In this document: piece by piece, positions 1 through 64,000 of the stretch | How positions within the stretch are numbered: the stretch's first letter is position 1 | Layout of the letters: each line of letters opens with the position of its first letter | NCBI GenBank assembly: GCA_937918935.1 | Contig: CAKZSI010000015.1 | Span: 62,001-126,000, forward strand | Reading direction: 5' to 3' | Length of the DNA stretch: 64,000 nucleotides | Origin: an uncultured Chloroflexales bacterium | Lineage (GTDB): Bacteria > Chloroflexota > Chloroflexia > Chloroflexales > Chloroflexaceae | Notes under the pieces: model-generated | The model's input: only the letters and a program-made list of their open reading frames with translations | What the model was told of the DNA's origin: nothing | Database searches by the model: none | Translations under genes and position numbers: made by a program

Positions 1-2
1 CG

Positions 3-1052
3 GCGTTGTACGCGGCGGGAATGACGCTGGAGGTGCTGGTGCAGATCATCCTGATGCTGGGGGCCATCTGCGTGTTGATGGTTGCCGGCGCGGTGGTGAT
101 CTCGACTCATACCGGCAGTGTGCGCGCAGCAACACTGCTGGCTTCGGGGGTGCTGTTGCCGACGGCGGTGGCGGTGCAGTTGCAGGCGCTACTGTTCATC
201 GCCCGGCGCTATGATGTGCTCTGGTACATGCTGGCGGCCCTGGCGCTGATCGCCCTGGCCTTGATCCGCAGCGGGTTGGCCGGGTTCAACCGCGAGGAGA
301 TCCTTTCGCGGGAGCACGAGGATCTCACTCCGGGGCTGCTGTGGGCGCGCTTCAAGCTCTTCTTTTGCGAACATCAGCCAGCAGGAGTGGCGCCTGCCAG
401 CTACGCCGGGCTGCCCTTCTCGCCACGGCGCTTCTATCGCCAGGAGTTTCCCGCCCTGCTGCGAGAACTGCGCCTGCCGCTGCTCTGCGCGCTGCTGGCC
501 ACGGCTTCCGGCCTGGCCCTGGGCTGGTACTACGGAACCCAGGCACCCCTGCGGCTCCTTGCCCGGCTGCTGGAGGGGCTGGGCGAGACACCGGCGCCAT
601 CACCCGGTCTGGCGCTGGCGATCTTCGCCAACAACCTGCGGGTCTCTCTGCTCTCCAACGTGCTGTCGGCGCTGAGCTTCGGGCTGTTCGCCTTTCTGGT
701 GCCCTTTGTGGCCTTTATCCAGATCGGCTTCGTGACCGGCACGCTCACCGCGCGGGGAGGCACGTGGCTGGCCCTCGGCGCAGATAGTCCGCTGCAGTTT
801 CTGCTGGCCTACGTCCTGCCCCACGGGGTGATCGAGTTGCCGGCCTTCGTGCTGAGCGCCGCGCTGGGCCTGCGCATCGGGGCGGCCCTGCTGGCAAGGC
901 CACAAGGCTTCACCCTGGGCGACAACCTGCTCTGGAGCCTGGCCTCCTTTGCAAAGGTCTGGCTGCTGGTGCTGCTGCCGCTGATTGCCGTTGGGGCCGC
1001 CGTGGAGGGGATGGTTTCACCTCTGCTTGTCTGGAAGCTGTATGGAGGGTGA
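3..1052 (+). CDS. SpoIIM/DUF95-like integral membrane protein, 5'-truncated by the window
   Basis: About 350 residues are visible and the frame stays open to the left edge, so the true start is probably outside the window. The first in-frame candidate, a TTG at position 6, has no visible ribosome site. The protein is strongly hydrophobic. Three helices lie in the first 100 residues, then a charged loop (about 95-150), then a second membrane block from about 155. The second half has the SpoIIM-family (stage II sporulation M, DUF95) pattern: an NN pair before a Gly-rich helix, then PHG-x-IELPA near residue 270. In non-sporulating bacteria these proteins often sit beside RDD or ABC-2 membrane proteins and their role is unknown. 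I infer an envelope membrane protein and do not claim sporulation. Confidence 0.7.
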   Translation, partial: ALYAAGMTLEVLVQIILMLGAICVLMVAGAVVISTHTGSVRAATLLASGVLLPTAVAVQLQALLFIARRYDVLWYMLAALALIALALIRSGLAGFNREEILSREHEDLTPGLLWARFKLFFCEHQPAGVAPASYAGLPFSPRRFYRQEFPALLRELRLPLLCALLATASGLALGWYYGTQAPLRLLARLLEGLGETPAPSPGLALAIFANNLRVSLLSNVLSALSFGLFAFLVPFVAFIQIGFVTGTLTARGGTWLALGADSPLQFLLAYVLPHGVIELPAFVLSAALGLRIGAALLARPQGFTLGDNLLWSLASFAKVWLLVLLPLIAVGAAVEGMVSPLLVWKLYGG

Positions 1053-1142
1053 GGCGCCAGGGATGGGCGGTTCTGGAAGGGCCTTGCCCTTCTAAACCCG
1101 CTCGCCCCGCAGGGCCAGCGGGAAACCTGGTCCGTCCCCGTC

Positions 1143-2105
1143 TCAGCCTGGCAATGACTGGCGCACCTCCAGCCCATACTCACGGGCAACATCGAGCAGC
1201 GCCGCGGCAAGTTCGATCGAGGCGGCGATTTCGTCTTTGTTGATGGAAACGCTCTCGATACACAGGCCGAGGGGGATGTGCTCGGTGTAGGGCTGGTCGA
1301 GCACACGGCGCAGAATGTCACGACAGACGGCGATGGAGCGGCTGAGGGGGGCTTCATCATTCAAGATAGCCGCCGCGGTCGCATCGGGTATGGCAATCCC
1401 CAGCCAGCGAATGAAGGCCATGGTCTGCTCGCGCCCGACCGGAACAAAGTCGAGCAGGATACGCCGGGGCGTCAGGCCGCGCTCGGCGCAGTCGCGGGCA
1501 TAGTCGCTGAGCAGGCGCACGGTGGGTTCGGCATCGTAGACAGCCTGGGAGATGAAGTAACGGCATCCGCGTTCGGTTTTCTGAATGAGCCGCAGGCTCT
1601 CGCTGCGCCAGGCCGAGTGGCGCTCGGCAATGGCGACGCCGCCGAGCACGAAACCCGCGGCGTGGGCGGCGGCAATCTCCGAGGCGCGGCTGAGGGCGAT
1701 GCTGCTACGGGCCAGTTTGGAACTCGACAGCCCCACCAGCGAGAGGTAACGCACCCCGTAGCGTTCGTGGGCCGCGTCGAGCCAGGCGGGCCAGCTCGCT
1801 TCGGTTTCGTTGACAATGCACTTGTAGGTCACGGTGGCCAGACCGGTTAACTCGCGGAGCAGCGCAGCGTAGATCGGCGGTTCAATGGTGGGCAGAAAGG
1901 GGAAGGGACGGGGCTCGGAGGTTCGGGCCGACTCGTCCTGGACGTCGTAGACCACGAGGCCATCGAGCGGCAGTGCGGCGACACGCCCCGCCAGCCGTGT
2001 CGCAGCGAGATGGATACGCTCTGGAGGGCTGCTGGCGCGCGGGGGCGTGGCGCCGTAGAGGAGCACGAGCCGGCGGGGATCGGCGAGGAGGTTTTCGAGG
2101 GCCAT
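1143..2105 (-). CDS. Methylenetetrahydrofolate reductase-like protein
   Basis: A 320-residue protein resembling the MTHFR superfamily, a TIM-barrel flavoprotein that reduces 5,10-methylene-THF to 5-methyl-THF. Supporting segments are an N-terminal strand LVLLYGATPP, the LDGLVVYDVQDE segment, a central GFVLGGVAIAERH (about residue 155) and ISQAVYDAE (about 190), which resembles the ITQ-x-x-YD of MTHFR. An upstream ATG would add 13 residues. I chose the ATG at 2105 because AAAGGA lies about 10 nt before it. The gene stands alone and reads toward the SpoIIM-like gene. It could be a paralog with another reductase function, because MTHFR-like families in Chloroflexota are diverse. Confidence 0.72.
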   Translation of the reverse strand: MALENLLADPRRLVLLYGATPPRASSPPERIHLAATRLAGRVAALPLDGLVVYDVQDESARTSEPRPFPFLPTIEPPIYAALLRELTGLATVTYKCIVNETEASWPAWLDAAHERYGVRYLSLVGLSSSKLARSSIALSRASEIAAAHAAGFVLGGVAIAERHSAWRSESLRLIQKTERGCRYFISQAVYDAEPTVRLLSDYARDCAERGLTPRRILLDFVPVGREQTMAFIRWLGIAIPDATAAAILNDEAPLSRSIAVCRDILRRVLDQPYTEHIPLGLCIESVSINKDEIAASIELAAALLDVAREYGLEVRQSLPG

Positions 2106-2206
2106 TCTGCGTGTTCCTTTGTGTGAAGCAGTGATCTGGCGCAATGTGCAGAGTGTACGCTGCGGGCGGGGGGAATGTCAAGAACCCGGGAATGTGTGGA
2201 AGTGTA

Positions 2207-2282
2207 GAGGTGTGGAGCTGTGGAGCAACAGGAAGGTATGTTGCCTATCGGCTTGACGTCCTGCTCCAGACCTCCACACCTC
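2207..2282. repeat. Intergenic inverted repeat between the MTHFR-like gene and glpX
   Basis: GAGGTGTGGAG (2207-2217) is perfectly complementary to CTCCACACCTC (2272-2282). A second pair nests inside (TGGAGCA at 2221-2227, TGCTCCA at 2262-2268). Both flanking genes are on the minus strand, so the hairpin would lie in the RNA between glpX and the MTHFR-like gene. There is no U-run, so it is not a classical terminator. It may be an RNA-processing or stability element, or a repeat. Confidence 0.5.
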
Positions 2283-2294
2283 CACAACCCCCGG

Positions 2295-3272
2295 TCATGA
2301 CCCCTGCTCCAACAGGTGCTCGGCGAAAATCAGGCGCCGGGTGCGGGTTTCCGAGCGGAGGATGAGCGAGTTGGTGGTGGCCCGGTCACCCTCGAAGCGC
2401 ACACCCTTGAGCAGCAGGCCGTCGGTGATGCCGGTGGTGACGAAGAAGATCTGGTTGCCGCGCACCAGGTCGTCGAGTGAGAAGACACGGCGAGTATCGA
2501 GACCAGCGGCAGCAACTGCGGCGGCCTCTTCGCGGCTTTGAGGGGCCAGGCGCCCCAGCATGCCGCCGCCGAGGGCCTTGATGGCGCAGGCGGCGATCAC
2601 CCCTTCGGCGGCGCCGCCAACACCCATCAGCGCGTCCACCGGACTGTCGTAGGAGGCGGCGAGCACCGCGCCGGATATGTCACCATCGTCGGCGAGCATG
2701 ACCCGGGCCCCGGCAGCGCGGATCTCCTCGATCAGGTCAGCGTGGCGGGGGCGCTCTAGCACAAAGACCGTCAGGTCACGCACCGGCTTATGTTTGGCGC
2801 GGGCAATCAGCCCCAGGGTCCAGGCGGCCGGGGCATCGAGACACTCCGGTACCAGCGCCGGAGCAACGGCGCGGTCAACCACCAGTTTATCCATGTACAC
2901 CGCGGGCGCCGGGTTCCACATCACTCCGCGCACTGAGACGGCGGCCACCGCCACCGCGCCGGGGCGCCCGCGGGCCAGCAGGCGACGCCCGTCAATTGCG
3001 TCAACCACCACGTCCACAGCGATGCCACGCCCGCTACCCACCCGGGCGCCTCCCACCAGCGCCTCGGGCACGACCTCACGGCCCTCCTCTCCGCACACAA
3101 TGCGCCCATCGAACTCCAGGCTGTTGAGAGTAGCGACCATAGCGGCGGTCGCGGCCTGATCGGCCTCTTCGCGCCGCCCGAGGCCCATCCAGCGGGCCGC
3201 GGCCAGCGCCGCCGCCTCAGTGGCCCGCACCAGGTCAAGGCCGGTATTGCGGTTCAGGCGCGGTTCCGACAT
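2295..3272 (-). CDS. glpX: Class II fructose-1,6-bisphosphatase
   Basis: A 325-residue GlpX-type phosphatase that hydrolyses fructose-1,6-bisphosphate to fructose-6-phosphate in gluconeogenesis and autotrophic carbon assimilation, in the cytosol. The family pattern is complete: an N-terminal LVRATEAAALAAARW helix, a metal site region with GEEG (about 61) and DAIDGRRLL (about 92, for the usual DPxDGT), then MGVGGAAEGVIAACA (about 217) and NQIFFVTTGITDG (about 274). It starts at ATG 3272 and overlaps the 3' end of the upstream SulP gene by 38 bp, so the two are probably translated from one message. Family assignment is firm. Confidence 0.93.
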   Translation of the reverse strand: MSEPRLNRNTGLDLVRATEAAALAAARWMGLGRREEADQAATAAMVATLNSLEFDGRIVCGEEGREVVPEALVGGARVGSGRGIAVDVVVDAIDGRRLLARGRPGAVAVAAVSVRGVMWNPAPAVYMDKLVVDRAVAPALVPECLDAPAAWTLGLIARAKHKPVRDLTVFVLERPRHADLIEEIRAAGARVMLADDGDISGAVLAASYDSPVDALMGVGGAAEGVIAACAIKALGGGMLGRLAPQSREEAAAVAAAGLDTRRVFSLDDLVRGNQIFFVTTGITDGLLLKGVRFEGDRATTNSLILRSETRTRRLIFAEHLLEQGS

Positions 3273-5406
3273 CTGTTCCCTCCTCTCCCACTGCGGTCAG
3301 CAGATTTTGCCCCTCCCAGGCCAGCAGGCCGCCCTCCAGCACGGCCAGGTCGTGGTAGCCCCGACCGGCGAGCACGGCCGCCGCGCGGGTGCTGCGGCGC
3401 CCGCTACGGCACACGAGCACCAGCCGCCGGTCGCGCGGCACCGCCTGCGGGTCGCTGAGCAGCGTGGGTAGCGGCACGAGGAGCGAACCGGGAACGCGCC
3501 CGTTGCGGAACTCGCGCGGCTCGCGCACGTCCACCACCAGCGGGGGGGTGGGGCCGTGCATTGCGGCCCACAACTCGCGCGGCGTCACGGTCGGGGCGGG
3601 GCGGGCATCGAGCGGCAGGAGCGGAATGTGAAGCGCGCCATCCCCCGGCAGGGTGCGCCTGGGCAGGTTCTGGCACTCCAGAAAGGCCCGCCGTTCACAC
3701 TCGTATATGCACACTGCCGGGTCGATCACCCGGTAGAAGAGGGTGTCAATGGCCGTATCCTCGTCGAGGATCTGCCGCGGGTCGAGTTGCTCGAAAAATC
3801 CGCTGGCCTGCATTCGCTCCAGTACCGGGCCGCGCACGCGGGTGAAGAACAGCTCGCCGCCCTGTTCGCGGAGTTGCCGGCGCAGGTTTTCGAGCATCCG
3901 GACCCCGCTGATGTCAATGTGCTGCACGCTGTGCATGCGCAGAAGCACAAAGCGCTGGCCAGGCGTGGCGGCAAGAATGGCGTTGAGAGTCTCTTCCACG
4001 TGGTTAACGGCGCCGAAGTACAGATCGCCGAGAATATCAACCACGGCCAGTTGCGGGCACTGCGGACGCCCGGCGTGGGGCTCCCAATGCTTGAACTCCG
4101 CGTCGGGCAAGACGGCGACCACCCGTGGCGCGCTGGTGCGGAGCAGGTAGTAGCCAAGCGACATCAGCACGCCAATGAGAATGGCGAACTGCAACGGCAG
4201 CAGCAGGGTGGCCACCAGGGTCACGCCCATGATCAGCGCGTCGCCGGGATCGCCCCGGCGCAGGCGCTGCATCGTCGGGAGATCGATCATGCTCCAGGCG
4301 GTTACCACCAGGGCGCCGGCCAGCACCGGGCGGGGGAGGTGCGCCAGCAGGGGCGCCAGGAGGAACATCGCCACCAGGATGAACAGGCCCGAGAAGACAT
4401 TGCCGAGGGCCGTTTTCGCACCCGACTGGAAGCTCAGCGCCGAGCGGTTGAAGGAACCGGAGCAGGGATACCCCGAAAAGAACCCGGCGGCGATGTTGGC
4501 CATGCCCTGGCCAACAAACTCCTGGTTACTATCGAGGCGCTGCCGCGAGTGGCTAGCAATGGCCCGAGCGATGGCGACGGCCTCCACCAGACCGATGATG
4601 GCCAGGGCCAGGGCGCCGTTGGCCAGATGGCCGATCAATTCCAGGTTCAGGAGGGGCAAACTGGCCAGGGGTGGTAGGCCGGCGGGCTGGGGGCCGAGCA
4701 CGCTTACCCCCAGAGCTTCAAAGCCAAGCAGATACGAAGCCAGGGCAACGGAGGTCACACCGACCAGCACCGCCGGCACCTGGCGCGTGACCCGCGGCCA
4801 GACGAAGATAATCAGCATCGTGGCCAGGCCCAGCACGAGCGAGGGAAGATGAGCGGCGTCAATCTGCCGCGCCGCGCCGACCAGCGTTTCGAGCAGACCC
4901 GCCGAGGGAGGCAAATCGATCCGCAGGAGCGGTTCAATCTGATTGGAGATGATCAGGATGCCTGCGCCGGCCGTGAAGCCCACCGCGACCGAGTCGGAGA
5001 CGAAATTGACCAGCAACCCCAGGCGCGCCAGGCCGAGCAATACACGGATGCCCCCCGCCATCACCGCGATCAGCCCGGCAGCGGCCATAAACTCGGGCGA
5101 GCCGGGGGCGGCAATTGGCAGCAAGACGGAGAGCGTCACGATTGAAGCGGTATTGGTGGGGCCGCTGTGGAGATGACTGGAGGAACCCCAGAGGGCGCCG
5201 ACGATCGAGGCCACAATCGCTGAATACAACCCCATCACCGGAGGCAAACCGGCTAGCAGCGAGAAGGCCAGAGCCTGAGGAAGCAACACAAGGCCCACCG
5301 TAACCCCGGCGAGCAGATCATCGCGCAGGGCGCCCCGCGGGTAATGCCGCAGCAAGCGGACCGGTTGGCCCAGCAGCAGCGGGACGGCACGGAGGTGGCC
5401 GAACAT
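3235..5406 (-). CDS. SulP-family anion transporter with STAS and C-terminal rhodanese domain
   Basis: A 723-residue fusion. Residues about 20-430 form the SulP membrane domain, with the typical N-terminal DDLLAGVTVGLVLLPQALAF and the GQGMANIAAGFFSGYPCSGSF motif. Residues about 455-560 are a STAS domain (HSVQHIDISGVRMLENLRR). A short Cys segment (IYECERRAFLEC) links to a rhodanese domain at about 620-705 with DVREPREF, the active-site loop CRSGRR (Cys666) and GG-x-x-AW. SulP proteins move sulfate, bicarbonate or other anions; rhodaneses carry persulfide sulfur on the loop cysteine. I infer sulfate or another sulfur oxyanion as substrate, but bicarbonate is possible in an autotroph. Its 3' end overlaps glpX. 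Confidence 0.88.
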   Translation of the reverse strand: MFGHLRAVPLLLGQPVRLLRHYPRGALRDDLLAGVTVGLVLLPQALAFSLLAGLPPVMGLYSAIVASIVGALWGSSSHLHSGPTNTASIVTLSVLLPIAAPGSPEFMAAAGLIAVMAGGIRVLLGLARLGLLVNFVSDSVAVGFTAGAGILIISNQIEPLLRIDLPPSAGLLETLVGAARQIDAAHLPSLVLGLATMLIIFVWPRVTRQVPAVLVGVTSVALASYLLGFEALGVSVLGPQPAGLPPLASLPLLNLELIGHLANGALALAIIGLVEAVAIARAIASHSRQRLDSNQEFVGQGMANIAAGFFSGYPCSGSFNRSALSFQSGAKTALGNVFSGLFILVAMFLLAPLLAHLPRPVLAGALVVTAWSMIDLPTMQRLRRGDPGDALIMGVTLVATLLLPLQFAILIGVLMSLGYYLLRTSAPRVVAVLPDAEFKHWEPHAGRPQCPQLAVVDILGDLYFGAVNHVEETLNAILAATPGQRFVLLRMHSVQHIDISGVRMLENLRRQLREQGGELFFTRVRGPVLERMQASGFFEQLDPRQILDEDTAIDTLFYRVIDPAVCIYECERRAFLECQNLPRRTLPGDGALHIPLLPLDARPAPTVTPRELWAAMHGPTPPLVVDVREPREFRNGRVPGSLLVPLPTLLSDPQAVPRDRRLVLVCRSGRRSTRAAAVLAGRGYHDLAVLEGGLLAWEGQNLLTAVGEEGTDVGTAPEPQYRP

Positions 5407-5527
5407 CGGTCTTCTCGTCTCAAGCGGTCAGGCAGCCGCAGGGGAACGGTACCACCGGCGTGGGGAAGTGTCAAGGGTCGAACGTAGACATGTTGCGTGC
5501 CTCGCCGCGGACTTTCGCGGGTGTGAC

Positions 5528-5668
5528 CCTGCGGTAGTTGCGGAAGCGGGTAATCACCGCGATCTCGAAGCCAGCGATGGCCAGCGAGCGCGCCAGGTCG
5601 TGCAGTCGCGCGGGCGGGTCATCCATCTCGACGAAGGGGGAGAAGTGGGCGAGGAATAGAACAGGCAT
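5528..5668 (-). pseudogene. Remnant of a group 4 glycosyltransferase N-terminus
   Basis: A minus-strand reading frame from ATG 5668 gives MPVLFLAHFSPFVE, then ARLHDLARSLAIAGFEIAVI, then TRFRNY. This is the first beta-alpha-beta unit of a GT-B glycosyltransferase of the WcaI/WbuB type, which usually continues with a P-N-Y-P-x-G segment. Similarity stops after about 47 residues and the frame ends at 5471, so no catalytic part remains. It borders the glycan cluster and probably marks a deleted glycosyltransferase gene. Confidence is moderate because the match is short. Confidence 0.45.
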
Positions 5669-5704
5669 AGGTCTTGCTGCCAGGGAATGAGCGGCGTCAG
5701 ACCA

Positions 5705-5713
5705 TGGTATACT
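5705..5713 (+). promoter_or_regulatory. Candidate extended -10 promoter for the glycan cluster
   Basis: TGGTATACT is an extended -10 (TG-n-TATACT) about 90 bp before the flippase start. No convincing -35 is visible. It is the only promoter-like signal found before the flippase and methyltransferase genes. Confidence 0.35.
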
Positions 5714-5803
5714 GCTGCACTGATCGCCTGGTCCCGCAGGGTGACAGCCCGCTCAAGCGTACTGGTCAGGACACCAGGTTTGAGGTCCAGGTCATCCAAC
5801 TCC

Positions 5804-7129
5804 ATGACCATCCTCGCCATAACCCTCGCCCGCTTCCGCACCGCGTGGCAGCACGCCGGCCTGCGACGTGCAGGCAGCAGCGCCGGCTGGATGCTCGCCG
5901 AACGGCTGGTTCGCCTCGCGGGAGGGGCCTTTGTCGGGATCTGGCTGGCACGCTACCTCGGCCCGGCGGACTTCGGGATCTACAACTTCGCCATTGCCCT
6001 GAGCATTATCGTCACCTCGCTGACGACCCTGGGGCTGGATGGCATTCTGGTGCGCGAGCTGGTGCGCGACCCGGCAGGCGAGGGGCGGCTGCTCGGCAGC
6101 GCCGCGCTGCTGCGCCTGGCAGGCGGCCTGGGGGCCAGTCTGGCGATCGTCGCCCTCGCCACCGGCCTGCGGCCCGATGATCCCGCCGTGGTGGCGCTGA
6201 CGGCGATCATTGGGGTGGCCGGGGTGCTACAGGCTTCCACGGTGGTTGACCTCTGGTTCCGCGCGCGGCTGGCGGCCCGCGACGCGGCCCTGGCCCGCAC
6301 GCTGGCCTGCCTGGCCGCGGTGCTGCTGCGGGTGGGCCTTATCCTGGCCGGCGCGCCGCTGATCGCCTTTGCCTGGGCCTTCGTCGCCGAGGCGCTCCTG
6401 GGCGCCGTGGCAGTCCTGCTGGCCTACGGGCGGCACGGCGGCAACCCGCTGGGCTGGCGCCCGTCGCGGGCCGCGGCACGGGCGCTCCTCGACGATAGCT
6501 GGCCGCTGATCTTCAGCGGGCTGCTGGTCAACCTCTACCTGCGAGTGGATCAGGTGATGCTGGCCCGGTTGCGGGGTGATGTGGAACTGGGCGTCTATTC
6601 CGGGGCGGTGCGTATCGCCGAGGTCTTCCCCATCGTGCCGAACACCATCGTCGCCGCGCTGCTGCCGACGATTGTCGCCGCGCGCGCCGCCGGCCCGCAA
6701 CTCTACGCGCGACGCCTGCGCCAGCTCTACGGCCTGGTTGCCGCCCTGGGCTACGCCTTCGCCCTGCCGGTGACGCTGCTGGCCGGGCCGCTGACCATCC
6801 TGCTGCTGGGTTCGGCCTACGCTGGCGCGGCGCCGTCACTGGTCGCGCTCACCTGGGCCGGCCTGTTCGGGTCGCTGGGGGTGGCGCGCAGCAGCTTCCT
6901 TACCGCCGAAAACTACACCCGGCTGCACCTGGCCACGGTGGCCCTGGGCTGTGTGGCCAACCTCGGGCTGAACTGGTGGCTCATCCCCCCCCTGGGCGGG
7001 TTGGGCGCGGCCATTGCCTCGCTGATCTCCTACTGGCTGGCCGCCCACGGCTCGTGCTTTCTGTTCCCGGCCCTGCGCCCCACCGGGGTGGCCATGGCGC
7101 GGGCGCTCCTGTGGCCGAGGTTCTGGTGA
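5804..7129 (+). CDS. Polysaccharide flippase (Wzx / MATE-like oligosaccharide exporter)
   Basis: A 441-residue membrane protein with 12-14 hydrophobic segments, of the polysaccharide biosynthesis (RfbX/Wzx) family that flips undecaprenyl-linked glycan units across the inner membrane. Family marks are FVGIWLARYLGPADFGIYNF (about 40-60), LGLDGILVRELVRD (about 80), and a charged DSWPLIFSGLLVNLYLRVDQ helix near 235 followed by LGVYSGAVRIAE. I chose the ATG at 5804 because the upstream residues are not family-like. The stop overlaps the next start in a TGATG junction, so the methyltransferase-like gene is translationally coupled. Confidence 0.85.
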   Translation: MTILAITLARFRTAWQHAGLRRAGSSAGWMLAERLVRLAGGAFVGIWLARYLGPADFGIYNFAIALSIIVTSLTTLGLDGILVRELVRDPAGEGRLLGSAALLRLAGGLGASLAIVALATGLRPDDPAVVALTAIIGVAGVLQASTVVDLWFRARLAARDAALARTLACLAAVLLRVGLILAGAPLIAFAWAFVAEALLGAVAVLLAYGRHGGNPLGWRPSRAAARALLDDSWPLIFSGLLVNLYLRVDQVMLARLRGDVELGVYSGAVRIAEVFPIVPNTIVAALLPTIVAARAAGPQLYARRLRQLYGLVAALGYAFALPVTLLAGPLTILLLGSAYAGAAPSLVALTWAGLFGSLGVARSSFLTAENYTRLHLATVALGCVANLGLNWWLIPPLGGLGAAIASLISYWLAAHGSCFLFPALRPTGVAMARALLWPRFW

Positions 7130-7881
7130 TGCTAACCCTGCGTGACAGCCTGGCGCGCCTGCGCTTCGCCTTCCGGCTACTGGCCCTCCCGGGGCAGCGG
7201 CGATACCTGGGCCGCTGGCTCATCTCGTTGCGCCCCGGCTACCTGTTGCGCGCCGGGTTGCCGTGGCTCAACTTCGACGCCATTGATGCCCTCGCGCAAC
7301 TGGAACTCCGGGGGCGGTATGTGTTCGAGTATGGCAGTGGCGGCTCGACAATCTACTGGCTGCGACGGGGGGCCAGGGTGGTCTCCATCGAGCACGACCC
7401 GGCCTGGTACGAGCGGGTGCGCGCGGCGATCCCGCCCGGCGCGCCGCTCGACTACCGGCTGGTTCCGCCGGAACCGGCCCTCCCCGAGCCCGCCGATAGC
7501 GCCGACCCCGCGGCGTACCGCTCAGGTGATCCCGCCTTTGCCGGGCAGAGCTTCGCCCGCTACGCGGCCCAGATTGATACGTTTCCCGAGGCCAGCTTCG
7601 ACCTGGTCCTAGTTGACGGACGCGCGCGCCCGTCGTGTCTTGCCCATGCCGCGCCGCGCGTGCGCCCGGGTGGCATGCTGATCCTCGACAATAGTGATCG
7701 CGCCTACTATACGGCGCGCCTCGGCCCGCTGTTTAACGGCTGGACCGCCACCGTCTATGCCGGGGCCACGCCCGGCGCGCCCGTCTTTACCGAGACGACG
7801 TTCTACATCCGCGGTGACGCTATGACAGGCCTTCCACCCGAAGCCACGGCAGAGAGGACAAGCACTCCCTCAGGTTGTTGA
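7129..7881 (+). CDS. SAM-dependent methyltransferase-like protein (class I fold)
   Basis: A 250-residue cytosolic protein. Residues about 63-100 hold a Rossmann-type start: YVFEYGSGGSTIYWLRRGAR, then VVSIEHDPAWYE with an acidic residue at the end of strand 2. Later FDLVLVDGRARPSC (about 157) and RPGGMLILDNSDRAYY (about 180) fit strands 4 and 5 of class I methyltransferases or related FkbM-like proteins. Substrate unknown; its coupling to the flippase suggests a role in glycan decoration. The last 25 residues look non-conserved. Confidence 0.65.
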   Translation: MLTLRDSLARLRFAFRLLALPGQRRYLGRWLISLRPGYLLRAGLPWLNFDAIDALAQLELRGRYVFEYGSGGSTIYWLRRGARVVSIEHDPAWYERVRAAIPPGAPLDYRLVPPEPALPEPADSADPAAYRSGDPAFAGQSFARYAAQIDTFPEASFDLVLVDGRARPSCLAHAAPRVRPGGMLILDNSDRAYYTARLGPLFNGWTATVYAGATPGAPVFTETTFYIRGDAMTGLPPEATAERTSTPSGC

Positions 7882-8048
7882 AGATGAGGCGCTGCCGCGC
7901 CGCAGTATCCCAGAATCCGGGCACAGCCACATAATCGGGGATGCCCGAGGTGGAGCGTGATGCCGCAGCCCCGGCAACGGCATTGCGAGGCCAGTGGTGT
8001 TCGGAATATACTGTGCCTGGAAGTAGTTCACGGGGAAGGTCAGAAGCC

Positions 8049-8669
8049 ATGGCAGTTGATGCACGTCAGGCCAGACTTCGCATGCATTGGGAAGAGGGCG
8101 ATGAGTCTGTGCTGAGCCTCGATCCCCTCCAGGGACATTGGACCGAAGAACAGTACCTGTTACTGAGCAACCAGACCAATCGTCTGCTGGAGTACACCAA
8201 CGGCTACATCGAGATCCTGCCAATGCCGACCGATAAGCATCAGGCTATTCTTGAATGGCTGTTTCTCGCGCTCAAAACCTTCATTGAGCAACGCGGCGGC
8301 AAGGTTCGGTTTGCGCCTTTGCGGATGCGCGTGCGCGAAGGGATATATCGCGAACCTGATATTCTGCTAGTTCGTGATGCGCGCGATCCGCGGCGCCAGA
8401 ATCGCTTCTGGCTTGGCGCTGATCTGGTGGTCGAAATCATCAGCGAGGACGACCCGGAGCGTGACACCCGGGTTAAGCGAGCGGACTATGCCGGTGCGGG
8501 CATCCCTGAATACTGGATTGTCAACCCGCTTGACCATACTATCACTGTACTCGTACTCGAAGGCGCGGCATACACGGAGCATGGCGTTTTTCGTCGCGGA
8601 GATCGGGCCACATCCAGGCTGCTCGAAGGCTTTACGGTGAGCGTGGACGAGGTGTTTGACGCGGAGTAG
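8049..8669 (+). CDS. Uma2 family (DUF820) putative restriction-fold endonuclease
   Basis: A 206-residue protein of the Uma2/DUF820 family, which has the PD-(D/E)XK nuclease fold and is highly expanded in Chloroflexota and cyanobacteria. Seen: LEYTNGYIEILPMPTDKHQ (about 45-63), the EPDILLVRD strand (about 102), DLVVEIISEDDPERDTRVK (about 124) with catalytic acidic and Lys residues, and IPEYWIVNP (about 152). The ATG at 8049 directly precedes the conserved region. The biological role of the family is unsettled. It interrupts the glycan cluster, which suggests insertion as a mobile single gene. Confidence 0.85.
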   Translation: MAVDARQARLRMHWEEGDESVLSLDPLQGHWTEEQYLLLSNQTNRLLEYTNGYIEILPMPTDKHQAILEWLFLALKTFIEQRGGKVRFAPLRMRVREGIYREPDILLVRDARDPRRQNRFWLGADLVVEIISEDDPERDTRVKRADYAGAGIPEYWIVNPLDHTITVLVLEGAAYTEHGVFRRGDRATSRLLEGFTVSVDEVFDAE

Positions 8670-8696
8670 GTATCGGGCAATGCTCTTGCAGGGCGT

Positions 8697-8715
8697 GGGG
8701 AAACGTGGTTTCCCA
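8697..8715. repeat. Imperfect copy of the GGGGAAACC palindromic repeat
   Basis: The core GGGGAAAC-GT-GGTTTCCCA fills the gap between the Uma2 gene and the next glycosyltransferase. A second short hairpin (GGGGGCTTCGCCCC, about 8764-8777) of the companion repeat follows. Nothing coding is seen in 8670-8840. Confidence 0.6.
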
Positions 8716-8840
8716 TACCCCGTTGTTCCGGTGCAGTGCAGTTCAACACACCGGCACGAGAGAGGGGGCTTCGCCCCGCCGAGCCTCCCCTGAGCAGCGT
8801 CGTTGCAACTCAAACGAAACAGTAACCCGAAACGCCCACC

Positions 8841-9788
8841 ATGCCCCCTTCCACACCGCTCGATGTGCCCGTGGTCCTCGTCCTCTTCCGCCGTCCGGCT
8901 CTGACGGCGCGCGTCTTCGCCGCCATTGCCCGCGCCCGGCCACGACGCCTCTTCCTGGTCGCCGATGGCCCGCGCCCCGACCGCCCCGGCGAGGCCGCCG
9001 CCTGCGCCGCCGCCCGCGCCGTCGTGGAACATGTGGATTGGCCCTGCGAGGTGACCCGCGAGTATGCCGCGCAAAACCTGGGCCTGCCCGCGCGCTTCGA
9101 GACAGCCCTCGACGCCGTCTTCGCCAGCGTGGATCGGGCCATCATTCTGGAAGATGATTGCCTGCCCGGCGACAGTTTCTTTCATTTCTGTGCCGCATTG
9201 CTGGAACACTACGCCAGCGAGCCGCGGGTCATGGCCATCTCCGGCGACCGCTTCACCCCTATGAGCATTGACGCCAGCTATGCCTTCTCCCGCTTCCCCC
9301 ATTGCTCTGGCTGGGCCACCTGGCGGCGCGCCTGGCGTCTCTACGATAAGGCCATGGCCGACTGGCCACGCCTGCGTGAGACCCGCTGGCTCCTGGACAT
9401 CTTTCGCGACCGGCGCGCCGCGCGCCACTGGCGCGGCGTCTTCGATGCGGTTTATGCCGGCCAGGTCAACTCGTGGGCCTACCGCTGGACGTACAGTTGC
9501 TGGCGCCATCAGGGGCTGACGGCCCTGCCGGCAGTCAATCTGGTCGAGAATATCGGCTTTGGGCCAGACTCGACCCACACCTCCAACCCCGACAGCCCCA
9601 CCGCCAATCTGCCAGCAGGCGAACTGGCGTTCCCCCTGCGCCACCCGCCCGCACTGGCGCCCGATGAACGCTCGGACGCCCGCACCCAGCGCCTGTTGTT
9701 CGACCCGAACCTCCGGGCCAAACTCGCCTGGCGCCTGCGGCGCCTGCGGCGTCTGGCTAGCGAGCGGCTGGGTCGGAAAACGGTGTAA
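8841..9788 (+). CDS. Glycosyltransferase-like protein, GT-A fold (HlpA-like)
   Basis: A 315-residue protein. The first strand is VPVVLVLFRRPALTARVF, near 60 there is PCEVTREYAAQNLG, and near 105 IILEDDCLPGDSFFHF, where the EDD triad corresponds to the DXD metal/nucleotide-sugar site of GT-A enzymes. FPHCSGWATWRRAW (about 153) is typical of sugar-nucleotide transferases annotated as hemolytic protein HlpA-like. Predicted cytosolic or membrane-associated, adding sugars to a cell-surface glycan. Donor and acceptor cannot be told. It lies between two intergenic repeat elements, so operon membership is uncertain. Confidence 0.72.
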   Translation: MPPSTPLDVPVVLVLFRRPALTARVFAAIARARPRRLFLVADGPRPDRPGEAAACAAARAVVEHVDWPCEVTREYAAQNLGLPARFETALDAVFASVDRAIILEDDCLPGDSFFHFCAALLEHYASEPRVMAISGDRFTPMSIDASYAFSRFPHCSGWATWRRAWRLYDKAMADWPRLRETRWLLDIFRDRRAARHWRGVFDAVYAGQVNSWAYRWTYSCWRHQGLTALPAVNLVENIGFGPDSTHTSNPDSPTANLPAGELAFPLRHPPALAPDERSDARTQRLLFDPNLRAKLAWRLRRLRRLASERLGRKTV

Positions 9789-9794
9789 TCCTCA

Positions 9795-9896
9795 CCCTCC
9801 CCCGCCGGGAGGAGGAAGTCCGGGGCCTCCCCCCAGCGGGGAGAGGCCGGGAGGGGGGGCGGAGACGCCACGAAACGTACTTTACAGACTCCTTAG
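9795..9896 (-). repeat. Dispersed repeat, AGGAGTCTGT family, copy 1
   Basis: On the minus strand the element starts with AGGAGTCTGTAAAGTACG, then TTTCGTGGCGTCTCCGCC, then a C-rich stretch and a CCCC...GGGGAG hairpin. Related elements lie at about 48945-49065 (minus orientation) and 56523-56640 (plus orientation). All three are intergenic. Confidence 0.6.
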
Positions 9897-9902
9897 AATA
9901 CT

Positions 9903-11144
9903 ATGCACATCGTCATGCTCTCGGACTGGGAAACGCGCGGCGGGGCGGCCGTGGCGGCGAGCCGGCTTGCCGCGGGCCTGGCGGCTGCCGGGGCGCGGGT
10001 CACGCGGCTGGTGGTCTTTCCCGACCACCAACCGCACCCCTGGCGCACGGAATACCTTGGCGCACCGTGGTTCCCCTTGCGGAGAGCGTCGCGTCGGGTC
10101 GCGCCCCTGGCGGCGCGGGCAACCCTCGACCGCCTGGCGCGCCCCGCGGCCGAGGCGGCCCTGGAACGGGCCTTGCTGCGCCTGCGGCCCGACGTGGTGC
10201 ATCTGCACAACCTCCACGGCGGCAGCGGAGCGGGATGGTCGCCGCGCCTGCTGGCCGTGGCCGGGCGGCACGCCCCGGTCGTCTGGACGCTCCACGACAT
10301 GTGGCCATTGACGGGCCGCTGCGTGTACAGTTACGCCTGTGAGCGCTTCGTGACCGGCTGCAACGCCGCCTGTCCCACCGCCCGCGCCTATCCCGCCTTG
10401 CCGCCGCGCCTGGTGGGGCCGGCCTGGGAGGAGCGGCGGGCGCTGGTGGCCGCTGCGCCGCGCCTGGCGGCGGTGACGCCCTCCCGCTGGATGGCCGCCC
10501 TGGCTCGGCGCGGCCTCTGGGCCGGGCGCCGGGTCGAGCACATTCCAAACGGCCTGCCTCTGGACCAGTGGCGGCCCCTGCCCCGCGCCGCCGCGCGGCG
10601 CGCCCTGGGTCTGCCCGCCAGCGGCCCCGTGGCGCTGCTGGCGATGCCCGACCTGCGCGATCCCCGCAAGGGCGCCAACCTGCTGCCCGCCCTGGGCGCC
10701 ACCCTGCCGCCTGGTCTGACCCTCCTGGCCATGGGCGCCGGCCGCCCGCCCCCGCGCACGCCGGGGGTGCGCGTCGTTGCCCTGGGCTTCGTGGCCGCAC
10801 CGCAACGCCAGGCGACGATCTACAGCGCAGCCGACCTGCTCATCCACGCCGCGCCCCAGGACAACGCGCCCCTGACCGTCCAGGAAGCTCTGGCCTGCGG
10901 TACCCCCGTGGTGGCCCTTCCCGTGGGCGGCCTGCCCGAGTTGGTGCGACCTGACGAGACGGGCTGGCTGGCCGCCACGCCCGATGCCGCCAGCCTGGCC
11001 GCATCCGTCGCCGAGGCCCTGGCCGCCATCGCCGCCGGCGCCGATCTACGCGCGCCTTGCCGCGCCGTGGCCGAGAATGAATATCGCTTAGAATTGATGG
11101 TCGAGCGCCATCTGGCGTTGTATCGGGAGATCAGTGACGCCTGA
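9903..11144 (+). CDS. Group 1 glycosyltransferase (GT4 family)
   Basis: A 413-residue GT-B enzyme. The N-terminal domain opens with MHIVMLSDWETRGGAAVAAS, then DVVHLHNLHGG (about 97). VVWTLHDMWPLTGRCVYSY (about 122) followed by a CERFVTGC-type segment is diagnostic of a well-defined GT4 subgroup. The C-terminal nucleotide-sugar domain has LTVQEALACGTPVVALPVGG (about 325), where the E-x7-E region binds the donor. Cytosolic or peripheral membrane; it probably builds an exopolysaccharide or cell-wall glycan with the neighbouring glycosyltransferases. No strong ribosome site is visible before ATG 9903. Confidence 0.88.
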   Translation: MHIVMLSDWETRGGAAVAASRLAAGLAAAGARVTRLVVFPDHQPHPWRTEYLGAPWFPLRRASRRVAPLAARATLDRLARPAAEAALERALLRLRPDVVHLHNLHGGSGAGWSPRLLAVAGRHAPVVWTLHDMWPLTGRCVYSYACERFVTGCNAACPTARAYPALPPRLVGPAWEERRALVAAAPRLAAVTPSRWMAALARRGLWAGRRVEHIPNGLPLDQWRPLPRAAARRALGLPASGPVALLAMPDLRDPRKGANLLPALGATLPPGLTLLAMGAGRPPPRTPGVRVVALGFVAAPQRQATIYSAADLLIHAAPQDNAPLTVQEALACGTPVVALPVGGLPELVRPDETGWLAATPDAASLAASVAEALAAIAAGADLRAPCRAVAENEYRLELMVERHLALYREISDA

Positions 11145-11172
11145 GACAAACATGGCCTGTTGAAGCGGTATA

Positions 11173-11189
11173 GGGAAACCAGGTTTCCC
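11173..11189. repeat. GGGAAACCAGGTTTCCC perfect palindrome
   Basis: A 17-bp perfect copy of the dispersed palindrome, in the 147-bp gap between two glycosyltransferase genes. It is followed by the usual CACACCCCTGC tail. Confidence 0.8.
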
Positions 11190-11291
11190 CACACCCCTGC
11201 TCGATAATCGAGCCTTCACCCCCACACCTCAATCAGGTGCGGCGATGGAGCAACTATCCAGCAAGGGAGGCCTGGGTCTGGAACAAACCTT

Positions 11292-12302
11292 ATGTTCGAT
11301 CCGCTCCCCCTGGCCCTGACGGCGCCTGCCTGGGCGGCCTACGCCCCGCCAGAGCCGCTCCCGCCGCTCCAGGTGCGCGATCCGGCGCGTCCGCTGGTGA
11401 GCGTCGTCACTCCCTCGCTCAACCAGGGACGCTACCTCGCAGCCACCCTGCGCAGCGTCCTCGAACAGGACTATCCCAACCTCGAGTACTGGGTGATTGA
11501 CGGCGGGAGCCAGGACGGGACCCTGGCCGTGCTGCACACCTTCGCCACTGACCCGCGCCTCAACTGGCTCAGCGAGCCGGACCGTGGCCAGTCCGACGCA
11601 ATTAATAAAGGTTGGGGCAGGTCACGGGGGGACATACTGGCCTGGCTAAACGCCGACGACACTTACTTCCCCGGCGCCATCGCTGCGCAGGTAACCGCCC
11701 TGCTGGCCGATCCGCACGCTGGCGCGGTCTACGGCGACGCCTGCTACACTGACGCCGCCGGGCGGCCCCTCGCGCGCATCGTCGGGCGGCCCTTCTCGCC
11801 CGAGGCCGTGCTGCGGCTCGAGATCCCCGTGCAGCCCACCGTCTTTCTCCGGCGCGACCTGGTGGCCCGCGTGGGTCCCCTGGGCCTCGAACGGCGTTAC
11901 AGCATGGACAGCGACTACTGGGCCCGCGCCATCCACCACGCCCCCTTTCGCCGGACCGGCCATCTGGTCGCTACCTACCGTCTCCATCCCGAATCGAAGA
12001 CCGTGGCCCGGGGAAGCGGCTTCTACACCGAGTGGCTGGCGATTGCCGAGGAGTACTTCGCGGGAGTGCCGCCCGCGCTGCGTAGCTCCCGGCCCGCCGT
12101 GCTCGCCGACATCTACGCGGCTATGGCCAACCTGGAAGCCGGAAGCGGGCGCCTGGCCGCCGCGGCGCGCTACGCGGCCTATGCCTGGACCCTGGCCGGC
12201 CCGCGCCCGCGGCTACTCAAACTGCCCCTGGTGCTGCTCGATCGCGCCCTGGGTCTGCGTCTGGCCATGCGCGCCACCGCCTTCTGGGGGCGTCTGAGGT
12301 GA
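11292..12302 (+). CDS. Family 2 glycosyltransferase
   Basis: A 336-residue GT2 enzyme with GT-A fold. [20 protein letters not shown] opens the catalytic domain at about residue 35, DGGSQDGT follows near 75, [14 protein letters not shown] near 96, and [14 protein letters not shown] near 118, where N-A-D-D supplies the metal-binding DXD. A conserved [12 protein letters not shown] lies near 200. The C-terminal third is helical. It acts on nucleotide-sugar donors for surface glycan assembly; linkage is not predictable. The ATG at 11292 lies soon after the intergenic repeat. Confidence 0.88.
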
Positions 12303-12396
12303 ACACACGCCCGGCACAGCGTTACCTCCGGCAGGCTCCAACGGTACAAGGGCAGAACGATCGCTCTGCTCCTACCATTCCCCGCGGGAGGTATGC

Positions 12397-14616
12397 ATGG
12401 CTGGCTTGCATCTGGCGCGAGCGTGGATTATCGCCGCGCTTCTGGTTGCCTCGGCGCTGTTCGCCCACGCTCCGGCCCAATCCGGTACGGCAATTGTCCT
12501 GATCAACGAGTTTATGCCCGCGCCCGGCAGCGGTCGCGAATGGGCCGAACTGATCAATCTGGGCGACCTGCCCGCCGACGTGGGCGGCTGGCGCATTGAT
12601 GACGATCTGCCGGGAAATAGCGGCCAGGCTCTGATCCCTGCGGGGACGGTGATCCCTCCCGGCGGTCTCTTCGTCATCGAGTGGAACACCAGCTTTCTCA
12701 ACAACACCGGTGATACGATCCAGTTGATCACTCCCGAGGGACATCCTGTTGACGCACACACCTACGGGAGCACCAGCGTCGATCTCAGCCTGGCGCGCCA
12801 GCCTGACGGCGGGCCAGTATGGGTGTGGGGTCCGCCAACCCGCGGCAGCCTGAATGCACCGCCACCCGATCCCCCTACGACCACCCCGACCGGTGAGAGT
12901 GAGACACCCACGCTCACTGCCACTGCGCCTACCCCCGATGACGCTACAGTCACGCCCACCAACGTATCCAACGACCCGACTCCATCAGAGCTGCCCACGG
13001 CAACGGTGAGCGCAACTCCTACGGCCACCCTTAAGCCGACCGGCACCGCAACCCCCACTCCCACCCCCTCGCCTACACCCACACTTACGGCGAGCGCCAC
13101 GCCCTCCCCGGTGATCGAACCGGGGGCCGTGTTGATCAACGAAATCGCTCCCGGCGCCGATCCTGAGTGGATCGAACTGTTTAATCCCCGGACCGAAGCT
13201 GTGCAACTTAGCGGCTGGCAACTCGAACGCCTCTCCAGCGGCCAGCCGGTGAGCCGCGCCCTGCCCAACCTGACCCTCGCCCCCGGTGAGTATGCGGTGC
13301 TCACCCTGACGCGGGGCACGCTCCCCAATAGCGGCGCCAGCCTGATCCTGCGCGGTGCGACCGGTGTGGCAGTTGATGGACCGATTGTCTACCCCGCGCT
13401 TGAAGGCGAGGCCGTCTACGCCCGTGCGGGTGATGGCGCCACGACCTGGAGCGTTAATTACCCGCCATCGCCGGGCGCCCCGAACCTGCCGCCGGTCCCG
13501 ACGCCCACCCGCACCCCCTCGCCCACGCTGGAGCCGTCGCCCACGCGCACCCCATCACCAACGGCTGAACCCTCACCTACCCGCACCCCCTCGCCCACGC
13601 GCACCCCCTCGCCCACCGTGGAGCCATCGCCCACGCGCACCCCGTCACCAACGGCTGAACCCTCACCCACCCGCACCTCTTCACCCACGCGCACCCCCTC
13701 GCCTGTCGTGGAACCTTCGCCCACGCGGACGCCCTCGCCCACCCGCACGCCATCACCGACGCGCACGCCCTCGCCCACCCGCACACCGGCCCCGTCCGCC
13801 GCGAGCGCCGGCCCGGTGCGCCCGGGAACCCTGCTGATCAATGAGGTGTTACCCGCGCCCAAAGATGCGTACACGCGCGAGTGGATCGAACTGTTCAACC
13901 CCGGTCAGGAAAGCGTGGATACCACGGGATGGCGCCTGGACGACGCCAACGAGGGCGGGGCGCAGGTCATGGGCACGCATCTGGTAGCCCCTGGCGCCTA
14001 CCTCCTGGTGGAGCTTGAGCGGGCGATCCTCAATAACAGCGGCGACACGGTGCGCCTGCTGGGTCCTGCGGGCGAGGTGATCGACGCCTATCGTTTCGGC
14101 CCAACACCGGCGGACCGTAGTCATGGACGCGACCCACTCACCGGCGCGTGGCGCCTTGAGCCGCATCCTTCGCCCGGCGCTCCCAACCCTCCGGCGGGAG
14201 GAGAGCAGACAGGGGAGGCGCGGGGCGCCGCGCCCCGGAATAACCCCTCCGCTTCGGGCACGGCCAACCCCGCGCGTTACGGAACGACCACCGGAGCAAC
14301 CGAGGAAACACGCCCCGGCAACGCAGGCATCGCCCGGGAGATTCAGTCCCCGATTGAGGCGGGCACGCCAGGACCACAGACGGCGCCGACCTACACGGGT
14401 ATGGCCGGCACGCGCTACTACCTCCCGATTACCTCACCGTCGCCTACCCGGGCCGCACCTGCCGAAACGTCTCGAGCCGAACCAGCGCCAGCGCCGCCAC
14501 GGGCGCACGCTGGCCTTGCCATTGGCGGGCTGGCGTTGATGATTGTTGCCTGTGCCCTTCTCGTTGCCGAACGTAAACCATCGATTGACCGGACGAAGAG
14601 AGACGGTATGTTATAA
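12397..14616 (+). CDS. Surface protein with three lamin-tail domains and Pro/Thr-rich linkers
   Basis: A 739-residue predicted exported protein. Residues 1-28 form a signal peptide ending near AHAPAQ. Three lamin-tail (LTD) domains follow, each opening with LINE: about 32-128, 245-360 and 482-590, with the hallmark EWIELFNP in domains 2 and 3. Linkers between them are rich in Pro, Thr and Ser; the second is a tandem SPTRTP array. Near the C-terminus are a YYLPI motif, a hydrophobic anchor (about 705-725) and a basic tail, so the protein is probably membrane-anchored and faces outward. A GGGAGG ribosome site lies 6 nt before ATG 12397. LTD proteins in Chloroflexota are often surface or nuclease-associated; no catalytic domain is visible here. 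Confidence 0.82.
13497..13798 (+). repeat. Coding minisatellite for the SPTRTP linker
   Basis: Within the lamin-tail gene, a unit of about 18 bp (variants of CCCACGCGCACCCCCTCG) repeats some 15 times, with interspersed GAGCC or GAACC codons for EP. It encodes (S-P-T-R-T-P)n. Such arrays are prone to length change by recombination, which would alter the reach of the third lamin-tail domain. Confidence 0.85.
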
Positions 14617-14617
14617 T
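14609..14617 (+). promoter_or_regulatory. Extended -10 promoter for the ROK gene
   Basis: TG-T-TATAAT is a perfect extended -10 that overlaps the stop codon of the lamin-tail gene. A TTGACC lies 21 bp upstream, which is too far for a standard -35. The ROK gene starts 82 bp downstream with AGGAAAGGAG before its ATG. Confidence 0.6.
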
Positions 14618-14698
14618 CTCGTGATAAGGTGCCCGTGTGCGCAGCCGGGCCACACCGATGCGGCCGCATTGCCCGGTGAGCAGGAAAGGAGTTCGACG

Positions 14699-15667
14699 AT
14701 GGCTGATCTGCACAGCCTGATCCGGGAACGCCTGGAACAGAACCGCTGGGGTATGCTCACCAATCAGGGCTATGTGCTGGGCTTCGACCTGGGCAGTTAC
14801 GGCCTGCGCGCCGCGCTGGTGGATCTCCAGCATCGCACCTTCACCTCCCTCCACACGGAACTGCCAAACGAATCACCCGACCAGGTCGTTGAGCAGGCGA
14901 TCGGGCTGGGCCAGACACTGCTCCAGCAGAGCGACGTGACCGCGGAGCGCCTCGTGCGCGTCGGGGTGGGTTTTTGCGGCCCCGTAGATATGCGCTACGG
15001 GACGGTGCGACTATCGCCGCGTATGCCGGGCTGGGAGAATTATCCGCTCCAGGAGCGTTTCGAGCAGGCCTTCGACACGGTAACGCTGATTGACAACGAC
15101 GCCAACCTGATTGCCCTCGGTGAGGCCACTTTCGGCGTCGCCAGGGGCCATCAGCATGTCTTCTACTTGCACCTGAGCAGCGGCGTCGGCGGCGGCCTCG
15201 TGTTAAACGGGCGCCTCTACCACGGCGCCACCTCCACCGCGGGGGAGATCGGCCATGCCGTGGTGGGTCAGGGCTGGGATGGCACCGGGCGCCCTGAGAC
15301 GCTCGAGGAGCGCGTCTCGATCGCGGGCTTGCTGCGCTGCGCCAGCCGCTATGGTCTCGAAACCACCGACCTGGAACTGATCTTCGGTCCCCACCCCGCA
15401 GCACAGCGCGTGGTCCACGAAACGGTTGACCTGCTGGCCGTTCGCTGCGCGCAGATTGTCGCCCTGATTGACCCGGAGATGATAGTCCTGGGCGGCATTG
15501 TGGTGCGCATCGGCGGCGAGTCCTTTGTTCAGGCCATCGGATCGCGGCTCAACGATTTTATTGCCCCCCAGTTCACGCGCCCCCTGCCGGTCGTGGCCTC
15601 GATCCTTGGACCTGAGAGCGTCACCGTCGGCGCGGTGGCCCTGGCGCTTGATAGTCTTTCGGATTGA
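14699..15667 (+). CDS. ROK family protein (putative sugar kinase) lacking the zinc motif
   Basis: A 322-residue ROK (repressor, ORF, kinase) protein. The ATP-binding N-terminus is GYVLGFDLGSYGLRAALVDL (about 22-41). LIDNDANLIALGEATFG (about 124-140) carries the catalytic Asp, and SSGVGGGLVLNGRLYHG (about 161) is the second phosphate segment. TAGEIGH (about 181) gives the conserved His, but the usual CxCGxxGCxE zinc site that follows is replaced by a sequence without cysteine (QGWDGTGRPETLEER). It has no N-terminal HTH, so it is kinase-like and not an XylR-type repressor. It may be a glucokinase-like enzyme with unusual architecture. The start is supported by AGGAG 8 nt upstream. Confidence 0.82.
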   Translation: MADLHSLIRERLEQNRWGMLTNQGYVLGFDLGSYGLRAALVDLQHRTFTSLHTELPNESPDQVVEQAIGLGQTLLQQSDVTAERLVRVGVGFCGPVDMRYGTVRLSPRMPGWENYPLQERFEQAFDTVTLIDNDANLIALGEATFGVARGHQHVFYLHLSSGVGGGLVLNGRLYHGATSTAGEIGHAVVGQGWDGTGRPETLEERVSIAGLLRCASRYGLETTDLELIFGPHPAAQRVVHETVDLLAVRCAQIVALIDPEMIVLGGIVVRIGGESFVQAIGSRLNDFIAPQFTRPLPVVASILGPESVTVGAVALALDSLSD

Positions 15668-15799
15668 GTCCCAATTAAGCTGGAGAGAAAAGAACTGGAG
15701 GCGTGAAGATGAACATGACCTTCACACCTCCACATCCCACGTGACCCCGGGGGCGCCCGGGGCGTCGTTATCAACAACGACGCGGTTGCGCGCCAGAGG

Positions 15800-16135
15800 C
15801 AGGGGCACGGGGAAACCCGGTTTCCCCGTTTCCCGCCAGGCAGCGTGCAGGCCGCCAGCGCCCCGTTGAGGCGAATAATCCTTGCTTTCGCGCTAAACGG
15901 CAGGGGCGTAGAGAAACCCGGAGTCTCCGTTTCCCGCCAGGCGGCAGGAGGGGCGAAAGGTTTTTTTGCCCCCGACCAGTGGGGGCCATAGGGAAAACCC
16001 GGTTTCCCCGTTTCCCACCGGGCGGCAGGAGGGGCGAAAGGTTTTTCGCCCCGACCGGCGGGGGCGTGGAGAAACCTGGGGTCTCCGTTTCCCACCAGGC
16101 ATGGGAACGTAGCTCCTTCCCCTCCCTCTCCACCG
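15800..16135. repeat. Tandem array of composite intergenic repeats
   Basis: The 519-bp gap 15668-16186 has no gene. From 15800 it holds four units of about 80-100 bp. Each has a GRGAAACC...GGTTTCC palindrome, a GTTTCCCRCC box, GGCGGCAGGAGGGG, and a GGGGCGAAAGGTTTTTCGCCCC hairpin. Related GGGGCGAAAGGCTTTTCGCCCC is also seen at about 22460. The units diverge in sequence, which suggests an old tandem amplification. Confidence 0.7.
15809..15827. repeat. GGGGAAACCCGGTTTCCCC perfect palindrome
   Basis: A full 19-bp perfect copy of the dispersed palindromic repeat, the first of four related units in the gap between the ROK gene and the ABC ATPase. Confidence 0.85.
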
Positions 16136-16186
16136 AAGGTGGAGAGGGAGGGGGTCAGGGGGAGAGGGAGGAACAGGGGCAGGCGT

Positions 16187-17179
16187 GTGAGCGACGAGAA
16201 GCTTGCAATCCTATCCGAAGGTGTCGAACTCGATTTTGGCAACGGCGCCGGAATCTTCGATCAGCACTACCAGGTGCCGGAGGGAACCATCCTGGGCATG
16301 ATTGGCCCCTCGGGCTGCGGCAAGACCACCACCTGCCGCGTGGCCCTGGGCCTGCTGATCCCCCAGAAGGGACGCATCACCACCCTGGGCCGTAATCCGG
16401 CCCAGTTTCGTGCCGCCGATCGTGAACGGATCGGCTACATCCCCCAGCAGTTCGTGCTCTACCCCCGCCTGAGCGTGGCCGAGAATGCGGCCTTCGTCGC
16501 CTCACTCTACGGTATGCCTACCCGCCGGGTGCGCGCCCGGCTCGACGAGTTGCTGGCCTTTGTGGACCTGACCGATGCCCGCCATCGCCTGGCCCAGAAC
16601 CTCTCCGGCGGGATGCAGCGCCGCCTGATGCTCGCCGGGGCGCTGATGCACGACCCGGTGCTGCTCTTCGCCGACGAGCCCACCGCCGGAATTGACCCTG
16701 TGCTGCGCGCCCGATTCTGGGAGTACTTCCGCCAGCTCCGCGATCAGGGGCGCACCCTGGTGGTTACCACCCAGGTGGTGAGTGAGGCGATTTACTGCGA
16801 TTACGTGGCTGTAATGCGCAAGGGGCGCATCCTGGCCGTGGATACGCCCGAGAACCTGCGGCGCATGGCCCTCGGCGGGGAGATCATTGACCTGACCTTG
16901 AAGAACCCCGAAGAGGTGCACCGCGCCCTGGAGGTGCTCAGGCGCTGGAATGACGTGGTGCGGGCGGCCCATCGCTCGCCGAACCCCGATGCCGAGGCCG
17001 ACATTCACGTAGTGGTCGAGGACGCCCGCGAATGGCTGCCCGAGGTGCTGAACCGGCTGGAGAACCAGAAACCGCGCATTGGCGTCGAAAGCGCCGCGCC
17101 GGTTGAGGTCAGCTACGACGAGGTGTTTATAAAAATCATGGAAATGGACCAGCGCGCGCAGGAGGCCCGCAATGGCTGA
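16187..17179 (+). CDS. ABC transporter ATP-binding protein (drug/antibiotic-exporter type)
   Basis: A 330-residue ABC ATPase. Walker A is GPSGCGKTTT (about residue 42), the Q-loop region is YIPQQFVLYPRLSV (about 82), the signature is NLSGGMQRRLMLAGALMHDP (about 140), and Walker B is VLLFADEPTAGIDP (about 160). The C-terminal 100 residues resemble the regulatory tail of DrrA/CcmA-type exporters. I chose the GTG at 16187 because the reading frame before it is repeat-derived. It overlaps the start of the permease gene by 8 bp, so the two form a two-component exporter operon. Substrate unknown. Confidence 0.88.
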   Translation: MSDEKLAILSEGVELDFGNGAGIFDQHYQVPEGTILGMIGPSGCGKTTTCRVALGLLIPQKGRITTLGRNPAQFRAADRERIGYIPQQFVLYPRLSVAENAAFVASLYGMPTRRVRARLDELLAFVDLTDARHRLAQNLSGGMQRRLMLAGALMHDPVLLFADEPTAGIDPVLRARFWEYFRQLRDQGRTLVVTTQVVSEAIYCDYVAVMRKGRILAVDTPENLRRMALGGEIIDLTLKNPEEVHRALEVLRRWNDVVRAAHRSPNPDAEADIHVVVEDAREWLPEVLNRLENQKPRIGVESAAPVEVSYDEVFIKIMEMDQRAQEARNG

Positions 17180-18725
17180 CGCGCCGCTCATCAAGAGGAC
17201 CGTGCCTGCGGAGGCCGCGCATGGCGGCGTGCCGGCCTGGCGCCGCTGGCTGATCCGCGCGCGGGCCTACTTCCTCAAGGAAGTCAACGAGATCCGCCGC
17301 CAGCCCCTGCTGATCCTGAGCCTGATCGTCGGGCCGCTGCTGGTGTTGATCCTCTTCGGCGCAACCTACGTCAACAGCACCCCCCGCGTGCGCACCGCCG
17401 TGGTCCTGCCGCCGGGCGGCGCGCCTGGCATCAGCGAGGAACAGATCCGCGAGGTGATCGGGCTGAACTTCGACCTGCGGGCAATTACTACCGACCGGGC
17501 CGGCGCCGAGGCCCAACTGGCCGCCGGTGACCTCGAGCTGGTGCAGATTATCCCCGAGAACGCCGCCACTGCCCTGCAGGAGGGCGTCAGTCCGCAGATC
17601 GAGTTCATCTCGAACGCGATCAACCCCCTGGTGGAGGGCTGGATCCAGTACCTGGCCTACGCCGAGGTGAACGAGATCAACAAGGCCATCTTGCGCACCA
17701 CGGCTGCCGAGGCCCAGCAGGAAGCCTCCTCTATTCGCGTGCGCGTGGTGGATGCCGAGGGCAAGGTGACCGAACTGGAACGCGGGGCGCTCGAGGCGCG
17801 CAGCCAGGCCGCCCGGCGCGATATCCGCGAGATCCGTGCCACCCTCGAGGCCCTGGAGCAGGTGCTGCCCTCGCAAGAGTTTCTGGCCGCCCAGGGCGGA
17901 GAGAGCGCCCAGCTCCGCCCAACCATCGAGCGCCTGAAGACGAATATGGACCGCATTGACCGGGCCATCGCCGACAATAAGCTCGCCGAGGCGCTGACGG
18001 AGATTGCGGCAGCGAAGAATGACTTGCAAATGCTGAACGGCAGCCTGGAGATCTTCGTCAACACGCCCCCGGAGCGCCTGGTCTCGCCGGTGAGCCAGAG
18101 CTACCGCAACGTGCGCGGCAGCGCCTACCCCGCCGTGGTCTACTACGCGCCAGGGGTGCTGGCGCTACTGGTGCAGCACACCGCGGTGACGCTCGGCGCC
18201 CTGGCCCTGGTGCGCGAACGGCTCATGGGCGCCTTCGAGGTCTTCCGCGTCGCCCCGGTGAACCTGACCCAGTTGATCCTGGGCAAGTACCTGGGCTACA
18301 CCGTCTTCATCGGCCTGGCAACCCTGGTGCTGATCCTGGCCATGACCCTCCTGGGCGTGCCGCTGCTGGGCAACTGGGCGCTTTTCGCCGCATTGATCCT
18401 GCTCCTCATCCTCGCCTCCCTGGGGGTCGGCTTCCTGATCTCGGCCCTCTCCGGCTCCGACAGCCAGGCCATTCAACTGGCCATGATCTCCCTGTTGCTC
18501 TCCATCTTCTTCAGCGGCTTCTTCATCGCCCTGGACAGTTTTGCCTGGCCCGCCCTGGTGGTGGCCTACACTATCCCCATGACCCACGGCCTCGCCGGGT
18601 TCCAGGACGTGATGCTGCGCGGCATCGCCCCCAACCTCTGGACGTGGATCGGCCTCGGCCTGATCGCGGTAATCACCTTTGCCCTCGTCGTGCTGATCAC
18701 CCGACGGCAGTTGCTTAAGGCGTAG
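17172..18725 (+). CDS. ABC-2 type transporter permease with large extracytoplasmic loop
   Basis: A 517-residue ABC-2 permease. One transmembrane helix (about 46-66, LILSLIVGPLLVLILFG) is followed by an extracytoplasmic domain of about 270 residues with coiled-coil character (about 165-290). Five or six helices follow from about 330 to the end, typical of the YhgE/YbhR-like ABC-2 class. It forms a homodimeric or heterodimeric channel with the ATPase upstream, whose gene it overlaps. Lipid, peptide or drug export are possible; nothing in the sequence decides. Confidence 0.86.
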   Translation: MADAPLIKRTVPAEAAHGGVPAWRRWLIRARAYFLKEVNEIRRQPLLILSLIVGPLLVLILFGATYVNSTPRVRTAVVLPPGGAPGISEEQIREVIGLNFDLRAITTDRAGAEAQLAAGDLELVQIIPENAATALQEGVSPQIEFISNAINPLVEGWIQYLAYAEVNEINKAILRTTAAEAQQEASSIRVRVVDAEGKVTELERGALEARSQAARRDIREIRATLEALEQVLPSQEFLAAQGGESAQLRPTIERLKTNMDRIDRAIADNKLAEALTEIAAAKNDLQMLNGSLEIFVNTPPERLVSPVSQSYRNVRGSAYPAVVYYAPGVLALLVQHTAVTLGALALVRERLMGAFEVFRVAPVNLTQLILGKYLGYTVFIGLATLVLILAMTLLGVPLLGNWALFAALILLLILASLGVGFLISALSGSDSQAIQLAMISLLLSIFFSGFFIALDSFAWPALVVAYTIPMTHGLAGFQDVMLRGIAPNLWTWIGLGLIAVITFALVVLITRRQLLKA

Positions 18726-19017
18726 GAACGGTGTAGCTCGCTGCGCCTGCGCTGCCATCGTTACGGGTCCACCTTTTCGAGAAACGCTATAGTTTTCCCA
18801 TCTGCCTCAAGTAAGGATCCGGAAGGGGGCAGCCTTCCCGGGAGGATCTCAGGCTGATTGACAGATAACCAGCGCAACCGGTAAGATGAGTTGTGTCCGG
18901 CTCCCGTGGCGCACGAGGTGAGTGGCACGGCGATCGTCATGAACACAGGGCGATGGGTTGCCGCCAGCGCCGGGGCGCTTCCCGTGAGCCTGTTATCGAG
19001 TGAAAGCGGTAGATTCT
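18726..19017. other. Intergenic region without a convincing gene
   Basis: This 292-bp stretch lies between the ABC-2 permease and the antitoxin gene. It carries a GGAAGGGGGCAGCCTTCCC hairpin (about 18821-18839), a degenerate companion of the dispersed repeats. A minus-strand frame of 61 codons exists but has no family features or ribosome site. Confidence 0.5.
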
Positions 19018-19242
19018 ATGAACGGAATGGATGCCCTGCAATCGGTTCAGTTTGTGACGGTACAGGGTAAACGTCTTGCGGTTCTCAGCGTCGAAGATTG
19101 GGAAACGCTCATCGAGTGGCTGGAGACACTCGAAGATACCACCATAGCGGAACAAGCCTTTGCGCAACTCAGAGCCAGTGGCGGGGATCGGGCCAGAGCA
19201 GGATGGCGACCCTGGAGCGATCTGGAGCAGGAGTTGGAGTGA
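19018..19242 (+). CDS. Putative type II antitoxin
   Basis: A 74-residue protein beginning MNGMDALQSVQFVTVQGKRL, then AVLSVEDWETLIEWLETLED. This pattern of a beta hairpin followed by a V-x-D-W-E-x-L-I-E-x-L-E helix is typical of small antitoxins that pair with RelE/ParE toxins. The C-terminus (GWRPWSDLEQELE) would be the toxin-binding tail. It starts at ATG 19018 or 19027. The stop overlaps the toxin start (GTGA at 19239-19242), the coupling expected of a toxin-antitoxin operon. Confidence 0.7.
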   Translation: MNGMDALQSVQFVTVQGKRLAVLSVEDWETLIEWLETLEDTTIAEQAFAQLRASGGDRARAGWRPWSDLEQELE

Positions 19243-19598
19243 GTCGCTACACCGTGTATGTCACACCCGGGGCCTGGGACGAAATCAAGATGTTGCCCGG
19301 CCATGTCCGGCAACGAGTACGGCGGGTCATTGCCGCGTTGGCCGATGAGCCCCGCCCTTCTGAGAGCAAAGAGTTGCTGTATCCATCCGGTGGCCGAACC
19401 GCGCATTCTCAACCCGCGCCAGAACAGCCTGTAGAAGCTCCTTCGGAGCCCGTGCGCGAGTTACGCCGTATCCGATTGGAACGCTGGCGAATTGTTTATG
19501 CGATCACCGAAGCGGATCAGGCCATTGACGTGTTGACCATCCGCAAACGTCCACCCTACGACTATGGCGATCTGCAGCAGTTACTGGCCACGAGTTGA
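19239..19598 (+). CDS. Putative RelE/ParE-family toxin
   Basis: A 119-residue protein starting at GTG 19239, overlapping the antitoxin stop. MSRYTVYVTPGAWDEIKMLP, then GHVRQRVRRVIAALADEPRP, matches the N-terminal strand and two helices of RelE/ParE toxins. The C-terminal sheet is LRRIRLERWRIVYAI, then DVLTIRKRPPYDY. An insert of about 20 residues rich in Pro and Glu (about 47-68) sits between helices and sheet and is longer than usual. RelE-type toxins cleave mRNA on the ribosome; ParE-type toxins poison gyrase. I cannot tell which applies here. Confidence 0.75.
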   Translation: MSRYTVYVTPGAWDEIKMLPGHVRQRVRRVIAALADEPRPSESKELLYPSGGRTAHSQPAPEQPVEAPSEPVRELRRIRLERWRIVYAITEADQAIDVLTIRKRPPYDYGDLQQLLATS

Positions 19599-19760
19599 AG
19601 CGTTTGTCAGGGGTCTATGGCAGGCCGTGCCTGCCCGGCGCGTGGCCCCGGCAACACCGAAGAGCCTCTACCGTGTGTCCTGTCCGGGCGGTGATTTTGT
19701 CTGGTTGCGCCCTCGCAACTCCGGGTGATCGCGCTGACACTCGATCTGGCGCCTGACATG

Positions 19761-19769
19761 TGCTATCCT
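19761..19769 (+). promoter_or_regulatory. Extended -10 promoter before the candidate RNA
   Basis: TGC-TATCCT is an extended -10 located so that transcription would begin near 19776, directly at the first arm of the three-way-junction RNA. A small GCTAT-CCT-ATAGC hairpin overlaps it. Confidence 0.4.
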
Positions 19770-19775
19770 ATAGCC

Positions 19776-19846
19776 AGACGTAGCCGGTAGTCTCTGATGG
19801 TAGAGGCGAAAGGGACATTGGTCCCTCCCGGCTACGCCCCTTTTTT
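19776..19846 (+). ncRNA. Candidate small structured RNA (three-way junction, U-tract end)
   Basis: By eye the segment folds as a three-way junction. The outer stem is CGTAGCCGG (19779-19787) with CCGGCTACG (19828-19836), 9 perfect pairs. Hairpin A is CTCT-GATGGT-AGAG (19792-19805). Hairpin B is AGGGAC-ATTG-GTCCCT (19811-19826). A GCGAA strand joins A and B. CCCC and six T follow the outer stem (19837-19846), as at a Rho-independent end. There is no plus-strand gene downstream, so it could be a small RNA or an elaborate terminator for the toxin operon. Confidence 0.5.
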
Positions 19847-19852
19847 CTGAAG

Positions 19853-19892
19853 AAAACGCCGGACGGATCGCTTGATCCGCCCGGCGTTTTTT
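19853..19892 (+). terminator. Strong intrinsic terminator, probably bidirectional
   Basis: AACGCCGG-A-CGGATC, loop GCTT, GATCCG-C-CCGGCGTT, then a run of six T on the plus strand. On the minus strand the stem is followed by TTTTCTTC, so it can also stop transcripts from the ypdA-like gene. It lies between convergent transcription units. Confidence 0.85.
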
Positions 19893-20055
19893 GTCTGGCT
19901 GCGCCGCTCGACAACGGGATAAAATAAAAGCGATGTTTCCGGGAGGACTTCGCCCTCCCGGAGCCTCGCGTATAACGTTTCTCGAAAGGGTTGATCGGCA
20001 ACGATGGCAGAGCCACACGGCTCAGTGTCCTCGGTGGCTCATTCTGGTCAGTGCG

Positions 20056-21132
20056 CTAATTGGCTTCGTACCGCTCAAAGGCCAGGCCATAGCTGCGCGC
20101 CGGCACATCGCCCAGGGCCGCGGGCCACTGCCCGGTGAGGGCGCGGACGATCTTTCCCACGTGCTCGTGGCTGTTCTCGATGAAAATGGTGTAACGCTGT
20201 TGAATGCCCGCCGCCACCGTGCCCGCCAGGTAGAGACCCGGCACATTCGTCTCCATTGTCTGCGGGTCGAAGACCGGGACGCGGTTCGCTCCACGCAGTT
20301 TCACACCGGCCTGCTCGAGCAGGTGCTGATCACCGCGAAACCCGGTGGCGAGCAGCACAAAGTCCGTCTCGTGAACGATGGTCGGCCCATCTACCGGCCG
20401 CCCGTCTGCGGTACGCGCCAGTTCGACATACCCCGGGTGGATTGCCAGAGGCACGGTTTCGGGCAGAAAGGCGATGGTTCCAGCCTCGATCTGCGCGTCC
20501 AGATCAGGCAGGAGCCAGTGCTTGATCCGCCGTTCATCGAAACTGGCGCGACGGTAGCTGATCGTCACCCGCGCCCCGGCGCGCCAGCAGCGCAGCGCCG
20601 CCTCCACGGCCGAGTTCTTGCCGCCGACGATCAACAGGCGGCGCCGGAAGTAGTCGTGGGGGTCGCGGAAGTAGTGCGAGACGTGCGCTAGATCCTCGCC
20701 GGGGATGTTCAGCCGGTTCGGGTAGTGCATGTCGCCAATGGCCAGGGCCACCCGCCGCGCCCGGTAGCGCCGTTCACCGGCAAGCGGCGCGGTGATCAGG
20801 GTGAAGCCCTCGGCGTCGCGGCTCAGGCTGGTAACCGGCTCGTAGGTGTGGATCGGCAGATCGAACTGCTCGACCACCGCTCGCAGGTAGGCCAGGTACT
20901 CCTCGCCGGTGATGCGGTTCTGGTGGTTGTTGGGAATGGGTATGCCGGCAATGGCCAGGCGCTCAGTCGTGCTGAAAAAGGTCGTATTACGCGGCCACCA
21001 GGTCATGGTATGGCCGATCTGCCCGGAGTCGAAGTGCAGGTATTCTACCCCTGCCCGCCGCAGACACACGGCCAGCTCGATGCCAATTGGCCCCGCGCCG
21101 ATGATCGCCATCTCGTAGACCGGCATTTCCAT
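20056..21132 (-). CDS. YpdA-like NAD(P)/FAD-dependent disulfide reductase
   Basis: A 358-residue flavoprotein of the thioredoxin-reductase superfamily, closest in pattern to YpdA, the putative bacillithiol-disulfide reductase. FAD site [20 protein letters not shown] (about 7-26), then [20 protein letters not shown] (about 42), and the NADPH site [21 protein letters not shown] (about 165), where G-G-K-N-S-A is the YpdA signature. C-terminal [11 protein letters not shown] and [14 protein letters not shown] complete the fold. No redox CxxC is present, as in YpdA. I chose ATG 21132 because AAAGGA lies 8 nt upstream. Whether this organism makes bacillithiol is not visible here. Confidence 0.8.
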
Positions 21133-21160
21133 CACAGTGTTCCTTTGCATCACCCTCTTG

Positions 21161-21619
21161 CTACCCCAACGCCTCGGCCACTTCCCCCAATGCGGCCTGC
21201 TCCGCCGCGGTGACAGCCCGGCCGCCAGGCCCGAACATCCCCCCATCGCTGGATGTCGAAGCCACGTGGGCCGCCAGGCCGTACACCCAGCGCCGGTAGG
21301 CGGGGGCCTCGGCGTTGCCCGCGCGCGCCAGCGCCGCCCCGGCGCGCCGCAACAACGCCAGCATTTCACCGCGCTCGTGGGGCTGAATCGCTCCCTCGCC
21401 CGTGCCAGGCTGGTTGCCAAAGCGCCCGCCAAACTCCGCGCCAATGGCCACTGCAATCGGGCCGCCGTTGGCCACGCTGCGACGCACTGCCCGCACCAGA
21501 GCGGTCATCTCCTGCGTATACTGCACCCGGCCTCCGCTCGCTGTCGCCACGTACATCCCCGCCACAAACGGCGCCGTACAGAGATCGGCCCATTCCTCCC
21601 GAGAGAAGCGCTCACGCAT
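21161..21619 (-). CDS. Conserved hypothetical protein, probably co-transcribed with the YpdA-like gene
   Basis: A 152-residue protein starting [20 protein letters not shown], then [10 protein letters not shown]. The pattern of an S-x-E-E-W helix followed by a pair of helices around P-x-x-x-G-M is seen in a small family of unknown function. It is alpha-helical, Ala/Gly rich, with no signal peptide or metal motif. The start codon at 21619 has a GAGGAAG about 10-14 nt upstream. It lies 28 bp before the ypdA-like start on the same strand. I propose no function. Confidence 0.6.
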
Positions 21620-21652
21620 ACGCGGGGTTGCTTCCTCTCTTACGCCAGGCGC

Positions 21653-21658
21653 TATAAT
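21653..21658 (+). promoter_or_regulatory. Candidate -10 for the PPOX-type gene
   Basis: A TATAAT hexamer on the plus strand, 270 bp before the pyridoxamine-oxidase-like gene, with TTGCTT 19 bp upstream. The intervening leader contains two palindromic repeat copies (about 21736-21754 and 21782-21798). Confidence 0.35.
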
Positions 21659-21781
21659 GCGTATGTACCACCCGCAGCACAGCAGGGTCTGGGAAGGTAG
21701 CGCCCTCCCGGAACTCTCTCTCTGGGCAGGGGCGTGGGGAAATCGGGTTTCGCCCTGGCCCGCCTCTCCGGCAGGGATCCA

Positions 21782-21798
21782 GGGAAACCTGGTTTCCT
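21782..21798. repeat. GGGAAACCTGGTTTCCT palindromic repeat copy
   Basis: Near-perfect copy of the dispersed palindrome, in the 5' leader of the PPOX-type gene. A degenerate copy precedes it at about 21736. Confidence 0.7.
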
Positions 21799-21927
21799 CA
21801 TACCCCTGCAACCGGCCATGTTCACGCCAGGCTCCGTGCGGTTTCGGCGCACAAAGACAGGATAAACGAGGGGTTTCCTGGAAGGGCGCGGCCCTCCTCT
21901 CCCCGACCGCATTGATATGAGGAACCC

Positions 21928-22416
21928 ATGCAGCCCGAAGATCGTGCAGCACTCCGCCAACTGATGACGACCCATCGCCAGGCTGCCCTGGGAACGGTGG
22001 ACGCCGGCGCGCCGTTCGTGTCAATGGTGCTCTACGCCCTGGAATGGCGCACCGAGGCGGGGCCGGCATTCATCATCCACGTCAGCGGCCTGTCGGCCCA
22101 TACCCGGCACATGCGCGCCGACCCGCGCGCCTCGTTGCTGGTGATGCAGCCGGATACTGGCGCCAACGATCCCCAGGCCCTCGCCCGCGTCACCATCCAG
22201 TGCCGGGCCATCCCGCTGGCCCCCGATGACCCGACCTATCCTGCCGCTCGTCTGGCTTATCTAACACGCCTCCCCCAGCAGGAGTATCTGTTCAGCTTTC
22301 CCGATTTCACCCTCTTCCGCCTCGAACCCCAATCGGCGCGCTACATTGGCGGCTTTGCCCGCGCGTTTTCCCTGACCGCCGACCAGTTTGCCGCAATTCT
22401 CAGAACGGAGCCTTGA
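21928..22416 (+). CDS. Pyridoxamine 5'-phosphate oxidase-like (HugZ-type) flavin/heme-binding protein
   Basis: A 162-residue split-barrel protein. RQLMTTHRQAALGTVDAG (about 9-26) and GAPFVSMVLYALE (about 26-38) form the first strands, and FIIHVSGLSAHTRHMRADPR (about 49) is the conserved nucleotide-binding turn, followed by ASLLVMQP. The C-terminus has FPDFTLFRLEPQSARYIGGF, the pattern of HugZ/heme-utilization-like PPOX proteins, although the family's C-terminal His-containing loop is absent. Cytosolic. Substrate uncertain: FMN-linked oxidation or heme binding are both possible. Confidence 0.8.
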   Translation: MQPEDRAALRQLMTTHRQAALGTVDAGAPFVSMVLYALEWRTEAGPAFIIHVSGLSAHTRHMRADPRASLLVMQPDTGANDPQALARVTIQCRAIPLAPDDPTYPAARLAYLTRLPQQEYLFSFPDFTLFRLEPQSARYIGGFARAFSLTADQFAAILRTEP

Positions 22417-22507
22417 GCCGATCCTCGACGTGGAGAACCCTACAGAAGCCTTCCTGGTTGGGGGCGAAAGGCTTTTCGCCCCAACATCCTCCACCGTCTG
22501 CTATGCC

Positions 22508-23494
22508 TCATCCGTGTGGGGCCGCCCCCTCGTCCGTCTCGGGCGGCATCTGCCACGGATCGCGCGCCCACTTTTTGTAAATCGCCAGAATCGCAATGCT
22601 GAACAGAACCGCCAGGATTGCGATCCCCACCTGTAGGGGGCGCTCAGCCGACAGCGCCACCCGCAGCAGAATGGTCGCCAGCACGAAACTCGCCCCTCGA
22701 AACACCTGCTGGTAGGCGTCCGAGAGTTGCAGCGACAGCACCAGGATCAGGATGTCAGCCACGATCATGATAGCGAACAACGTCTGAAAAAAGGGCGTGG
22801 TCGGCGAGAGTGACAGCCGGGTCGTGGCTACCCCCGACAGGACGGCCCAGCCGTCGCGCACCCACTGGATCAGTGTGCTGCCCAGCAGCGCCGCGAAGAC
22901 CAGGCTTAAAACGAAGGCAATGGCTTTCTTCCGTTCGATGAAACGCGCCAGTACCGGACTGGGGGTGCGCAGCGCCTGCTGGTGCGCCGATGGCCACCCC
23001 GCCACCCAGTAAAACACCGACACCAGGCCAAACAGTACTACTCCGCCGACAATGTCGAGACCGAGGCGGATCTGTGCTTCAGGATCTTCGAGCAGGCGGC
23101 CAAGGTGGTCCAGACCGGCGAGATCCTTGAAACCATTTCGAATAACGATCAGCGAAATGATTTGAAATTGCAAAGCCATGGCCCGCGTAGTCGACTCGGG
23201 GATGGCCAGGACGAGCAACAGCACTTCGAAGATCAGAATGGCCGCGAACGGTGTGTACAGAGCTGCCAGCCAGTTGCGCCCCACCAGGTCCTCGAGTGGC
23301 CCGCCAACGAACCACGCCAGGGCGATGAGGCTCAGGTGCAGCAGCAGACCCCAGGCCGCGATCTGCACCATCGCCTGTTCGGCGGCATGACGCCGGTGGG
23401 GCGCCGCGATCCAGTCGTAGCCTCGGGCCAGCAGTACAAACAGCGAAAAGCGTCGTTCAGGCGTCGCAACCGGTGAGGTCAGTGGTCGCCCCAT
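22508..23494 (-). CDS. Integral membrane protein of unknown function
   Basis: A 328-residue protein with about eight hydrophobic segments: about 44-64, 72-97, 105-125, 146-170, 196-216, 238-256, 260-285 and 294-312. Charged loops hold GYDWIAAPHRRHA and RTPSPVLARFIERKKA. I do not recognise the family. The start is the ATG at 23494 because AGGGGG lies 6 nt before it; a TTG 18 nt upstream in frame is less likely. It reads convergently toward the PPOX-type gene. Its C-terminus is hydrophilic and acidic. Confidence 0.7.
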   Translation of the reverse strand: MGRPLTSPVATPERRFSLFVLLARGYDWIAAPHRRHAAEQAMVQIAAWGLLLHLSLIALAWFVGGPLEDLVGRNWLAALYTPFAAILIFEVLLLVLAIPESTTRAMALQFQIISLIVIRNGFKDLAGLDHLGRLLEDPEAQIRLGLDIVGGVVLFGLVSVFYWVAGWPSAHQQALRTPSPVLARFIERKKAIAFVLSLVFAALLGSTLIQWVRDGWAVLSGVATTRLSLSPTTPFFQTLFAIMIVADILILVLSLQLSDAYQQVFRGASFVLATILLRVALSAERPLQVGIAILAVLFSIAILAIYKKWARDPWQMPPETDEGAAPHG

Positions 23495-23620
23495 GTCGAA
23501 CCCCCTTCGCAACCCGTGAATGACCGATTGTTACGCCGATAGCGCCTTACGGCTCATGTGTAGCGTACCAGAGCGTCCGGGGCGCGTCAACGGTCGTTGG
23601 AGGTGTCGAGCAGGTGCGTT

Positions 23621-23655
23621 GGCCTGAAGCATTGGCTGCGCCAATGCTTCGGGCC
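23621..23655. repeat. GGCCGAAGC hairpin repeat, copy 1
   Basis: GGCCTGAAGCATTGGC, loop TGC, GCCAATGCTTCGGGCC. First of four copies of this intergenic hairpin family. It lies immediately after the stop codon of the TPR-TM gene on the minus strand. Confidence 0.75.
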
Positions 23656-23657
23656 TC

Positions 23658-24851
23658 CTACGGCCCGGAGGTGACGGGAGGAGCAGCCTCTCCGATGGGC
23701 CATCCGGCGAGACCGGCGCCAGCAACCAGGAGCGAGAGGTCGCCAGCATCGGGTGGAACGTCGAACAGAAGAGGCACGCTGCGCATGCCGCTGCTGGGCG
23801 CAAACTCATCCTCGAGCGCAAGATCGCCGCGTTGAGCGCGTTCGTAGAGAGCCAGGTAGGCGCTTGAGGCGCCGGGAACCGGCGCGTAAGCGCGCCCACC
23901 AGCGTCGCGCACCAGGAAGAAATCGGGTGGCAGACGTCGCGGCTGCGGCTGATTATTGCTGACGGCGACGATGGCCAGCACGAAGCGACCCGACGGGCGC
24001 AGGTCGCCAATGGCGCCGTCGAGGGTGACAGCATAGTCTGGCCGCAGCAGGGTCACGCTCCACCCGTCGTAATCCACCACGGTGCCGAGGGGGAGCGGCG
24101 CGGGTGCAACCGTGGGGGGCAATGCGAGGGTTGGTGCGAGAGGCGCCGTTGGCTCGCCGCCCACGGCGCCTGGCAACGGCGGTGTGGCTGATAACGGGGG
24201 GGGAGCGGCGTCAACGGTTGAGACGGCTGGGGGAGACGCTACCGGACCCACGGCGCCAGTTGTCACCACTGCGACGGGTACGTCTGGCTGACTACCGGAA
24301 GCGATTGGCGCGGCGGGAGCGTTGGCTGCCAGACGACCAACGAGCAGGGCGCGCCCGATCACGATGCCCAGGATCACCAGCAACACCAGGATGATCCCGC
24401 TCATGATCGCATTGAGGAGTGGAAACGGCGTTTGCTCCCGCTCCTCCTCCGCTGGCTCAGGGGTCGCGACCGGCAAGGGCGCGGTGTGGGTCGCTGTGAC
24501 TGGCTGCTCCGCCGGTTGAGGGAATGGTGGCGCTTCGGGTAGGGGAAGCACCGTATGCGCGCCGGCAGTTGCCTCGGATCGGCCGTTCTGCTCTGTCAGG
24601 CGCTGCAAAGCGCTCCAGGCGTAGACATGTTGCGGGTCGAGGGCCAGGACGCGCTCAAGGGCAACGCGCCGCTCATCGGGTGAGGCGGCAACGGCAGCGA
24701 GGCCGAGCCAGGGCCGCGCATCCTGAGGGTACTCCCGGGTAAGGGCGACAAAGAGGGTATGGGCATTGCCCATATTGCCGCTCTGGGCCAGATCGCTGGC
24801 CAGTGCGAGCAGCTTGTCGAGGTCCGGTCCGGGAGAGTTGGCCTGGCTCAC
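23658..24851 (-). CDS. TPR-TM protein with C-terminal extracytoplasmic beta domain, paralog B
   Basis: A 397-residue protein. Residues about 8-90 form TPR-like repeats (LLALASDLAQSGNMGNAHTLF, split as two helices; ERVLALDPQHVYAWSALQRL). A single membrane helix follows at about 148-172 (IMSGIILVLLVILGIVIGRAL), then a Pro/Ala/Thr linker, then a domain of about 130 residues with YDGWSVTLLRPDYAV and FVLAIVAVSNN, resembling the DUF4352 immunoglobulin-like fold. The TPR faces the cytosol and the beta domain faces outward. I chose GTG 24851 because GAGGG is 8 nt before it. The next gene upstream has the same architecture. Confidence 0.72.
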   Translation of the reverse strand: MSQANSPGPDLDKLLALASDLAQSGNMGNAHTLFVALTREYPQDARPWLGLAAVAASPDERRVALERVLALDPQHVYAWSALQRLTEQNGRSEATAGAHTVLPLPEAPPFPQPAEQPVTATHTAPLPVATPEPAEEEREQTPFPLLNAIMSGIILVLLVILGIVIGRALLVGRLAANAPAAPIASGSQPDVPVAVVTTGAVGPVASPPAVSTVDAAPPPLSATPPLPGAVGGEPTAPLAPTLALPPTVAPAPLPLGTVVDYDGWSVTLLRPDYAVTLDGAIGDLRPSGRFVLAIVAVSNNQPQPRRLPPDFFLVRDAGGRAYAPVPGASSAYLALYERAQRGDLALEDEFAPSSGMRSVPLLFDVPPDAGDLSLLVAGAGLAGWPIGEAAPPVTSGP

Positions 24852-24861
24852 AACCTGCACC

Positions 24862-24898
24862 CTCGAATCTGAGCGCCGCCTTACAATTCGGCCCTCAC
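24862..24898. repeat. 37-bp direct repeat, copy next to the paralog B start
   Basis: Identical over 37 bp to 24932-24968, with 33 bp between them. This copy ends on the minus strand just at the GAGGG ribosome site of the downstream TPR-TM gene. Confidence 0.85.
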
Positions 24899-24931
24899 TG
24901 CCCCGCCTGCGCATTGGCCGGACGGGGCTGG

Positions 24932-24968
24932 CTCGAATCTGAGCGCCGCCTTACAATTCGGCCCTCAC
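24932..24968. repeat. 37-bp direct repeat, copy after the paralog A stop
   Basis: Second identical copy (offset 70 bp), 7 bp beyond the stop codon of the upstream TPR-TM gene. The pair looks like a short tandem duplication of the intergenic leader. Confidence 0.85.
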
Positions 24969-24975
24969 CGCCGAT

Positions 24976-26385
24976 TCAGAGACTCCGCAGGACGAGCCAG
25001 CCCTGACCCGGATTACTCCGTGCGAAGAAGACCAGATCGGTGGCATCGGGCGCCACATCAAAGACGATCGCCACGCTGCGCGTCATCCCGTCGGGAGGCA
25101 GCGGCTGGGTATGGGCCAGATCGGCGTTCACCCCGGGCACGACGTAAGCTTCCGAGACATCGGGACGCGCCTCCCAGACCCGTCCCTGCGCGTCTTTGAG
25201 CACGAAGAAACTGGCGGGTACGGGCTGCGGCGTGCCCGTATTGTTCACCACAAAGGCCAGCACGACCGCAAAACGGCCATTCTTTGGCGTGAACTGACCG
25301 AGATTACCGACGATGGAGGCGGCAAAGGTCGGCTGGTTAAAGTCATACAGCCACCCTTCGCTCTGCAGCGGCGTATTAGCAGGGATGATCACCGGTGTGG
25401 CGCCGCTAACATCGGCGGGCGGGGTGGGGGGCGGAGCAGGGGCCGTTGTCTCGGTAACAGGAGGCTCCTCGGTCGTAGGTGCGGGCAGGACGCCGGGCGC
25501 GCCCTCGGTTGTCGGGGCGCCTTCGGTCCCCGGGGTGGCTTCCGTCCCGGGCGTGGCAGGAGCGACGGGCGAGGCTTCCACCCCGGCGGGTGCCTGACCG
25601 ACCCCGCCAGGGAAGGCGCCAGTAGTAGGCCCCGTCCCGGCCTGGGCCGTCCGGGCCGCGGCAGTCTGCGCATTGCCTGTTCCCACCACCTCAGCGCCGC
25701 CAAAGAGATTGGGGAAGAGAAAAGCGATCAGCAATCCGATCAAGCCCAGGCCCATCAGGAAGATCAGCAGGGCCAGAAGCGGGCTGATCCCACGTCGCGC
25801 CGGCTCAAGCTCGTCTTCTTCCGCGTAGCGAGCTGGTCGGCGGGACGGGCGGCCGGGGGCCTGCCGGGGGCCGGCGGACTGTCGCGCACCGGCGGCCGCA
25901 GCCGCCCCGGCGGCCCCTGCTGCAACCGCGGCGCGCTCCTCGGCCTCGGCGGCGCTCTCGGCCCGCCGGACGGGGCCGGAGGTGTCAGCGGCAATCGCTT
26001 CCGAAAGGCTATCAAGCTCGGCGAAGGCGTCGTCTTCGTATTTGTGCGCCGCTGCGGCGGTGATCGCCGCCGCCGTAGTTGCTTCTTGCACTGGTGGGGT
26101 GGGTGCCGGCTCGGCGGAGGTGGGCGGGGCAGCCGTGGCAGGCGCCACGCCGAGCGCCTTCAACCCCTTGATGGCCATTTCGTTGTCCGGATCCAGTTCC
26201 AGAACCCGCTCCAGCGCAGCCTGACGCTCTTCGCGGTTCTCAGCGACGCCGGCAAGCCACAGCCATCCCTGTATATTGGTGGGCTCCTGGCGGGTCAGCA
26301 GGCGAAAGAGTTGGCGCGCTTCCTCTTTTTTGTTGTCACGCGCGGCTTCGATGCCCAGTTGCAGAATGCTGTCTGGCTCCGCCAT
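24976..26385 (-). CDS. TPR-TM protein with C-terminal extracytoplasmic beta domain, paralog A
   Basis: A 469-residue protein with the same order as its neighbour. TPR-like helices lie at about 5-85 (AARDNKKEEARQLFRLLTRQ, then ERVLELDPDNEMAIKGLKAL). A low-complexity Ala/Pro region follows, with a membrane helix at about 203-226 (LLALLIFLMGLGLIGLLIAF), a long Pro/Thr/Gly linker, and a beta domain from about 345 with GWLYDFNQPTFAASIVGNLG and FAVVLAFVVNNTG. The C-terminus VFDVAPDATDLVFFARSNPG aligns with VPPDAGDLSLLVAGAG of the neighbour, so the two arose by duplication. Function unknown; a sensor or scaffold linking cytosolic TPR partners to the envelope is possible. Confidence 0.74.
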   Translation of the reverse strand: MAEPDSILQLGIEAARDNKKEEARQLFRLLTRQEPTNIQGWLWLAGVAENREERQAALERVLELDPDNEMAIKGLKALGVAPATAAPPTSAEPAPTPPVQEATTAAAITAAAAHKYEDDAFAELDSLSEAIAADTSGPVRRAESAAEAEERAAVAAGAAGAAAAAGARQSAGPRQAPGRPSRRPARYAEEDELEPARRGISPLLALLIFLMGLGLIGLLIAFLFPNLFGGAEVVGTGNAQTAAARTAQAGTGPTTGAFPGGVGQAPAGVEASPVAPATPGTEATPGTEGAPTTEGAPGVLPAPTTEEPPVTETTAPAPPPTPPADVSGATPVIIPANTPLQSEGWLYDFNQPTFAASIVGNLGQFTPKNGRFAVVLAFVVNNTGTPQPVPASFFVLKDAQGRVWEARPDVSEAYVVPGVNADLAHTQPLPPDGMTRSVAIVFDVAPDATDLVFFARSNPGQGWLVLRSL

Positions 26386-26800
26386 CCCCGATCCTTCCTC
26401 TTAGACAAGATCACACTCAGGTTACAGTCAGGAGGGTTGCAGGTAGACGGAGCCTCCTCGCAACCCTCTGTTCCGCCCGCGGCGAGCGTATGCTCCAGGG
26501 AGGGGAGAACCAGTCTGCCGCTCTGCGCGGAACAATCTGGATCGCAGAGGGCTTCACCCTCGGCGCCTTCCCCGAACGGCAACCCAAAAGGCTGCACCGC
26601 GAAACCATGGCCCGACAGGGTTTCAGAGTTGCCCGACAATCTGCCCTTCATCTCGCGGCTATTCTAACACACGTAGTGGCAAGGGTCAACAATCGATGCA
26701 GATAATGCCGCGCTGTTACGGCGTACATGACCTGTGCGCCACAAAAAAGTGCAAAGAGTTTTCTCTAGCAGAGGGCCTCAGAAGAAGCTGCACCGGGGTG
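26386..26800. other. Intergenic region without a convincing gene
   Basis: This 415-bp gap separates the TPR-TM pair from the two-HTH gene. Several short frames exist but none has a ribosome site or recognisable motif. Base composition falls near 26640-26790 (CACAAAAAAGTGC around 26740), where a promoter for paralog A or a terminator of the HTH gene could lie. I see no clear consensus. Confidence 0.4.
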
Positions 26801-27127
26801 CTACTCCCCGCGCTGCCGGGCGGCGCGCCGGCCGGGCAGGCCGCAGGCGCGCCGCCAGTTGTTCACCGTGCCCACACTGACGCCGAGCCGCTCCGCAATC
26901 ACCCGCAACGGCAGCCCCTCCTCCAGATAGAGGCGCGTCAATACTGCGCAAGGCGCCTCTCGCCGCTCAAAACGCCCGGACCGGGTTGTAACGCCACACT
27001 CCCGCAACCGTCGCCCGACCGTCGGCGCGCTGCACCCCAGTTGCCGCGCCAGCACCGCCATGCTTAACCCCTCCTCCAGATACAGGCGTTGGAGTTCCCC
27101 GCACGAGATGGGTAGTCGCTTCTTCAT
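26801..27127 (-). CDS. Small DNA-binding protein with two tandem helix-turn-helix repeats
   Basis: A 108-residue basic protein made of two similar halves. The first is LQRLYLEEGLSMAVLARQLG, then CSAPTVGRRLRECGV. The second is LTRLYLEEGLPLRVIAERLG, then VSVGTVNNWRRACGL. Each half is a complete HTH of the type found in transposase or invertase N-termini and homing-nuclease C-termini. No catalytic domain follows, so it is either a stand-alone regulator or the leftover DNA-binding part of a mobile element. ATG 27127 is the only good start. Confidence 0.7.
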   Translation of the reverse strand: MKKRLPISCGELQRLYLEEGLSMAVLARQLGCSAPTVGRRLRECGVTTRSGRFERREAPCAVLTRLYLEEGLPLRVIAERLGVSVGTVNNWRRACGLPGRRAARQRGE

Positions 27128-27400
27128 AACCGGCGCCTCACCTTCATCAAAAAAGAAATGCCGCTTCCTCGGTGAGCCGGACTCCGACCCGCATTCCTGA
27201 CAGATACACGCCCTCCCGACACCTCTGCGTCGTCGCCATCATCGTCGGGTGGTCTTGCTTCGGGCCTTGCCCGCGGCTGCACCGCTGGTTTGCCTGGGAG
27301 GGCTGAAGCCTCCCAGACCTTCTCCATATCCGGGACATTGCGTGTGAGACCCTCGCTCCTCCTGCATAATACACGAAAACGGATAAAAAGCCGGAAGAAA

Positions 27401-27422
27401 GAGCACGTCGTTGGACGTGCTC
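27401..27422 (-). terminator. Perfect 9-bp hairpin, possible terminator
   Basis: GAGCACGTC-GTTG-GACGTGCTC. On the minus strand it is followed by TTTCTTCC and, after a short gap, TTTTTATCC, so it may terminate transcripts of the XRE gene. The region 27128-27616 has no convincing coding frame. Confidence 0.5.
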
Positions 27423-27590
27423 CCTGGCGCCTATAGGTTATGACTCAAGATGCCTGGAGGACTGTGCTGCAGACACCCGGGATGTAGCGCAATATCCCTG
27501 GGAGGACTGCGCCCCCCCGAACCCTCGCGTCTGCGATCTGTTTTCACATCAGTGGGGAACGCCCCTTCAGTTCTTTCAGGTTTGATGGTA

Positions 27591-27604
27591 ACACGTTAAC
27601 GTGT
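27591..27604. promoter_or_regulatory. 14-bp perfect palindrome, possible operator
   Basis: ACACGTTAACGTGT is a perfect palindrome 12 bp after the stop codon of the XRE gene. It has no U-run, so it is not a terminator. Perfect palindromes of this size are typical dimeric repressor sites. Confidence 0.45.
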
Positions 27605-27616
27605 AAATGTCAAGCC

Positions 27617-27913
27617 TCAGTCGGTGCTTATGGTGTTCTCACCGTCGCTCTCGCTCTCCTCGGAGTTCTCCGCGCGATACACGAAGCCGGCGCGTTCGGC
27701 AACCATCGAGAGGGTTTTCTGGGTCGAGCGGTGGGGACGGTGGACGCCCGTCTCCCATTCGCTGATTGTTTGCTGGCGCACTTCCAGTTCGTCAGCCATC
27801 TGTTGCTGGGTCATCCCCATATATTCGCGCAAGGCGCGGATGCGCCGGGCATCCCATTCCTGGCGCGTCCGGCGGCGCTGTTTTGCAGGCGGCTGTTTCC
27901 TTTCGTCACTCAT
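27617..27913 (-). CDS. XRE-family helix-turn-helix regulator
   Basis: A 98-residue protein. The HTH spans about 28-75: RRIRALREYMGMTQQQMADE, then LEVRQQTISEWETGVHRPHR, the classic Cro/CI-like pattern with the recognition helix at QQTISEWE. The N-terminus is basic and the C-terminus acidic. ATG 27913 is preceded by GTGAGGAGAA (AGGAG 6 nt away). An in-frame ATG at 27991 also has a GGAGG ribosome site and would add 26 residues. A 15-bp palindrome overlaps that upstream ATG, suggesting autoregulation. Confidence 0.85.
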   Translation of the reverse strand: MSDERKQPPAKQRRRTRQEWDARRIRALREYMGMTQQQMADELEVRQQTISEWETGVHRPHRSTQKTLSMVAERAGFVYRAENSEESESDGENTISTD

Positions 27914-27981
27914 CGGATTCTCCTCACGTCGTTGTTGCGCCACTGGCTGTTCTGGCAGTCCCACGCGTCGCTCATTGGATT

Positions 27982-27996
27982 GTACTAACATAGTAC
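27982..27996. promoter_or_regulatory. Palindrome GTACTA-ACA-TAGTAC, candidate operator
   Basis: A perfect 6-3-6 inverted repeat about 70 bp upstream of the XRE start, overlapping the alternative upstream ATG. Position and symmetry fit an autoregulatory operator for the XRE protein. Confidence 0.55.
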
Positions 27997-28210
27997 CGTA
28001 TTCCTCCTCCTTACCAGAGGCCTTCGCGCTCCTATGAACCTCTGTCATGGCCGTATGGGTCAGCGACGTTCCTGGGCGCGCCGCCAGCGCTAGAATATGC
28101 AACCCTGGACCCTGCCTTCTTCAATATAGACGAAAAAAATGTCCGTGGGTCACTCGGACATTACGACAAGTCTTCTCCCTCCGGGGGTTTGGAGGATCGG
28201 CTCTCGCGCG

Positions 28211-28250
28211 GTAGGGCCGAAGCATCGGCTGTGCGATACTTCGGCCCTAC
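28211..28250. repeat. GGCCGAAGC hairpin repeat, copy 2
   Basis: GTAGGGCCGAAG at 28211-28222 pairs with CTTCGGCCCTAC at 28239-28250, with an inner ATCG/CGAT pair. It lies just beyond the mcr terminator. Confidence 0.8.
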
Positions 28251-28251
28251 T

Positions 28252-28290
28252 AAAAAGAGGAGGTAAGAGAGCGCAGCCCTCTCACCTCCT
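28252..28290 (-). terminator. Intrinsic terminator of mcr
   Basis: On the minus strand, AGGAGGTGAGAG, loop GGCTGCGCT, CTCTTACCTCCT (one mismatch), then CTTTTTAG. It begins about 40 bp after the mcr stop codon. Confidence 0.85.
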
Positions 28291-28330
28291 GCCCAGGCTC
28301 AGGCGCCACGCCGCACGGCCACACCACGCC

Positions 28331-31300
28331 TCACACGGTGATCGCCCGCCCGCGGTGGATGCGGCCCGCGTAGCGCGTGTCCTCCTCTGGAGGCAGCGGC
28401 GCAGTGGTGAGCAGCACCGCGTCAACGAAGCGCTCCAGCTCCTGCCGGCGCTCGCGGTCGCTGCGCGGCTCCTCGGCCCGCGCCTGCCGTGTCAGGTCCA
28501 CCTGGTTCACCAGGATGCGGTGCACCGTCCGTTCGCTCTCGACGCCGATGGTGGCCGTAAAGGCGTGCATGGTCGTCTTGACGAAGTTCGCCAGGGCGAA
28601 CTGCTCGGTGCTGGAGTTGGCGGCAGTCTCGGGCGTCACCAGCACCAGAGCCACACCGTCGATCAGGCTGGCCTTGCGGGCGATGCGGAAGTGGTGGGTG
28701 AGTTGCTGTTCGCACAGCTCGGCGAAGCCCGCTTCGCTGAGCACCGTGCTCCAGTCGCTGTCGGCTCGCCCCACCAGCGGCACGGATGGCAGGTCGCGGA
28801 AGGGCGTACAGACGACCGGCCCCGGGCGGCCGTATTCGGCAATGGCACGGTCGAAGGCCCCTTCGAGATCTGTGCCGGCGACGATCAGCCCCAGGCGGCC
28901 AGCTTCGGCATGGTCGCTCAACCGGCTGGTGAGGCGTTCGCCTCCTGCTTCGGTCTCGGTGATCAGCACCACCTGGCGCGCGCCATACCGCTCCAGGTAG
29001 GCCCGGGCAAGCAACTCCAGGTGCTCTTCCAGATGCTCACCGATCAGGTAGACGGTCGAGCCGACCAGTTGGGCCAGGCGCTCGGCGGGTGGTTGGCCGA
29101 ACAGTTCGCCGCCGGTGGCCGTGCGCTCGTAGCGCAGGCCGCCCGAGGGGTGGAAGGTTTCGCCACTGACATTGCGGTCGGCCAGGTAGTACACCGTCGC
29201 CATCGCCACGTCAAACTCGGTGGGCATGCGCTGGAGATAGAGCATGCTCATGATCCCGTCGCGCACCTTGCGCGCCTCGCGCTCGATCTGGGTGCGGGCG
29301 AAGAAGGGTTCAGGCGGGGCGGCACCGTTCATCACCGCCTCTACCAGTGAGGTGATGCCGGGCATGTCCGCCCTGGCGCCCGTCCGGCTCTCGCCTCCGG
29401 CGCTCACCGCCGCCAGTTGCTCCCGCTCGATGCCCAGGTAGCCGCCGGTGCGCAGGCGGGTCATCAGCTTTTCGGCGATGTTGCGGTTCATCAGGTAGGT
29501 GCTGGAGGAAGCGCCGGGATCGCCTTCTTTCACGATTGTCCGGGCCAGTTCCCGCAGGCGCGCGGGCACATCGGCGCCTTCAAGCGCGCGCACGCTGTTG
29601 CTGTTCAGGTAGCGCAGCAACTCCACCACCGGCAGGCCGCTTTCCCGATGGGTCTCGATCAGCGCGGCGTAGAGGTCGTTGATGCGCCGGTTCTCGAGGA
29701 TCAGTCGCGCGCGGCGCATGAACAGCCCCGGGCGCTCGCCGGTGCCGCGCAGACGGTCGCCCTCCACCGGTCCCGGAGCCAGGGCGTTGATCTGCACCTC
29801 CGGGCCGAGGAAGCGGGCCATCACTTCGGCCATAGCCCGCTGGCCGGCCTTGCTCACCGCGTAGTCGGCGCGGTTGGGGTAGGCGATCGCCACGTACTTC
29901 TCGCCGCCGAAGTACGAGGAGACGTTGAGGATGTAGCCGCTGCCCTGCTGCTTCATCAACGGCGCGATTTTACGGATCAGCGAGTAGTTGCTGATCAGGT
30001 TGGCGTTGAGGGTGTGGCGCCAGCCGTCGAGGGGCATGTCCAGCACCATCTCTTCCTCGCCGGCGATGCCCGCGTTGTTGAGCAAGTAGTCAACCTGCCC
30101 GAAGACGGCGATGGTGCGCTCGACCAGGGCCACCAGTTGCTCCTCCTCGGCCACGTCGCAGTCGGGGTAGATCTGCACGCGCGAGGGGGCATCGTTGTAG
30201 CCCACTTCTTCAAGTTCGTGGACGATCGACTTGCGCATCTGTTCGAGCTTGGCCCGATCGCGGGCGGCCAGCATCACTCGCGCCCCGCTGAGGGCCAGCA
30301 GGCGCCCCACCTGGCCGCCAATGCCGGCGCTACCGCCAGTAATCAGGGCCACCTTGCCCAGGTGCAGGCCGATCAGGCTCTCGGCCCAGCCAAAGGAGGG
30401 CCGGCGCGCTCCGGTGGCGGCGACGATCTCCTCAGGCAGGTACAGGTTGACCTCGCTGATCTTGCGGTCGCTGAGCAGCAACTGGGCGATCGCCGCGCAG
30501 GCGAAATCCAGGCCCTCTTCTTCGGTGTTGACGTAGCGCACCAGTTGATTGGCCCACACTGGCGGCAAGCGCCGTCCCTGGGCCTCGGGGCCAGCCCGCT
30601 GGTAGTCCACTTCGGCTTCGTGGCGCCAGATGCGCACCAGTTGTTCGACTCCCGCCCGCAGAATGTCGCTGAAGACATTACCCGCCCGATCGTCGCCATT
30701 GCTGAGGAAGATCACCCGCGGGGGGTAGGCCGCGCCGCCGGGCGTGACGGTGACGCTCTGCCAGTGGCGCGAGAGCTGGGAGGCTAGGGCCACCATGCCG
30801 GCCAGTTCTTCGTCGAGGAAGGCCCGGGCAACCTCGTCCGTCGCATCGCACACCGACGCCCCGCGGCTGGCCCCGGTCGCCGGGAGGATCACCGCGCTGT
30901 GAGGGCCGCCGGTGTTATCGTGCATCCAGGTCAGCGCCTCGCGCACGCTGTCCGGCTCATTCGGGTTGAGGTACAGCGCCACGGGCGGGGTGTAATTGGC
31001 TCCGGCGAAGCGACGGCTCTCTTCGAGGATCTGTTCGAGCTGGGCGATGGTGGCGTGTGAACGGAAGCCCAGCACCACCTCGGCGCCGCAGGATCGCAGT
31101 GCGCCGGTAAGGGCCATGGCATCTTCGATCTGGTCGCCCGCGCAGATCAGGATCACCCGCCCGCTACCGTCCACCGCACGGAGACTGGGTCGGGCGGTGA
31201 AGGTCGTGCGGCTCTCCTCGACCACGTCCATGCCATTGGTAACCTCGAGCGCCTCGCCGCTCAGCGCCGCCGCTTCGTCGGAACCGAGGAAGACGCATGC

Positions 31301-32080
31301 GTTAGCCACGTCGAGGGTAGTGGGAAAGCCCTTTTCCAGGCGCCCATCGGCGCCGGGCCGGCTGAGGCGCATGCGGGCGAAGAGGGCCTCGGCAGTGGCA
31401 TGTTCGGGCTGGCCCTGCAATTCGTCCATGCGCCGGAATACGCTGCGGATGCGCTCGCTTTCAATAGGACCAGGGTAGATCAGGTTGACCCGCACGCCCT
31501 GCGCGCCCAGTTCGCGGGCCGCGGCCTGGGCCAGCGCATTGAGGGCCGCTTTAGGTACCGCGTAGGGGGCGCGGCCGTAGTACTCCGTGCGCGAGAAGAT
31601 CGTCGAAATGTTGATAATGCTGGCTCCGGGCGGCATGTGCGCCGCCGCCGCGCGCATGAAGTTCCAGGCGATTCCCAGCACATTGCCAATGCCTTCCGCC
31701 AGGGTCTCGCTGTCGCCCTCGCGCAACTCTTCGCGCCGCAGCGGGATATCGGCCAGGCGCTGCCGCGCCGCCTCGCTGCCGGCATTGTTCACCAGCACGT
31801 CAATTTTGCCGTAGCGCGCCACGACCTCGGCGATCCCCGCCCGCACTGCGGCGCTGTCGCTGCCGTCGAGGGCGATCGCGAAGAGCCGCGACGCATCCAG
31901 CCCGTACTCGGCCAGCAGCGCCTGGCGCTGGGTCTGCAGTTTTGGCTCATCGCGCCCGCTGATGACCACCGTCGCCCCTTCTTCCAGGTAGCGCCGGGTG
32001 ATCTCGGCGCCGATCGTGCCGGCGCCGCCGGTAATCAGGGCGATTTTGCCGGCGAGCCGGCCCGAACCTGTTACGCTCAT
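28331..32080 (-). CDS. mcr: Bifunctional malonyl-CoA reductase (3-hydroxypropionate bi-cycle)
   Basis: A 1249-residue cytosolic enzyme that reduces malonyl-CoA via malonate semialdehyde to 3-hydroxypropionate with NADPH. It has two tandem short-chain-dehydrogenase halves. The N-terminal half has LAGKIALITGGAGTIGAE (about 8-25) and the catalytic YYGRAPYAVPKAA. The C-terminal half starts near 590 with LGKVALITGGSAGIGG and has YPNRADYAVSKAGQRA. LYLQRMPTEFDVAMATVYYL and DRNVSGETFHPSGGLRYERT match the Chloroflexus enzyme as I recall it; that protein is about 1220 residues, so this is full length. ATG 32080 starts the SDR homology. A terminator follows and an alcohol dehydrogenase gene precedes it. 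Confidence 0.95.
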   Translation of the reverse strand: MSVTGSGRLAGKIALITGGAGTIGAEITRRYLEEGATVVISGRDEPKLQTQRQALLAEYGLDASRLFAIALDGSDSAAVRAGIAEVVARYGKIDVLVNNAGSEAARQRLADIPLRREELREGDSETLAEGIGNVLGIAWNFMRAAAAHMPPGASIINISTIFSRTEYYGRAPYAVPKAALNALAQAAARELGAQGVRVNLIYPGPIESERIRSVFRRMDELQGQPEHATAEALFARMRLSRPGADGRLEKGFPTTLDVANACVFLGSDEAAALSGEALEVTNGMDVVEESRTTFTARPSLRAVDGSGRVILICAGDQIEDAMALTGALRSCGAEVVLGFRSHATIAQLEQILEESRRFAGANYTPPVALYLNPNEPDSVREALTWMHDNTGGPHSAVILPATGASRGASVCDATDEVARAFLDEELAGMVALASQLSRHWQSVTVTPGGAAYPPRVIFLSNGDDRAGNVFSDILRAGVEQLVRIWRHEAEVDYQRAGPEAQGRRLPPVWANQLVRYVNTEEEGLDFACAAIAQLLLSDRKISEVNLYLPEEIVAATGARRPSFGWAESLIGLHLGKVALITGGSAGIGGQVGRLLALSGARVMLAARDRAKLEQMRKSIVHELEEVGYNDAPSRVQIYPDCDVAEEEQLVALVERTIAVFGQVDYLLNNAGIAGEEEMVLDMPLDGWRHTLNANLISNYSLIRKIAPLMKQQGSGYILNVSSYFGGEKYVAIAYPNRADYAVSKAGQRAMAEVMARFLGPEVQINALAPGPVEGDRLRGTGERPGLFMRRARLILENRRINDLYAALIETHRESGLPVVELLRYLNSNSVRALEGADVPARLRELARTIVKEGDPGASSSTYLMNRNIAEKLMTRLRTGGYLGIEREQLAAVSAGGESRTGARADMPGITSLVEAVMNGAAPPEPFFARTQIEREARKVRDGIMSMLYLQRMPTEFDVAMATVYYLADRNVSGETFHPSGGLRYERTATGGELFGQPPAERLAQLVGSTVYLIGEHLEEHLELLARAYLERYGARQVVLITETEAGGERLTSRLSDHAEAGRLGLIVAGTDLEGAFDRAIAEYGRPGPVVCTPFRDLPSVPLVGRADSDWSTVLSEAGFAELCEQQLTHHFRIARKASLIDGVALVLVTPETAANSSTEQFALANFVKTTMHAFTATIGVESERTVHRILVNQVDLTRQARAEEPRSDRERRQELERFVDAVLLTTAPLPPEEDTRYAGRIHRGRAITV

Positions 32081-32122
32081 TGCTGTCAACCCCTTGTATA
32101 GAGCGTCAGAAACCTGAGGTGC

Positions 32123-32159
32123 AAGGCCGAAGCACTGGCTACGCCAATGCTTCGGTCTT
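32123..32159. repeat. GGCCGAAGC hairpin repeat, copy 3
   Basis: AAGGCCGAAGCACTGGC, loop TAC, GCCAATGCTTCGGTCTT. It fills the 97-bp gap between the alcohol dehydrogenase stop and the mcr start, both on the minus strand. Confidence 0.8.
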
Positions 32160-32177
32160 ACCGGGCGAGGCCCTGGC

Positions 32178-33347
32178 CTACTCGTTGTCGTAGGCCAGTT
32201 GGTACAGTTCGATGATTTCCTGGCGCGTGGGTTTGCGCGGGTTATTGGCCGGGCTGCCGCTGTCAATTGCCGCGTCGGCCATCGAGGGCGCCAGTTCCAG
32301 CAGCCGCTCGCGTTCAACACCGAGCTGCCGCAGGGAGGGTATCTTGATGTCCTTGACCAGCCGGCGAATCGCCGTCACCGACCTGTCGGCGGCGGCCATC
32401 ATCGAGAGGCCCTCGACAGGCTCCCCCATTGCCTTCGCCACATGGGCGTAGCGCACCGGGTCGCCGATCAGGCTAAACTCCGTCACCGCGGCCAGCAGCG
32501 CCGCGTTCGAGACGCCATGGGCAATGTGGAAGTGCGCCCCGATCGGCCGCGACATGCCGTGCACCAGGGCCACCGAGGAGTTGCTGAAGGCGATCCCCGC
32601 CTGCAGGGCGCCGAGCATCATCTTCTCGCGGGCCTCGATGTTGTTGCCGTTGGACCAGGCCTGGCGGATGTTCTGGCTGATCAACTCGATTGCCGAGAGG
32701 CAGAAGATGTCGGTCATCGGCTGGCGCTTCACCGAGACGTAGGCCTCAATCGCATGCACCAGCGCGTCAACCCCGGTCGCGGCGGTCACCCCAGGCGGCG
32801 AGGAGACGGTGAGCATGGGGTCAACCACGGCGATGGTCGGCATCAGGTAAGGGCTGCCAATCAGCATCTTCACGTCGGTCTTCTGATCGGTAATGACCGT
32901 GTAAACCGTCGCCTCGCTGCCAGTGCCCGCGGTGGTGGGGATGGCTACCATGGGCACGCCCGGGGTGGTGATCTTGCCGATGCCCTTGTACTGCTCGATC
33001 GATCCGGGATTGGTCACCAGCACGGCAATGGCCTTGGCGGTGTCGATCGGGCTGCCGCCGCCAATTGACACCACGAAATCGCAACCCTCGCCGCGGTAGA
33101 GGTTCAGACCCTCCTGCACATATTCCACCACCGGCTCGGTGTTCACCCCCGTGTACGCTGCGCTGCCGATCCCGCTCTCCTTGAGCAGCGCCTCCACCTT
33201 CGCCACCAGCCCCAGACTGGCCATGATCTTATCGGAGACGATAAGTGCCTTCTTCCAGCCGCGCTTCTGACACAGCGCGCCTACCTGCTCCAGGGCCTGC
33301 GAACCGACCACCATGTGCGCCGGCATGATGAACTCTCGCGGCTGCAT
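32178..33347 (-). CDS. Iron-containing alcohol dehydrogenase
   Basis: A 389-residue group III (Fe-type) alcohol dehydrogenase that interconverts alcohols and aldehydes with NAD(P)H. The coenzyme site is FVVSIGGGSPIDTAKAIAVL (about 92), with IPTTAGTGSEAT (about 139). The metal-binding histidines lie in VHAIEAY (about 203) and HGMSRPIGAHFHIAHG (about 268-283). ATG 33347 has AGGAGG 7 nt upstream. It is directly upstream of mcr on the same strand with only a hairpin repeat between, so a role around malonate semialdehyde/3-hydroxypropionate is possible, but Mcr is already bifunctional. Butanol, propanediol and threonine-type dehydrogenases belong to the same family. Confidence 0.9.
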   Translation of the reverse strand: MQPREFIMPAHMVVGSQALEQVGALCQKRGWKKALIVSDKIMASLGLVAKVEALLKESGIGSAAYTGVNTEPVVEYVQEGLNLYRGEGCDFVVSIGGGSPIDTAKAIAVLVTNPGSIEQYKGIGKITTPGVPMVAIPTTAGTGSEATVYTVITDQKTDVKMLIGSPYLMPTIAVVDPMLTVSSPPGVTAATGVDALVHAIEAYVSVKRQPMTDIFCLSAIELISQNIRQAWSNGNNIEAREKMMLGALQAGIAFSNSSVALVHGMSRPIGAHFHIAHGVSNAALLAAVTEFSLIGDPVRYAHVAKAMGEPVEGLSMMAAADRSVTAIRRLVKDIKIPSLRQLGVERERLLELAPSMADAAIDSGSPANNPRKPTRQEIIELYQLAYDNE

Positions 33348-33443
33348 GCGCGAACCTCCTCGTTCTGGGCCTGCCACGTGGCCGGACTGTGCTCCCGGCG
33401 CCGGGGCCCGGATCGTGAAAATGGGAACGGACTCCTGTGACGC

Positions 33444-33452
33444 ATTGTATCA
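33444..33452 (-). promoter_or_regulatory. Candidate promoter of the alcohol dehydrogenase-mcr unit
   Basis: On the minus strand, TG-A-TACAAT is an extended -10, with CGGACA 17 bp before TACAAT. It lies about 100 bp upstream of the alcohol dehydrogenase start. Confidence 0.45.
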
Positions 33453-33510
33453 TAGGAATCACCGTCTGTCCGGGTAGGATCAATTGCCGGTTTCGGGCTA
33501 CCCAAAGGGA

Positions 33511-33549
33511 TAGGGCCGAAGCACTGGCGATACAAGTGCTTCGGCCCTA
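33511..33549. repeat. GGCCGAAGC hairpin repeat, copy 4 (best conserved)
   Basis: TAGGGCCGAAGCACT, loop of 9, AGTGCTTCGGCCCTA: 15 perfect base pairs. It is 26 bp beyond the stop codon of the kinase gene on the minus strand and may act as its terminator or 3' processing site. Confidence 0.85.
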
Positions 33550-33574
33550 CCGGGTACAGACAGATCAAAGATGA

Positions 33575-35125
33575 TCAGGGTACATACACGTAACCCTGCA
33601 CCCTGGCGCGGTAGGTAACCTGGCCGCTGTCGCGCGCCACTACCTGCGGCTCGCCGATGGGCGTGGGCAGGGCGTTCTGATTGAGGCGGGCCTCCGGGCC
33701 AAACTCGATCCTGGCCCGCTCCTCGAAGGCTCTGACCAGCGCGTCGCGCACGTCACCGATCCCGGCGCCCTCGGGCAGGGTCACTTCGAGGTCAAAACTC
33801 GCCAGACGGGGAACGACCGGCACACCGGCTGGCGTGGTGTCGGGCCGCGCGGTGGGGGCCGGACCGAGCAATGGCGCAACGTAGGGCTCGGCCCACGCCG
33901 GGCGCTCGAAGTAGACATACACGCCCAGGGCCACCGCACCCGCCAGGGCCAGGGTGAGCACCAGACGTACCAGCGCGAGCAACGCCGCAACCAGGCGCGC
34001 GAAGGGGTTGCGCCGTGGCCGCGCTGTTGGTGCGGTGGGAGGAGCGCCCGGACGAGGCGCAGGTTGGGGCTTGACCACCGGCGCCGGTTGCGAGGTAACC
34101 GCAGGCGCGGGGGCCACCCGGGCCGCGGCCGGCTCCGGGAGACGGGCCGTTGGCCGGGCTACGCGCACCTGGGGCGCCGGGGCCTCGCCCTGCGGGCGCA
34201 GGGCGGCGCGGAACTCGGCGACGGTGGCGAAGCGATCGTCGGGCTTGAATTGCAGCGCCCGCGCCAGCGCGTCGTTCGTGCGTTGCGAGATTGACGGTGC
34301 CAGGTCCCGCGCCGGGGGGAACGAAAAGGGCTTCTCTTCGGTCGGGTCGCGCCCGGTGAGCAGGTGGTGCAGCGTGGCCCCCAGAGCATACACATCCGAC
34401 TGGGGCGTGGCCAGGCCCTGGTACTGTTCGGGCGGCGCGTAGCCGGGCGTGCCGATCTGGGTGCCGCGCTCGGTGGGGTTGAAGAGCTTGGCGATCCCGA
34501 AGTCCACCACTTTCACCCCGCCATCGTGATCGATCATCACGTTCGAGGGCTTCATATCGCGGTAGATCAGGCCCCGTTCGTGCAGGTGCTCCAGCACGTC
34601 GCAGATCTGATCGGCCCAGGCCAGCACCCGGTCCTCGGGAATGCGCCGCTCGCGCTCGATGATCTGCTCCAGATCCTCGCCACGCACGAAGTCCATTGTC
34701 AGGTAGTGCCGGCCCTCGTCGGTGAAGTGACTGTAGACCCGTGGCACCGCAGGATGGTTGAGGTTCTGCAGGACCTCGGCTTCGGCGTTGAAGCGCGCCA
34801 CTGCCTCGGCCTGCTCAGCGGGATCGTGAAAGCGATCAAGCATCATCTTGATCGCGTACACGCAGCCTTCCTGGTCCAGCCCTTCGTAGACCGCGCCTTG
34901 GCCGCCCTTCTTGATCACCCGGGTGATGCGGTACCGCCGCGGGTCGCTGCTCAAGACATCATTGTTGAGCACCACGTCCCGGCCGCAGTGCTGGCAGAAC
35001 CGGGCGTGGGGAAGGTTCGCTTTGAGGCAGAAGGGGCAGAGGATCTGGGTTACCTCGGCCATAGCCCTCCGTGAGGGGCCGGTGCGGGTCGCGGCTTCCC
35101 TGGCCAGACGGATGTTCGGCGCCAT
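33575..35125 (-). CDS. Membrane-anchored Ser/Thr protein kinase with N-terminal zinc ribbon
   Basis: A 516-residue Hanks-type kinase. A zinc ribbon near 27-48 has two CxxC pairs (ILCPFCLKAN, FCQHCGRD). The kinase domain spans about 62-315: GGQGAVYEG glycine loop, YAIKMM lysine, YRDMKPSNVMI catalytic loop and VVDFGIAKL for DFG. A Pro-rich linker leads to a membrane helix (about 380-402), then about 100 extracytoplasmic residues with no PASTA repeat. ATG 35125 has GGAGG 5 nt upstream; an internal ATG at 35062 is an alternative. It is likely an envelope-stress or growth sensor. The targets are unknown. Confidence 0.88.
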   Translation of the reverse strand: MAPNIRLAREAATRTGPSRRAMAEVTQILCPFCLKANLPHARFCQHCGRDVVLNNDVLSSDPRRYRITRVIKKGGQGAVYEGLDQEGCVYAIKMMLDRFHDPAEQAEAVARFNAEAEVLQNLNHPAVPRVYSHFTDEGRHYLTMDFVRGEDLEQIIERERRIPEDRVLAWADQICDVLEHLHERGLIYRDMKPSNVMIDHDGGVKVVDFGIAKLFNPTERGTQIGTPGYAPPEQYQGLATPQSDVYALGATLHHLLTGRDPTEEKPFSFPPARDLAPSISQRTNDALARALQFKPDDRFATVAEFRAALRPQGEAPAPQVRVARPTARLPEPAAARVAPAPAVTSQPAPVVKPQPAPRPGAPPTAPTARPRRNPFARLVAALLALVRLVLTLALAGAVALGVYVYFERPAWAEPYVAPLLGPAPTARPDTTPAGVPVVPRLASFDLEVTLPEGAGIGDVRDALVRAFEERARIEFGPEARLNQNALPTPIGEPQVVARDSGQVTYRARVQGYVYVP

Positions 35126-35220
35126 TTCTGCCTCCAGCGTAGCACAGCAGCTTCCCGTGAGCAACCGCTCACGAGTCCCTGGCCAGGGATTGAGCAACGT
35201 CCTGTTTCAGAGGCAAATCC

Positions 35221-35293
35221 AAACCTGTCAGGTGCGGCACTGCGGCGCGTCAATCAACAGGCGCTCACACTAATTGCCGCACCTGACAGGTTT
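35221..35293 (+). repeat. 19-bp perfect inverted repeat with 35-nt loop and T-run
   Basis: AAACCTGTCAGGTGCGGCA (35221-35239) is perfectly complementary to 35275-35293. Each arm itself holds ACCTG-n-CAGGT. A run of T (35291-35296) follows on the plus strand. It lies upstream of the kinase start and downstream of era, both on the minus strand. The T-run therefore points away from both genes, which speaks against a simple terminator. Confidence 0.75.
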
Positions 35294-35354
35294 TTTACAT
35301 GACGCCCCGGCCCGGCCCCGATTCAAGGACGCCTGAGGGGGCGATTTTGTTGCA

Positions 35355-36749
35355 TCAACGCCAGTCTTTCGCCCTGTAGCCGAGCCATCCCAGAGCCGCG
35401 ACATCGTCGCGCCAGTGGGGGCGCACCTTCACCCACAGGTCAAGATACACCGGCCCGCCAATGAGGCGCTCGATCTCCTGACGCGCGGCAGTGCCGATCT
35501 TCTTCAACATCGCGCCGCCGGCCCCGATGATGATCGCCTTCTGGCCCTCCCGCTCGACATTGATGGTCATACGGATGTACGTGGCGCCCTCGCGTTGCTC
35601 CCATTCTTCGACTTCGATAGCCACGGCGTGCGGCACCTCCTGCTGGGTGTAGTAGAGCACCTTTTCGCGCACAAACTCCGCCGCCAGTTGTTGCTCGCTC
35701 TGATCAGTCAGTTGATCAGGTGGGTAGAGCAGCGGACCTTCGGGCAGCCGCGCGACGATCTCTTCCAGCAGGGCCGCCAGACCCAGCCCTTTGAGCGCCG
35801 AGATAGCGATCTCCTGCTCCCAGGGGCCGAGGCTGCGGTAGTCTTCGAGGTAGGTGCGCTGACCACGGGGCTTGACGTCAACTTTGTTGAGGATCAGCAA
35901 TTTGCGCCCGCGGGCCCGTTGCACCTGCTGCGCGATGCGCCGGTCGAGCTGGCTCGGCGGCTGGCTGATGTCAACCATGAAGCCGATCACATCGGCGTTG
36001 GGCAGGGTCCGCTCAGCGAGGTCAACCATCAATCGCCCCAGGGCGTGGCTCGGCTGGTGGATGCCCGGCGTATCCACGAAGATGATCTGCGCCCCGGGGC
36101 GGGTGAGGATGCCCCGCACCGGCACGCGGGTGGTCTGAGGGCGGGGCGAGACGATGGCCACTTTTTGCCCCAGCAGGGCGTTGAGCAGGGTGCTCTTGCC
36201 GACGTTGGGTTTGCCCACCAGCGCCACGAAGCCCGAGCGCGTGACCGGTTCCGGCGCGGCGACGACATCTGAGGGCGTTTCGGGCGCCGAGGGTTCAGGG
36301 GGCGGGAGCGTGAACACCACCGGCCCCTCGCCATCAGCGGACGCCTCTTCGAGGGGCAACATCAGGGGCGCCAGACGCTCCAGCGCCGCAGCCGTCCGCA
36401 ACTCGGCGGGGAGGGACAATTCCACCCCCAGCACCGTCTCATCGCCATCGAGATCGAGGATAGCCGTCTCGGGCAACAAAAACACCCGGGCCGGCTCCTC
36501 GTCGGCGACCCGCAGCGTGAGGTGGCCGGTGCTCATGTCCAGGCGCTCGTACTCGCCATCGAGAGCCAGTTCGAGTTGCCCGAGGGTTATCTCATCGTCG
36601 AGATCGAGCCGCAGCCCGATGATCCGCTCCTGGGGGTCGAGCAGCAGCGCCGCGGGGTACTCCAGTACGCCGACGGCCTGACCCTCCTCCAGTTCGGTAA
36701 AGTAGATGTAGAGCGACCCGGCCTCCGGGTCATACGAACATTGCAGCAT
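35355..36749 (-). CDS. era: GTPase Era with N-terminal DUF2283-like extension
   Basis: A 464-residue protein, about 160 longer than usual Era. Residues 1-125 hold two DUF2283-like units (SYDPEAGSLYIYF with DPQERIIGLRLD; then LTLRVADEEPARVFLLPETA). Era follows from about 170: G1 GKPNVGKSTLLNALLG, G2 RPQTTRVPVRG, G3 DTPGI, G4 NKVD, and the C-terminal KH domain with REGQKAIIIGAGGAMLKKIG near 415. Era binds 16S rRNA and helps 30S maturation. It starts at ATG 36749; two palindromic repeats separate it from minE. Confidence 0.92.
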   Translation of the reverse strand: MLQCSYDPEAGSLYIYFTELEEGQAVGVLEYPAALLLDPQERIIGLRLDLDDEITLGQLELALDGEYERLDMSTGHLTLRVADEEPARVFLLPETAILDLDGDETVLGVELSLPAELRTAAALERLAPLMLPLEEASADGEGPVVFTLPPPEPSAPETPSDVVAAPEPVTRSGFVALVGKPNVGKSTLLNALLGQKVAIVSPRPQTTRVPVRGILTRPGAQIIFVDTPGIHQPSHALGRLMVDLAERTLPNADVIGFMVDISQPPSQLDRRIAQQVQRARGRKLLILNKVDVKPRGQRTYLEDYRSLGPWEQEIAISALKGLGLAALLEEIVARLPEGPLLYPPDQLTDQSEQQLAAEFVREKVLYYTQQEVPHAVAIEVEEWEQREGATYIRMTINVEREGQKAIIIGAGGAMLKKIGTAARQEIERLIGGPVYLDLWVKVRPHWRDDVAALGWLGYRAKDWR

Positions 36750-36781
36750 AACCTGGCTCGTTCACCCCGCGGGCAGGGGGT

Positions 36782-36800
36782 GGGGAAACCCGGTTTCCCC
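36782..36800. repeat. GGGGAAACCCGGTTTCCCC perfect palindrome
   Basis: Full copy of the dispersed palindrome between minE and era. A second copy with a variant centre (GGGGAAATCCCGTTTCCCC) lies 48 bp away at 36830-36848, ending 2 bp before the minE stop codon. Confidence 0.85.
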
Positions 36801-36850
36801 CACCGTCCGACCCTGGCGGGCAGGGGGATGGGGAAATCCCGTTTCCCCAT

Positions 36851-37120
36851 TCACCCCACATCTGGCTGGCCGCGCTTGAGCGGAATATCGGCCTTGAGGT
36901 AATCGTTGACCTCGCCGCGGAGGATCTTGACCTCGATCTGCTCGGCGTCAACAGCGGGGAGATAGCGTGAGAGCACCCCGGCAATCTCCACTTTCATCTG
37001 CTCAAGCGTTTCCGGGGTGAGCTTATAGCGATCATCCACCAGCACCATCATCAGGCGCTGCTTGGCCACCGAAGCACTGGGGTCGCGACGACCTCCAAAC
37101 AGATTCTCGAAGAAGCCCAT
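36851..37120 (-). CDS. minE: Cell division topological specificity factor MinE
   Basis: An 89-residue MinE. The N-terminal MGFFENLFGG membrane-targeting helix, the contact helix with AKQRLMMVLVDDR, and LEQMKVEIAGVLSRYL are all present, followed by the beta dimerization part EQIEVKILRGEVNDYLKADI. It stimulates MinD ATPase and so drives Min oscillation that keeps the Z-ring at midcell. It follows minD by 15 bp, completing minCDE. Confidence 0.95.
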   Translation of the reverse strand: MGFFENLFGGRRDPSASVAKQRLMMVLVDDRYKLTPETLEQMKVEIAGVLSRYLPAVDAEQIEVKILRGEVNDYLKADIPLKRGQPDVG

Positions 37121-37135
37121 AGTCGCTCCTTATCG

Positions 37136-37936
37136 TCAGGAACGGCGGCGCCCAAAGATGCCGAAGAAGCGTTCCAGCACCCCCTGCTGCTCCTGGAGCA
37201 CGGGGAAGGGCACTTCCTCGCCGCGCAGCCGTCGGGCGACATCGAGAAACGCGCGACCGGCCTGCGATTGATGGTCATACACCGCGGCTTCACCGCGATT
37301 GGTTGAGGTGACGATGCTTTCGTCATCGGGAACAATGCCAATCAGGGTAATCGCCAGCAATTCGAGCACATCCTCCACCGAGAGCATCTCGCCGCGATTG
37401 ACCAGGCGCGGCTTGATCCGGTTGACCACCAGGTTCGGCGGTCCCTTCTCAGCGGCCTCGACCAGCCCGATGATCCGATCGGCATCGCGCACTGCCGAGA
37501 CCTCGGGAGTGGTAACGATAATCACCTCATCGGCGCCGGCGATGGCGTTGCGAAAGCCATTCTCGATCCCGGCGGGGCTATCGATCAGCACAAAGTCAAA
37601 CTCGCGCCGCAACTGTCCGGTAAGATCAATCATCTGCTCGCGGGTCACCGCATCCTTGTCGCGGGTCTGCGCAGCGGGCAGCAGACACAGTTCGGGCAGG
37701 CGTTTGTCCTTGATCAATGCCTGGCGCAGGCGAGCCCGGCCCTCGACCACGTCCACCAGGTCGTAGACGATCCGGTTTTCCAGGCCCATCACCACATCCA
37801 GGTTCCTCAGCCCGATGTCGGCGTCAACCACCACCACCCGCCCGCCTTGCAGGGCCAGGGCCGTGCCGAGGTTCGCGGTGGTGGTCGTTTTACCAACGCC
37901 GCCCTTGCCCGAGGTTATCGTGATCACCCGCCCCAT
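37136..37936 (-). CDS. minD: Septum site-determining ATPase MinD
   Basis: A 266-residue deviant-Walker ParA/MinD ATPase. It opens MGRVITITSGKGGVGKTTTT, with DADIGLRNLDVVMGLENRIV near 38, DFVLIDSPAGIE near 116 and VVNRIKPRLV near 171. The C-terminus LERFFGIFGRRRS is the amphipathic membrane-targeting helix. MinD recruits MinC to the membrane and is released by MinE. I chose ATG 37936 (GGAG 6 nt upstream); longer in-frame starts would overlap the end of minC. Confidence 0.95.
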   Translation of the reverse strand: MGRVITITSGKGGVGKTTTTANLGTALALQGGRVVVVDADIGLRNLDVVMGLENRIVYDLVDVVEGRARLRQALIKDKRLPELCLLPAAQTRDKDAVTREQMIDLTGQLRREFDFVLIDSPAGIENGFRNAIAGADEVIIVTTPEVSAVRDADRIIGLVEAAEKGPPNLVVNRIKPRLVNRGEMLSVEDVLELLAITLIGIVPDDESIVTSTNRGEAAVYDHQSQAGRAFLDVARRLRGEEVPFPVLQEQQGVLERFFGIFGRRRS

Positions 37937-37968
37937 ATGTTCTCCGTTGGACCGCTGCATACTGGTTC

Positions 37969-38649
37969 CTACCGCTTCAAAGCCTCCCATGGCGCGACTA
38001 CAATCTGTCCGCCCTCGATCCGCGCGATTTCAGGCGTGCGTGGCGCTTCACGCGACCCGGCGGCGATCTGGTCGGCAATCCGCAATTGGGTAGGCGCCAG
38101 TTCAATCGCGCAGACCAGCGCCTCAGGGTTGCCCAGGGCGCCGGCGTGCACGAAGCCGCGCATCCGGCCCCACACTACCACACTGCCCCCGGCGATGATC
38201 TCCCCGCCGGGGTTCACGTCGCCGATCAGGGTCACGTGGCCGCTATGGCGCACCACCTGGCCCGAACGGACGGTGCGCACCAGGAACAGCGCTTCGCTTT
38301 CCCCGGCCCCGGCTGAGCCTGGCCCCCCACCGGACGGTTCCGGGTAACGCGGGAGGGGCCGGGCGGTCAACCCCGCGGCGCGGGCGGCATTGCGGCTCTC
38401 ACGCGCACGCGCCGCCAGCGCGTCGGCCTGCACCCCGTGCTGCTGCATCAATTCCAGCATCGCCGCGAGTTGCTCTGCGCTCAGCGCCCGGTCGCCCACG
38501 TCAACGGTCAGCCGCGCACCGCTGAAGAAACTCTCGTTCTGGGCCAACTGCCGTTCAAGCTGCGCGAGCAGGGTGGTCCACTCAGCGGTGTCGTCAAGCC
38601 GCACCTGCAGTCCATCGCGTCCACCTTTGATGCTGATCAGATTGCTCAT
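37969..38649 (-). CDS. minC: Septum site-determining protein MinC
   Basis: A 226-residue FtsZ assembly inhibitor. The N-terminal domain (about 1-100) starts with ISIKGGRDGLQVRLDD. A Pro/Gly linker leads to the C-terminal beta-helix (about 118-225) with VRTVRSGQVVRHSGHVTLIG, then DVNPGGEIIAGGSVVVWGRM, both canonical for MinC and responsible for MinD binding. It is the first gene of minCDE; an extended -10 promoter lies about 40 bp upstream. Confidence 0.95.
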   Translation of the reverse strand: MSNLISIKGGRDGLQVRLDDTAEWTTLLAQLERQLAQNESFFSGARLTVDVGDRALSAEQLAAMLELMQQHGVQADALAARARESRNAARAAGLTARPLPRYPEPSGGGPGSAGAGESEALFLVRTVRSGQVVRHSGHVTLIGDVNPGGEIIAGGSVVVWGRMRGFVHAGALGNPEALVCAIELAPTQLRIADQIAAGSREAPRTPEIARIEGGQIVVAPWEALKR

Positions 38650-38685
38650 GCACCTTTGCCTGATTTGAACGCGAACTGTTCGAGA

Positions 38686-38694
38686 ATTATAGCA
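38686..38694 (-). promoter_or_regulatory. Extended -10 promoter of minCDE
   Basis: On the minus strand TG-C-TATAAT, a perfect extended -10, is placed so that transcription begins about 30 bp before the minC start. No good -35 is seen. Confidence 0.65.
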
Positions 38695-38974
38695 CAGGGC
38701 GCTGCCAGGCGGGGGCTCAAATCGAGGTGGGACCTGGTTTCGCTGCGTGGCACTTTACGTGCCAGGTTGGGGTGGGGCAGAGGGCTGCACCCTCCGCGAT
38801 CCTTCCAGTTCCGCCCGCGGCAGCAGAATCGTTCTGGCGGCGTCCGGGCACATGCCCGCCGTGGGCGAAACGGGGCTTGCGGGGAGGTTGCACCTCCCCG
38901 CGCCCCTCCAGACGGCAAAGCAGGTGTAAACCATGCCTGAGCCCCAGACCCCACCGCTGGCGGCGGACCCTGCA
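38695..38974. other. Intergenic region with degenerate repeats
   Basis: The 325-bp gap between minC and the PBP2 gene has no coding frame. It carries companion-repeat hairpins such as GAGGGCTGCACCCTC (about 38782-38796) and GGGGAGGTTGCACCTCCCC (about 38880-38898). The minC promoter lies at its left end. Confidence 0.55.
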
Positions 38975-41314
38975 TCAGCCCTGGCGGCCCACGGTTGGCG
39001 GAGCAGGCGCCGGGTCGAGCGGCATCGCCGGACAGAAGGCGGGCACGTTGGCGGGCGGCTCGGTTCCGAAGTACGCCTGGAGCATCTGCGTAACGGCCGG
39101 CACGGCCATGGTGGAAGAACCATCGTTGAGGTCACCTGCGCCTTCGAGCAGCACCGCAACCACCACCTGGGGATCTTCGTAGGGCGCGAAGCCGACGAAC
39201 CAGGCGTGGCTCTGGCGCACGAAGCGCCCATCGGGGCGTTCAATCAGGGGACCGAACTCGGCGGTGCCGGTCTTGCCGGCGATGCGCAGGCCCGAGCACT
39301 CCTCGCGTGCGGCGACATTCAGGCCATTCGTCACTGATTGGCGCATACCCTCGCGAATGACCTCCAGGAAGGCCGGATCCACCGGGACGCGGCTGAGCGG
39401 TTCAGGGGCGATCTGCCGCACCACGGCCCCACTACCATCGGTGATGGCGGCAACAACGTGGGGGCGATAGATCACGCTGCCGGTGGCGATGCCCCCCGCT
39501 GCCACCGCCAGTTGCAGCGGCGTTACCAGCATATCGCCCTGGCCGATGGCGGTATTATAGGTGTCGCCGGTGGTCCAGACCTCGCGCTTGGCCTGAGCCT
39601 TCCAGGTCTTGGTTGGTACCAGGCCCGGGGCCTCGCCGGCCAGATCGATGCCGGTGATGCGTCCGAGGTGGAACCACTCCAACCCCTGCACCAGCCGGTC
39701 AATATCTAGCCCCCGAATGCGGAGCGCCCGCGCGTCGAGGTTGGTAGCCTGATCATTGCCGCCGGCCACCGAAGCGAAGAAAACGTTTGAGGAAAGGCGC
39801 AGGGCGTCAATTACGGTCAATTCGCCATTGTCGCGGTTGCGGACCGAGTTGGGCAATTCGAAGGTCGCGCCGTTGCGCTCGATCAGCTTGAGCACGCCCG
39901 GATCCCGCAGGCGCGTATCCGGCGCGATCACCCCCTCCTGCAGGGCAATCGCGCCCACGAACTGTTTGAGCGTCGATCCCGGCGGGTACTGCCCGCTGAT
40001 GGCCCGGTTGGTGAGAGGCGCCTGCCGCAGCAACTCGGCCAGCGCCTCGGGATCACTGCTGGTGAGCAGAGCCAGCAGTTCCTCGCGGCGCGTTGGGTCA
40101 ACCCAGACATTATTATCGTAGGCTGGCAGCGAGACCAGCGCCAGCACGCGCCCATCGCGCGGGTCAAGCGCCACGGCGACGCCGGCGAAGATCGGGGGGT
40201 AATCCCGTTTATAGGCTTCGCGGGCGTTCTGTCGGCGCCGTTCGCCCTCGGCGATCCAGCGGCGCAGGATGCGTTCCACCTCAGCCTGGTAGGCAGCGTC
40301 TATCGTCAGCACCAGGTTATGGCCGTGCTCCACCGGACGAACAGTTTCTACCGGGCTGATCGGGCGCTGGAGCGCATCAACCAGCAGGCTCTCGACCCCG
40401 GCCCGTCCGCGCAGATCGCTCTCATACGCCGCCTCCAGACCGTCTTTCCCGATCCGGTCATCAACCTGATACGGGGGAAAGCCGATGCTTGGGGGATCAA
40501 TTGGTTTGACGATCAACCCGCAGCGCCCGGCGTGGCCCAGCACGTCCACCAGAGCGGTGAGCCACGAACTGGCCGGATTGACCGCCAGCAGTTCGCATTC
40601 GTTGATCCGCCCGGTGTACCCCAACAGGTGCGACAGCGAGGGGATCGTCCCGCTCAACGGGTAGCGCCGCCGGTAGGCTTCCAGCACCTCGACGCCGGGT
40701 AAATAGTTGCTGTTTTCGCGGATCGCCAGGGCCAGTTCAGGACTGATATCTTCTTTAATAACCACGCCCTGATAGTTACGCAGATCTGGTCGGGCAATCA
40801 ACTCCTCGATCGGATTGCTGAGGACAAGCACATCACTGTAGGCCTGGCTCACTTCCAGCGCCCGCAGGCTATCGGCGGGGGCGACCGTGATGCTCAGGTT
40901 TGGCCCCGCACCCGGCGCCGGGGCCTGGAGGGCGTTCAGCGCGGCACGCAGGGCGGGCCGCTCGGTCAGAACGCTGGTGGGCGAGAGTGTCAGCGTACTG
41001 GTCAGGCCCGCCACCTGGCTCAGGCGCGCCAGTACCGCGGCGCGCCGTTCAGGCTCGGCGCTGCGCGAGGGCAGGCGCCCGGGGATGACCGCCAGATTGT
41101 AGATCGGCACGCTCTCCGCGAGCAGGGTTCGACCATCGGCGGCGAAGATTTCGCCCCGGCGCGGCGGCACCGTAATATAGCGGCGCGTCGTGACCGACAC
41201 CTCGGCGCTGTAGCGCCGGCTCTCATGGTCGGCCACTTGAACCTGATACAGGCGCCCCACGAAGATGGCAACAACCAGCACCAGCGCCACGCGCAAAACG
41301 ATTAAGCGTGACAT
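38975..41314 (-). CDS. mrdA: Penicillin-binding protein 2 (elongasome transpeptidase)
   Basis: A 779-residue class B PBP that cross-links peptidoglycan during cell elongation. One membrane helix (about 4-24) is followed by the dimerization domain (RRGEIFAADGRTLLAESVPI near 50). The transpeptidase domain has PPGSTLKQ (Ser nucleophile of SxxK, about residue 445), SSN (SxN, about 505) and GKTGTAEF (KTG, about 695). It is longer than most PBP2 because of extra loops in the N-terminal half. ATG 41314 directly precedes the membrane helix. It lies downstream of mreBCD, its usual complex partners. No rodA is in this window. Confidence 0.92.
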   Translation of the reverse strand: MSRLIVLRVALVLVVAIFVGRLYQVQVADHESRRYSAEVSVTTRRYITVPPRRGEIFAADGRTLLAESVPIYNLAVIPGRLPSRSAEPERRAAVLARLSQVAGLTSTLTLSPTSVLTERPALRAALNALQAPAPGAGPNLSITVAPADSLRALEVSQAYSDVLVLSNPIEELIARPDLRNYQGVVIKEDISPELALAIRENSNYLPGVEVLEAYRRRYPLSGTIPSLSHLLGYTGRINECELLAVNPASSWLTALVDVLGHAGRCGLIVKPIDPPSIGFPPYQVDDRIGKDGLEAAYESDLRGRAGVESLLVDALQRPISPVETVRPVEHGHNLVLTIDAAYQAEVERILRRWIAEGERRRQNAREAYKRDYPPIFAGVAVALDPRDGRVLALVSLPAYDNNVWVDPTRREELLALLTSSDPEALAELLRQAPLTNRAISGQYPPGSTLKQFVGAIALQEGVIAPDTRLRDPGVLKLIERNGATFELPNSVRNRDNGELTVIDALRLSSNVFFASVAGGNDQATNLDARALRIRGLDIDRLVQGLEWFHLGRITGIDLAGEAPGLVPTKTWKAQAKREVWTTGDTYNTAIGQGDMLVTPLQLAVAAGGIATGSVIYRPHVVAAITDGSGAVVRQIAPEPLSRVPVDPAFLEVIREGMRQSVTNGLNVAAREECSGLRIAGKTGTAEFGPLIERPDGRFVRQSHAWFVGFAPYEDPQVVVAVLLEGAGDLNDGSSTMAVPAVTQMLQAYFGTEPPANVPAFCPAMPLDPAPAPPTVGRQG

Positions 41315-41373
41315 AGCCCTCGCACGATGGGCGGGCTTCGCCCTTCCAGACGCTCCCCTCAGGCAGGGGTGCG

Positions 41374-41390
41374 GGGAAACCAGGTTTCCC
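41374..41390. repeat. GGGAAACCAGGTTTCCC perfect palindrome
   Basis: Copy of the dispersed palindrome in the 176-bp gap between mreD and the PBP2 gene, followed by a GGGGCGCAGCCCTTC companion hairpin near 41417. Confidence 0.8.
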
Positions 41391-41490
41391 TGCCTTCTCG
41401 CCACAGGCGGAACCGGCGGATCGCCAGGGGCGCAGCCCTTCGCGCCTCCCCCGGACTGCAAACCGGCAGGCCGGGCAGCGAAACCACAGC

Positions 41491-42024
41491 TTACAACTGG
41501 CCTCGGAGCAACCGACGCAGCAGAAAGAACAGCGGCAGCGTTGGCGCCAGGGCCACCACCACGCTGGGGAGCATAACCAGGATCAGATAACTGCGCCAGT
41601 CAATCGCGCCGGGGTGCAGGAACAGGGCCAGCACCGCCTCGTAGATCAGCATCCCGACGAGCACGGCGAGCAGAGGCACAGCAGGGCGCTCCACCCGCAA
41701 GCGTCGCGTCAACGCGGCGACCACCAGGACCGCCAGTAGCAGCGCCAGCGCATGCGCCCCCAGCGGCGTGGCGGCAAACACATCGAGGGCCATGCCCCCG
41801 TAGAGCGCCCAGCGCAGGGCGCGACTGAGGCCCACATCGGGAAGAGCCGCACCGACGCCGAGCAACGTCCGGCAGATCACCAGCACCGGCACCAGTGGCA
41901 GCGTGAAGCCCGAAGGGAGGCCAAGGAGCGTCACCTGCACACAGGCCAGCGCGAACAACCCGGCCATCCGGCCCGCCTCGTGAGCCAGGGCTTCTTCTAA
42001 TCGTCTTGGCTGATTATCACCCAC
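41491..42024 (-). CDS. mreD: Rod shape-determining protein MreD
   Basis: A 177-residue integral membrane protein with five or six helices and MreD-like layout. PLVPVLVICRTLLGVG (about 42) and RWALYGGMALDVFAATPLGA (about 71) carry the G-x-x-x-D signature. It links MreB/MreC to the synthesis machinery. The GTG at 42024 overlaps the end of mreC by 28 bp; an internal ATG at 41967 with GAGG 8 nt upstream is an alternative start. Confidence 0.85.
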   Translation of the reverse strand: MGDNQPRRLEEALAHEAGRMAGLFALACVQVTLLGLPSGFTLPLVPVLVICRTLLGVGAALPDVGLSRALRWALYGGMALDVFAATPLGAHALALLLAVLVVAALTRRLRVERPAVPLLAVLVGMLIYEAVLALFLHPGAIDWRSYLILVMLPSVVVALAPTLPLFFLLRRLLRGQL

Positions 42025-42905
42025 ACGTAGCGCACCTGGTCGGGATCAACGAAGGGCCGCACCTCTGCGATCTGGTGCTGGTCAATCACACGGACCTGAT
42101 CCACGCTGCCAATCGGGATGTTCGGCGGGATGGAGGCCAGGTCGAAAGGCAGTTGAAGCGCCCCGGTCAGCCCGGCGGTGACCACGCTATCACCGGGCGC
42201 GAGTTCAAGATCGCGGGTGATCTGGCCGAGTTGCAGGCGGGAGCCACGCTGCCACTGGCCCTGCACGAGGCCCGCTTCGGCGCGGCCCCGGTGAATCACG
42301 CGACCGCTCACCTGGCTGGAAATATCGGTAATCAGCAGCACATCGGCAGTATGGGGACCGGTGGACTCAACGATGCCGATGAGCGCTGCGAGTGTGCCGG
42401 GCAACTGGCCAATCACCGCCATACCGGGCCGCACCCCCTCACGGCTGCCGCGGGCGATGGTGATCATGCGCCGGCCCGCATCGGGCGAGCGTACCGTCAC
42501 CTCGGCGCCGAGCAGCGTCCAGGGATGGGCCTGCTGGATCGCCAGTTGCTGGCGGAGGAAATGATTTTCAACCTGGGCCTGTTCAAGCCGCAGCAATTGA
42601 TTGCGTAATTCGCCGTTTTCACGCTCAAGGGCGGCAATGCGCGCCTCAAGGGCGGCGGCGCCCCGCGGCGCGCTGAAGAAGGCGCCGATGTCATCTCGCA
42701 GGCCCGTGAGCCGCTGGGCCACGGGGGCCGTCAGCGATTGCAGCATCTGGCGCGCGGGCGTGATCACCCCGAGCCTATCGAGCAACACCAGCATTCCCGC
42801 CAGTAAACACAGCCCAACTGCCAGGACAAAGGGGCGCAGCGATGCGGGCACGGGTGACCGCTCGCGGCGCAGCTTGATTGGACGATCGTCAAGAAAGTCG
42901 CGCAT
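41997..42905 (-). CDS. mreC: Rod shape-determining protein MreC
   Basis: A 302-residue bitopic protein. One membrane helix (about 27-47, FVLAVGLCLLAGMLVLLD) is followed by a coiled coil (about 80-115, AALEARIAALERENGELRNQ) and the beta-rich extracytoplasmic domain with SREGVRPGMAVIG and GDSVVTAGLTGALQLPFDLA, typical of MreC. It bridges MreB filaments to PBP2. It ends inside the mreD start region, so the two are coupled. Confidence 0.93.
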   Translation of the reverse strand: MRDFLDDRPIKLRRERSPVPASLRPFVLAVGLCLLAGMLVLLDRLGVITPARQMLQSLTAPVAQRLTGLRDDIGAFFSAPRGAAALEARIAALERENGELRNQLLRLEQAQVENHFLRQQLAIQQAHPWTLLGAEVTVRSPDAGRRMITIARGSREGVRPGMAVIGQLPGTLAALIGIVESTGPHTADVLLITDISSQVSGRVIHRGRAEAGLVQGQWQRGSRLQLGQITRDLELAPGDSVVTAGLTGALQLPFDLASIPPNIPIGSVDQVRVIDQHQIAEVRPFVDPDQVRYVWVIISQDD

Positions 42906-42969
42906 ACACGTGGAGGTCTTTTCCTGGGAAGGCGGCGCCCTCGCAAACCCTCGCCTTCGGCAGGGGCGT

Positions 42970-42988
42970 GGGGAAAGCGGGTTTCCCC
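42970..42988. repeat. GGGGAAAGCGGGTTTCCCC palindromic repeat copy
   Basis: Variant copy of the dispersed palindrome, between mreB and mreC, ending 3 bp before the mreB stop codon position. Confidence 0.7.
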
Positions 42989-42991
42989 ACC

Positions 42992-44074
<1,083 letters not shown>

Positions 44075-44107
44075 AGAACTTCTCCGGCGGCGCTCCGATG
44101 CTTCAGC

Positions 44108-44146
44108 CCAACATAACAACCGCATTATAGCACGAGCGCAACCAGC
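44108..44146 (-). promoter_or_regulatory. 39-bp promoter module upstream of mreB, proximal copy
   Basis: On the minus strand it contains TG-C-TATAAT (44124-44132), a perfect extended -10, about 50 bp upstream of the GTG start. It matches the distal module at 38 of 39 positions. Confidence 0.7.
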
Positions 44147-44182
44147 TAAGAAGTGGGCAACGGCAATCGCGCGTAGCAATGG

Positions 44183-44221
44183 CCAACATAACAACCGCGT
44201 TATAGCACGAGCGCAACCAGC
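44183..44221 (-). promoter_or_regulatory. 39-bp promoter module upstream of mreB, distal copy
   Basis: The same module, offset by 75 bp, with TG-C-TATAAC (44199-44207) as the extended -10. The single difference from the proximal copy falls inside the -10 hexamer and should weaken it. Confidence 0.65.
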
Positions 44222-44437
44222 CTCCCGCGCCGGCTAGAGGGGCCTGGGGGCCGCGCTCTCCGAATAAGCAAACGGCCCGCCCAACCAGGCCAGTCTCACC
44301 AGACGCTTCCCACCGGAAGGTGCGGCAGGGGTGTCACAGGAAGGACCTGCCCTCCCTGAACTCACCCTGTGCACGGCTGCACGCACGGCTTGCAAGCAAT
44401 GAGTGGCCCCCACAATGATACGCACCTGATAGCCGAT

Positions 44438-44466
44438 TTGACTTTTACCCTGCCTTATGAGACAAT
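44438..44466 (+). promoter_or_regulatory. Candidate promoter of the chelatase-S1 unit
   Basis: TTGACT (44438-44443), 17 bp, GACAAT (44461-44466) preceded by TGA. It lies 158 bp upstream of the chelatase start in an otherwise gene-free 400-bp gap (44222-44623). Confidence 0.45.
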
Positions 44467-44623
44467 ACGCTTCGTCGCCGACCTGGGGCGTCGCGTCGTG
44501 ACGTGCGGGTAGTCAAGTGTCTGGTCAATTCGTTCAGTCACCTCGTGGCTTGGCTCATACTGCATACGAGAGCGTCGTCGCTAGAGCTTCTGGCTCGCCC
44601 CGGGCTGGAAGATTTTTATTGCC

Positions 44624-46705
44624 GTGACAGTTTCCTCCCAACGTCCAATCTACCCATTCACCGCGATTGTTGGCCAGGAGCGGCTCAAGCGCGCGCTGAT
44701 TCTTAACGCGATCAATTCGCGTGTTGGCGGCGTGCTGATCCGCGGCGAGAAAGGCACCGCCAAGTCCACCGCGGTTCGGGCGCTGGCGCGACTGCTTCCC
44801 CCCATCACGGTGGTAGAGGGTTGCCCCTACTCCTGCCCGCCCGACCGTCCGGTTGGGCTGTGCCAGGTCTGCCAGGGCCTTGCCGCCACGGGCGAGTCGT
44901 TGCCGGTGATGATGCGCCCGACGCGCCTGGTTGAACTGCCGGTCTCGGCGTCGGAAGACCGCGTGGTTGGCGCGCTAGATCTGGAACACGCCATTACCGA
45001 AGGGCAGCGGCGCTTCGAGCCGGGCCTGCTGGCACAGGTGAACCGTGGGCTGCTCTACGTGGATGAGGTGAATCTGCTCGATGATCATCTGGTCGATCTG
45101 CTGCTTGACGCTGCCGCAATGGGTGTCAACACGGTTGAACGTGAAGGGGTGAGCATTTCGCATCCCGCTCGCTTTATTCTCGTGGGTACGATGAACCCCG
45201 AGGAGGGTGAGTTGCGCCCCCAGTTGCTCGATCGCTTCGGCCTTGCAGTGGAAGTAACCGGGCTGACCGATGTCGCCTCCCGCGTGGCGGTGATCGAGCG
45301 GCGCATGGCCTATGAAGCCGACCCGCAGGGCTTCATCGCCCAGTGGCAGCGAGAAGAGGAAGAACTGGCTGCCCAGGTGGTGGCGGCCCGCGAGGTGTTG
45401 CCTGCCGTGCAGATCGACCGCAGCGATATGGCCGCGGTTGCCAGTCTGTGTCTGGAGCTGGGCGTAGACGGCCATCGCGCCGATCTGACCATTCTCGAGA
45501 CTGCACGCACCCACGCCGCATGGCGCGGCCGCACCTGGGTGACGGTGGAAGACATCCGCATCGCTGCTGAACTGGCGCTCCCCCACCGGATGCGCCGGCA
45601 GCCGTTCTCGGAGATCCAGCTCGATGAACAGCGCATCAGCCAGATCCTCGAGCGGAGCGGCAATGCCGCGAACGGCAACGCCGCTGATGAGCAAAAAAAA
45701 AAGGCTGAAGGCGGCGAACCGGTTGACTGCGGTGAGAGCGGCGATAATCCCGGCCAGGGAAATGTCGCCGTCGCTCCGGTGGGCAGCGCCGCCGGGGCCG
45801 ATGTGAACCCGTCCGCTGCACAGGCTGGCGGTGGCAGGCTGTACGAAGCCGCCACGCTCTTTCGCGCTCGCCGACTCGAAGGGGCCAGCGACAGACAGAT
45901 GCGGAGGTCGGCGGGGAAACGCTCACGCACCCGCACCACCCGCAAGCAGGGACGCTACATCAAGAGCCGACGTGTCGATCGGGTCACCGACCTGGCCCTC
46001 GACGCCACCCTGCGTGAGGCTGCCGTCTACCAGCGCAAACGCCGCGATGAGTTGAGCCACACCATCGCTTTGCCCCACCAACGCCGGCCCAGGCTGCTCA
46101 TCCGCAAAGCCGATCTGCGCCAGAAGATGCGGGTGCGCCGGACGCGCAACGCCGTCTGTTTTGTGGTGGACGCCAGTTGGAGTATGGCCGCCGAGGAACG
46201 GATGCAGGCTACCAAGGCCGCCGTGCTATCCCTGCTGCGCGATGCCTATCAGCGCCGTGACCGGGTCGGGTTGGTCAGCTTCCAGCGCGATTACGCCCGG
46301 GTGTTGCTGCCGCTTACCAACAGCGTGGAACTGGCCCAGAAACGCCTGCAAACCATGCCCACCGGCGGCAAGACCCCCCTGGCCCGGGGGATGCTGACCG
46401 CCTTTGAACTGCTGGAGCGCGCGCGGCGCCAGGATGAAGAGATCCTCCCGCTGATGGTGCTGCTCACCGATGGGCAGGCCAATGTCGCCATCGGCAACTT
46501 GCCGCCGCAGCAGGAGGCCTATCAGATTGCCACTATGATCGCCGCCCACGCGATCCGCGCCATTGTCATTGATACCGAGCACCCCAATTTCGAGCGTGGT
46601 CTCTCGCGACGGCTCGCCGAACATCTGAAGGGCGCCTACTACCGGTTAGAAGATCTGCGCGATGGAGGGCTGGTGCAGGCCATTCGCCGCCAGATGCAGT
46701 TGTAA
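44624..46705 (+). CDS. Fused magnesium/cobalt chelatase subunit (ChlI-like AAA+ plus VWA ChlD type)
   Basis: A 693-residue protein. The N-terminal AAA+ domain (about 8-355) has FTAIVGQERLKRALILNAIN, Walker A RGEKGTAKST, an inserted CPYSCPPDRP...CQVCQG loop with four cysteines, Walker B LLYVDEVNLLDD and the helical LPHRMRRQPFSEIQLDE. A low-complexity acidic and basic linker (about 356-500) leads to a VWA domain with MIDAS motif DASWSM (about 513) and LLTDGQAN. This is the ChlD-type medium subunit used by Mg-chelatases or CobN-type cobaltochelatases. It starts at GTG 44624. Codons 357-360 lie on an A10 tract that may programme a frameshift. It is not the large CobN/BchH subunit, which is absent here. 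Confidence 0.9.
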   Translation: MTVSSQRPIYPFTAIVGQERLKRALILNAINSRVGGVLIRGEKGTAKSTAVRALARLLPPITVVEGCPYSCPPDRPVGLCQVCQGLAATGESLPVMMRPTRLVELPVSASEDRVVGALDLEHAITEGQRRFEPGLLAQVNRGLLYVDEVNLLDDHLVDLLLDAAAMGVNTVEREGVSISHPARFILVGTMNPEEGELRPQLLDRFGLAVEVTGLTDVASRVAVIERRMAYEADPQGFIAQWQREEEELAAQVVAAREVLPAVQIDRSDMAAVASLCLELGVDGHRADLTILETARTHAAWRGRTWVTVEDIRIAAELALPHRMRRQPFSEIQLDEQRISQILERSGNAANGNAADEQKKKAEGGEPVDCGESGDNPGQGNVAVAPVGSAAGADVNPSAAQAGGGRLYEAATLFRARRLEGASDRQMRRSAGKRSRTRTTRKQGRYIKSRRVDRVTDLALDATLREAAVYQRKRRDELSHTIALPHQRRPRLLIRKADLRQKMRVRRTRNAVCFVVDASWSMAAEERMQATKAAVLSLLRDAYQRRDRVGLVSFQRDYARVLLPLTNSVELAQKRLQTMPTGGKTPLARGMLTAFELLERARRQDEEILPLMVLLTDGQANVAIGNLPPQQEAYQIATMIAAHAIRAIVIDTEHPNFERGLSRRLAEHLKGAYYRLEDLRDGGLVQAIRRQMQL
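45693..45708 (+). other. Candidate programmed frameshift/slippage site (A10 then TGA in the -1 frame)
   Basis: Ten A (45693-45702) read in frame as CAA-AAA-AAA-AAG. A -1 slip on A-AAA-AAG gives GGC and then TGA at 45706-45708, ending a 361-residue ChlI-like product right after the AAA+ helical domain. GGCGGCGA (45710-45717) can pair with TCGCCGTC (45765-45772), placing a stem 6 nt after the slip codon. Confidence 0.65.
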
Positions 46706-46737
46706 AATGGTTCCATACACCAGGAGGAAGGGAGCAG

Positions 46738-48438
46738 ATGACCGATCAGGTACGTAGGGAAGAGTCCGCCGAGAGCGAGCTGCAACACCCGCTGCTCGAC
46801 GCAGGGGACGCTCCGGCCGCTCAGAGCGAGGCTGCCACGCCGGAGCAGACGGCCGGGGCCGCCGCGCAGCCTACCCCTGAGACCAAGGCCGGGGCGCCTG
46901 AGGCGGTGATGGTCGAGCCATCGGCAACAACACCGGCTACTGCGGAGACAACGGCGACGCCCGTTACCCCGGCGATGCCGGCGGAAGATGTCACCGTGAT
47001 TGCCGGGTCGTCTGGCGAGGGCGATACGGAACTGGCGACGGCAACTTCTCCGGATGGGGTGGCGGCTGCGACGTCCCTGGAGAGCGCAGCAGAACAGGGT
47101 GCAGTCATCTCGGCTGAAACGTCTCCGCAGGATGGGGGGGATGCGGGTTCGGCAGCGGCAGACGCTCCGGCGCCCGCGGCAGTGGCGGGCGCGAGTTTCG
47201 TGCCCGTGGCTGAGCAAGGAACGCGCCCGCGCAAGCTGAAGGATCTTCAGCCCGGCATGGAACTGGAAGGCCGGGTGACGTCGATCGCCCTCTATGGCAT
47301 CTTTGTGGATATCGGCGTCGGACGCGACGGGCTGGTGCACATCTCCGAGATGAGTGATACGCGGATTGATACACCCTCGGATCTGGTGCAGATCGGCGAT
47401 ACCGTCAGGGTTCGGGTGAAGAGCGTTGATCTCGATGCCAAGCGCATCAGCCTGACCATGCGCACCGGCGCGGACGAGAAGGGCGAGGGGTCCCGCGGCG
47501 GACGCGGACGCCCCAGGCGCGCCGAGGTTGACAGAGAGCGCCTCGCCTCGCTCAAGGTCGGCGATGTGGTTGAAGGGGTTATTACCGGCTATGCTCCCTT
47601 TGGCGCCTTCGCCGATATTGGCGTGGGCAAAGATGGCCTGATCCACGTCAGCGAACTGGCCGAGGGCCGGGTCGAAAAGCCCGAGGACGCGGTTAAGGTA
47701 GGAGACCGCCTGCAGTTCAAGGTGCTTGAAGTCGACCCCGAAGGCGCTCGCATCAGTCTCAGCCTGCGCCGCGCCCAGCGTACCCAGAAAATGCAGGGCC
47801 TGGAGGTTGGCCAGATCCTCGAGGGTACGGTGAGCGGGATCGCTCCCTTCGGCGCCTTTGTTGACATCGGTGTCGGGCGCGATGGACTGGTGCATATCTC
47901 CGCCCTTTCCAACACGCGCGTAAACCGGGTGGAAGACGTAGTCAAGGTTGGCGACAAGGTCAAGGTCAAGGTGCTCGAGGTCGACCCGCAGAGCAAGCGC
48001 ATCAGTCTGACCATGCGGCTGGAGGAGGCGCCGCTCCCGGCTGAAGTCGAGACGGAGGAAGCGCCGCCCAGGACGCAGCCCGCCGCGCCGCGACCTCCGG
48101 CGCCCCCGGCGGCGGCCGCACGCTTTGCTTCGGCCGCCGAGGCCCGCGCCGGTCGCGATCGCGACCGCGAGCGCCGCGAGCGCCGCGAGCGGGAACGGCG
48201 CAATGCTGCGACCCAGCCGGAAACCTACGCCTCCGAGGATTTTGAAGAAGAGTTCGTCGGTGACGCCACCCTGGAAGATCTGTTGACCAAGTTTGGCAGT
48301 CCGTCTACCGCGCGACGTGAACGGCGGGGCAGCCGGCGTGACGACGATTTTGAAGACGAGAGCGTCGAGGAACGTCACGAGCGCCGGCAGCGCGATGCCA
48401 TCCGACGCACGTTGCAGCAGGTCGGGCGCGACGAGTAG
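46738..48438 (+). CDS. S1 RNA-binding domain protein (S1-like, three S1 domains)
   Basis: A 566-residue protein. The first 155 residues are low-complexity and acidic (Ala, Thr, Pro, Glu). Three S1 domains follow at about 170-243, 277-347 and 357-427, each with a variant of YGIFVDIGVGRDGLVHIS and ending in RISLTMR or RISLSLR. The C-terminal 130 residues are Arg/Glu-rich and probably disordered. Canonical ribosomal S1 has four to six domains; three with long tails are typical of S1-like proteins in Chloroflexota and Actinobacteria-like groups. A role in mRNA binding at the ribosome is inferred. It lies 32 bp after the chelatase gene with GGAGGAAG-type sequence before ATG 46738. Confidence 0.88.
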   Translation: MTDQVRREESAESELQHPLLDAGDAPAAQSEAATPEQTAGAAAQPTPETKAGAPEAVMVEPSATTPATAETTATPVTPAMPAEDVTVIAGSSGEGDTELATATSPDGVAAATSLESAAEQGAVISAETSPQDGGDAGSAAADAPAPAAVAGASFVPVAEQGTRPRKLKDLQPGMELEGRVTSIALYGIFVDIGVGRDGLVHISEMSDTRIDTPSDLVQIGDTVRVRVKSVDLDAKRISLTMRTGADEKGEGSRGGRGRPRRAEVDRERLASLKVGDVVEGVITGYAPFGAFADIGVGKDGLIHVSELAEGRVEKPEDAVKVGDRLQFKVLEVDPEGARISLSLRRAQRTQKMQGLEVGQILEGTVSGIAPFGAFVDIGVGRDGLVHISALSNTRVNRVEDVVKVGDKVKVKVLEVDPQSKRISLTMRLEEAPLPAEVETEEAPPRTQPAAPRPPAPPAAAARFASAAEARAGRDRDRERRERRERERRNAATQPETYASEDFEEEFVGDATLEDLLTKFGSPSTARRERRGSRRDDDFEDESVEERHERRQRDAIRRTLQQVGRDE

Positions 48439-48497
48439 CGATGACACGCCTCAAGCGCGTAGCACGGCCCGCGCAGGCCGTTGCTACGCGTTGCCAT

Positions 48498-48527
48498 TTG
48501 ACACTGCTTCAACCCGACGGGTATAAT
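48498..48527 (+). promoter_or_regulatory. Strong sigma70-type promoter of rpmH-rnpA-yidC-jag
   Basis: Perfect TTGACA (48498-48503) and TATAAT (48522-48527) with an 18-bp spacer, the best consensus promoter in the window. The rpmH start lies about 165 bp downstream, with one palindromic repeat in the leader. Confidence 0.85.
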
Positions 48528-48652
48528 AAGCGGAGTTTGCTCGAATTATGTAAGAAGGACACGCAGAGGATGCGTCCTTCCGAAAACCTCTTTCCCCTGC
48601 CGAGATGAAGCGTCGTTGCAGAAGCGCAGTTCCGCCCTTCCCGCAGGGGTAT

Positions 48653-48671
48653 GGGGAAACCTGGTTTCCCC
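48653..48671. repeat. GGGGAAACCTGGTTTCCCC perfect palindrome
   Basis: Full 19-bp perfect copy in the transcribed leader of rpmH, ending 29 bp before the start codon and so probably folding in the mRNA. Confidence 0.85.
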
Positions 48672-48700
48672 GGTTTCCATTACTATTCAGGAGCTAACCA

Positions 48701-48877
48701 ATGCCAAAGCGTACATGGCAGCCGAAACGCATTCCGCGCCGGCGTAAACACGGCTTCCTGGCCCGTATGAAGACCAAAGATGGGCGCGCCGTGCTTCGCC
48801 GCCGGCGCATCAAGGGCCGCTGGAAGTTGACGGTGAGTGATGAGCGGCGCCACGGGGCGCGCCGTGGGCATCGCTAG
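48701..48877 (+). CDS. rpmH: 50S ribosomal protein L34
   Basis: A 58-residue, very basic protein. It reads [20 protein letters not shown], then [20 protein letters not shown], the invariant L34 pattern of T-x-Q-P with K-R before and H-G-F-x-x-R-M after. The tail (about 46-58, [13 protein letters not shown]) is longer than in most bacteria. AGGAG lies 7 nt before ATG 48701. L34 is part of the large subunit near the exit tunnel. It heads the conserved rpmH-rnpA-yidC-jag string. Confidence 0.97.
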
Positions 48878-49266
48878 GGCGAGTTGGAGATTGCCGATCG
48901 TTGCGTTTCGATCTTCGTGGTCTGTGAACCAGATGTTTCCGCCACTACCTGCCCCCAATCCTCCCCTGCCGGGGGATGGCGCGCGCGGCTCCTCCCCCCG
49001 GCGGGGAGATGCTCGGAGAGGGCGGACAGGCACCGAAACGCGCTTCACAGACTCCTTCGATTGGGCGCGGCGCATTCAGATAGGGTGGGCACGGCACCGG
49101 CGCCCGAAGAGGTCGCCTGCAAGGGCGCCAGGGTTGAGGCGGGGGTTCTGATCAGCGGGCAATGTCGCGTTGGTGTGTATCTGACGTCCCTCGCCGGTTT
49201 CCGCCCCACTGCGATGTCTCTGCTTCACGAGAAGGAAGGCATCGTTCGCCAGGGTGGGCAGGCACA
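48878..49266. repeat. rpmH-rnpA spacer with AGGAGTCTGT repeat, copy 2
   Basis: The 389-bp gap is unusually long for the rpmH-rnpA junction. At about 48945-49065 it holds, in minus orientation, AGGAGTCTGTGAAGCGCG, then TTTCGGTGCCTGTCCGCC, and a CCCCGCCGGGGGG hairpin, the same family as at 9795-9896 and 56523-56640. No coding frame has support. Confidence 0.6.
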
Positions 49267-49674
49267 ATGAAGCGCGTGTATCGGCTGCGCCGTCCGGATC
49301 AGTTCCGGCGCGTCAGGCGCGAAGGCCGAACGTACACTTCGCCACACCTGACGCTGAACGTTGCGGCCGGCCGTCGCCAGCGCACCCGCTGCGGCTTTGT
49401 GGTCAGCAAGCAGTTTGGCGCGGCAGTGCGTCGCAATCGGGCCAGGCGTCGGGTGCGTGAGGCGGTGCGCCTCGTACTGCCCTCTATCGTTCCGGGGTAT
49501 GATCTCGTCTTCGTCGTTCGAGGCGCCGGGGTGCTGACACTGCCCTTCTCGTCGCTCCAGGGCGAAATTGAACAGTTGCTGCGCCGGGCGCACCTCTGGT
49601 CCGAAACCGCTGGCGCACCTGCTCCTCAGGTTGTTTCACCGGGGGAGGGAATGAATCCCGATCCCGCACCATAA
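49267..49674 (+). CDS. rnpA: Ribonuclease P protein component
   Basis: A 135-residue basic protein, the protein subunit of RNase P, which matures tRNA 5' ends. It opens MKRVYRLRRPDQFRRVRREG, then VVSKQFGAAVRRNRARRRVR (about 46-66, the RNR motif R-N-R-x-R-R-x-R-E), and YDLVFVVRGAGVLTLPF near 85. I chose ATG 49267, where homology begins. It precedes yidC by 12 bp. The last 20 residues are Pro-rich and not conserved. Confidence 0.94.
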   Translation: MKRVYRLRRPDQFRRVRREGRTYTSPHLTLNVAAGRRQRTRCGFVVSKQFGAAVRRNRARRRVREAVRLVLPSIVPGYDLVFVVRGAGVLTLPFSSLQGEIEQLLRRAHLWSETAGAPAPQVVSPGEGMNPDPAP

Positions 49675-49686
49675 AGGATTGCACGT

Positions 49687-50685
49687 ATGGGTGCCATCTG
49701 GTCCTCGTTCGTTGGCTTTCTTGAACTGGCCCTGATCTGGTTCTCGTCCATCACGGGCAATGTCGCCCTGGGCATTGTACTTTTCACCATCGCGGCGCGC
49801 CTGGTGATCCTGCCGCTGACGCTCACTTCCATTCGTTCGAGTCGGCGCATGCAGGAACTGCAACCGATGATTAAAGAGTTGCAGCGCAAGTATGGCAAGG
49901 ACCCTCAGAAACTCAACGAAGAGACCCTCAAGCTCTACAGGGAATACAAGATTAACCCCCTCGGCGGATGTCTGCCCCTGTTGCTGCAATTGCCGATCTT
50001 CTTCGGCGTTTACCAGGCGGTCTACCACCTCTTCGGCGGTGAGGCTGGCCGCCAGTTCCTCAGTGAGCGGGCCGCGGCCCGCCTCGCCGACCCGGCAATC
50101 GCCGAGATCTTTTCCCAGAAGCTCTTCGGGGTGATCGAGGTCGGCGCTGTGACCTTCGGACCGAACGGTTTTGCTGGCATTGCCTACGTGGTGTTGCCGG
50201 TGCTGTCGATCTTGCTGCAACTGGTGCAGACGCTGATGGCCACCCCGCGGGTCCAGGATCCGCAACAGAAGGCCATGACCCAGATGATGATGTTCATGCC
50301 CCTGGTGTTTGGCTATATCGCCTTCACCTTCCCGCAGGGGGCGGTGCTCTACTGGGTGGTAAGCAGCGTGGTGGGCATCGTGCAGCAGTACTTCACGTCG
50401 GGCTGGGGCTCGCTCGCCAACTACCTGAAGTTCCTGCCGCCGGATGGCAAGCCGTCAACGCTGACGCCCACGCTGGCCCCGGCAGCGGTGAGCGCCGAGG
50501 CGTCCAGTGTGGCGGCGCCGCGCGCCGATTTCTGGAGCGTGATGCGCCCGCTGACTGAGGCGACCGAAGCGCCCCCTGAGACGCCTGCACCTGAACCGGA
50601 GCGCCCCGATGCCAATGAAGCGCCTCCCGTGGAACGCCAGCCTGCACCGGTCACCAATCCGCGGAAGCCGCGCCGGCGCAAATGA
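49687..50685 (+). CDS. yidC: Membrane protein insertase YidC/Oxa1
   Basis: A 332-residue insertase of the short Gram-positive-like type without the large periplasmic domain. Helices are at about 15-40, 97-118 (LLLQLPIFFGVYQAVYHLFG), 160-185 and 205-235. MKELQRKYGKDPQKLNEETL-type cytoplasmic hairpin and NPLGGCLPLLLQ are diagnostic, and the hydrophilic groove Arg lies in IAARLVILPLTL. The C-terminal 90 residues are Pro/Ala-rich and end in basic PRKPRRRK, suited to ribosome contact. It inserts membrane proteins with or without Sec. AGGA lies 8 nt before the start. Confidence 0.93.
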   Translation: MGAIWSSFVGFLELALIWFSSITGNVALGIVLFTIAARLVILPLTLTSIRSSRRMQELQPMIKELQRKYGKDPQKLNEETLKLYREYKINPLGGCLPLLLQLPIFFGVYQAVYHLFGGEAGRQFLSERAAARLADPAIAEIFSQKLFGVIEVGAVTFGPNGFAGIAYVVLPVLSILLQLVQTLMATPRVQDPQQKAMTQMMMFMPLVFGYIAFTFPQGAVLYWVVSSVVGIVQQYFTSGWGSLANYLKFLPPDGKPSTLTPTLAPAAVSAEASSVAAPRADFWSVMRPLTEATEAPPETPAPEPERPDANEAPPVERQPAPVTNPRKPRRRK

Positions 50686-50822
50686 GCGCATACGCATAAC
50701 GGGTCAGGAACGGGGATTCTGGTGGATGCCGGGGGAGGGGCGTGAGAAGCGCAATCCTCCCCGTAACGATCCGTCCATCATAACCAGGTTGTCAGGTCGC
50801 TGGCCTGCACACGAGGAGCACT

Positions 50823-51518
50823 ATGAAGAGCATCGAGATCAGCGCGCGCACCGTCGCCGAGGCTGTCGAGTTGGCCCTGGCCCAGCTCGGTAAGGATCGC
50901 GATGAGGTCGCGATCGCGGTGCTGGACGCGGGCGAGTCGGGCGATGAGGCCCTGGTGCGTGTGACCGTGGTTGACGACGACGAAGAGACGTCGCCCGCCC
51001 CGGTCACCACCGCCGCGGCTTCTGGTGGAACTGAGGTGCAGGAGATTGCGCGCACCATTCTCGAGGACTTGCTGGAGCGCATGGATATCCATGCCTATGT
51101 CACGCCGGTGGTTACCCGCGTCCCCGGCCAGAAGGGTGATGTCGAGGAGACGATCACCCTTCACGTCGAGGGCGCCGATGAGGAGGCCATGGGGTTGCTG
51201 ATTGGCCGGCGCGGCGACACCTTGCGCTCGCTCCAGTTCCTGCTCAACCTCCTGGTGAGCCGGCGAGTTCAGAAGTGGCCGCAGATCGTGGTTGATGTGG
51301 GCAATTATCGCCAGCGCCGCCAGGAGTCGCTGGAGGGCCTCGCTCGCCGTATGGCCGAGCGCGTGCGCCAGACCGGTCGCCCGATTATGCTCGAGCCGAT
51401 GGCGGCCTACGAGCGGCGCATCGTCCACCTGGCGCTGCGCGACGACAAGACGATCTATACCGAGAGCACCGGCGAGGGCGAAAATCGCAAGATTGTGATC
51501 TATCCCGCAAAACAGTGA
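50823..51518 (+). CDS. jag: RNA-binding protein Jag/KhpB (Jag_N, KH and R3H domains)
   Basis: A 231-residue protein. Jag_N is at 1-52 (KSIEISARTVAEAVELALAQ), an acidic linker follows, KH-II spans about 78-150 (GLLIGRRGDTLRSLQFLLNL) and R3H about 155-222 (RRQESLEGLARRMAERVRQT, then LEPMAAYERRIVHLALRDD). KhpB/Jag pairs with KhpA in many bacteria and affects cell elongation and mRNA control. It is 137 bp after yidC, in the conserved order. ATG 50823 follows a GAGGAG-type sequence. Confidence 0.93.
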   Translation: MKSIEISARTVAEAVELALAQLGKDRDEVAIAVLDAGESGDEALVRVTVVDDDEETSPAPVTTAAASGGTEVQEIARTILEDLLERMDIHAYVTPVVTRVPGQKGDVEETITLHVEGADEEAMGLLIGRRGDTLRSLQFLLNLLVSRRVQKWPQIVVDVGNYRQRRQESLEGLARRMAERVRQTGRPIMLEPMAAYERRIVHLALRDDKTIYTESTGEGENRKIVIYPAKQ

Positions 51519-51529
51519 GTCTCTGACCT

Positions 51530-52441
51530 CTGAACGCCCTGGAACCAGTCCGGTACCTTGCGATCGGGCATATGACCCGCGATTGCCTGCCCGAAGGCAG
51601 CTACACGCCCGGCGGGACGGCGCTGTACGCCGCGGCGACGGTCGCCCGCCTCGGCGCACGCGCGGCAGTGCTCACCGCCGCCAATCCCGCCCATGTTCCC
51701 GCGACGCTGCCCCGCGTCACCACTGCTGGAACGGCCAGCACCGTCACTACCACCTTCGAGAATCGCTACGAATCCCGCGGGCGGCGCCAGTGGCTGCATG
51801 CCCTCGCGCCGCCGATACGCCTGGAGCATTTGCCCGCGGCCTGGCGCGCGGCTCCGGTGGTGCACCTCGCGCCCGTCGCCGGTGAGGTCGATCTGGCCTG
51901 GGCAGCGGCATTTCCGCACGCCCTGGTGGGGGTGACGCCGCAGGGATGGTTGCGCGCCTGGGACACACCCCTGCCGGCCCCCGTGCGCCCGGCGCCCTGG
52001 CGGCCCGCGGCTGCCCTGCTGCAACACGTGGACCTGATCGTCCTCAGCATTGAGGACGTTGGCGGCGACGAGGCCCTGGTCAGCCACTACGCCAGGCTCT
52101 GCCCGCTGGTAGCGGTGACACGGGGCGCGGCAGGGGCGACGCTCTATGTGGCGGGTGAACCACGATCCGTGCCGCCCTTCCCTGCGCTGGAGCGCGACCC
52201 GACCGGAGCGGGCGACGTCTTCGCCGCCGCGCTGCTACTGCGCCTGTGGGAAACCGGCAATGCCCTGGCCGCGGCAACCTATGCCAGCGCGGCGGCCGCC
52301 TGTGCCGTCGAAGGCCCCGGCCTCGTCTCGCTGCCCGATCGCATCGCCGTGGAGCGGCGCCTGCTGCACGGCCCTAGCGCTCCAGCCGATAGGGCACGCT
52401 GGTCACCACCGTACCCTTCTGATACATCAGCGCCGTCTTGA
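51530..52441 (+). CDS. PfkB-family carbohydrate kinase, probable CTG start
   Basis: A 303-residue ribokinase-fold kinase. SYTPGGTALYAAATVARLGA (about 25-44) is the substrate-binding Gly motif. The C-terminal DPTGAGDVFAAALLLRLWE (about 224) holds the catalytic Asp and anion hole. The first ATG (51572) would remove the first beta strand (RYLAIGHMTRD). The frame upstream to the stop at 51524 holds only CTG codons (51530, 51539), so a CTG start at 51530 is proposed. No clear ribosome site is seen. The last 18 residues overlap the convergent kimA-like gene by 68 bp. Substrate unknown. Confidence 0.78.
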   Translation: MNALEPVRYLAIGHMTRDCLPEGSYTPGGTALYAAATVARLGARAAVLTAANPAHVPATLPRVTTAGTASTVTTTFENRYESRGRRQWLHALAPPIRLEHLPAAWRAAPVVHLAPVAGEVDLAWAAAFPHALVGVTPQGWLRAWDTPLPAPVRPAPWRPAAALLQHVDLIVLSIEDVGGDEALVSHYARLCPLVAVTRGAAGATLYVAGEPRSVPPFPALERDPTGAGDVFAAALLLRLWETGNALAAATYASAAAACAVEGPGLVSLPDRIAVERRLLHGPSAPADRARWSPPYPSDTSAPS

Positions 52442-54227
52442 TCAACCAGCCGGTCTGGTTGTGCAGCAGGTGCTCCCACCAGCGGGCAGGCACAAACTCC
52501 GGCAGGATCACCGTAACCATGCCGTCCTTGTAGTGCGACTGCACCTCGGCAATGTAGCTGCGCAGCGGTCTGAGCAAGGAGCGGAAGGGCGACTCCAGCA
52601 CCACCAGGGGCACATCGCAGCCCCACTCGCGCCAGCGCACCCGCAGCCGCTCAGTCTGCTCGGGATCGAGGTTGACGTACACGGCGGTTACATTGTCGGG
52701 GGCGATGGAGCGGGCGTACTGTAGCGCGGGAAGCACGCCCTTGTGGATGCCGCTGACCAGGATGATCGCCGTGTGGCGGCGCAGATCGGGGGGCTTGACC
52801 GCCGTGGAAAGGGAGAGTTGCTCGGCCACGCGCAGGTAATGCTGGTGAATGGCCTGAAAGATCAGCACGAGCGTGGGGATCAGGGTCAGCACGATCCAGG
52901 CGCCGTGGGTGAACTTGGTGATCGCCAGGATCACCAGGACAATCGCCGTGAGCAGCGTGCCCACCGTGCTGATCAGCGCCCCCCGTTCCCAACCCGGCTC
53001 GCGCATCCGTATCTGGCGCCGCACCATGCCCGCCTGCGACAGCGTGAAGGAGATGAACACCCCCACCGCATAGAGCGGCAGCATAGCGATCTCATTGGCC
53101 TGGAAGATCACCACCAGCAGCGCCGAGAAGAAGCCCAGGGCCAGAATGCCGTTCGAAAACACCAGGCGGTCGCCCCGTGAGGCGAACTGCCGGGGCATGA
53201 ACCGGTCGCGCGAGAGGAATGACGCCAGGCGCGGAAAGTCGGCGAAGGCGGTGTTGGCCGCCAGCACCAGGATGAGCGCCGTTGCGACCTGGATGCCAAA
53301 ATAGGCCGGGCCGGTTCCAACCACGGTGCGCGCAATCTGCGAGACGACCGTCTCGTGGGTGATCTCGTTGGGCACGGCCTGGTGCAGATGCGCCAGCCAG
53401 GTGATCCCCAGGAACATGGAGATCAGCAGCGTGGCCATGAGCGTCAGGGTAGCGGCGGCATTTTTTGCCTCCGGCGGCTTGAAGGCCTGCACCCCGTCGC
53501 TAATTGCCTCGATGCCGGTAAGCGCCGTACAGCCGGCGGCGAAGGCGCGCAGGATCAGCCAGAGACTCAGGGCCTCACCGACCTCGGGAACCGGCGGCGG
53601 AACGGGGTGAACCACCGGTGAGACGCCGTAGATTACGTCTTTGATGAGGGCGAACGCAATCAGGCCGAGGATGCTGACGACGAAGGTGTAGGTGGGCACG
53701 GCAAAGATTGCCCCGCTCTCCTTAACGCCCCGCAGGTTCGCCAGCGTCACCAGAGCAATACACAGCAGGGCGATCTCCACGGCGGCGTGCTTGAGCCCCG
53801 GGTAGCCCCAGGTGCTGGCCAGCGAGGTGATTGCCGCCACCCCGGCAGAGATACTGACCGCAACCGTCAACACATAGTCAATCAGCAGCGCCGCCGCGGC
53901 GATCAGGCCGGCCGTATCGCCCAGGTTGTCACGGCTGACGATATAGCCGCCCCCACCCCGCGGGTAGGCATGAATGGTCTGCCGGTACGAAAAGGCGACA
54001 ATCGCCAGCAGGGCGGCAATCGCTCCGCCGATCGGCAGCGCCAATCCCAGAGCATGTGTGCCCGCAAGGACAAGTACGGTTAAAATAGCCTCGGTGGCAT
54101 AGGCCACGGACGAGAGCGCGTCAGAAGAAAATACGGCCAGCGCCGTGGTGCGCGTGAGCCGTTCTTGATGCTGTTGTTCAGTGGCAATGGGCTTGCCGAC
54201 CAGAAAACGTTTGATCTGCGATGCCAT
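52374..54227 (-). CDS. APC-superfamily potassium importer, KimA-like
   Basis: A 617-residue protein with about 12 membrane helices (about 30-440) and a C-terminal cytosolic domain of about 160 residues with a universal-stress-like Rossmann pattern (HTAIILVSGIHKGVLPALQY). The N-terminus MASQIKRFLVGKPIATEQQH, then TTALAVFSSDALSSVAYATE, matches KimA/YdaO-type K+ importers, which take up potassium with protons and are inhibited by c-di-AMP in Firmicutes. An in-frame ATG at 54353 would add 42 residues encoded by the leader; I prefer ATG 54227. A leader attenuator precedes it. Confidence 0.86.
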   Translation of the reverse strand: MASQIKRFLVGKPIATEQQHQERLTRTTALAVFSSDALSSVAYATEAILTVLVLAGTHALGLALPIGGAIAALLAIVAFSYRQTIHAYPRGGGGYIVSRDNLGDTAGLIAAAALLIDYVLTVAVSISAGVAAITSLASTWGYPGLKHAAVEIALLCIALVTLANLRGVKESGAIFAVPTYTFVVSILGLIAFALIKDVIYGVSPVVHPVPPPVPEVGEALSLWLILRAFAAGCTALTGIEAISDGVQAFKPPEAKNAAATLTLMATLLISMFLGITWLAHLHQAVPNEITHETVVSQIARTVVGTGPAYFGIQVATALILVLAANTAFADFPRLASFLSRDRFMPRQFASRGDRLVFSNGILALGFFSALLVVIFQANEIAMLPLYAVGVFISFTLSQAGMVRRQIRMREPGWERGALISTVGTLLTAIVLVILAITKFTHGAWIVLTLIPTLVLIFQAIHQHYLRVAEQLSLSTAVKPPDLRRHTAIILVSGIHKGVLPALQYARSIAPDNVTAVYVNLDPEQTERLRVRWREWGCDVPLVVLESPFRSLLRPLRSYIAEVQSHYKDGMVTVILPEFVPARWWEHLLHNQTGWLIKTALMYQKGTVVTSVPYRLER

Positions 54228-54282
54228 ACGGGTCAGCCCTTCAAGCTGGTCACCGGCAGCCGGTCGTGATAGGAGCGCAAAG

Positions 54283-54320
54283 AAAAAAACCTGACTACCG
54301 TGGCAGTCAGGTTCTACCTG
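54283..54320 (-). promoter_or_regulatory. Leader attenuator of the kimA-like gene
   Basis: On the minus strand, AACCTGACT (54305-54313) pairs with AGTCAGGTT (54288-54296), followed by seven U: a complete intrinsic terminator 56 nt before the start codon. Immediately before it, CAGGT-AGA-ACCTG (54320 down to 54308) forms a hairpin that uses the same ACCTG, so the two stems exclude each other. A GGACC...GGTCC stem lies further 5'. Confidence 0.7.
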
Positions 54321-54377
54321 TCGGACCGTGCGGGGGTAATGGTCCTTGTCCATTCGTCATAAGCCTAGTGTGCCAGC

Positions 54378-54386
54378 ACTATAGCA
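54378..54386 (-). promoter_or_regulatory. Extended -10 promoter of the kimA-like gene
   Basis: On the minus strand TG-C-TATAGT, with TTGACG 20 bp upstream of TATAGT. It predicts a leader of about 145 nt that contains the attenuator. Confidence 0.5.
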
Positions 54387-54464
54387 AAATGTTGGCCCTT
54401 GCACGTCAATGTTTCTCGCCAGTGCGTGATGATCCTTCAACTCTTTACCGCGGTTGGCGGGTGT

Positions 54465-54483
54465 GGGAAAACCTGGTTTTCCC
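54465..54483. repeat. GGGAAAACCTGGTTTTCCC perfect palindrome
   Basis: Perfect 19-bp variant of the dispersed palindrome, between the divergent kimA-like and ABC ATPase genes. A third, degenerate copy is at about 54565-54583, and a GAGGGTGCAGACCTCTGCACCTC hairpin lies between them. Confidence 0.8.
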
Positions 54484-54683
54484 TCGCCCCTGCCTGCTGG
54501 CAGGGTCTGGGAGGGTGCAGACCTCTGCACCTCCCCGCAACGGGCCGCTCGACAAAACCAGGGTAGGGAAACCTGGTCTCCCCTCGCCGCTTCCTGCCGG
54601 GAGGGCTGCGGCCGCAGCGCAGCGGTATCTGGTGTAGAATATCACAAGTCCCGGTTTACTTGAGTACAGAACTGACACGAACC

Positions 54684-55631
54684 ATGACCGAGCTGGCAAT
54701 TATCGCCCGTGGGTTGCGCAAGCAGTACGGCACGGTGATCGCGGTTGATGGAATCGACCTGGCGGTCCCCGCCGGGACGATCTACGCTCTGTTGGGGCCG
54801 AACGGGGCGGGCAAGACGACGACGATCAATATGCTCACCACCCTGGCCGTGCCCACGGCGGGTGAGGCGTCGGTGTGCGGCTACGACGTCGTCCGGCAGG
54901 CTGACCGGGTGCGCGCGTGCATCGGGGTGACGTTTCAGGACATTGTGCTCGATGCCGATCTGACGGGCCGGGAAGTGCTCGACATCCACGGCCGGCTCTA
55001 TCGCCAGCCCGCCGCCGTGCGCCGCCAGCGCATCGCGGAACTGGTGGATCTGGTGCAACTGGGTGAGGCGATCGACCGGCGCGTGCGCACCTACTCGGGC
55101 GGGATGAAGCGCCGGCTGGAACTGGCCCGTGGGCTGATGACCGATCCCCGGGCGCTCTTTCTTGACGAGCCGACGCAGGGGCTCGATCCGCAGAATCGGG
55201 TGGGAATCTGGAGCTATATCCGGACCCTGAACCGCGAGCGCGGCCTGACGTTGCTGCTCACCACCCACTACATGGACGAGGCGGAGGCCCTGGCCAGCCG
55301 GGTGGGCATCGTTGACCGGGGGCGCCTGGTGGCTGAAGGGACGCCGGGTGATCTGGCGGCCAGCCTGGGCGCCGATGTGATCCGCGTGCGTGGCTCCGGG
55401 GATCAGGCCCATTTCGTGTCGCATGTTGCGGCGCTACCCTTCGTCGCGCGCGTTGAGACCGACCCGGAAGCGGCGATGGTCCTGGTGTACGTGGACAGCG
55501 GCAGCCGACGCCTGGTCGAGGTGGTGGGCCTGGCCAGCGGCAATGGCTTTGTGGTCGAAGACGTTACCGTGTCGCGCCCGGGCCTGGGGGATGTGTTTCT
55601 GCACCATACCGGGCGGGCGCTCCGTGATTGA
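54684..55631 (+). CDS. ABC transporter ATP-binding protein (DrrA-like)
   Basis: A 315-residue ABC ATPase of the daunorubicin-resistance/ABC-2 class. Walker A is GPNGAGKTTTINML (about 38-51), the Q-loop FQDIVLDADLTG (about 85), the signature TYSGGMKRRLELARGLMTDP (about 137) and Walker B ALFLDEPTQGLDPQ (about 158), with the H-loop TTHYMDEAEAL. A DUF4162-like tail follows. ATG 54684 is preferred; a TTG at 54660 is in frame. It precedes the permease gene by 120 bp, with a palindromic repeat between. Confidence 0.9.
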   Translation: MTELAIIARGLRKQYGTVIAVDGIDLAVPAGTIYALLGPNGAGKTTTINMLTTLAVPTAGEASVCGYDVVRQADRVRACIGVTFQDIVLDADLTGREVLDIHGRLYRQPAAVRRQRIAELVDLVQLGEAIDRRVRTYSGGMKRRLELARGLMTDPRALFLDEPTQGLDPQNRVGIWSYIRTLNRERGLTLLLTTHYMDEAEALASRVGIVDRGRLVAEGTPGDLAASLGADVIRVRGSGDQAHFVSHVAALPFVARVETDPEAAMVLVYVDSGSRRLVEVVGLASGNGFVVEDVTVSRPGLGDVFLHHTGRALRD

Positions 55632-55635
55632 GAAT

Positions 55636-55654
55636 GGGGAAACCAGCTTTCCCC
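55636..55654. repeat. GGGGAAACCAGCTTTCCCC palindromic repeat copy
   Basis: Near-perfect copy (centre CCAGC) between the ABC ATPase and its permease. If the genes form one operon, the hairpin is in their mRNA. Confidence 0.75.
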
Positions 55655-55751
55655 ACGCCCCTGCTTGAATAGAAGGACGTTGGAGACTCCGCCTCTCCAC
55701 GCCCATCTAAGACGGCAAGGTAGTGTCTAAGATAAGGAAAGGCCCATACCT

Positions 55752-56507
55752 ATGGACGCAACCCTGGTCATCTGGAACAAGCATATGACCAAGTTCCTCC
55801 GCAGCACCGAAGAACTGCTGGGTCTGTTGCTGCAGTCGGTGCTGTGGGTCGTGCTGTTCGGCGTAGGTATGCGCAGCATGATCGGGGAGGTGGACGGCAG
55901 CGACTATATGTCCTACATCCTGCCGGGGATCATCGCTTTGAGCGCCCTGGGTGGCGCGGTGGGCGGCGGCATGGTGCTGCTCGACGAGCGCCTGCGCGGC
56001 ATTCTGAAGGAGTACCTGGCCGCGCCTATACCCCGTCTGAGCATTCTCCTGGGCAGCGCCACCAGCACTGCGACCAAGGCGTTGTTCCAGGCTCTGATCA
56101 TGCTGGTGGTGGGCGTGCTGATGGGCGCCCGGCTCGCCCCCAACCCGCTCGGATGGCTGGTCTCCCTGCTCTTGCTGGCGCTCTTTGCGGTGGGCTTCAG
56201 CGGGATGGCCCTGGCCGTGGCCGCGGTCTCACGCTCGATCGCTGGCTATCACGGCATGATCTTCCTCTTCAACCTGCCGCTGCTCTTCGCTTCAAACGCT
56301 CTCTATCCGCTCGCCGTGCTGCCAGGATGGATGCTGACCATCGTCTTGCTCAATCCGACCACCTACCTGATCGACGCGGTGCGCGGGCTGGCCTTTGGCG
56401 CGCCCTTTACCCTCCCGCTGCCGCTGAGCGTGGCGGTGGTGACGCTGTTCGCCATCGTTTGCACCTGGCTGGCGCTGGGGGTATTTCGACGTTCAATCCG
56501 GGGGTGA
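55752..56507 (+). CDS. ABC-2 type transporter permease (DrrB-like)
   Basis: A 251-residue ABC-2 permease with six helices (about 22-40, 55-80, 103-128, 137-160, 166-190, 222-245). The conserved MSYILPGIIALSALGG, LKEYLAAPIPRLSILLG and LPLLFASNALYPLAVLPGWM match DrrB-type exporters. It pairs with the preceding ATPase to export a drug, lipid or glycan; its substrate cannot be told from sequence. Confidence 0.9.
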   Translation: MDATLVIWNKHMTKFLRSTEELLGLLLQSVLWVVLFGVGMRSMIGEVDGSDYMSYILPGIIALSALGGAVGGGMVLLDERLRGILKEYLAAPIPRLSILLGSATSTATKALFQALIMLVVGVLMGARLAPNPLGWLVSLLLLALFAVGFSGMALAVAAVSRSIAGYHGMIFLFNLPLLFASNALYPLAVLPGWMLTIVLLNPTTYLIDAVRGLAFGAPFTLPLPLSVAVVTLFAIVCTWLALGVFRRSIRG

Positions 56508-56522
56508 GGGGCACATCGCCCT

Positions 56523-56640
56523 TCAGGAGTCTGTAAAGTACGTTTCCTGGCATTTCCGCCCCCCCTTTCCAGCCTCCCTCCAACGGGGGGAGAGGGCTGG
56601 GGGTTGAGCGAAAAACGCTGTTTGCAGACTGCTCGGGCAT
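56523..56640 (+). repeat. Dispersed repeat, AGGAGTCTGT family, copy 3
   Basis: AGGAGTCTGTAAAGTACG, then TTTCCTGGCATTTCCGCCC and a CTCCCTCCAACGGGGGGAG hairpin, in plus orientation. It resembles the copies at 9795-9896 and 48945-49065. A perfect GGGGAAACCTGGTTTCCCC copy follows at 56647. Confidence 0.65.
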
Positions 56641-56646
56641 GGGTGT

Positions 56647-56665
56647 GGGGAAACCTGGTTTCCCC
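56647..56665. repeat. GGGGAAACCTGGTTTCCCC perfect palindrome
   Basis: Full 19-bp copy of the dispersed palindrome between the permease and the sirtuin gene, followed by a GAGGGCGGCGCCCTC companion hairpin at about 56709-56723. Confidence 0.85.
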
Positions 56666-56762
56666 ACCTCCCTCCAACCATCCGGGTTTATGTTAGGATG
56701 TTCTTGCGAGGGCGGCGCCCTCCCAGACCCTCTCATCCGGCGGGAAGGAACGAGAAAAGCGT

Positions 56763-57521
56763 ATGCGCACAGAGCTTGGGCGAGCGATTGAACTGGCGGC
56801 GGCAGCTCAACGGGCGGTGGTGCTCACCGGCGCCGGTTTCAGCCGGCCCTCCGGCATCCCCGATTTTCGCAGCCCGGACGGCCTCTGGGCCCGCAGCGAC
56901 CCCTCTGAGGTAGCGTCGCTGCGGGCGTTCCGACGTGATCCCGACGGCTTCTACCGCTGGCTCAACGACCTGCTTGACCCGATCCTGGCGGCGCGTCCAA
57001 ACCCGGCGCATCTGGCCATCGCCGAATTCGAAGCCGCCGGGCGGGTGACGGGGGTGATCACCCAGAACATTGACGGGTTGCACCAGCAGGCAGGATCGCG
57101 CCGCGTCTACGAACTCCACGGGCACCTGCGGACGGCGACGTGTTTCGAGTGCGAACGGCAGGCGCCCGGCGAGAAGTTGCTGCCGATGATCCGACAGGGA
57201 CGTGCGCCACGCTGCTCGTGTGGCGGGGTGTTCAAGCCTGATGTCGTGCTCTTCGACGAGGAGTTGCCGCGAGGGTTGCTCTGGCTGGCCCACGCCCTGC
57301 TCGAACAGTGCGACCTGCTACTGGTGGCCGGCACGTCGCTCGAAGTGGCCCCCGTCTGCGACCTGCCGCTGATCGCCGCGCGCCGCGGCGCCCGGGTTAT
57401 CATCGTTAACCTGGAGGAGACGTATCTGGACGAACAGGCCGATGCGGTGATCCGCGAGGACGTGGCGACAGCCATTCCAGCGATCGTCGCCGGGGCGCTG
57501 GAGCGGGGCGGACGGCAGTAG
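56763..57521 (+). CDS. NAD-dependent protein deacylase (sirtuin, SIR2 family)
   Basis: A 252-residue sirtuin. NAD site [19 protein letters not shown] (about 19-37), [12 protein letters not shown] (about 100), the catalytic His in YELHGHLR (about 120), and a zinc site CFEC (about 129) plus CSC (about 156). FDEELP and [11 protein letters not shown] (about 185) complete the fold. It removes acyl groups from lysine using NAD. In bacteria a common target is acetyl-CoA synthetase, but no such gene is nearby. Confidence 0.93.
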
Positions 57522-57540
57522 CACGCACGTGTTCAGTGTT

Positions 57541-57605
57541 ACCGCGGAGGGCGCAGCAGGGCATATGCGGATGCCCTGGATGAAACCCTCCGCGCCCTCC
57601 GCGGT
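57541..57605. terminator. Long inverted repeat between convergent genes
   Basis: ACCGCGGAGGGCGC (57541-57554) is perfectly complementary to GCGCCCTCCGCGGT (57592-57605). An inner AGGGCAT/ATGCCCT hairpin adds a second stem. It lies between the convergent sirtuin and flavodoxin-like genes, so bidirectional 3'-end formation is likely, although no U-run is present. Confidence 0.55.
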
Positions 57606-57656
57606 GAGGACGTGTTGGCAGAGGTGAATGCCATCACGGTATGAGTGGCAGCCCCC

Positions 57657-58166
57657 TCAACGCTTCAGTCGTTCCGCAATTTCGGCTACGCGGCGGCCCA
57701 GCGCGCGGCCCTGGGCGCGGTCCTCGTCGGTAAGGCCGCCGATAGCGGTGGCGCCGTAGTAGGAGCCGGAACGCTCCATCGTCGGGGTCCACGGCAAGCC
57801 GACGATGATCATCCCACTGCCAAGTTCCCAGTGCAGCACGTTGAGCAGTGTAAACTCGGTGCCCGAGTGCCGCCCGGCGCTGCTGGTGAAGGCCGCGCCA
57901 ACCTTGCCCGCGAGCAGGCCCTCTTCCCACATATCCCCCGTTGTATCGAGCCAGCGTTTGAGCGAGCCTTTGATCCCCGTCCAGTTCGGCGTGCCGATGA
58001 TGATCGCGTCGGCCTCGAGCAGATCCTCGCGCGAGGCGTCGGGGAGCTTGAGGAGCGAGACGCTCGCACCCGCTACTTCCTGCGCCCCGGCGGCCACTTC
58101 TTGCGCCAGCGCGGCGAGGAGATCGCCGTGATCGTAGAGCACCAGCACCCGGCAGGAATCGCCCAT
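57657..58166 (-). CDS. Flavodoxin-fold NAD(P)H-dependent oxidoreductase (WrbA-like)
   Basis: A 169-residue flavodoxin-like protein. VLVLYDHGDLLAALAQEVAA (about 7) is the FMN phosphate region, then ADAIIIGTPNWTGIKGSLKR (about 51) and GKVGAAFTSSAGRHSGTEFT (about 85), characteristic of WrbA/NQO-type enzymes that bind FMN and reduce quinones. The C-terminus GSYYGATAIGG is conserved in WrbA. ATG 58166 has GGAGG 7 nt upstream. A perfect extended -10 lies about 140 bp upstream. Confidence 0.85.
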   Translation of the reverse strand: MGDSCRVLVLYDHGDLLAALAQEVAAGAQEVAGASVSLLKLPDASREDLLEADAIIIGTPNWTGIKGSLKRWLDTTGDMWEEGLLAGKVGAAFTSSAGRHSGTEFTLLNVLHWELGSGMIIVGLPWTPTMERSGSYYGATAIGGLTDEDRAQGRALGRRVAEIAERLKR

Positions 58167-58311
58167 GAGCGCACCTCCTTCACACGTGCCCGGCAACCCC
58201 GGCAGCACTGCGGATCGCAGCAGCCAGCCAGTTCAAGCGATCCGCGAGCCACCGCCAGGACCGGGTTTCGGCTCTTCTCTGTGTTGCGATTGAGGGTGGA
58301 TAATGGCCACT

Positions 58312-58320
58312 ATTATAGCA
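58312..58320 (-). promoter_or_regulatory. Extended -10 promoter of the WrbA-like gene
   Basis: On the minus strand TG-C-TATAAT, perfect extended -10, about 145 bp upstream of the ATG. The leader contains no open frame of note. Confidence 0.6.
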
Positions 58321-58675
58321 AACCCTGGCAGAGAGTGTGGTACGATCCGGGTAGGGGGCGAGCCGATGGGACGTCTCCGGGGCAAGCCCCCGACTGCACG
58401 TGTTTCGTTAGTTTCGGCGGCGTGGCCGCCCCAAACCCGCCACCGAAGGCGGTGTTGCACGCGCCCCGTGGTCAGAGGGGCCAGAGAAGCGGCTACCGGG
58501 TTTCTGCGCTGCCACTAAGCCGGGGTATGGGGCAACCTGGTTCCCCATGTGCCGAACCCGTTTACCATCTGGATCAGGGCGCTGCCAGGCGCCGGGGAGA
58601 TTGGGAAGGACGCACCCTCCCAGGAACATCCCCGGGTTCTGGCGCCCGCAGCGTGCGCCTATGGAGGATGACACC

Positions 58676-59542
58676 ATGCAGAATCTCAAGGAACAGATCC
58701 ACGTTGAGGCAACGACGGTCACGGTCGAAGGATTCCGCCTGCGGGTGCTGACGGCCGGTGAAGGGCCAGCGGTGCTGCTGTTGCACGGCTTCCTGGTGAA
58801 TGCCGATGACTGGCGCCCCACCATCGCCTGTCTGGCCGAGGCGGGGTACCGGGCCATAGCCCCCGACGCCCTGGGCTTCGGCCACTCGGACAAGCCAGGA
58901 GGCGCAGTCTACAGCCTCCAGCGTTATGCCAACCTCAATGCCGGCGTGCTCGACGCCCTGGGGGTGAAAACGGTCGCCGTGGTCGGGCACTCGATGGGAG
59001 GCAAACACGCCCTGGCGACGACGGTGCTGCACCCCGCCCGCGTCTCGCGGCTGCTGATCGCCGATAGTGAGGGCTTTATGCAGTTGCCGCTGTTTATGCG
59101 CAAAGGCGGCGCCCTGCCCTTCCTCGGCGAGGCCATCCTCTCACTCTCGGCGCTCCCGGCGGTGATCCGCATGCAACTCGGCGCCGCCTTCGCCGACCCG
59201 GCGCGCTACGTCACCCCCGAACTGATCGCCCGTGGGCGCGAGACCCTCGGCGATCCGCAGGTGCGCCACACTATGCTCTCCCTGAGTCGCCACTACGAGG
59301 CCAACGACCTCAGAGGCAGCGGCCTCTGGCCGCGCCTTGCGGATATCCGCGTCCCGACGCTGATCGTCTGGGGGGCGGAGGATCGCCTGTTCCCGGCGCG
59401 CTATGCGAAGGACGCCCAGGCCGCCATCCCTGACGCCCGGCTGGTGATCATTCCACGCTGCGGCCATTTCCCGCAGATTGAGGCTCAGGAGCAGTTTCAC
59501 GGGTTGCTGCTCGGCTTCCTGGCCGGTCAGGAGGTTCTCTGA
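58676..59542 (+). CDS. Alpha/beta hydrolase
   Basis: A 288-residue hydrolase. The oxyanion HG is in VLLLHGFLVNADDW (about 33), the nucleophile elbow GHSMGG (Ser about 105), the acid in VWGAEDRLFP (about 240) and the catalytic His in RCGHFPQIEAQ (about 267). A cap region with two helices is inserted after the elbow. Substrate unknown; haloalkane, ester and epoxide hydrolases and meta-cleavage hydrolases share this pattern. ATG 58676 has GGAGG 8 nt upstream. The 3' end overlaps the convergent GGDEF gene by 95 bp. Confidence 0.9.
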   Translation: MQNLKEQIHVEATTVTVEGFRLRVLTAGEGPAVLLLHGFLVNADDWRPTIACLAEAGYRAIAPDALGFGHSDKPGGAVYSLQRYANLNAGVLDALGVKTVAVVGHSMGGKHALATTVLHPARVSRLLIADSEGFMQLPLFMRKGGALPFLGEAILSLSALPAVIRMQLGAAFADPARYVTPELIARGRETLGDPQVRHTMLSLSRHYEANDLRGSGLWPRLADIRVPTLIVWGAEDRLFPARYAKDAQAAIPDARLVIIPRCGHFPQIEAQEQFHGLLLGFLAGQEVL

Positions 59543-60659
59543 CGCTCATCACATCGCTCACAACACGATCGCGCCCGGCCCGTTTCGCCGCGTACAGGTT
59601 CTCGTCGGCGCGGTGCAGCAACGTCTCGCTGCTATCACCCGGCTGATACGCGGTAAGCCCAAAGCTGGCCGTAATGCAGGCGCCTCCGGGGACGACCACC
59701 GTTTGCAAGGTCACGCGAACCCGTTCAATAACATCGAGCGCCTGCCCGGCGAGCGTTTCCGGCAACAGAATAGCGTATTCCTCGCCCCCCCAGCGCGCGA
59801 GGCGGTCGGTTGCGCGCAGATGTGCGCGTACACTCTGCGCGACGGCTTTGAGCGCCTGGTCGCCGGCCAGATGGCCGTGGTGGTCGTTGATCTGCTTGAA
59901 ATGATCCAGATCGAACAGACACAGGCAGAAAGGGCGACCATGGTCTGCAACACTGGTGATCAGGGCGTTCAGTTCGCTGTAGAGCTGGCGGCGATTGGGC
60001 AGGCCGGTCAGCGTATCGGTGTGGGCGGTCGCTGCCAGCATCGCGTATTCTGTCTGGAGGCGGATAGTCCGGTTGCGATAACTGGCCAGAATGAGCATGA
60101 ACCCGAGCAAGACCCCGGTCATCGCGTAGGTCTGGATGATGAGGGCGCCGTAGCCATTGTCGTGGCCCTGCATGTTCCAACGTATCACCTGGGCGATCAC
60201 GATCATGAAGGAAAGGCCGTAGACACCCAGCGCAATCAGCACGCCGCGCCGGTTCGTGTAGAGATGGAAGGCCAGGACGCAGCAGACAAGCAAGAACCAG
60301 GTGTCATCGCCGATTGCTCCACGCAACGCTTCTTCAGGCGGAGTGTTGAACGCTGCCGGGAGGATGCTATTGAAGATCAACGACTGGAAGATAAAAAAGA
60401 GCAGCATGTGCTGCTCCAGCCGCTCGACAGGGACGCTTCCGCGGGCCAGTTTCCAGAGCACGACAGTGCTGAAACCGGCGAGCAGCATGTGGTTGAGCGC
60501 ATAGATCACCCGCTCGAGATCCGAGTATGCTGTAGCAGGGTCGAGCAGCACGTACTGGGCATAGAGCACCACCAGCACCCCGATCACACCGACAGCCCGG
60601 TAGATGCGTCGGCGCAGCGCCTCAAAGTGGATCCGTTCCTGCTCGATCAGATCGTCCAT
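59448..60659 (-). CDS. Membrane-bound diguanylate cyclase (GGDEF)
   Basis: A 403-residue protein. The N-terminal half has six or seven membrane helices (about 20-205). The GGDEF domain spans about 218-385, with TDTLTGLPNRRQLYSELNAL, then LFDLDHFKQINDHHGHLAGD and the active site RWGGEEYAILL. The I-site R-x-x-D (RATD) lies five residues before GGEEY, so product inhibition is likely. It makes c-di-GMP, perhaps controlling adhesion or gliding. ATG 60659 is preferred; a GTG at 60707 is possible. It overlaps the 3' end of the convergent hydrolase gene. Confidence 0.92.
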   Translation of the reverse strand: MDDLIEQERIHFEALRRRIYRAVGVIGVLVVLYAQYVLLDPATAYSDLERVIYALNHMLLAGFSTVVLWKLARGSVPVERLEQHMLLFFIFQSLIFNSILPAAFNTPPEEALRGAIGDDTWFLLVCCVLAFHLYTNRRGVLIALGVYGLSFMIVIAQVIRWNMQGHDNGYGALIIQTYAMTGVLLGFMLILASYRNRTIRLQTEYAMLAATAHTDTLTGLPNRRQLYSELNALITSVADHGRPFCLCLFDLDHFKQINDHHGHLAGDQALKAVAQSVRAHLRATDRLARWGGEEYAILLPETLAGQALDVIERVRVTLQTVVVPGGACITASFGLTAYQPGDSSETLLHRADENLYAAKRAGRDRVVSDVMSVREPPDRPGSRAATRETAPEPQSAGNGRSVE

Positions 60660-60888
60660 CTTCAGGCTGTTACCTGCTGACCGTGCCGCGCTGGATAAGT
60701 TTCGCACCTAATTCTACCAATTTCATAGCATCATAGCATCATTGCACTGGCTCAGCTCCACCCTCCCACGGCGCGACAGCTCCATAACGGCCTGTTTGGC
60801 GGTGCAGGGCTATGGATCTGAGCCAGGAAATGTGGTGTTGCCGGTGCACTACCGGATATTACCTGTGCCACAACGGGATCTCGGATCA

Positions 60889-60897
60889 ATTATAGCA
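60889..60897 (-). promoter_or_regulatory. Extended -10 promoter of the GGDEF gene
   Basis: On the minus strand TG-C-TATAAT, perfect extended -10, about 220 bp upstream of ATG 60659. No other gene lies between. Confidence 0.55.
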
Positions 60898-60957
60898 GCC
60901 AGCTATTACGGATTGCTCTATCCGCAGCGTGATGCGATCTGCGCAACTCATCACTCA

Positions 60958-61455
60958 TCACCGGCACTGGTCTGCAAAGGCCCGGTCAATCAACTCCTGC
61001 ATCCGCTGTACGTGGGAGCCGCGCCAGTAGATCTGCCCGCATACCTGGCAACGCCAGAACTCGTCGTAGTAGCGCCGGGTCTTTGGCTGTAGCTGATCGA
61101 GGATCTCGGCCCTGGACACCGGCGCTGTAAGGCCGTTGCAGCGGATGCAGCGCCGGAAGGGCCGCGCTAAGGCCCGCAGGCCGTAGCGCCGTACCACCTC
61201 ACGCAACTGCGCCTCAGGGATGGTGGCGCGGACGAACGCGCCGCAGGTCACCGCGCCGCACATCAGCAGCCGGACATCGCGAGTAAGCAGAACGCGCTCC
61301 TCGGCACCGGCAAGGGCGACCAGTCCAGCGTCACTCTGATCGTTGCGGTACAGGGTGTCGAAGCCGGGCATGCGCAGGTAGGCGGCGAGGCGCCCCAGGT
61401 GCACATCGCAGGCGAAGCGTACATCTTTGCAGACTGGCGCCGCCGTGGCCCGCAC
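60958..61455 (-). CDS. Mut7-C RNase-domain protein with zinc ribbon
   Basis: A 165-residue protein of the Mut7-C (DUF82, PIN-like) family, probably an RNase. The homology starts at VRFACDVHLGRLAAYLRMPG, with the first catalytic Asp in CDVHLG, then YRNDQSD and RVLLTRDVRLL. The C-terminal zinc ribbon has CIRCNG and CQVCGQIYWRGSH. No ATG precedes the homology; the GTG at 61455 is the nearest in-frame candidate. It overlaps head-to-head with the start of the adjacent hydrolase gene. The start is uncertain and the family firm. Confidence 0.8.
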   Translation of the reverse strand: MRATAAPVCKDVRFACDVHLGRLAAYLRMPGFDTLYRNDQSDAGLVALAGAEERVLLTRDVRLLMCGAVTCGAFVRATIPEAQLREVVRRYGLRALARPFRRCIRCNGLTAPVSRAEILDQLQPKTRRYYDEFWRCQVCGQIYWRGSHVQRMQELIDRAFADQCR

Positions 61456-62254
61456 ACCATTGTGCTGCTGCACGGCGCTGGCGGCGACCACAACGCATGG
61501 TGCACCCAGTACCCCGCCCTCCATGGCGCCGGCTTCTCTACCCTGGCCCTCGACCTGCGCGGCCACGGCTACTCGGATCGCCCCCGTAGCGCCGACGACT
61601 ACCGGCTCGAGCGCTTCGCCGAGGACGTCTACGATGTGCTCGAGGCCCTCCAGATCCGCGACTTCATCATGGTCGGCCACTGCTTCGGCAGCATGGTCAC
61701 AACCATGTTTCACCAGGCGCACCCACAACTCAGCAAGGGCTACCTGCTGCTCGACACCGCCGCCCGCGCCCCCGCCGCGCCAGGCTGGGTGGCAACCCGC
61801 GCGCCCCGGGTGATCAGGCTGCTCGGGCGGCTGCTCGAACTGCTTCCCGCCGACCGGCGCGCGCTGCTGCCCAACAACATGGACGCCTTCAAGGGCACGG
61901 GCGATATCCAGCTCAACCGGCTGATGGCCGACGCCTCACATACCACCCTGCGCGCATGGCTGATGGTCTACCGTGGCATCGCCCAGTACGACGGCGTGGC
62001 CTCCATGCGCTCGATGACCCGGCCAGTGTGGGTGGTAGTGGGCGAGTGAGGACACCGTGTTCACCATCGAAGACTCGAAAACTATCCAGCGCCACGTGCC
62101 CGGCTCACGGCTGATCACCGTGCCGGGGGTCAATCACATCATCGTGGTAAACAACCCCGAGGTGGTCGAGCAGGTGATCCTCGACTTCATTCGCGACACG
62201 GGAGTCCTCGACGAGCGCACGACCGTAGCGCCGGCCCACGCGACGGGGGCTTGA
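61399..62254 (+). pseudogene. Alpha/beta hydrolase, interrupted by a single frameshift
   Basis: The first frame (GTG 61399 to TGA 62047-62049) gives 216 residues: HTIVLLHGAGGDHNAW (oxyanion), LDLRGHGYSD, and nucleophile-elbow GHCFGS, where Cys replaces the usual Ser, then PVWVVVGE. The second frame continues EDTVFTIEDSKTIQRHVPGS, then RLITVPGVNHIIVVNNPEVV, giving the acid and His motifs up to 62254. Removing one T at 62047 joins them as VGEEDTVF. This is one gene with a +1 insertion, either real or a sequencing error. It overlaps the Mut7-C gene head-to-head. Confidence 0.8.
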
Positions 62255-62427
62255 CGGGGCGCTGCGTAGGGCCCCGCGCCCTGGCGGTCGTCCTGATCCC
62301 CGCGCTCTTCTATCTGTCCCTGTTCTGCCTGCTGATCGCCGCGTTCGTGGCCCTCACCGGGCTGCAGGTGAGCGCGTGCATGGGCGGGACACTACGGTTG
62401 TGGGGGAACCAGCATCCAGTCAGTCCT

Positions 62428-63402
62428 CTAAAACGGCGCCTGACACGCGGTAAATGCCGCCGAGACATTGCCCGCCAGGTTGATATCGTCCGGGTCGAGC
62501 ACCATAGCCGGCGCACCTGGAGACAGATCGAAGCTGTCCAGGTCGGCCCAGATGACATTCGGACTGTCGGCCAGTTCGAAATAGTAGCGCCGGTGGGTCA
62601 GGTCGCACACCGTGCGGTACTCAGTATTGTAGACCGAGCCAGCTTCTTTGTAGGGCGCGTCGAAGGGGACGGAGCAGTTGCGGATGATCCCCAACACCCT
62701 GGCCACAGCCTGCCGCAGCGACTCGGTCTCCCGCAGATGATAGAGGAAGAACGTGGCGCGCTGAAAGCGGTCTACGGGATTGACGTTTCCCGGCAGCGGT
62801 GTTTCGCGGGTGGCACTGGCAAGGTCGAGTTGCCGCACGAGGGCCAGTTGCTCGTCATAGGTGGGGTCATTAGTCATGACCCGAAACTCGCGCCCGTGAT
62901 GAATGACCGGCTTCCCGTCAATGTACTCGATGATCGCCGAGTCGCCGCTGGCGTCCTCGAGCGCGAGGTGCAGACTGGCCTCGCGGCCCCGAGCCTGAGC
63001 CTTCACCAGATGGTATCCTGCGTGCAACGCCAGGGCCTCCTCGACGGTCGCCGCGTTGTCGAGCAGGGCCTGCCCCCACACCCCCGAATGGAGCGCCGGC
63101 AGGTTCGGATCGCGCGGGCCATAGTCGGCAGCCGTCAGGTAGAGCAGGTGCATGGCGAGGCCGCGTTCGTTGAAGCCATCAAAGGAACCCAGGTCATAGG
63201 CCCCGGTGACGATGCTGCCATACTTCGAGGTCCACCTGACCGTGTTCTCGGCGATGAACCTCTGCGTACCCACCAGGCCACCATCGCGCGCTATCCCCCG
63301 CGGAAAGACGTAGAGCTTCGGCTCGGTGGACGTCGGCCAGTCCATCGACCTGCCAACCAGCAGTGCCGTCTTGTTGGTGTTCCAGAAGACTCGGGTGCAC
63401 AT
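62428..63402 (-). CDS. Choloylglycine hydrolase-family (linear amide C-N hydrolase)
   Basis: A 324-residue Ntn-hydrolase. It begins MCTRVFWNTNKTALLVGRSM, so Met removal exposes Cys2 as the nucleophile, as in conjugated-bile-acid hydrolases and penicillin V acylases. MDWPTSTEPKLYVFPRG (about 20-36) with the R/D-W motif and GSFDGFNERGLAMHLLYL (about 75) follow, then EDASGDSAIIEYIDGKP (about 150) and VMTNDPTYDEQL (about 175), all typical of the family. AGGAGG lies 6 nt before ATG 63402. No signal peptide, so cytosolic. Likely targets in this organism are acyl-homoserine lactones or other amides, not bile salts. Confidence 0.9.
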   Translation of the reverse strand: MCTRVFWNTNKTALLVGRSMDWPTSTEPKLYVFPRGIARDGGLVGTQRFIAENTVRWTSKYGSIVTGAYDLGSFDGFNERGLAMHLLYLTAADYGPRDPNLPALHSGVWGQALLDNAATVEEALALHAGYHLVKAQARGREASLHLALEDASGDSAIIEYIDGKPVIHHGREFRVMTNDPTYDEQLALVRQLDLASATRETPLPGNVNPVDRFQRATFFLYHLRETESLRQAVARVLGIIRNCSVPFDAPYKEAGSVYNTEYRTVCDLTHRRYYFELADSPNVIWADLDSFDLSPGAPAMVLDPDDINLAGNVSAAFTACQAPF

Positions 63403-63423
63403 AGGAGTCCTCCTACTAAACAA

Positions 63424-63791
63424 TGGTTTCCCTGCCCGGCACGTTGAGGGAGCGTTGGGAGGAGGTCGGAGGGCTGCGCCTTCCGCGATCGATTGATTCC
63501 GCCTGCGGCGGGCACACGCCCTGACGAAGACAGAACGGATCTACCGCCGCGGGCGGCAAGGAAACTGCGGGGAGGCTATGCATCACCGAACCCTTCCAAC
63601 GGTAATGTAGATCAGGGTATACTGGAGGGACAGCAGCCTTCCCAGACCCTCTTGATCAGTCCGGGGCACAGGGAAACCCGGTTTACCCGCGTGCAACCCG
63701 AGGGTTGCGCTACGCTTGATCTCCCGGCAGGCCGGGGCACAGGGAAACCTGGTTTCCCCATCTTGAAACCGACATCGAGGAGCAACGGCAC
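63424..63791. other. Intergenic region with palindromic repeats and candidate ettA promoter
   Basis: The 368-bp gap has no supported gene. It holds an imperfect GGGAAACCCGGTTTACCC copy (about 63671-63689), a perfect GGGAAACCTGGTTTCCC copy (63742-63758), a GGAGGGCTGCGCCTTCC hairpin near 63463, and a plus-strand TATACT (63618-63623) that could be the -10 for ettA. Confidence 0.6.
63742..63758. repeat. GGGAAACCTGGTTTCCC perfect palindrome
   Basis: Perfect copy of the dispersed palindrome about 34 bp before the ettA start, so within its leader. Confidence 0.85.
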
Positions 63792-64000
63792 GTGACCGAC
63801 AACAAGATCATCTACTCCATGATCCGCGTGGGTAAGGTCGTCCCGCCCAATCGCGAAGTGCTGAAGGACATCAGCCTCTCATATTTCTACGGGGCCAAAA
63901 TCGGCGTCATTGGCGCGAATGGCTCGGGCAAGAGCACCCTGCTCCGTATTATGGCCGGAGTAGATACCGACTTCAACGGCCAGACGGTGCTGGCGCCCGG
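63792..64000 (+). CDS. ettA: Energy-dependent translational throttle protein EttA (ABC-F), 3'-truncated by the window
   Basis: The first 69 residues of an ABC-F ATPase. IIYSMIRVGKVVPPNREVLK is the EttA-type N-terminus, followed by DISLSYFYGAKIGVIGANGS and Walker A GANGSGKSTLLRIM, then FNGQTVLAPG. EttA binds the ribosomal E site and gates translation according to ATP supply. It starts at GTG 63792, with GAGGAG 9 nt upstream. The rest lies beyond the window. Confidence 0.9.
   Translation, partial: MTDNKIIYSMIRVGKVVPPNREVLKDISLSYFYGAKIGVIGANGSGKSTLLRIMAGVDTDFNGQTVLAP

Follow-up and report, generated by a model that had tools for sequence, protein, structure and literature searches.

The kimA gene in the window (the whole 64,000-nucleotide stretch of DNA analysed, from an uncultured Chloroflexales bacterium) is preceded by a leader that is probably a transcription attenuator, in which a conserved bipartite motif would be the recognition site of a regulator that prevents formation of an intrinsic terminator. 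Attenuation itself is well supported. The motif, the predicted terminator, the overlap of the two and their specificity for kimA were shown by comparison with related leaders; for the effector and the sign of regulation we infer candidate answers from the same sequences. This suggests that an RNA switch not described before, rather than the c-di-AMP riboswitch, may control potassium uptake. Chloroflexales have a c-di-AMP synthase and a KimA with a c-di-AMP pocket, yet no ydaO riboswitch was seen ahead of kimA, and a compact, strictly conserved motif confined to kimA offers a direct handle on the sensing of K+ status. Because the motif is restricted to one gene, its effector should be findable.

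The kimA gene and its leader

The features of the locus, all on the minus strand, are as follows:

52374..54227 (−): kimA orthologue, a K+/H+ symporter of 617 aa (phmmer against B. subtilis KimA, E 1e-152)
54283..54289 (−): U7 tract (T7 in the DNA), about 56 nt before the ATG at 54227
54286..54315 (−): intrinsic terminator hairpin AGAACCTGACTGC/GTAGTCAGGTTTT, 13 pairs counting G-U, loop of 4
54302..54312 (−): block 2 of the motif, decayed, ACCTGACTGCC (canonical GCCGACTGCCG), also the terminator 5′ arm; GACTGC at 54308-54303 invariant in 23/23 aligned leaders
54313..54323 (−): block 1 of the motif, decayed, CGACAGGTAGA (canonical CGACAGCCGAC); ACAG at 54321-54318 invariant in 23/23 aligned leaders
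54308..54320 (−): hairpin CAGGT-AGA-ACCTG of the original prediction, present and able to fold in the growing RNA
54307..54360 (−): 17-codon frame MTNGQGPLPPHGPTGRT, probably not a gene
54323..54345 (−): 5-bp hairpin GGACC...GGTCC directly 5′ of the motif, kept in the related loci L002 and L003 and not shared by other genera
54378..54386 (−): predicted extended −10 element TGCTATAGT, unchanged in L002 and L003
54404..54409 (−): predicted −35 element TTGACG of the kimA promoter, with a 20-nt spacer here

The KimA-like importer of the original prediction is a true KimA orthologue. A phmmer search of the PDB matched only B. subtilis KimA (6s3k, 8b70, 8b71; E 1e-152), and Asp36, Tyr43, Thr230, Tyr377, Arg337, His579, Asn580 and Gln581 are kept, with Ser582 replaced by Thr. 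By its similarity, its K+ ligands and most of its c-di-AMP contacts (ligands and contacts as listed in PMC10284832), the protein belongs to the KUP family of K+/H+ symporters. An in-frame N-terminal extension to 54353 was ruled out: the open frame spans 660 aa in the window and 639 aa in relatives.

Transcription of kimA is expected to start near 54372. Most related leaders carry TTGAC-N16-20-TGCTATRRT about 60–110 nt 5′ of block 1, and since this predicted promoter lies upstream of the motif, the motif should be transcribed. The leader runs for about 145 nt between the promoter and the 617-codon gene. Its terminator stem contains the 9 perfect Watson–Crick pairs (AACCTGACT/AGTCAGGTT) that had been described together with the U7 tract and its 56-nt distance from the start codon. 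The local terminator piece folds at −19.0 kcal/mol, compared with −6.8 ± 2.2 kcal/mol for 1000 dinucleotide shuffles, none of which was as low, whereas folding of the complete 159-nt leader is not unusual (z −1.08); the folding signal is therefore local. A stable hairpin and U tract between promoter and start codon are found here and likewise in most relatives, and a conserved alternative element overlaps a terminator arm; both features are those of an intrinsic-terminator attenuator.

A bipartite motif conserved before kimA

A protein-similarity search of 82 genomes of the order and of the GTDB contig collection supplied the kimA orthologues. Their leaders were chosen by protein homology and not by the motif. 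The leaders of the closest orthologues contain CGACAGCCGAC-N5-8-GCCGACTGCCG, in most cases 6–22 nt before the U tract. Across kimA leaders from the same family and three sister-family genomes, 19 core positions are invariant and the flanks are unalignable. Among loci L001–L030, 19 have the canonical core letter for letter, 5 are near variants (L001, which is the window, L002, L003, L013 and L020) and 6 have no motif (L024, L025 and L027–L030). The core reaches 2.0 bits per position against about 0.2 bits in the flanks; the leaders in this tabulation were picked by exact pattern, so their invariance is partly by construction, and the kimA-anchored set gave much the same result.

An exact-pattern search found the motif in 24 of the 82 genomes, one copy each apart from two in G001, which holds several kimA copies; the reversed-pattern control gave 0. 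The single copy per genome is partly a product of searching for the exact pattern. In these genomes the motif lay beside and upstream of kimA wherever kimA was located. Three genomes of the sister family have the motif (G061, G063 and G070), which in G070 lies about 425 nt before a kimA copy rather than the usual distance of about 100 nt. About a dozen genera are spanned, with family placement resting on the named loci Chloroflexus, Oscillochloris and Chloroploca. An Rfam search of the window and its relatives returned nothing relevant, and the motif has no Rfam match. A covariance search of 400 Chloroflexota genomes gave convincing matches only within the order. Of the weaker matches outside it, those inspected lack the terminator and resemble coding or repeat DNA, and secondary matches in G033, G011 and G007 look like chance. 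No earlier description of the motif was found in the open-access papers searched.

In one register the two blocks can pair at 8 of 11 positions, the other three being invariant A.C mismatches. Of the paired cells in this register 97.8% do pair, and far fewer do so when the register is slid. Each block also contains CGACWGCCG, making the motif a direct repeat. Permutation gave p = 0.004 for the complementarity and p = 0.01 for the repeat. Because the blocks are invariant, pairing between them has no covariation, and a helix cannot be distinguished from a direct repeat. Unprotonated, the block 1–block 2 helix has a computed stability of no more than about −2 to −5 kcal/mol. The linker between the blocks is 5, 6, 7 or 8 nt long.

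The terminator is entangled with the motif

In nearly all leaders, the terminator 5′ arm engages the motif or its linker. In the Chloroflexus type this arm is the linker (ACGGAACGC...GCGTTCCGT), with block 2 in the loop, while in the other leaders it is block 2 (GCCGACT...AGTCGGC). Since the 5′ arm is made of the linker and/or block 2, terminator and motif compete.

The terminator stem also covaries. Nine both-sided changes were counted against 2.8 expected, and 0 of 500 shuffles scored as high, in a test on 18 leaders whose arms were joined by a constant AAAA spacer and whose lineages are not fully independent. Basal pairs swap in concert: the same positions hold A-U, G-C, U-A or G-U pairs. 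Native right arms match the left arm of their own leader better than arms exchanged between leaders do (0 of 20 000 permutations as good with all lineages), though the arm-swap test is weak with the Chloroflexus type and the window clade excluded (807 of 20 000). The concerted changes and the arm-swap result indicate that the terminator is under selection. RNAalifold found no structure on the whole alignment, in which the terminator arms are offset. Some terminators are poor: several Chloroflexus leaders have only GTCTTTC, the local stem of L004 is weak, and L015 has lost its U tract.

In L015 (L015/L037 compared with L016/L039), a perfect complement of the left arm stands where the terminator right arm and the U tract would be. 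The 18-bp palindrome so formed, GACAGCCGACAGCACGCC/GGCGTGCTGTCGGCTGTC, looks like the outcome of a templated strand-switch mutation.

The drifted copy of the window clade

In the window and its relatives at 95–97% protein identity, the motif has drifted to CGACAGGTAGA...ACCTGACTGCC, CGACAGGA...CCCGACTGC and CAACAGGT...CCCGACTGC. The sister genome L004 retains the canonical motif, as do 18 further loci of L001–L030, so the window copy is a derived or decaying version. It occurs once in its own genome, and a covariance model trained without the window clade did not detect it (7.3 bits). What the clade conserves is the terminator plus ACAG...GACTGC, and ACAG and C-GACTGC are all that stays the same across the 23 aligned leaders. 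Recognition in the window clade may have been weakened or changed by this drift.

The original prediction had the leader switch between the terminator and the hairpin CAGGT-AGA-ACCTG, which shares the terminator 5′ arm. In simulated folding of the growing RNA this hairpin is the first to form, and it gives way to the terminator as soon as the right arm has been made. The exact hairpin is specific to the window, relatives at 95–97% protein identity having CAGGA/ACCCG and CAGGT/ACCCG. Mutually exclusive structures are supported in another form than predicted: the conserved motif and the 5′ arm of the covarying terminator overlap, and CAGGT/ACCTG is not supported as the conserved antiterminator partner.

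Proposed mechanism

RNA polymerase would start near 54372 and make about 50 nt of non-conserved RNA, then block 1, the short linker and block 2, and last the right arm with the U tract. Without intervention, the linker and/or block 2 would pair with the right arm and transcription would stop near 54283. A regulator recognising both blocks would bar their entry into the terminator, and kimA would be transcribed; binding would thus antiterminate rather than terminate. A protein is the most likely type of regulator, failing which a ligand, an ion or pH. Our candidate is not a small molecule but a putative RNA-binding protein that would act as a dimer and respond to K+ or c-di-AMP status. A protein is favoured because conservation is limited to about 26 nt, made up of two near-identical halves.

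Direct sensing by the RNA is the main rival to an RNA-binding protein. The two blocks might form a minimal riboswitch or an ion or pH sensor, in which a ligand, K+ or protonation would stabilise the block helix and prevent the terminator; in the protonation version, A+.C wobble pairs would form at the three invariant A.C positions. Such a sensor is consistent with the strict sequence invariance, A.C positions included, with the far better pairing in one register than in slid ones, and with the activity of KimA at low external pH, reported in PMC10284832. However, some 26 nt is small for an aptamer, the computed helix is weak unless protonated, and two of the three A.C positions are lost in the window clade. 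This reading is somewhat unlikely. That the blocks represent a very small RNA sensor of a new class, sensing K+, pH or c-di-AMP directly, switching the kimA terminator and replacing ydaO in Chloroflexales, would be unlikely. The regulator might also be an ANTAR response-regulator protein that binds the leader and antiterminates, as in the nas, ami and eut leaders. ANTAR domains occur in 79 of the 82 genomes, and like the targets in the nasF, amiE and eut leaders, the motif has two related A-x-x-G sites, the second overlapping the terminator; the invariant ACAG and ACTG have the spacing of ANTAR loops, and hexaloop A..G.. hairpins of at least 4 pairs are in excess upstream (12 observed, 3.5 expected). 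ANTAR targets, however, have two hairpins with stems of at least 3 pairs and hexaloops A1..G4 (PMC3369931, PMC8164766), and the blocks do not provide them: they form no hexaloop hairpins with stems of at least 3 pairs, and the closing position of block 1 would be G.G. The upstream hairpins, moreover, are present in 11 of 25 leaders, are not independent, lie at varying distance and are absent from the window clade. We regard ANTAR control as improbable.

The motif could act instead as DNA, as the operator of a transcription factor just 3′ of the promoter, the terminator being incidental. Its blocks are quasi-palindromic and it always lies between promoter and gene, but the spacing of the halves varies by 3 bp, the motif lies at promoter distances that differ by tens of bp, and the overlap with a covarying terminator is tight. 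Linkers of 5–8 nt fit a rigid DNA operator poorly, and this explanation is quite improbable. The same linkers allow no common reading frame through both blocks, which bears on ribosome-mediated attenuation by a leader peptide, raised in the original prediction from MTNGQGPLPPHGPTGRT. The 17-codon frame does exist and does end within the terminator stem. Its start codon is lost in L003, L002 has another frame, and it is absent from relatives of 95–97% identity, so no short open frame that extends to the alternative stems was found to be conserved. A leader peptide is accordingly very improbable, and recognition of the transcribed motif by a regulator, probably a protein, is the reading retained.

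Comparison with known leaders and other kimA leaders

In Bacillus subtilis, kimA (ydaO) is preceded by the ydaO/c-di-AMP riboswitch (RF00379). Like that riboswitch, the leader described here attenuates transcription, as proposed, before the same gene and in the presence of a c-di-AMP synthase: all 56 good genomes of the order (56 of 56) encode a DAC domain. Unlike ydaO, it has a far smaller conserved core and no sequence or structural match, the RF00379 covariance model giving no hit to it, in line with the earlier suspicion that the leader is not ydaO. RF00379 was found in 4 of the 82 genomes, was not seen before kimA and has 0 copies in the window's genome. The copies found (L136–L140; two in G001 and one each in G060, G068 and G069) are on contigs other than the listed kimA contigs. 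The BglG/SacY RAT antiterminators are also similar in that a short conserved RNA element overlaps the terminator 5′ arm, and their ligand-controlled protein (CAT_RBD) may be counted as a likeness to the regulator proposed here. However, none of the 82 genomes of the order gave a CAT_RBD domain.

Genera g32 and g29 of the sister family have a different kimA leader hairpin, CGGTCGGCGYGTGGTGATCAGCGACGAT...GACCG plus a U tract; among six sequences (L174, L177–L181), two of its pairs are compensated. Like the window type, it is specific to kimA, ends in a U-tract terminator and occurs once per genome; unlike it, it is one long interrupted hairpin with the loop AGCGAC and no CGACWGCCG blocks. With this second leader, attenuation of kimA looks general in the order and executed by different RNAs. 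The lineage-specific turnover of kimA leaders (canonical, decayed and sister-family hairpin) suggests that the control point is kept while the executing RNA changes.

Other observations

A G037 kimA paralogue (L188) and a locus of family f3 (L186) have neither motif, yet have strong U-tract terminators. Hexaloop A..G.. hairpins closed by C-G lie 5′ of the motif in L111, L113, L115–L122, L126, L131 and L135 and resemble ANTAR P1. Within the window, the interspersed palindrome GGGAAACCNGGTTTCCC has 18 copies within 3 mismatches against 0.34 expected. Examples are at 11173-11189, 15810-15826, 36783-36799, 41374-41390 and 48654-48670, with further sites at 54466-54482, 54566-54582, 55637-55653, 56648-56664 and 63742-63758. 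The copies near 54–57 kb are intergenic and adjoin similar GC-rich sequence, and are possibly a repeat family.
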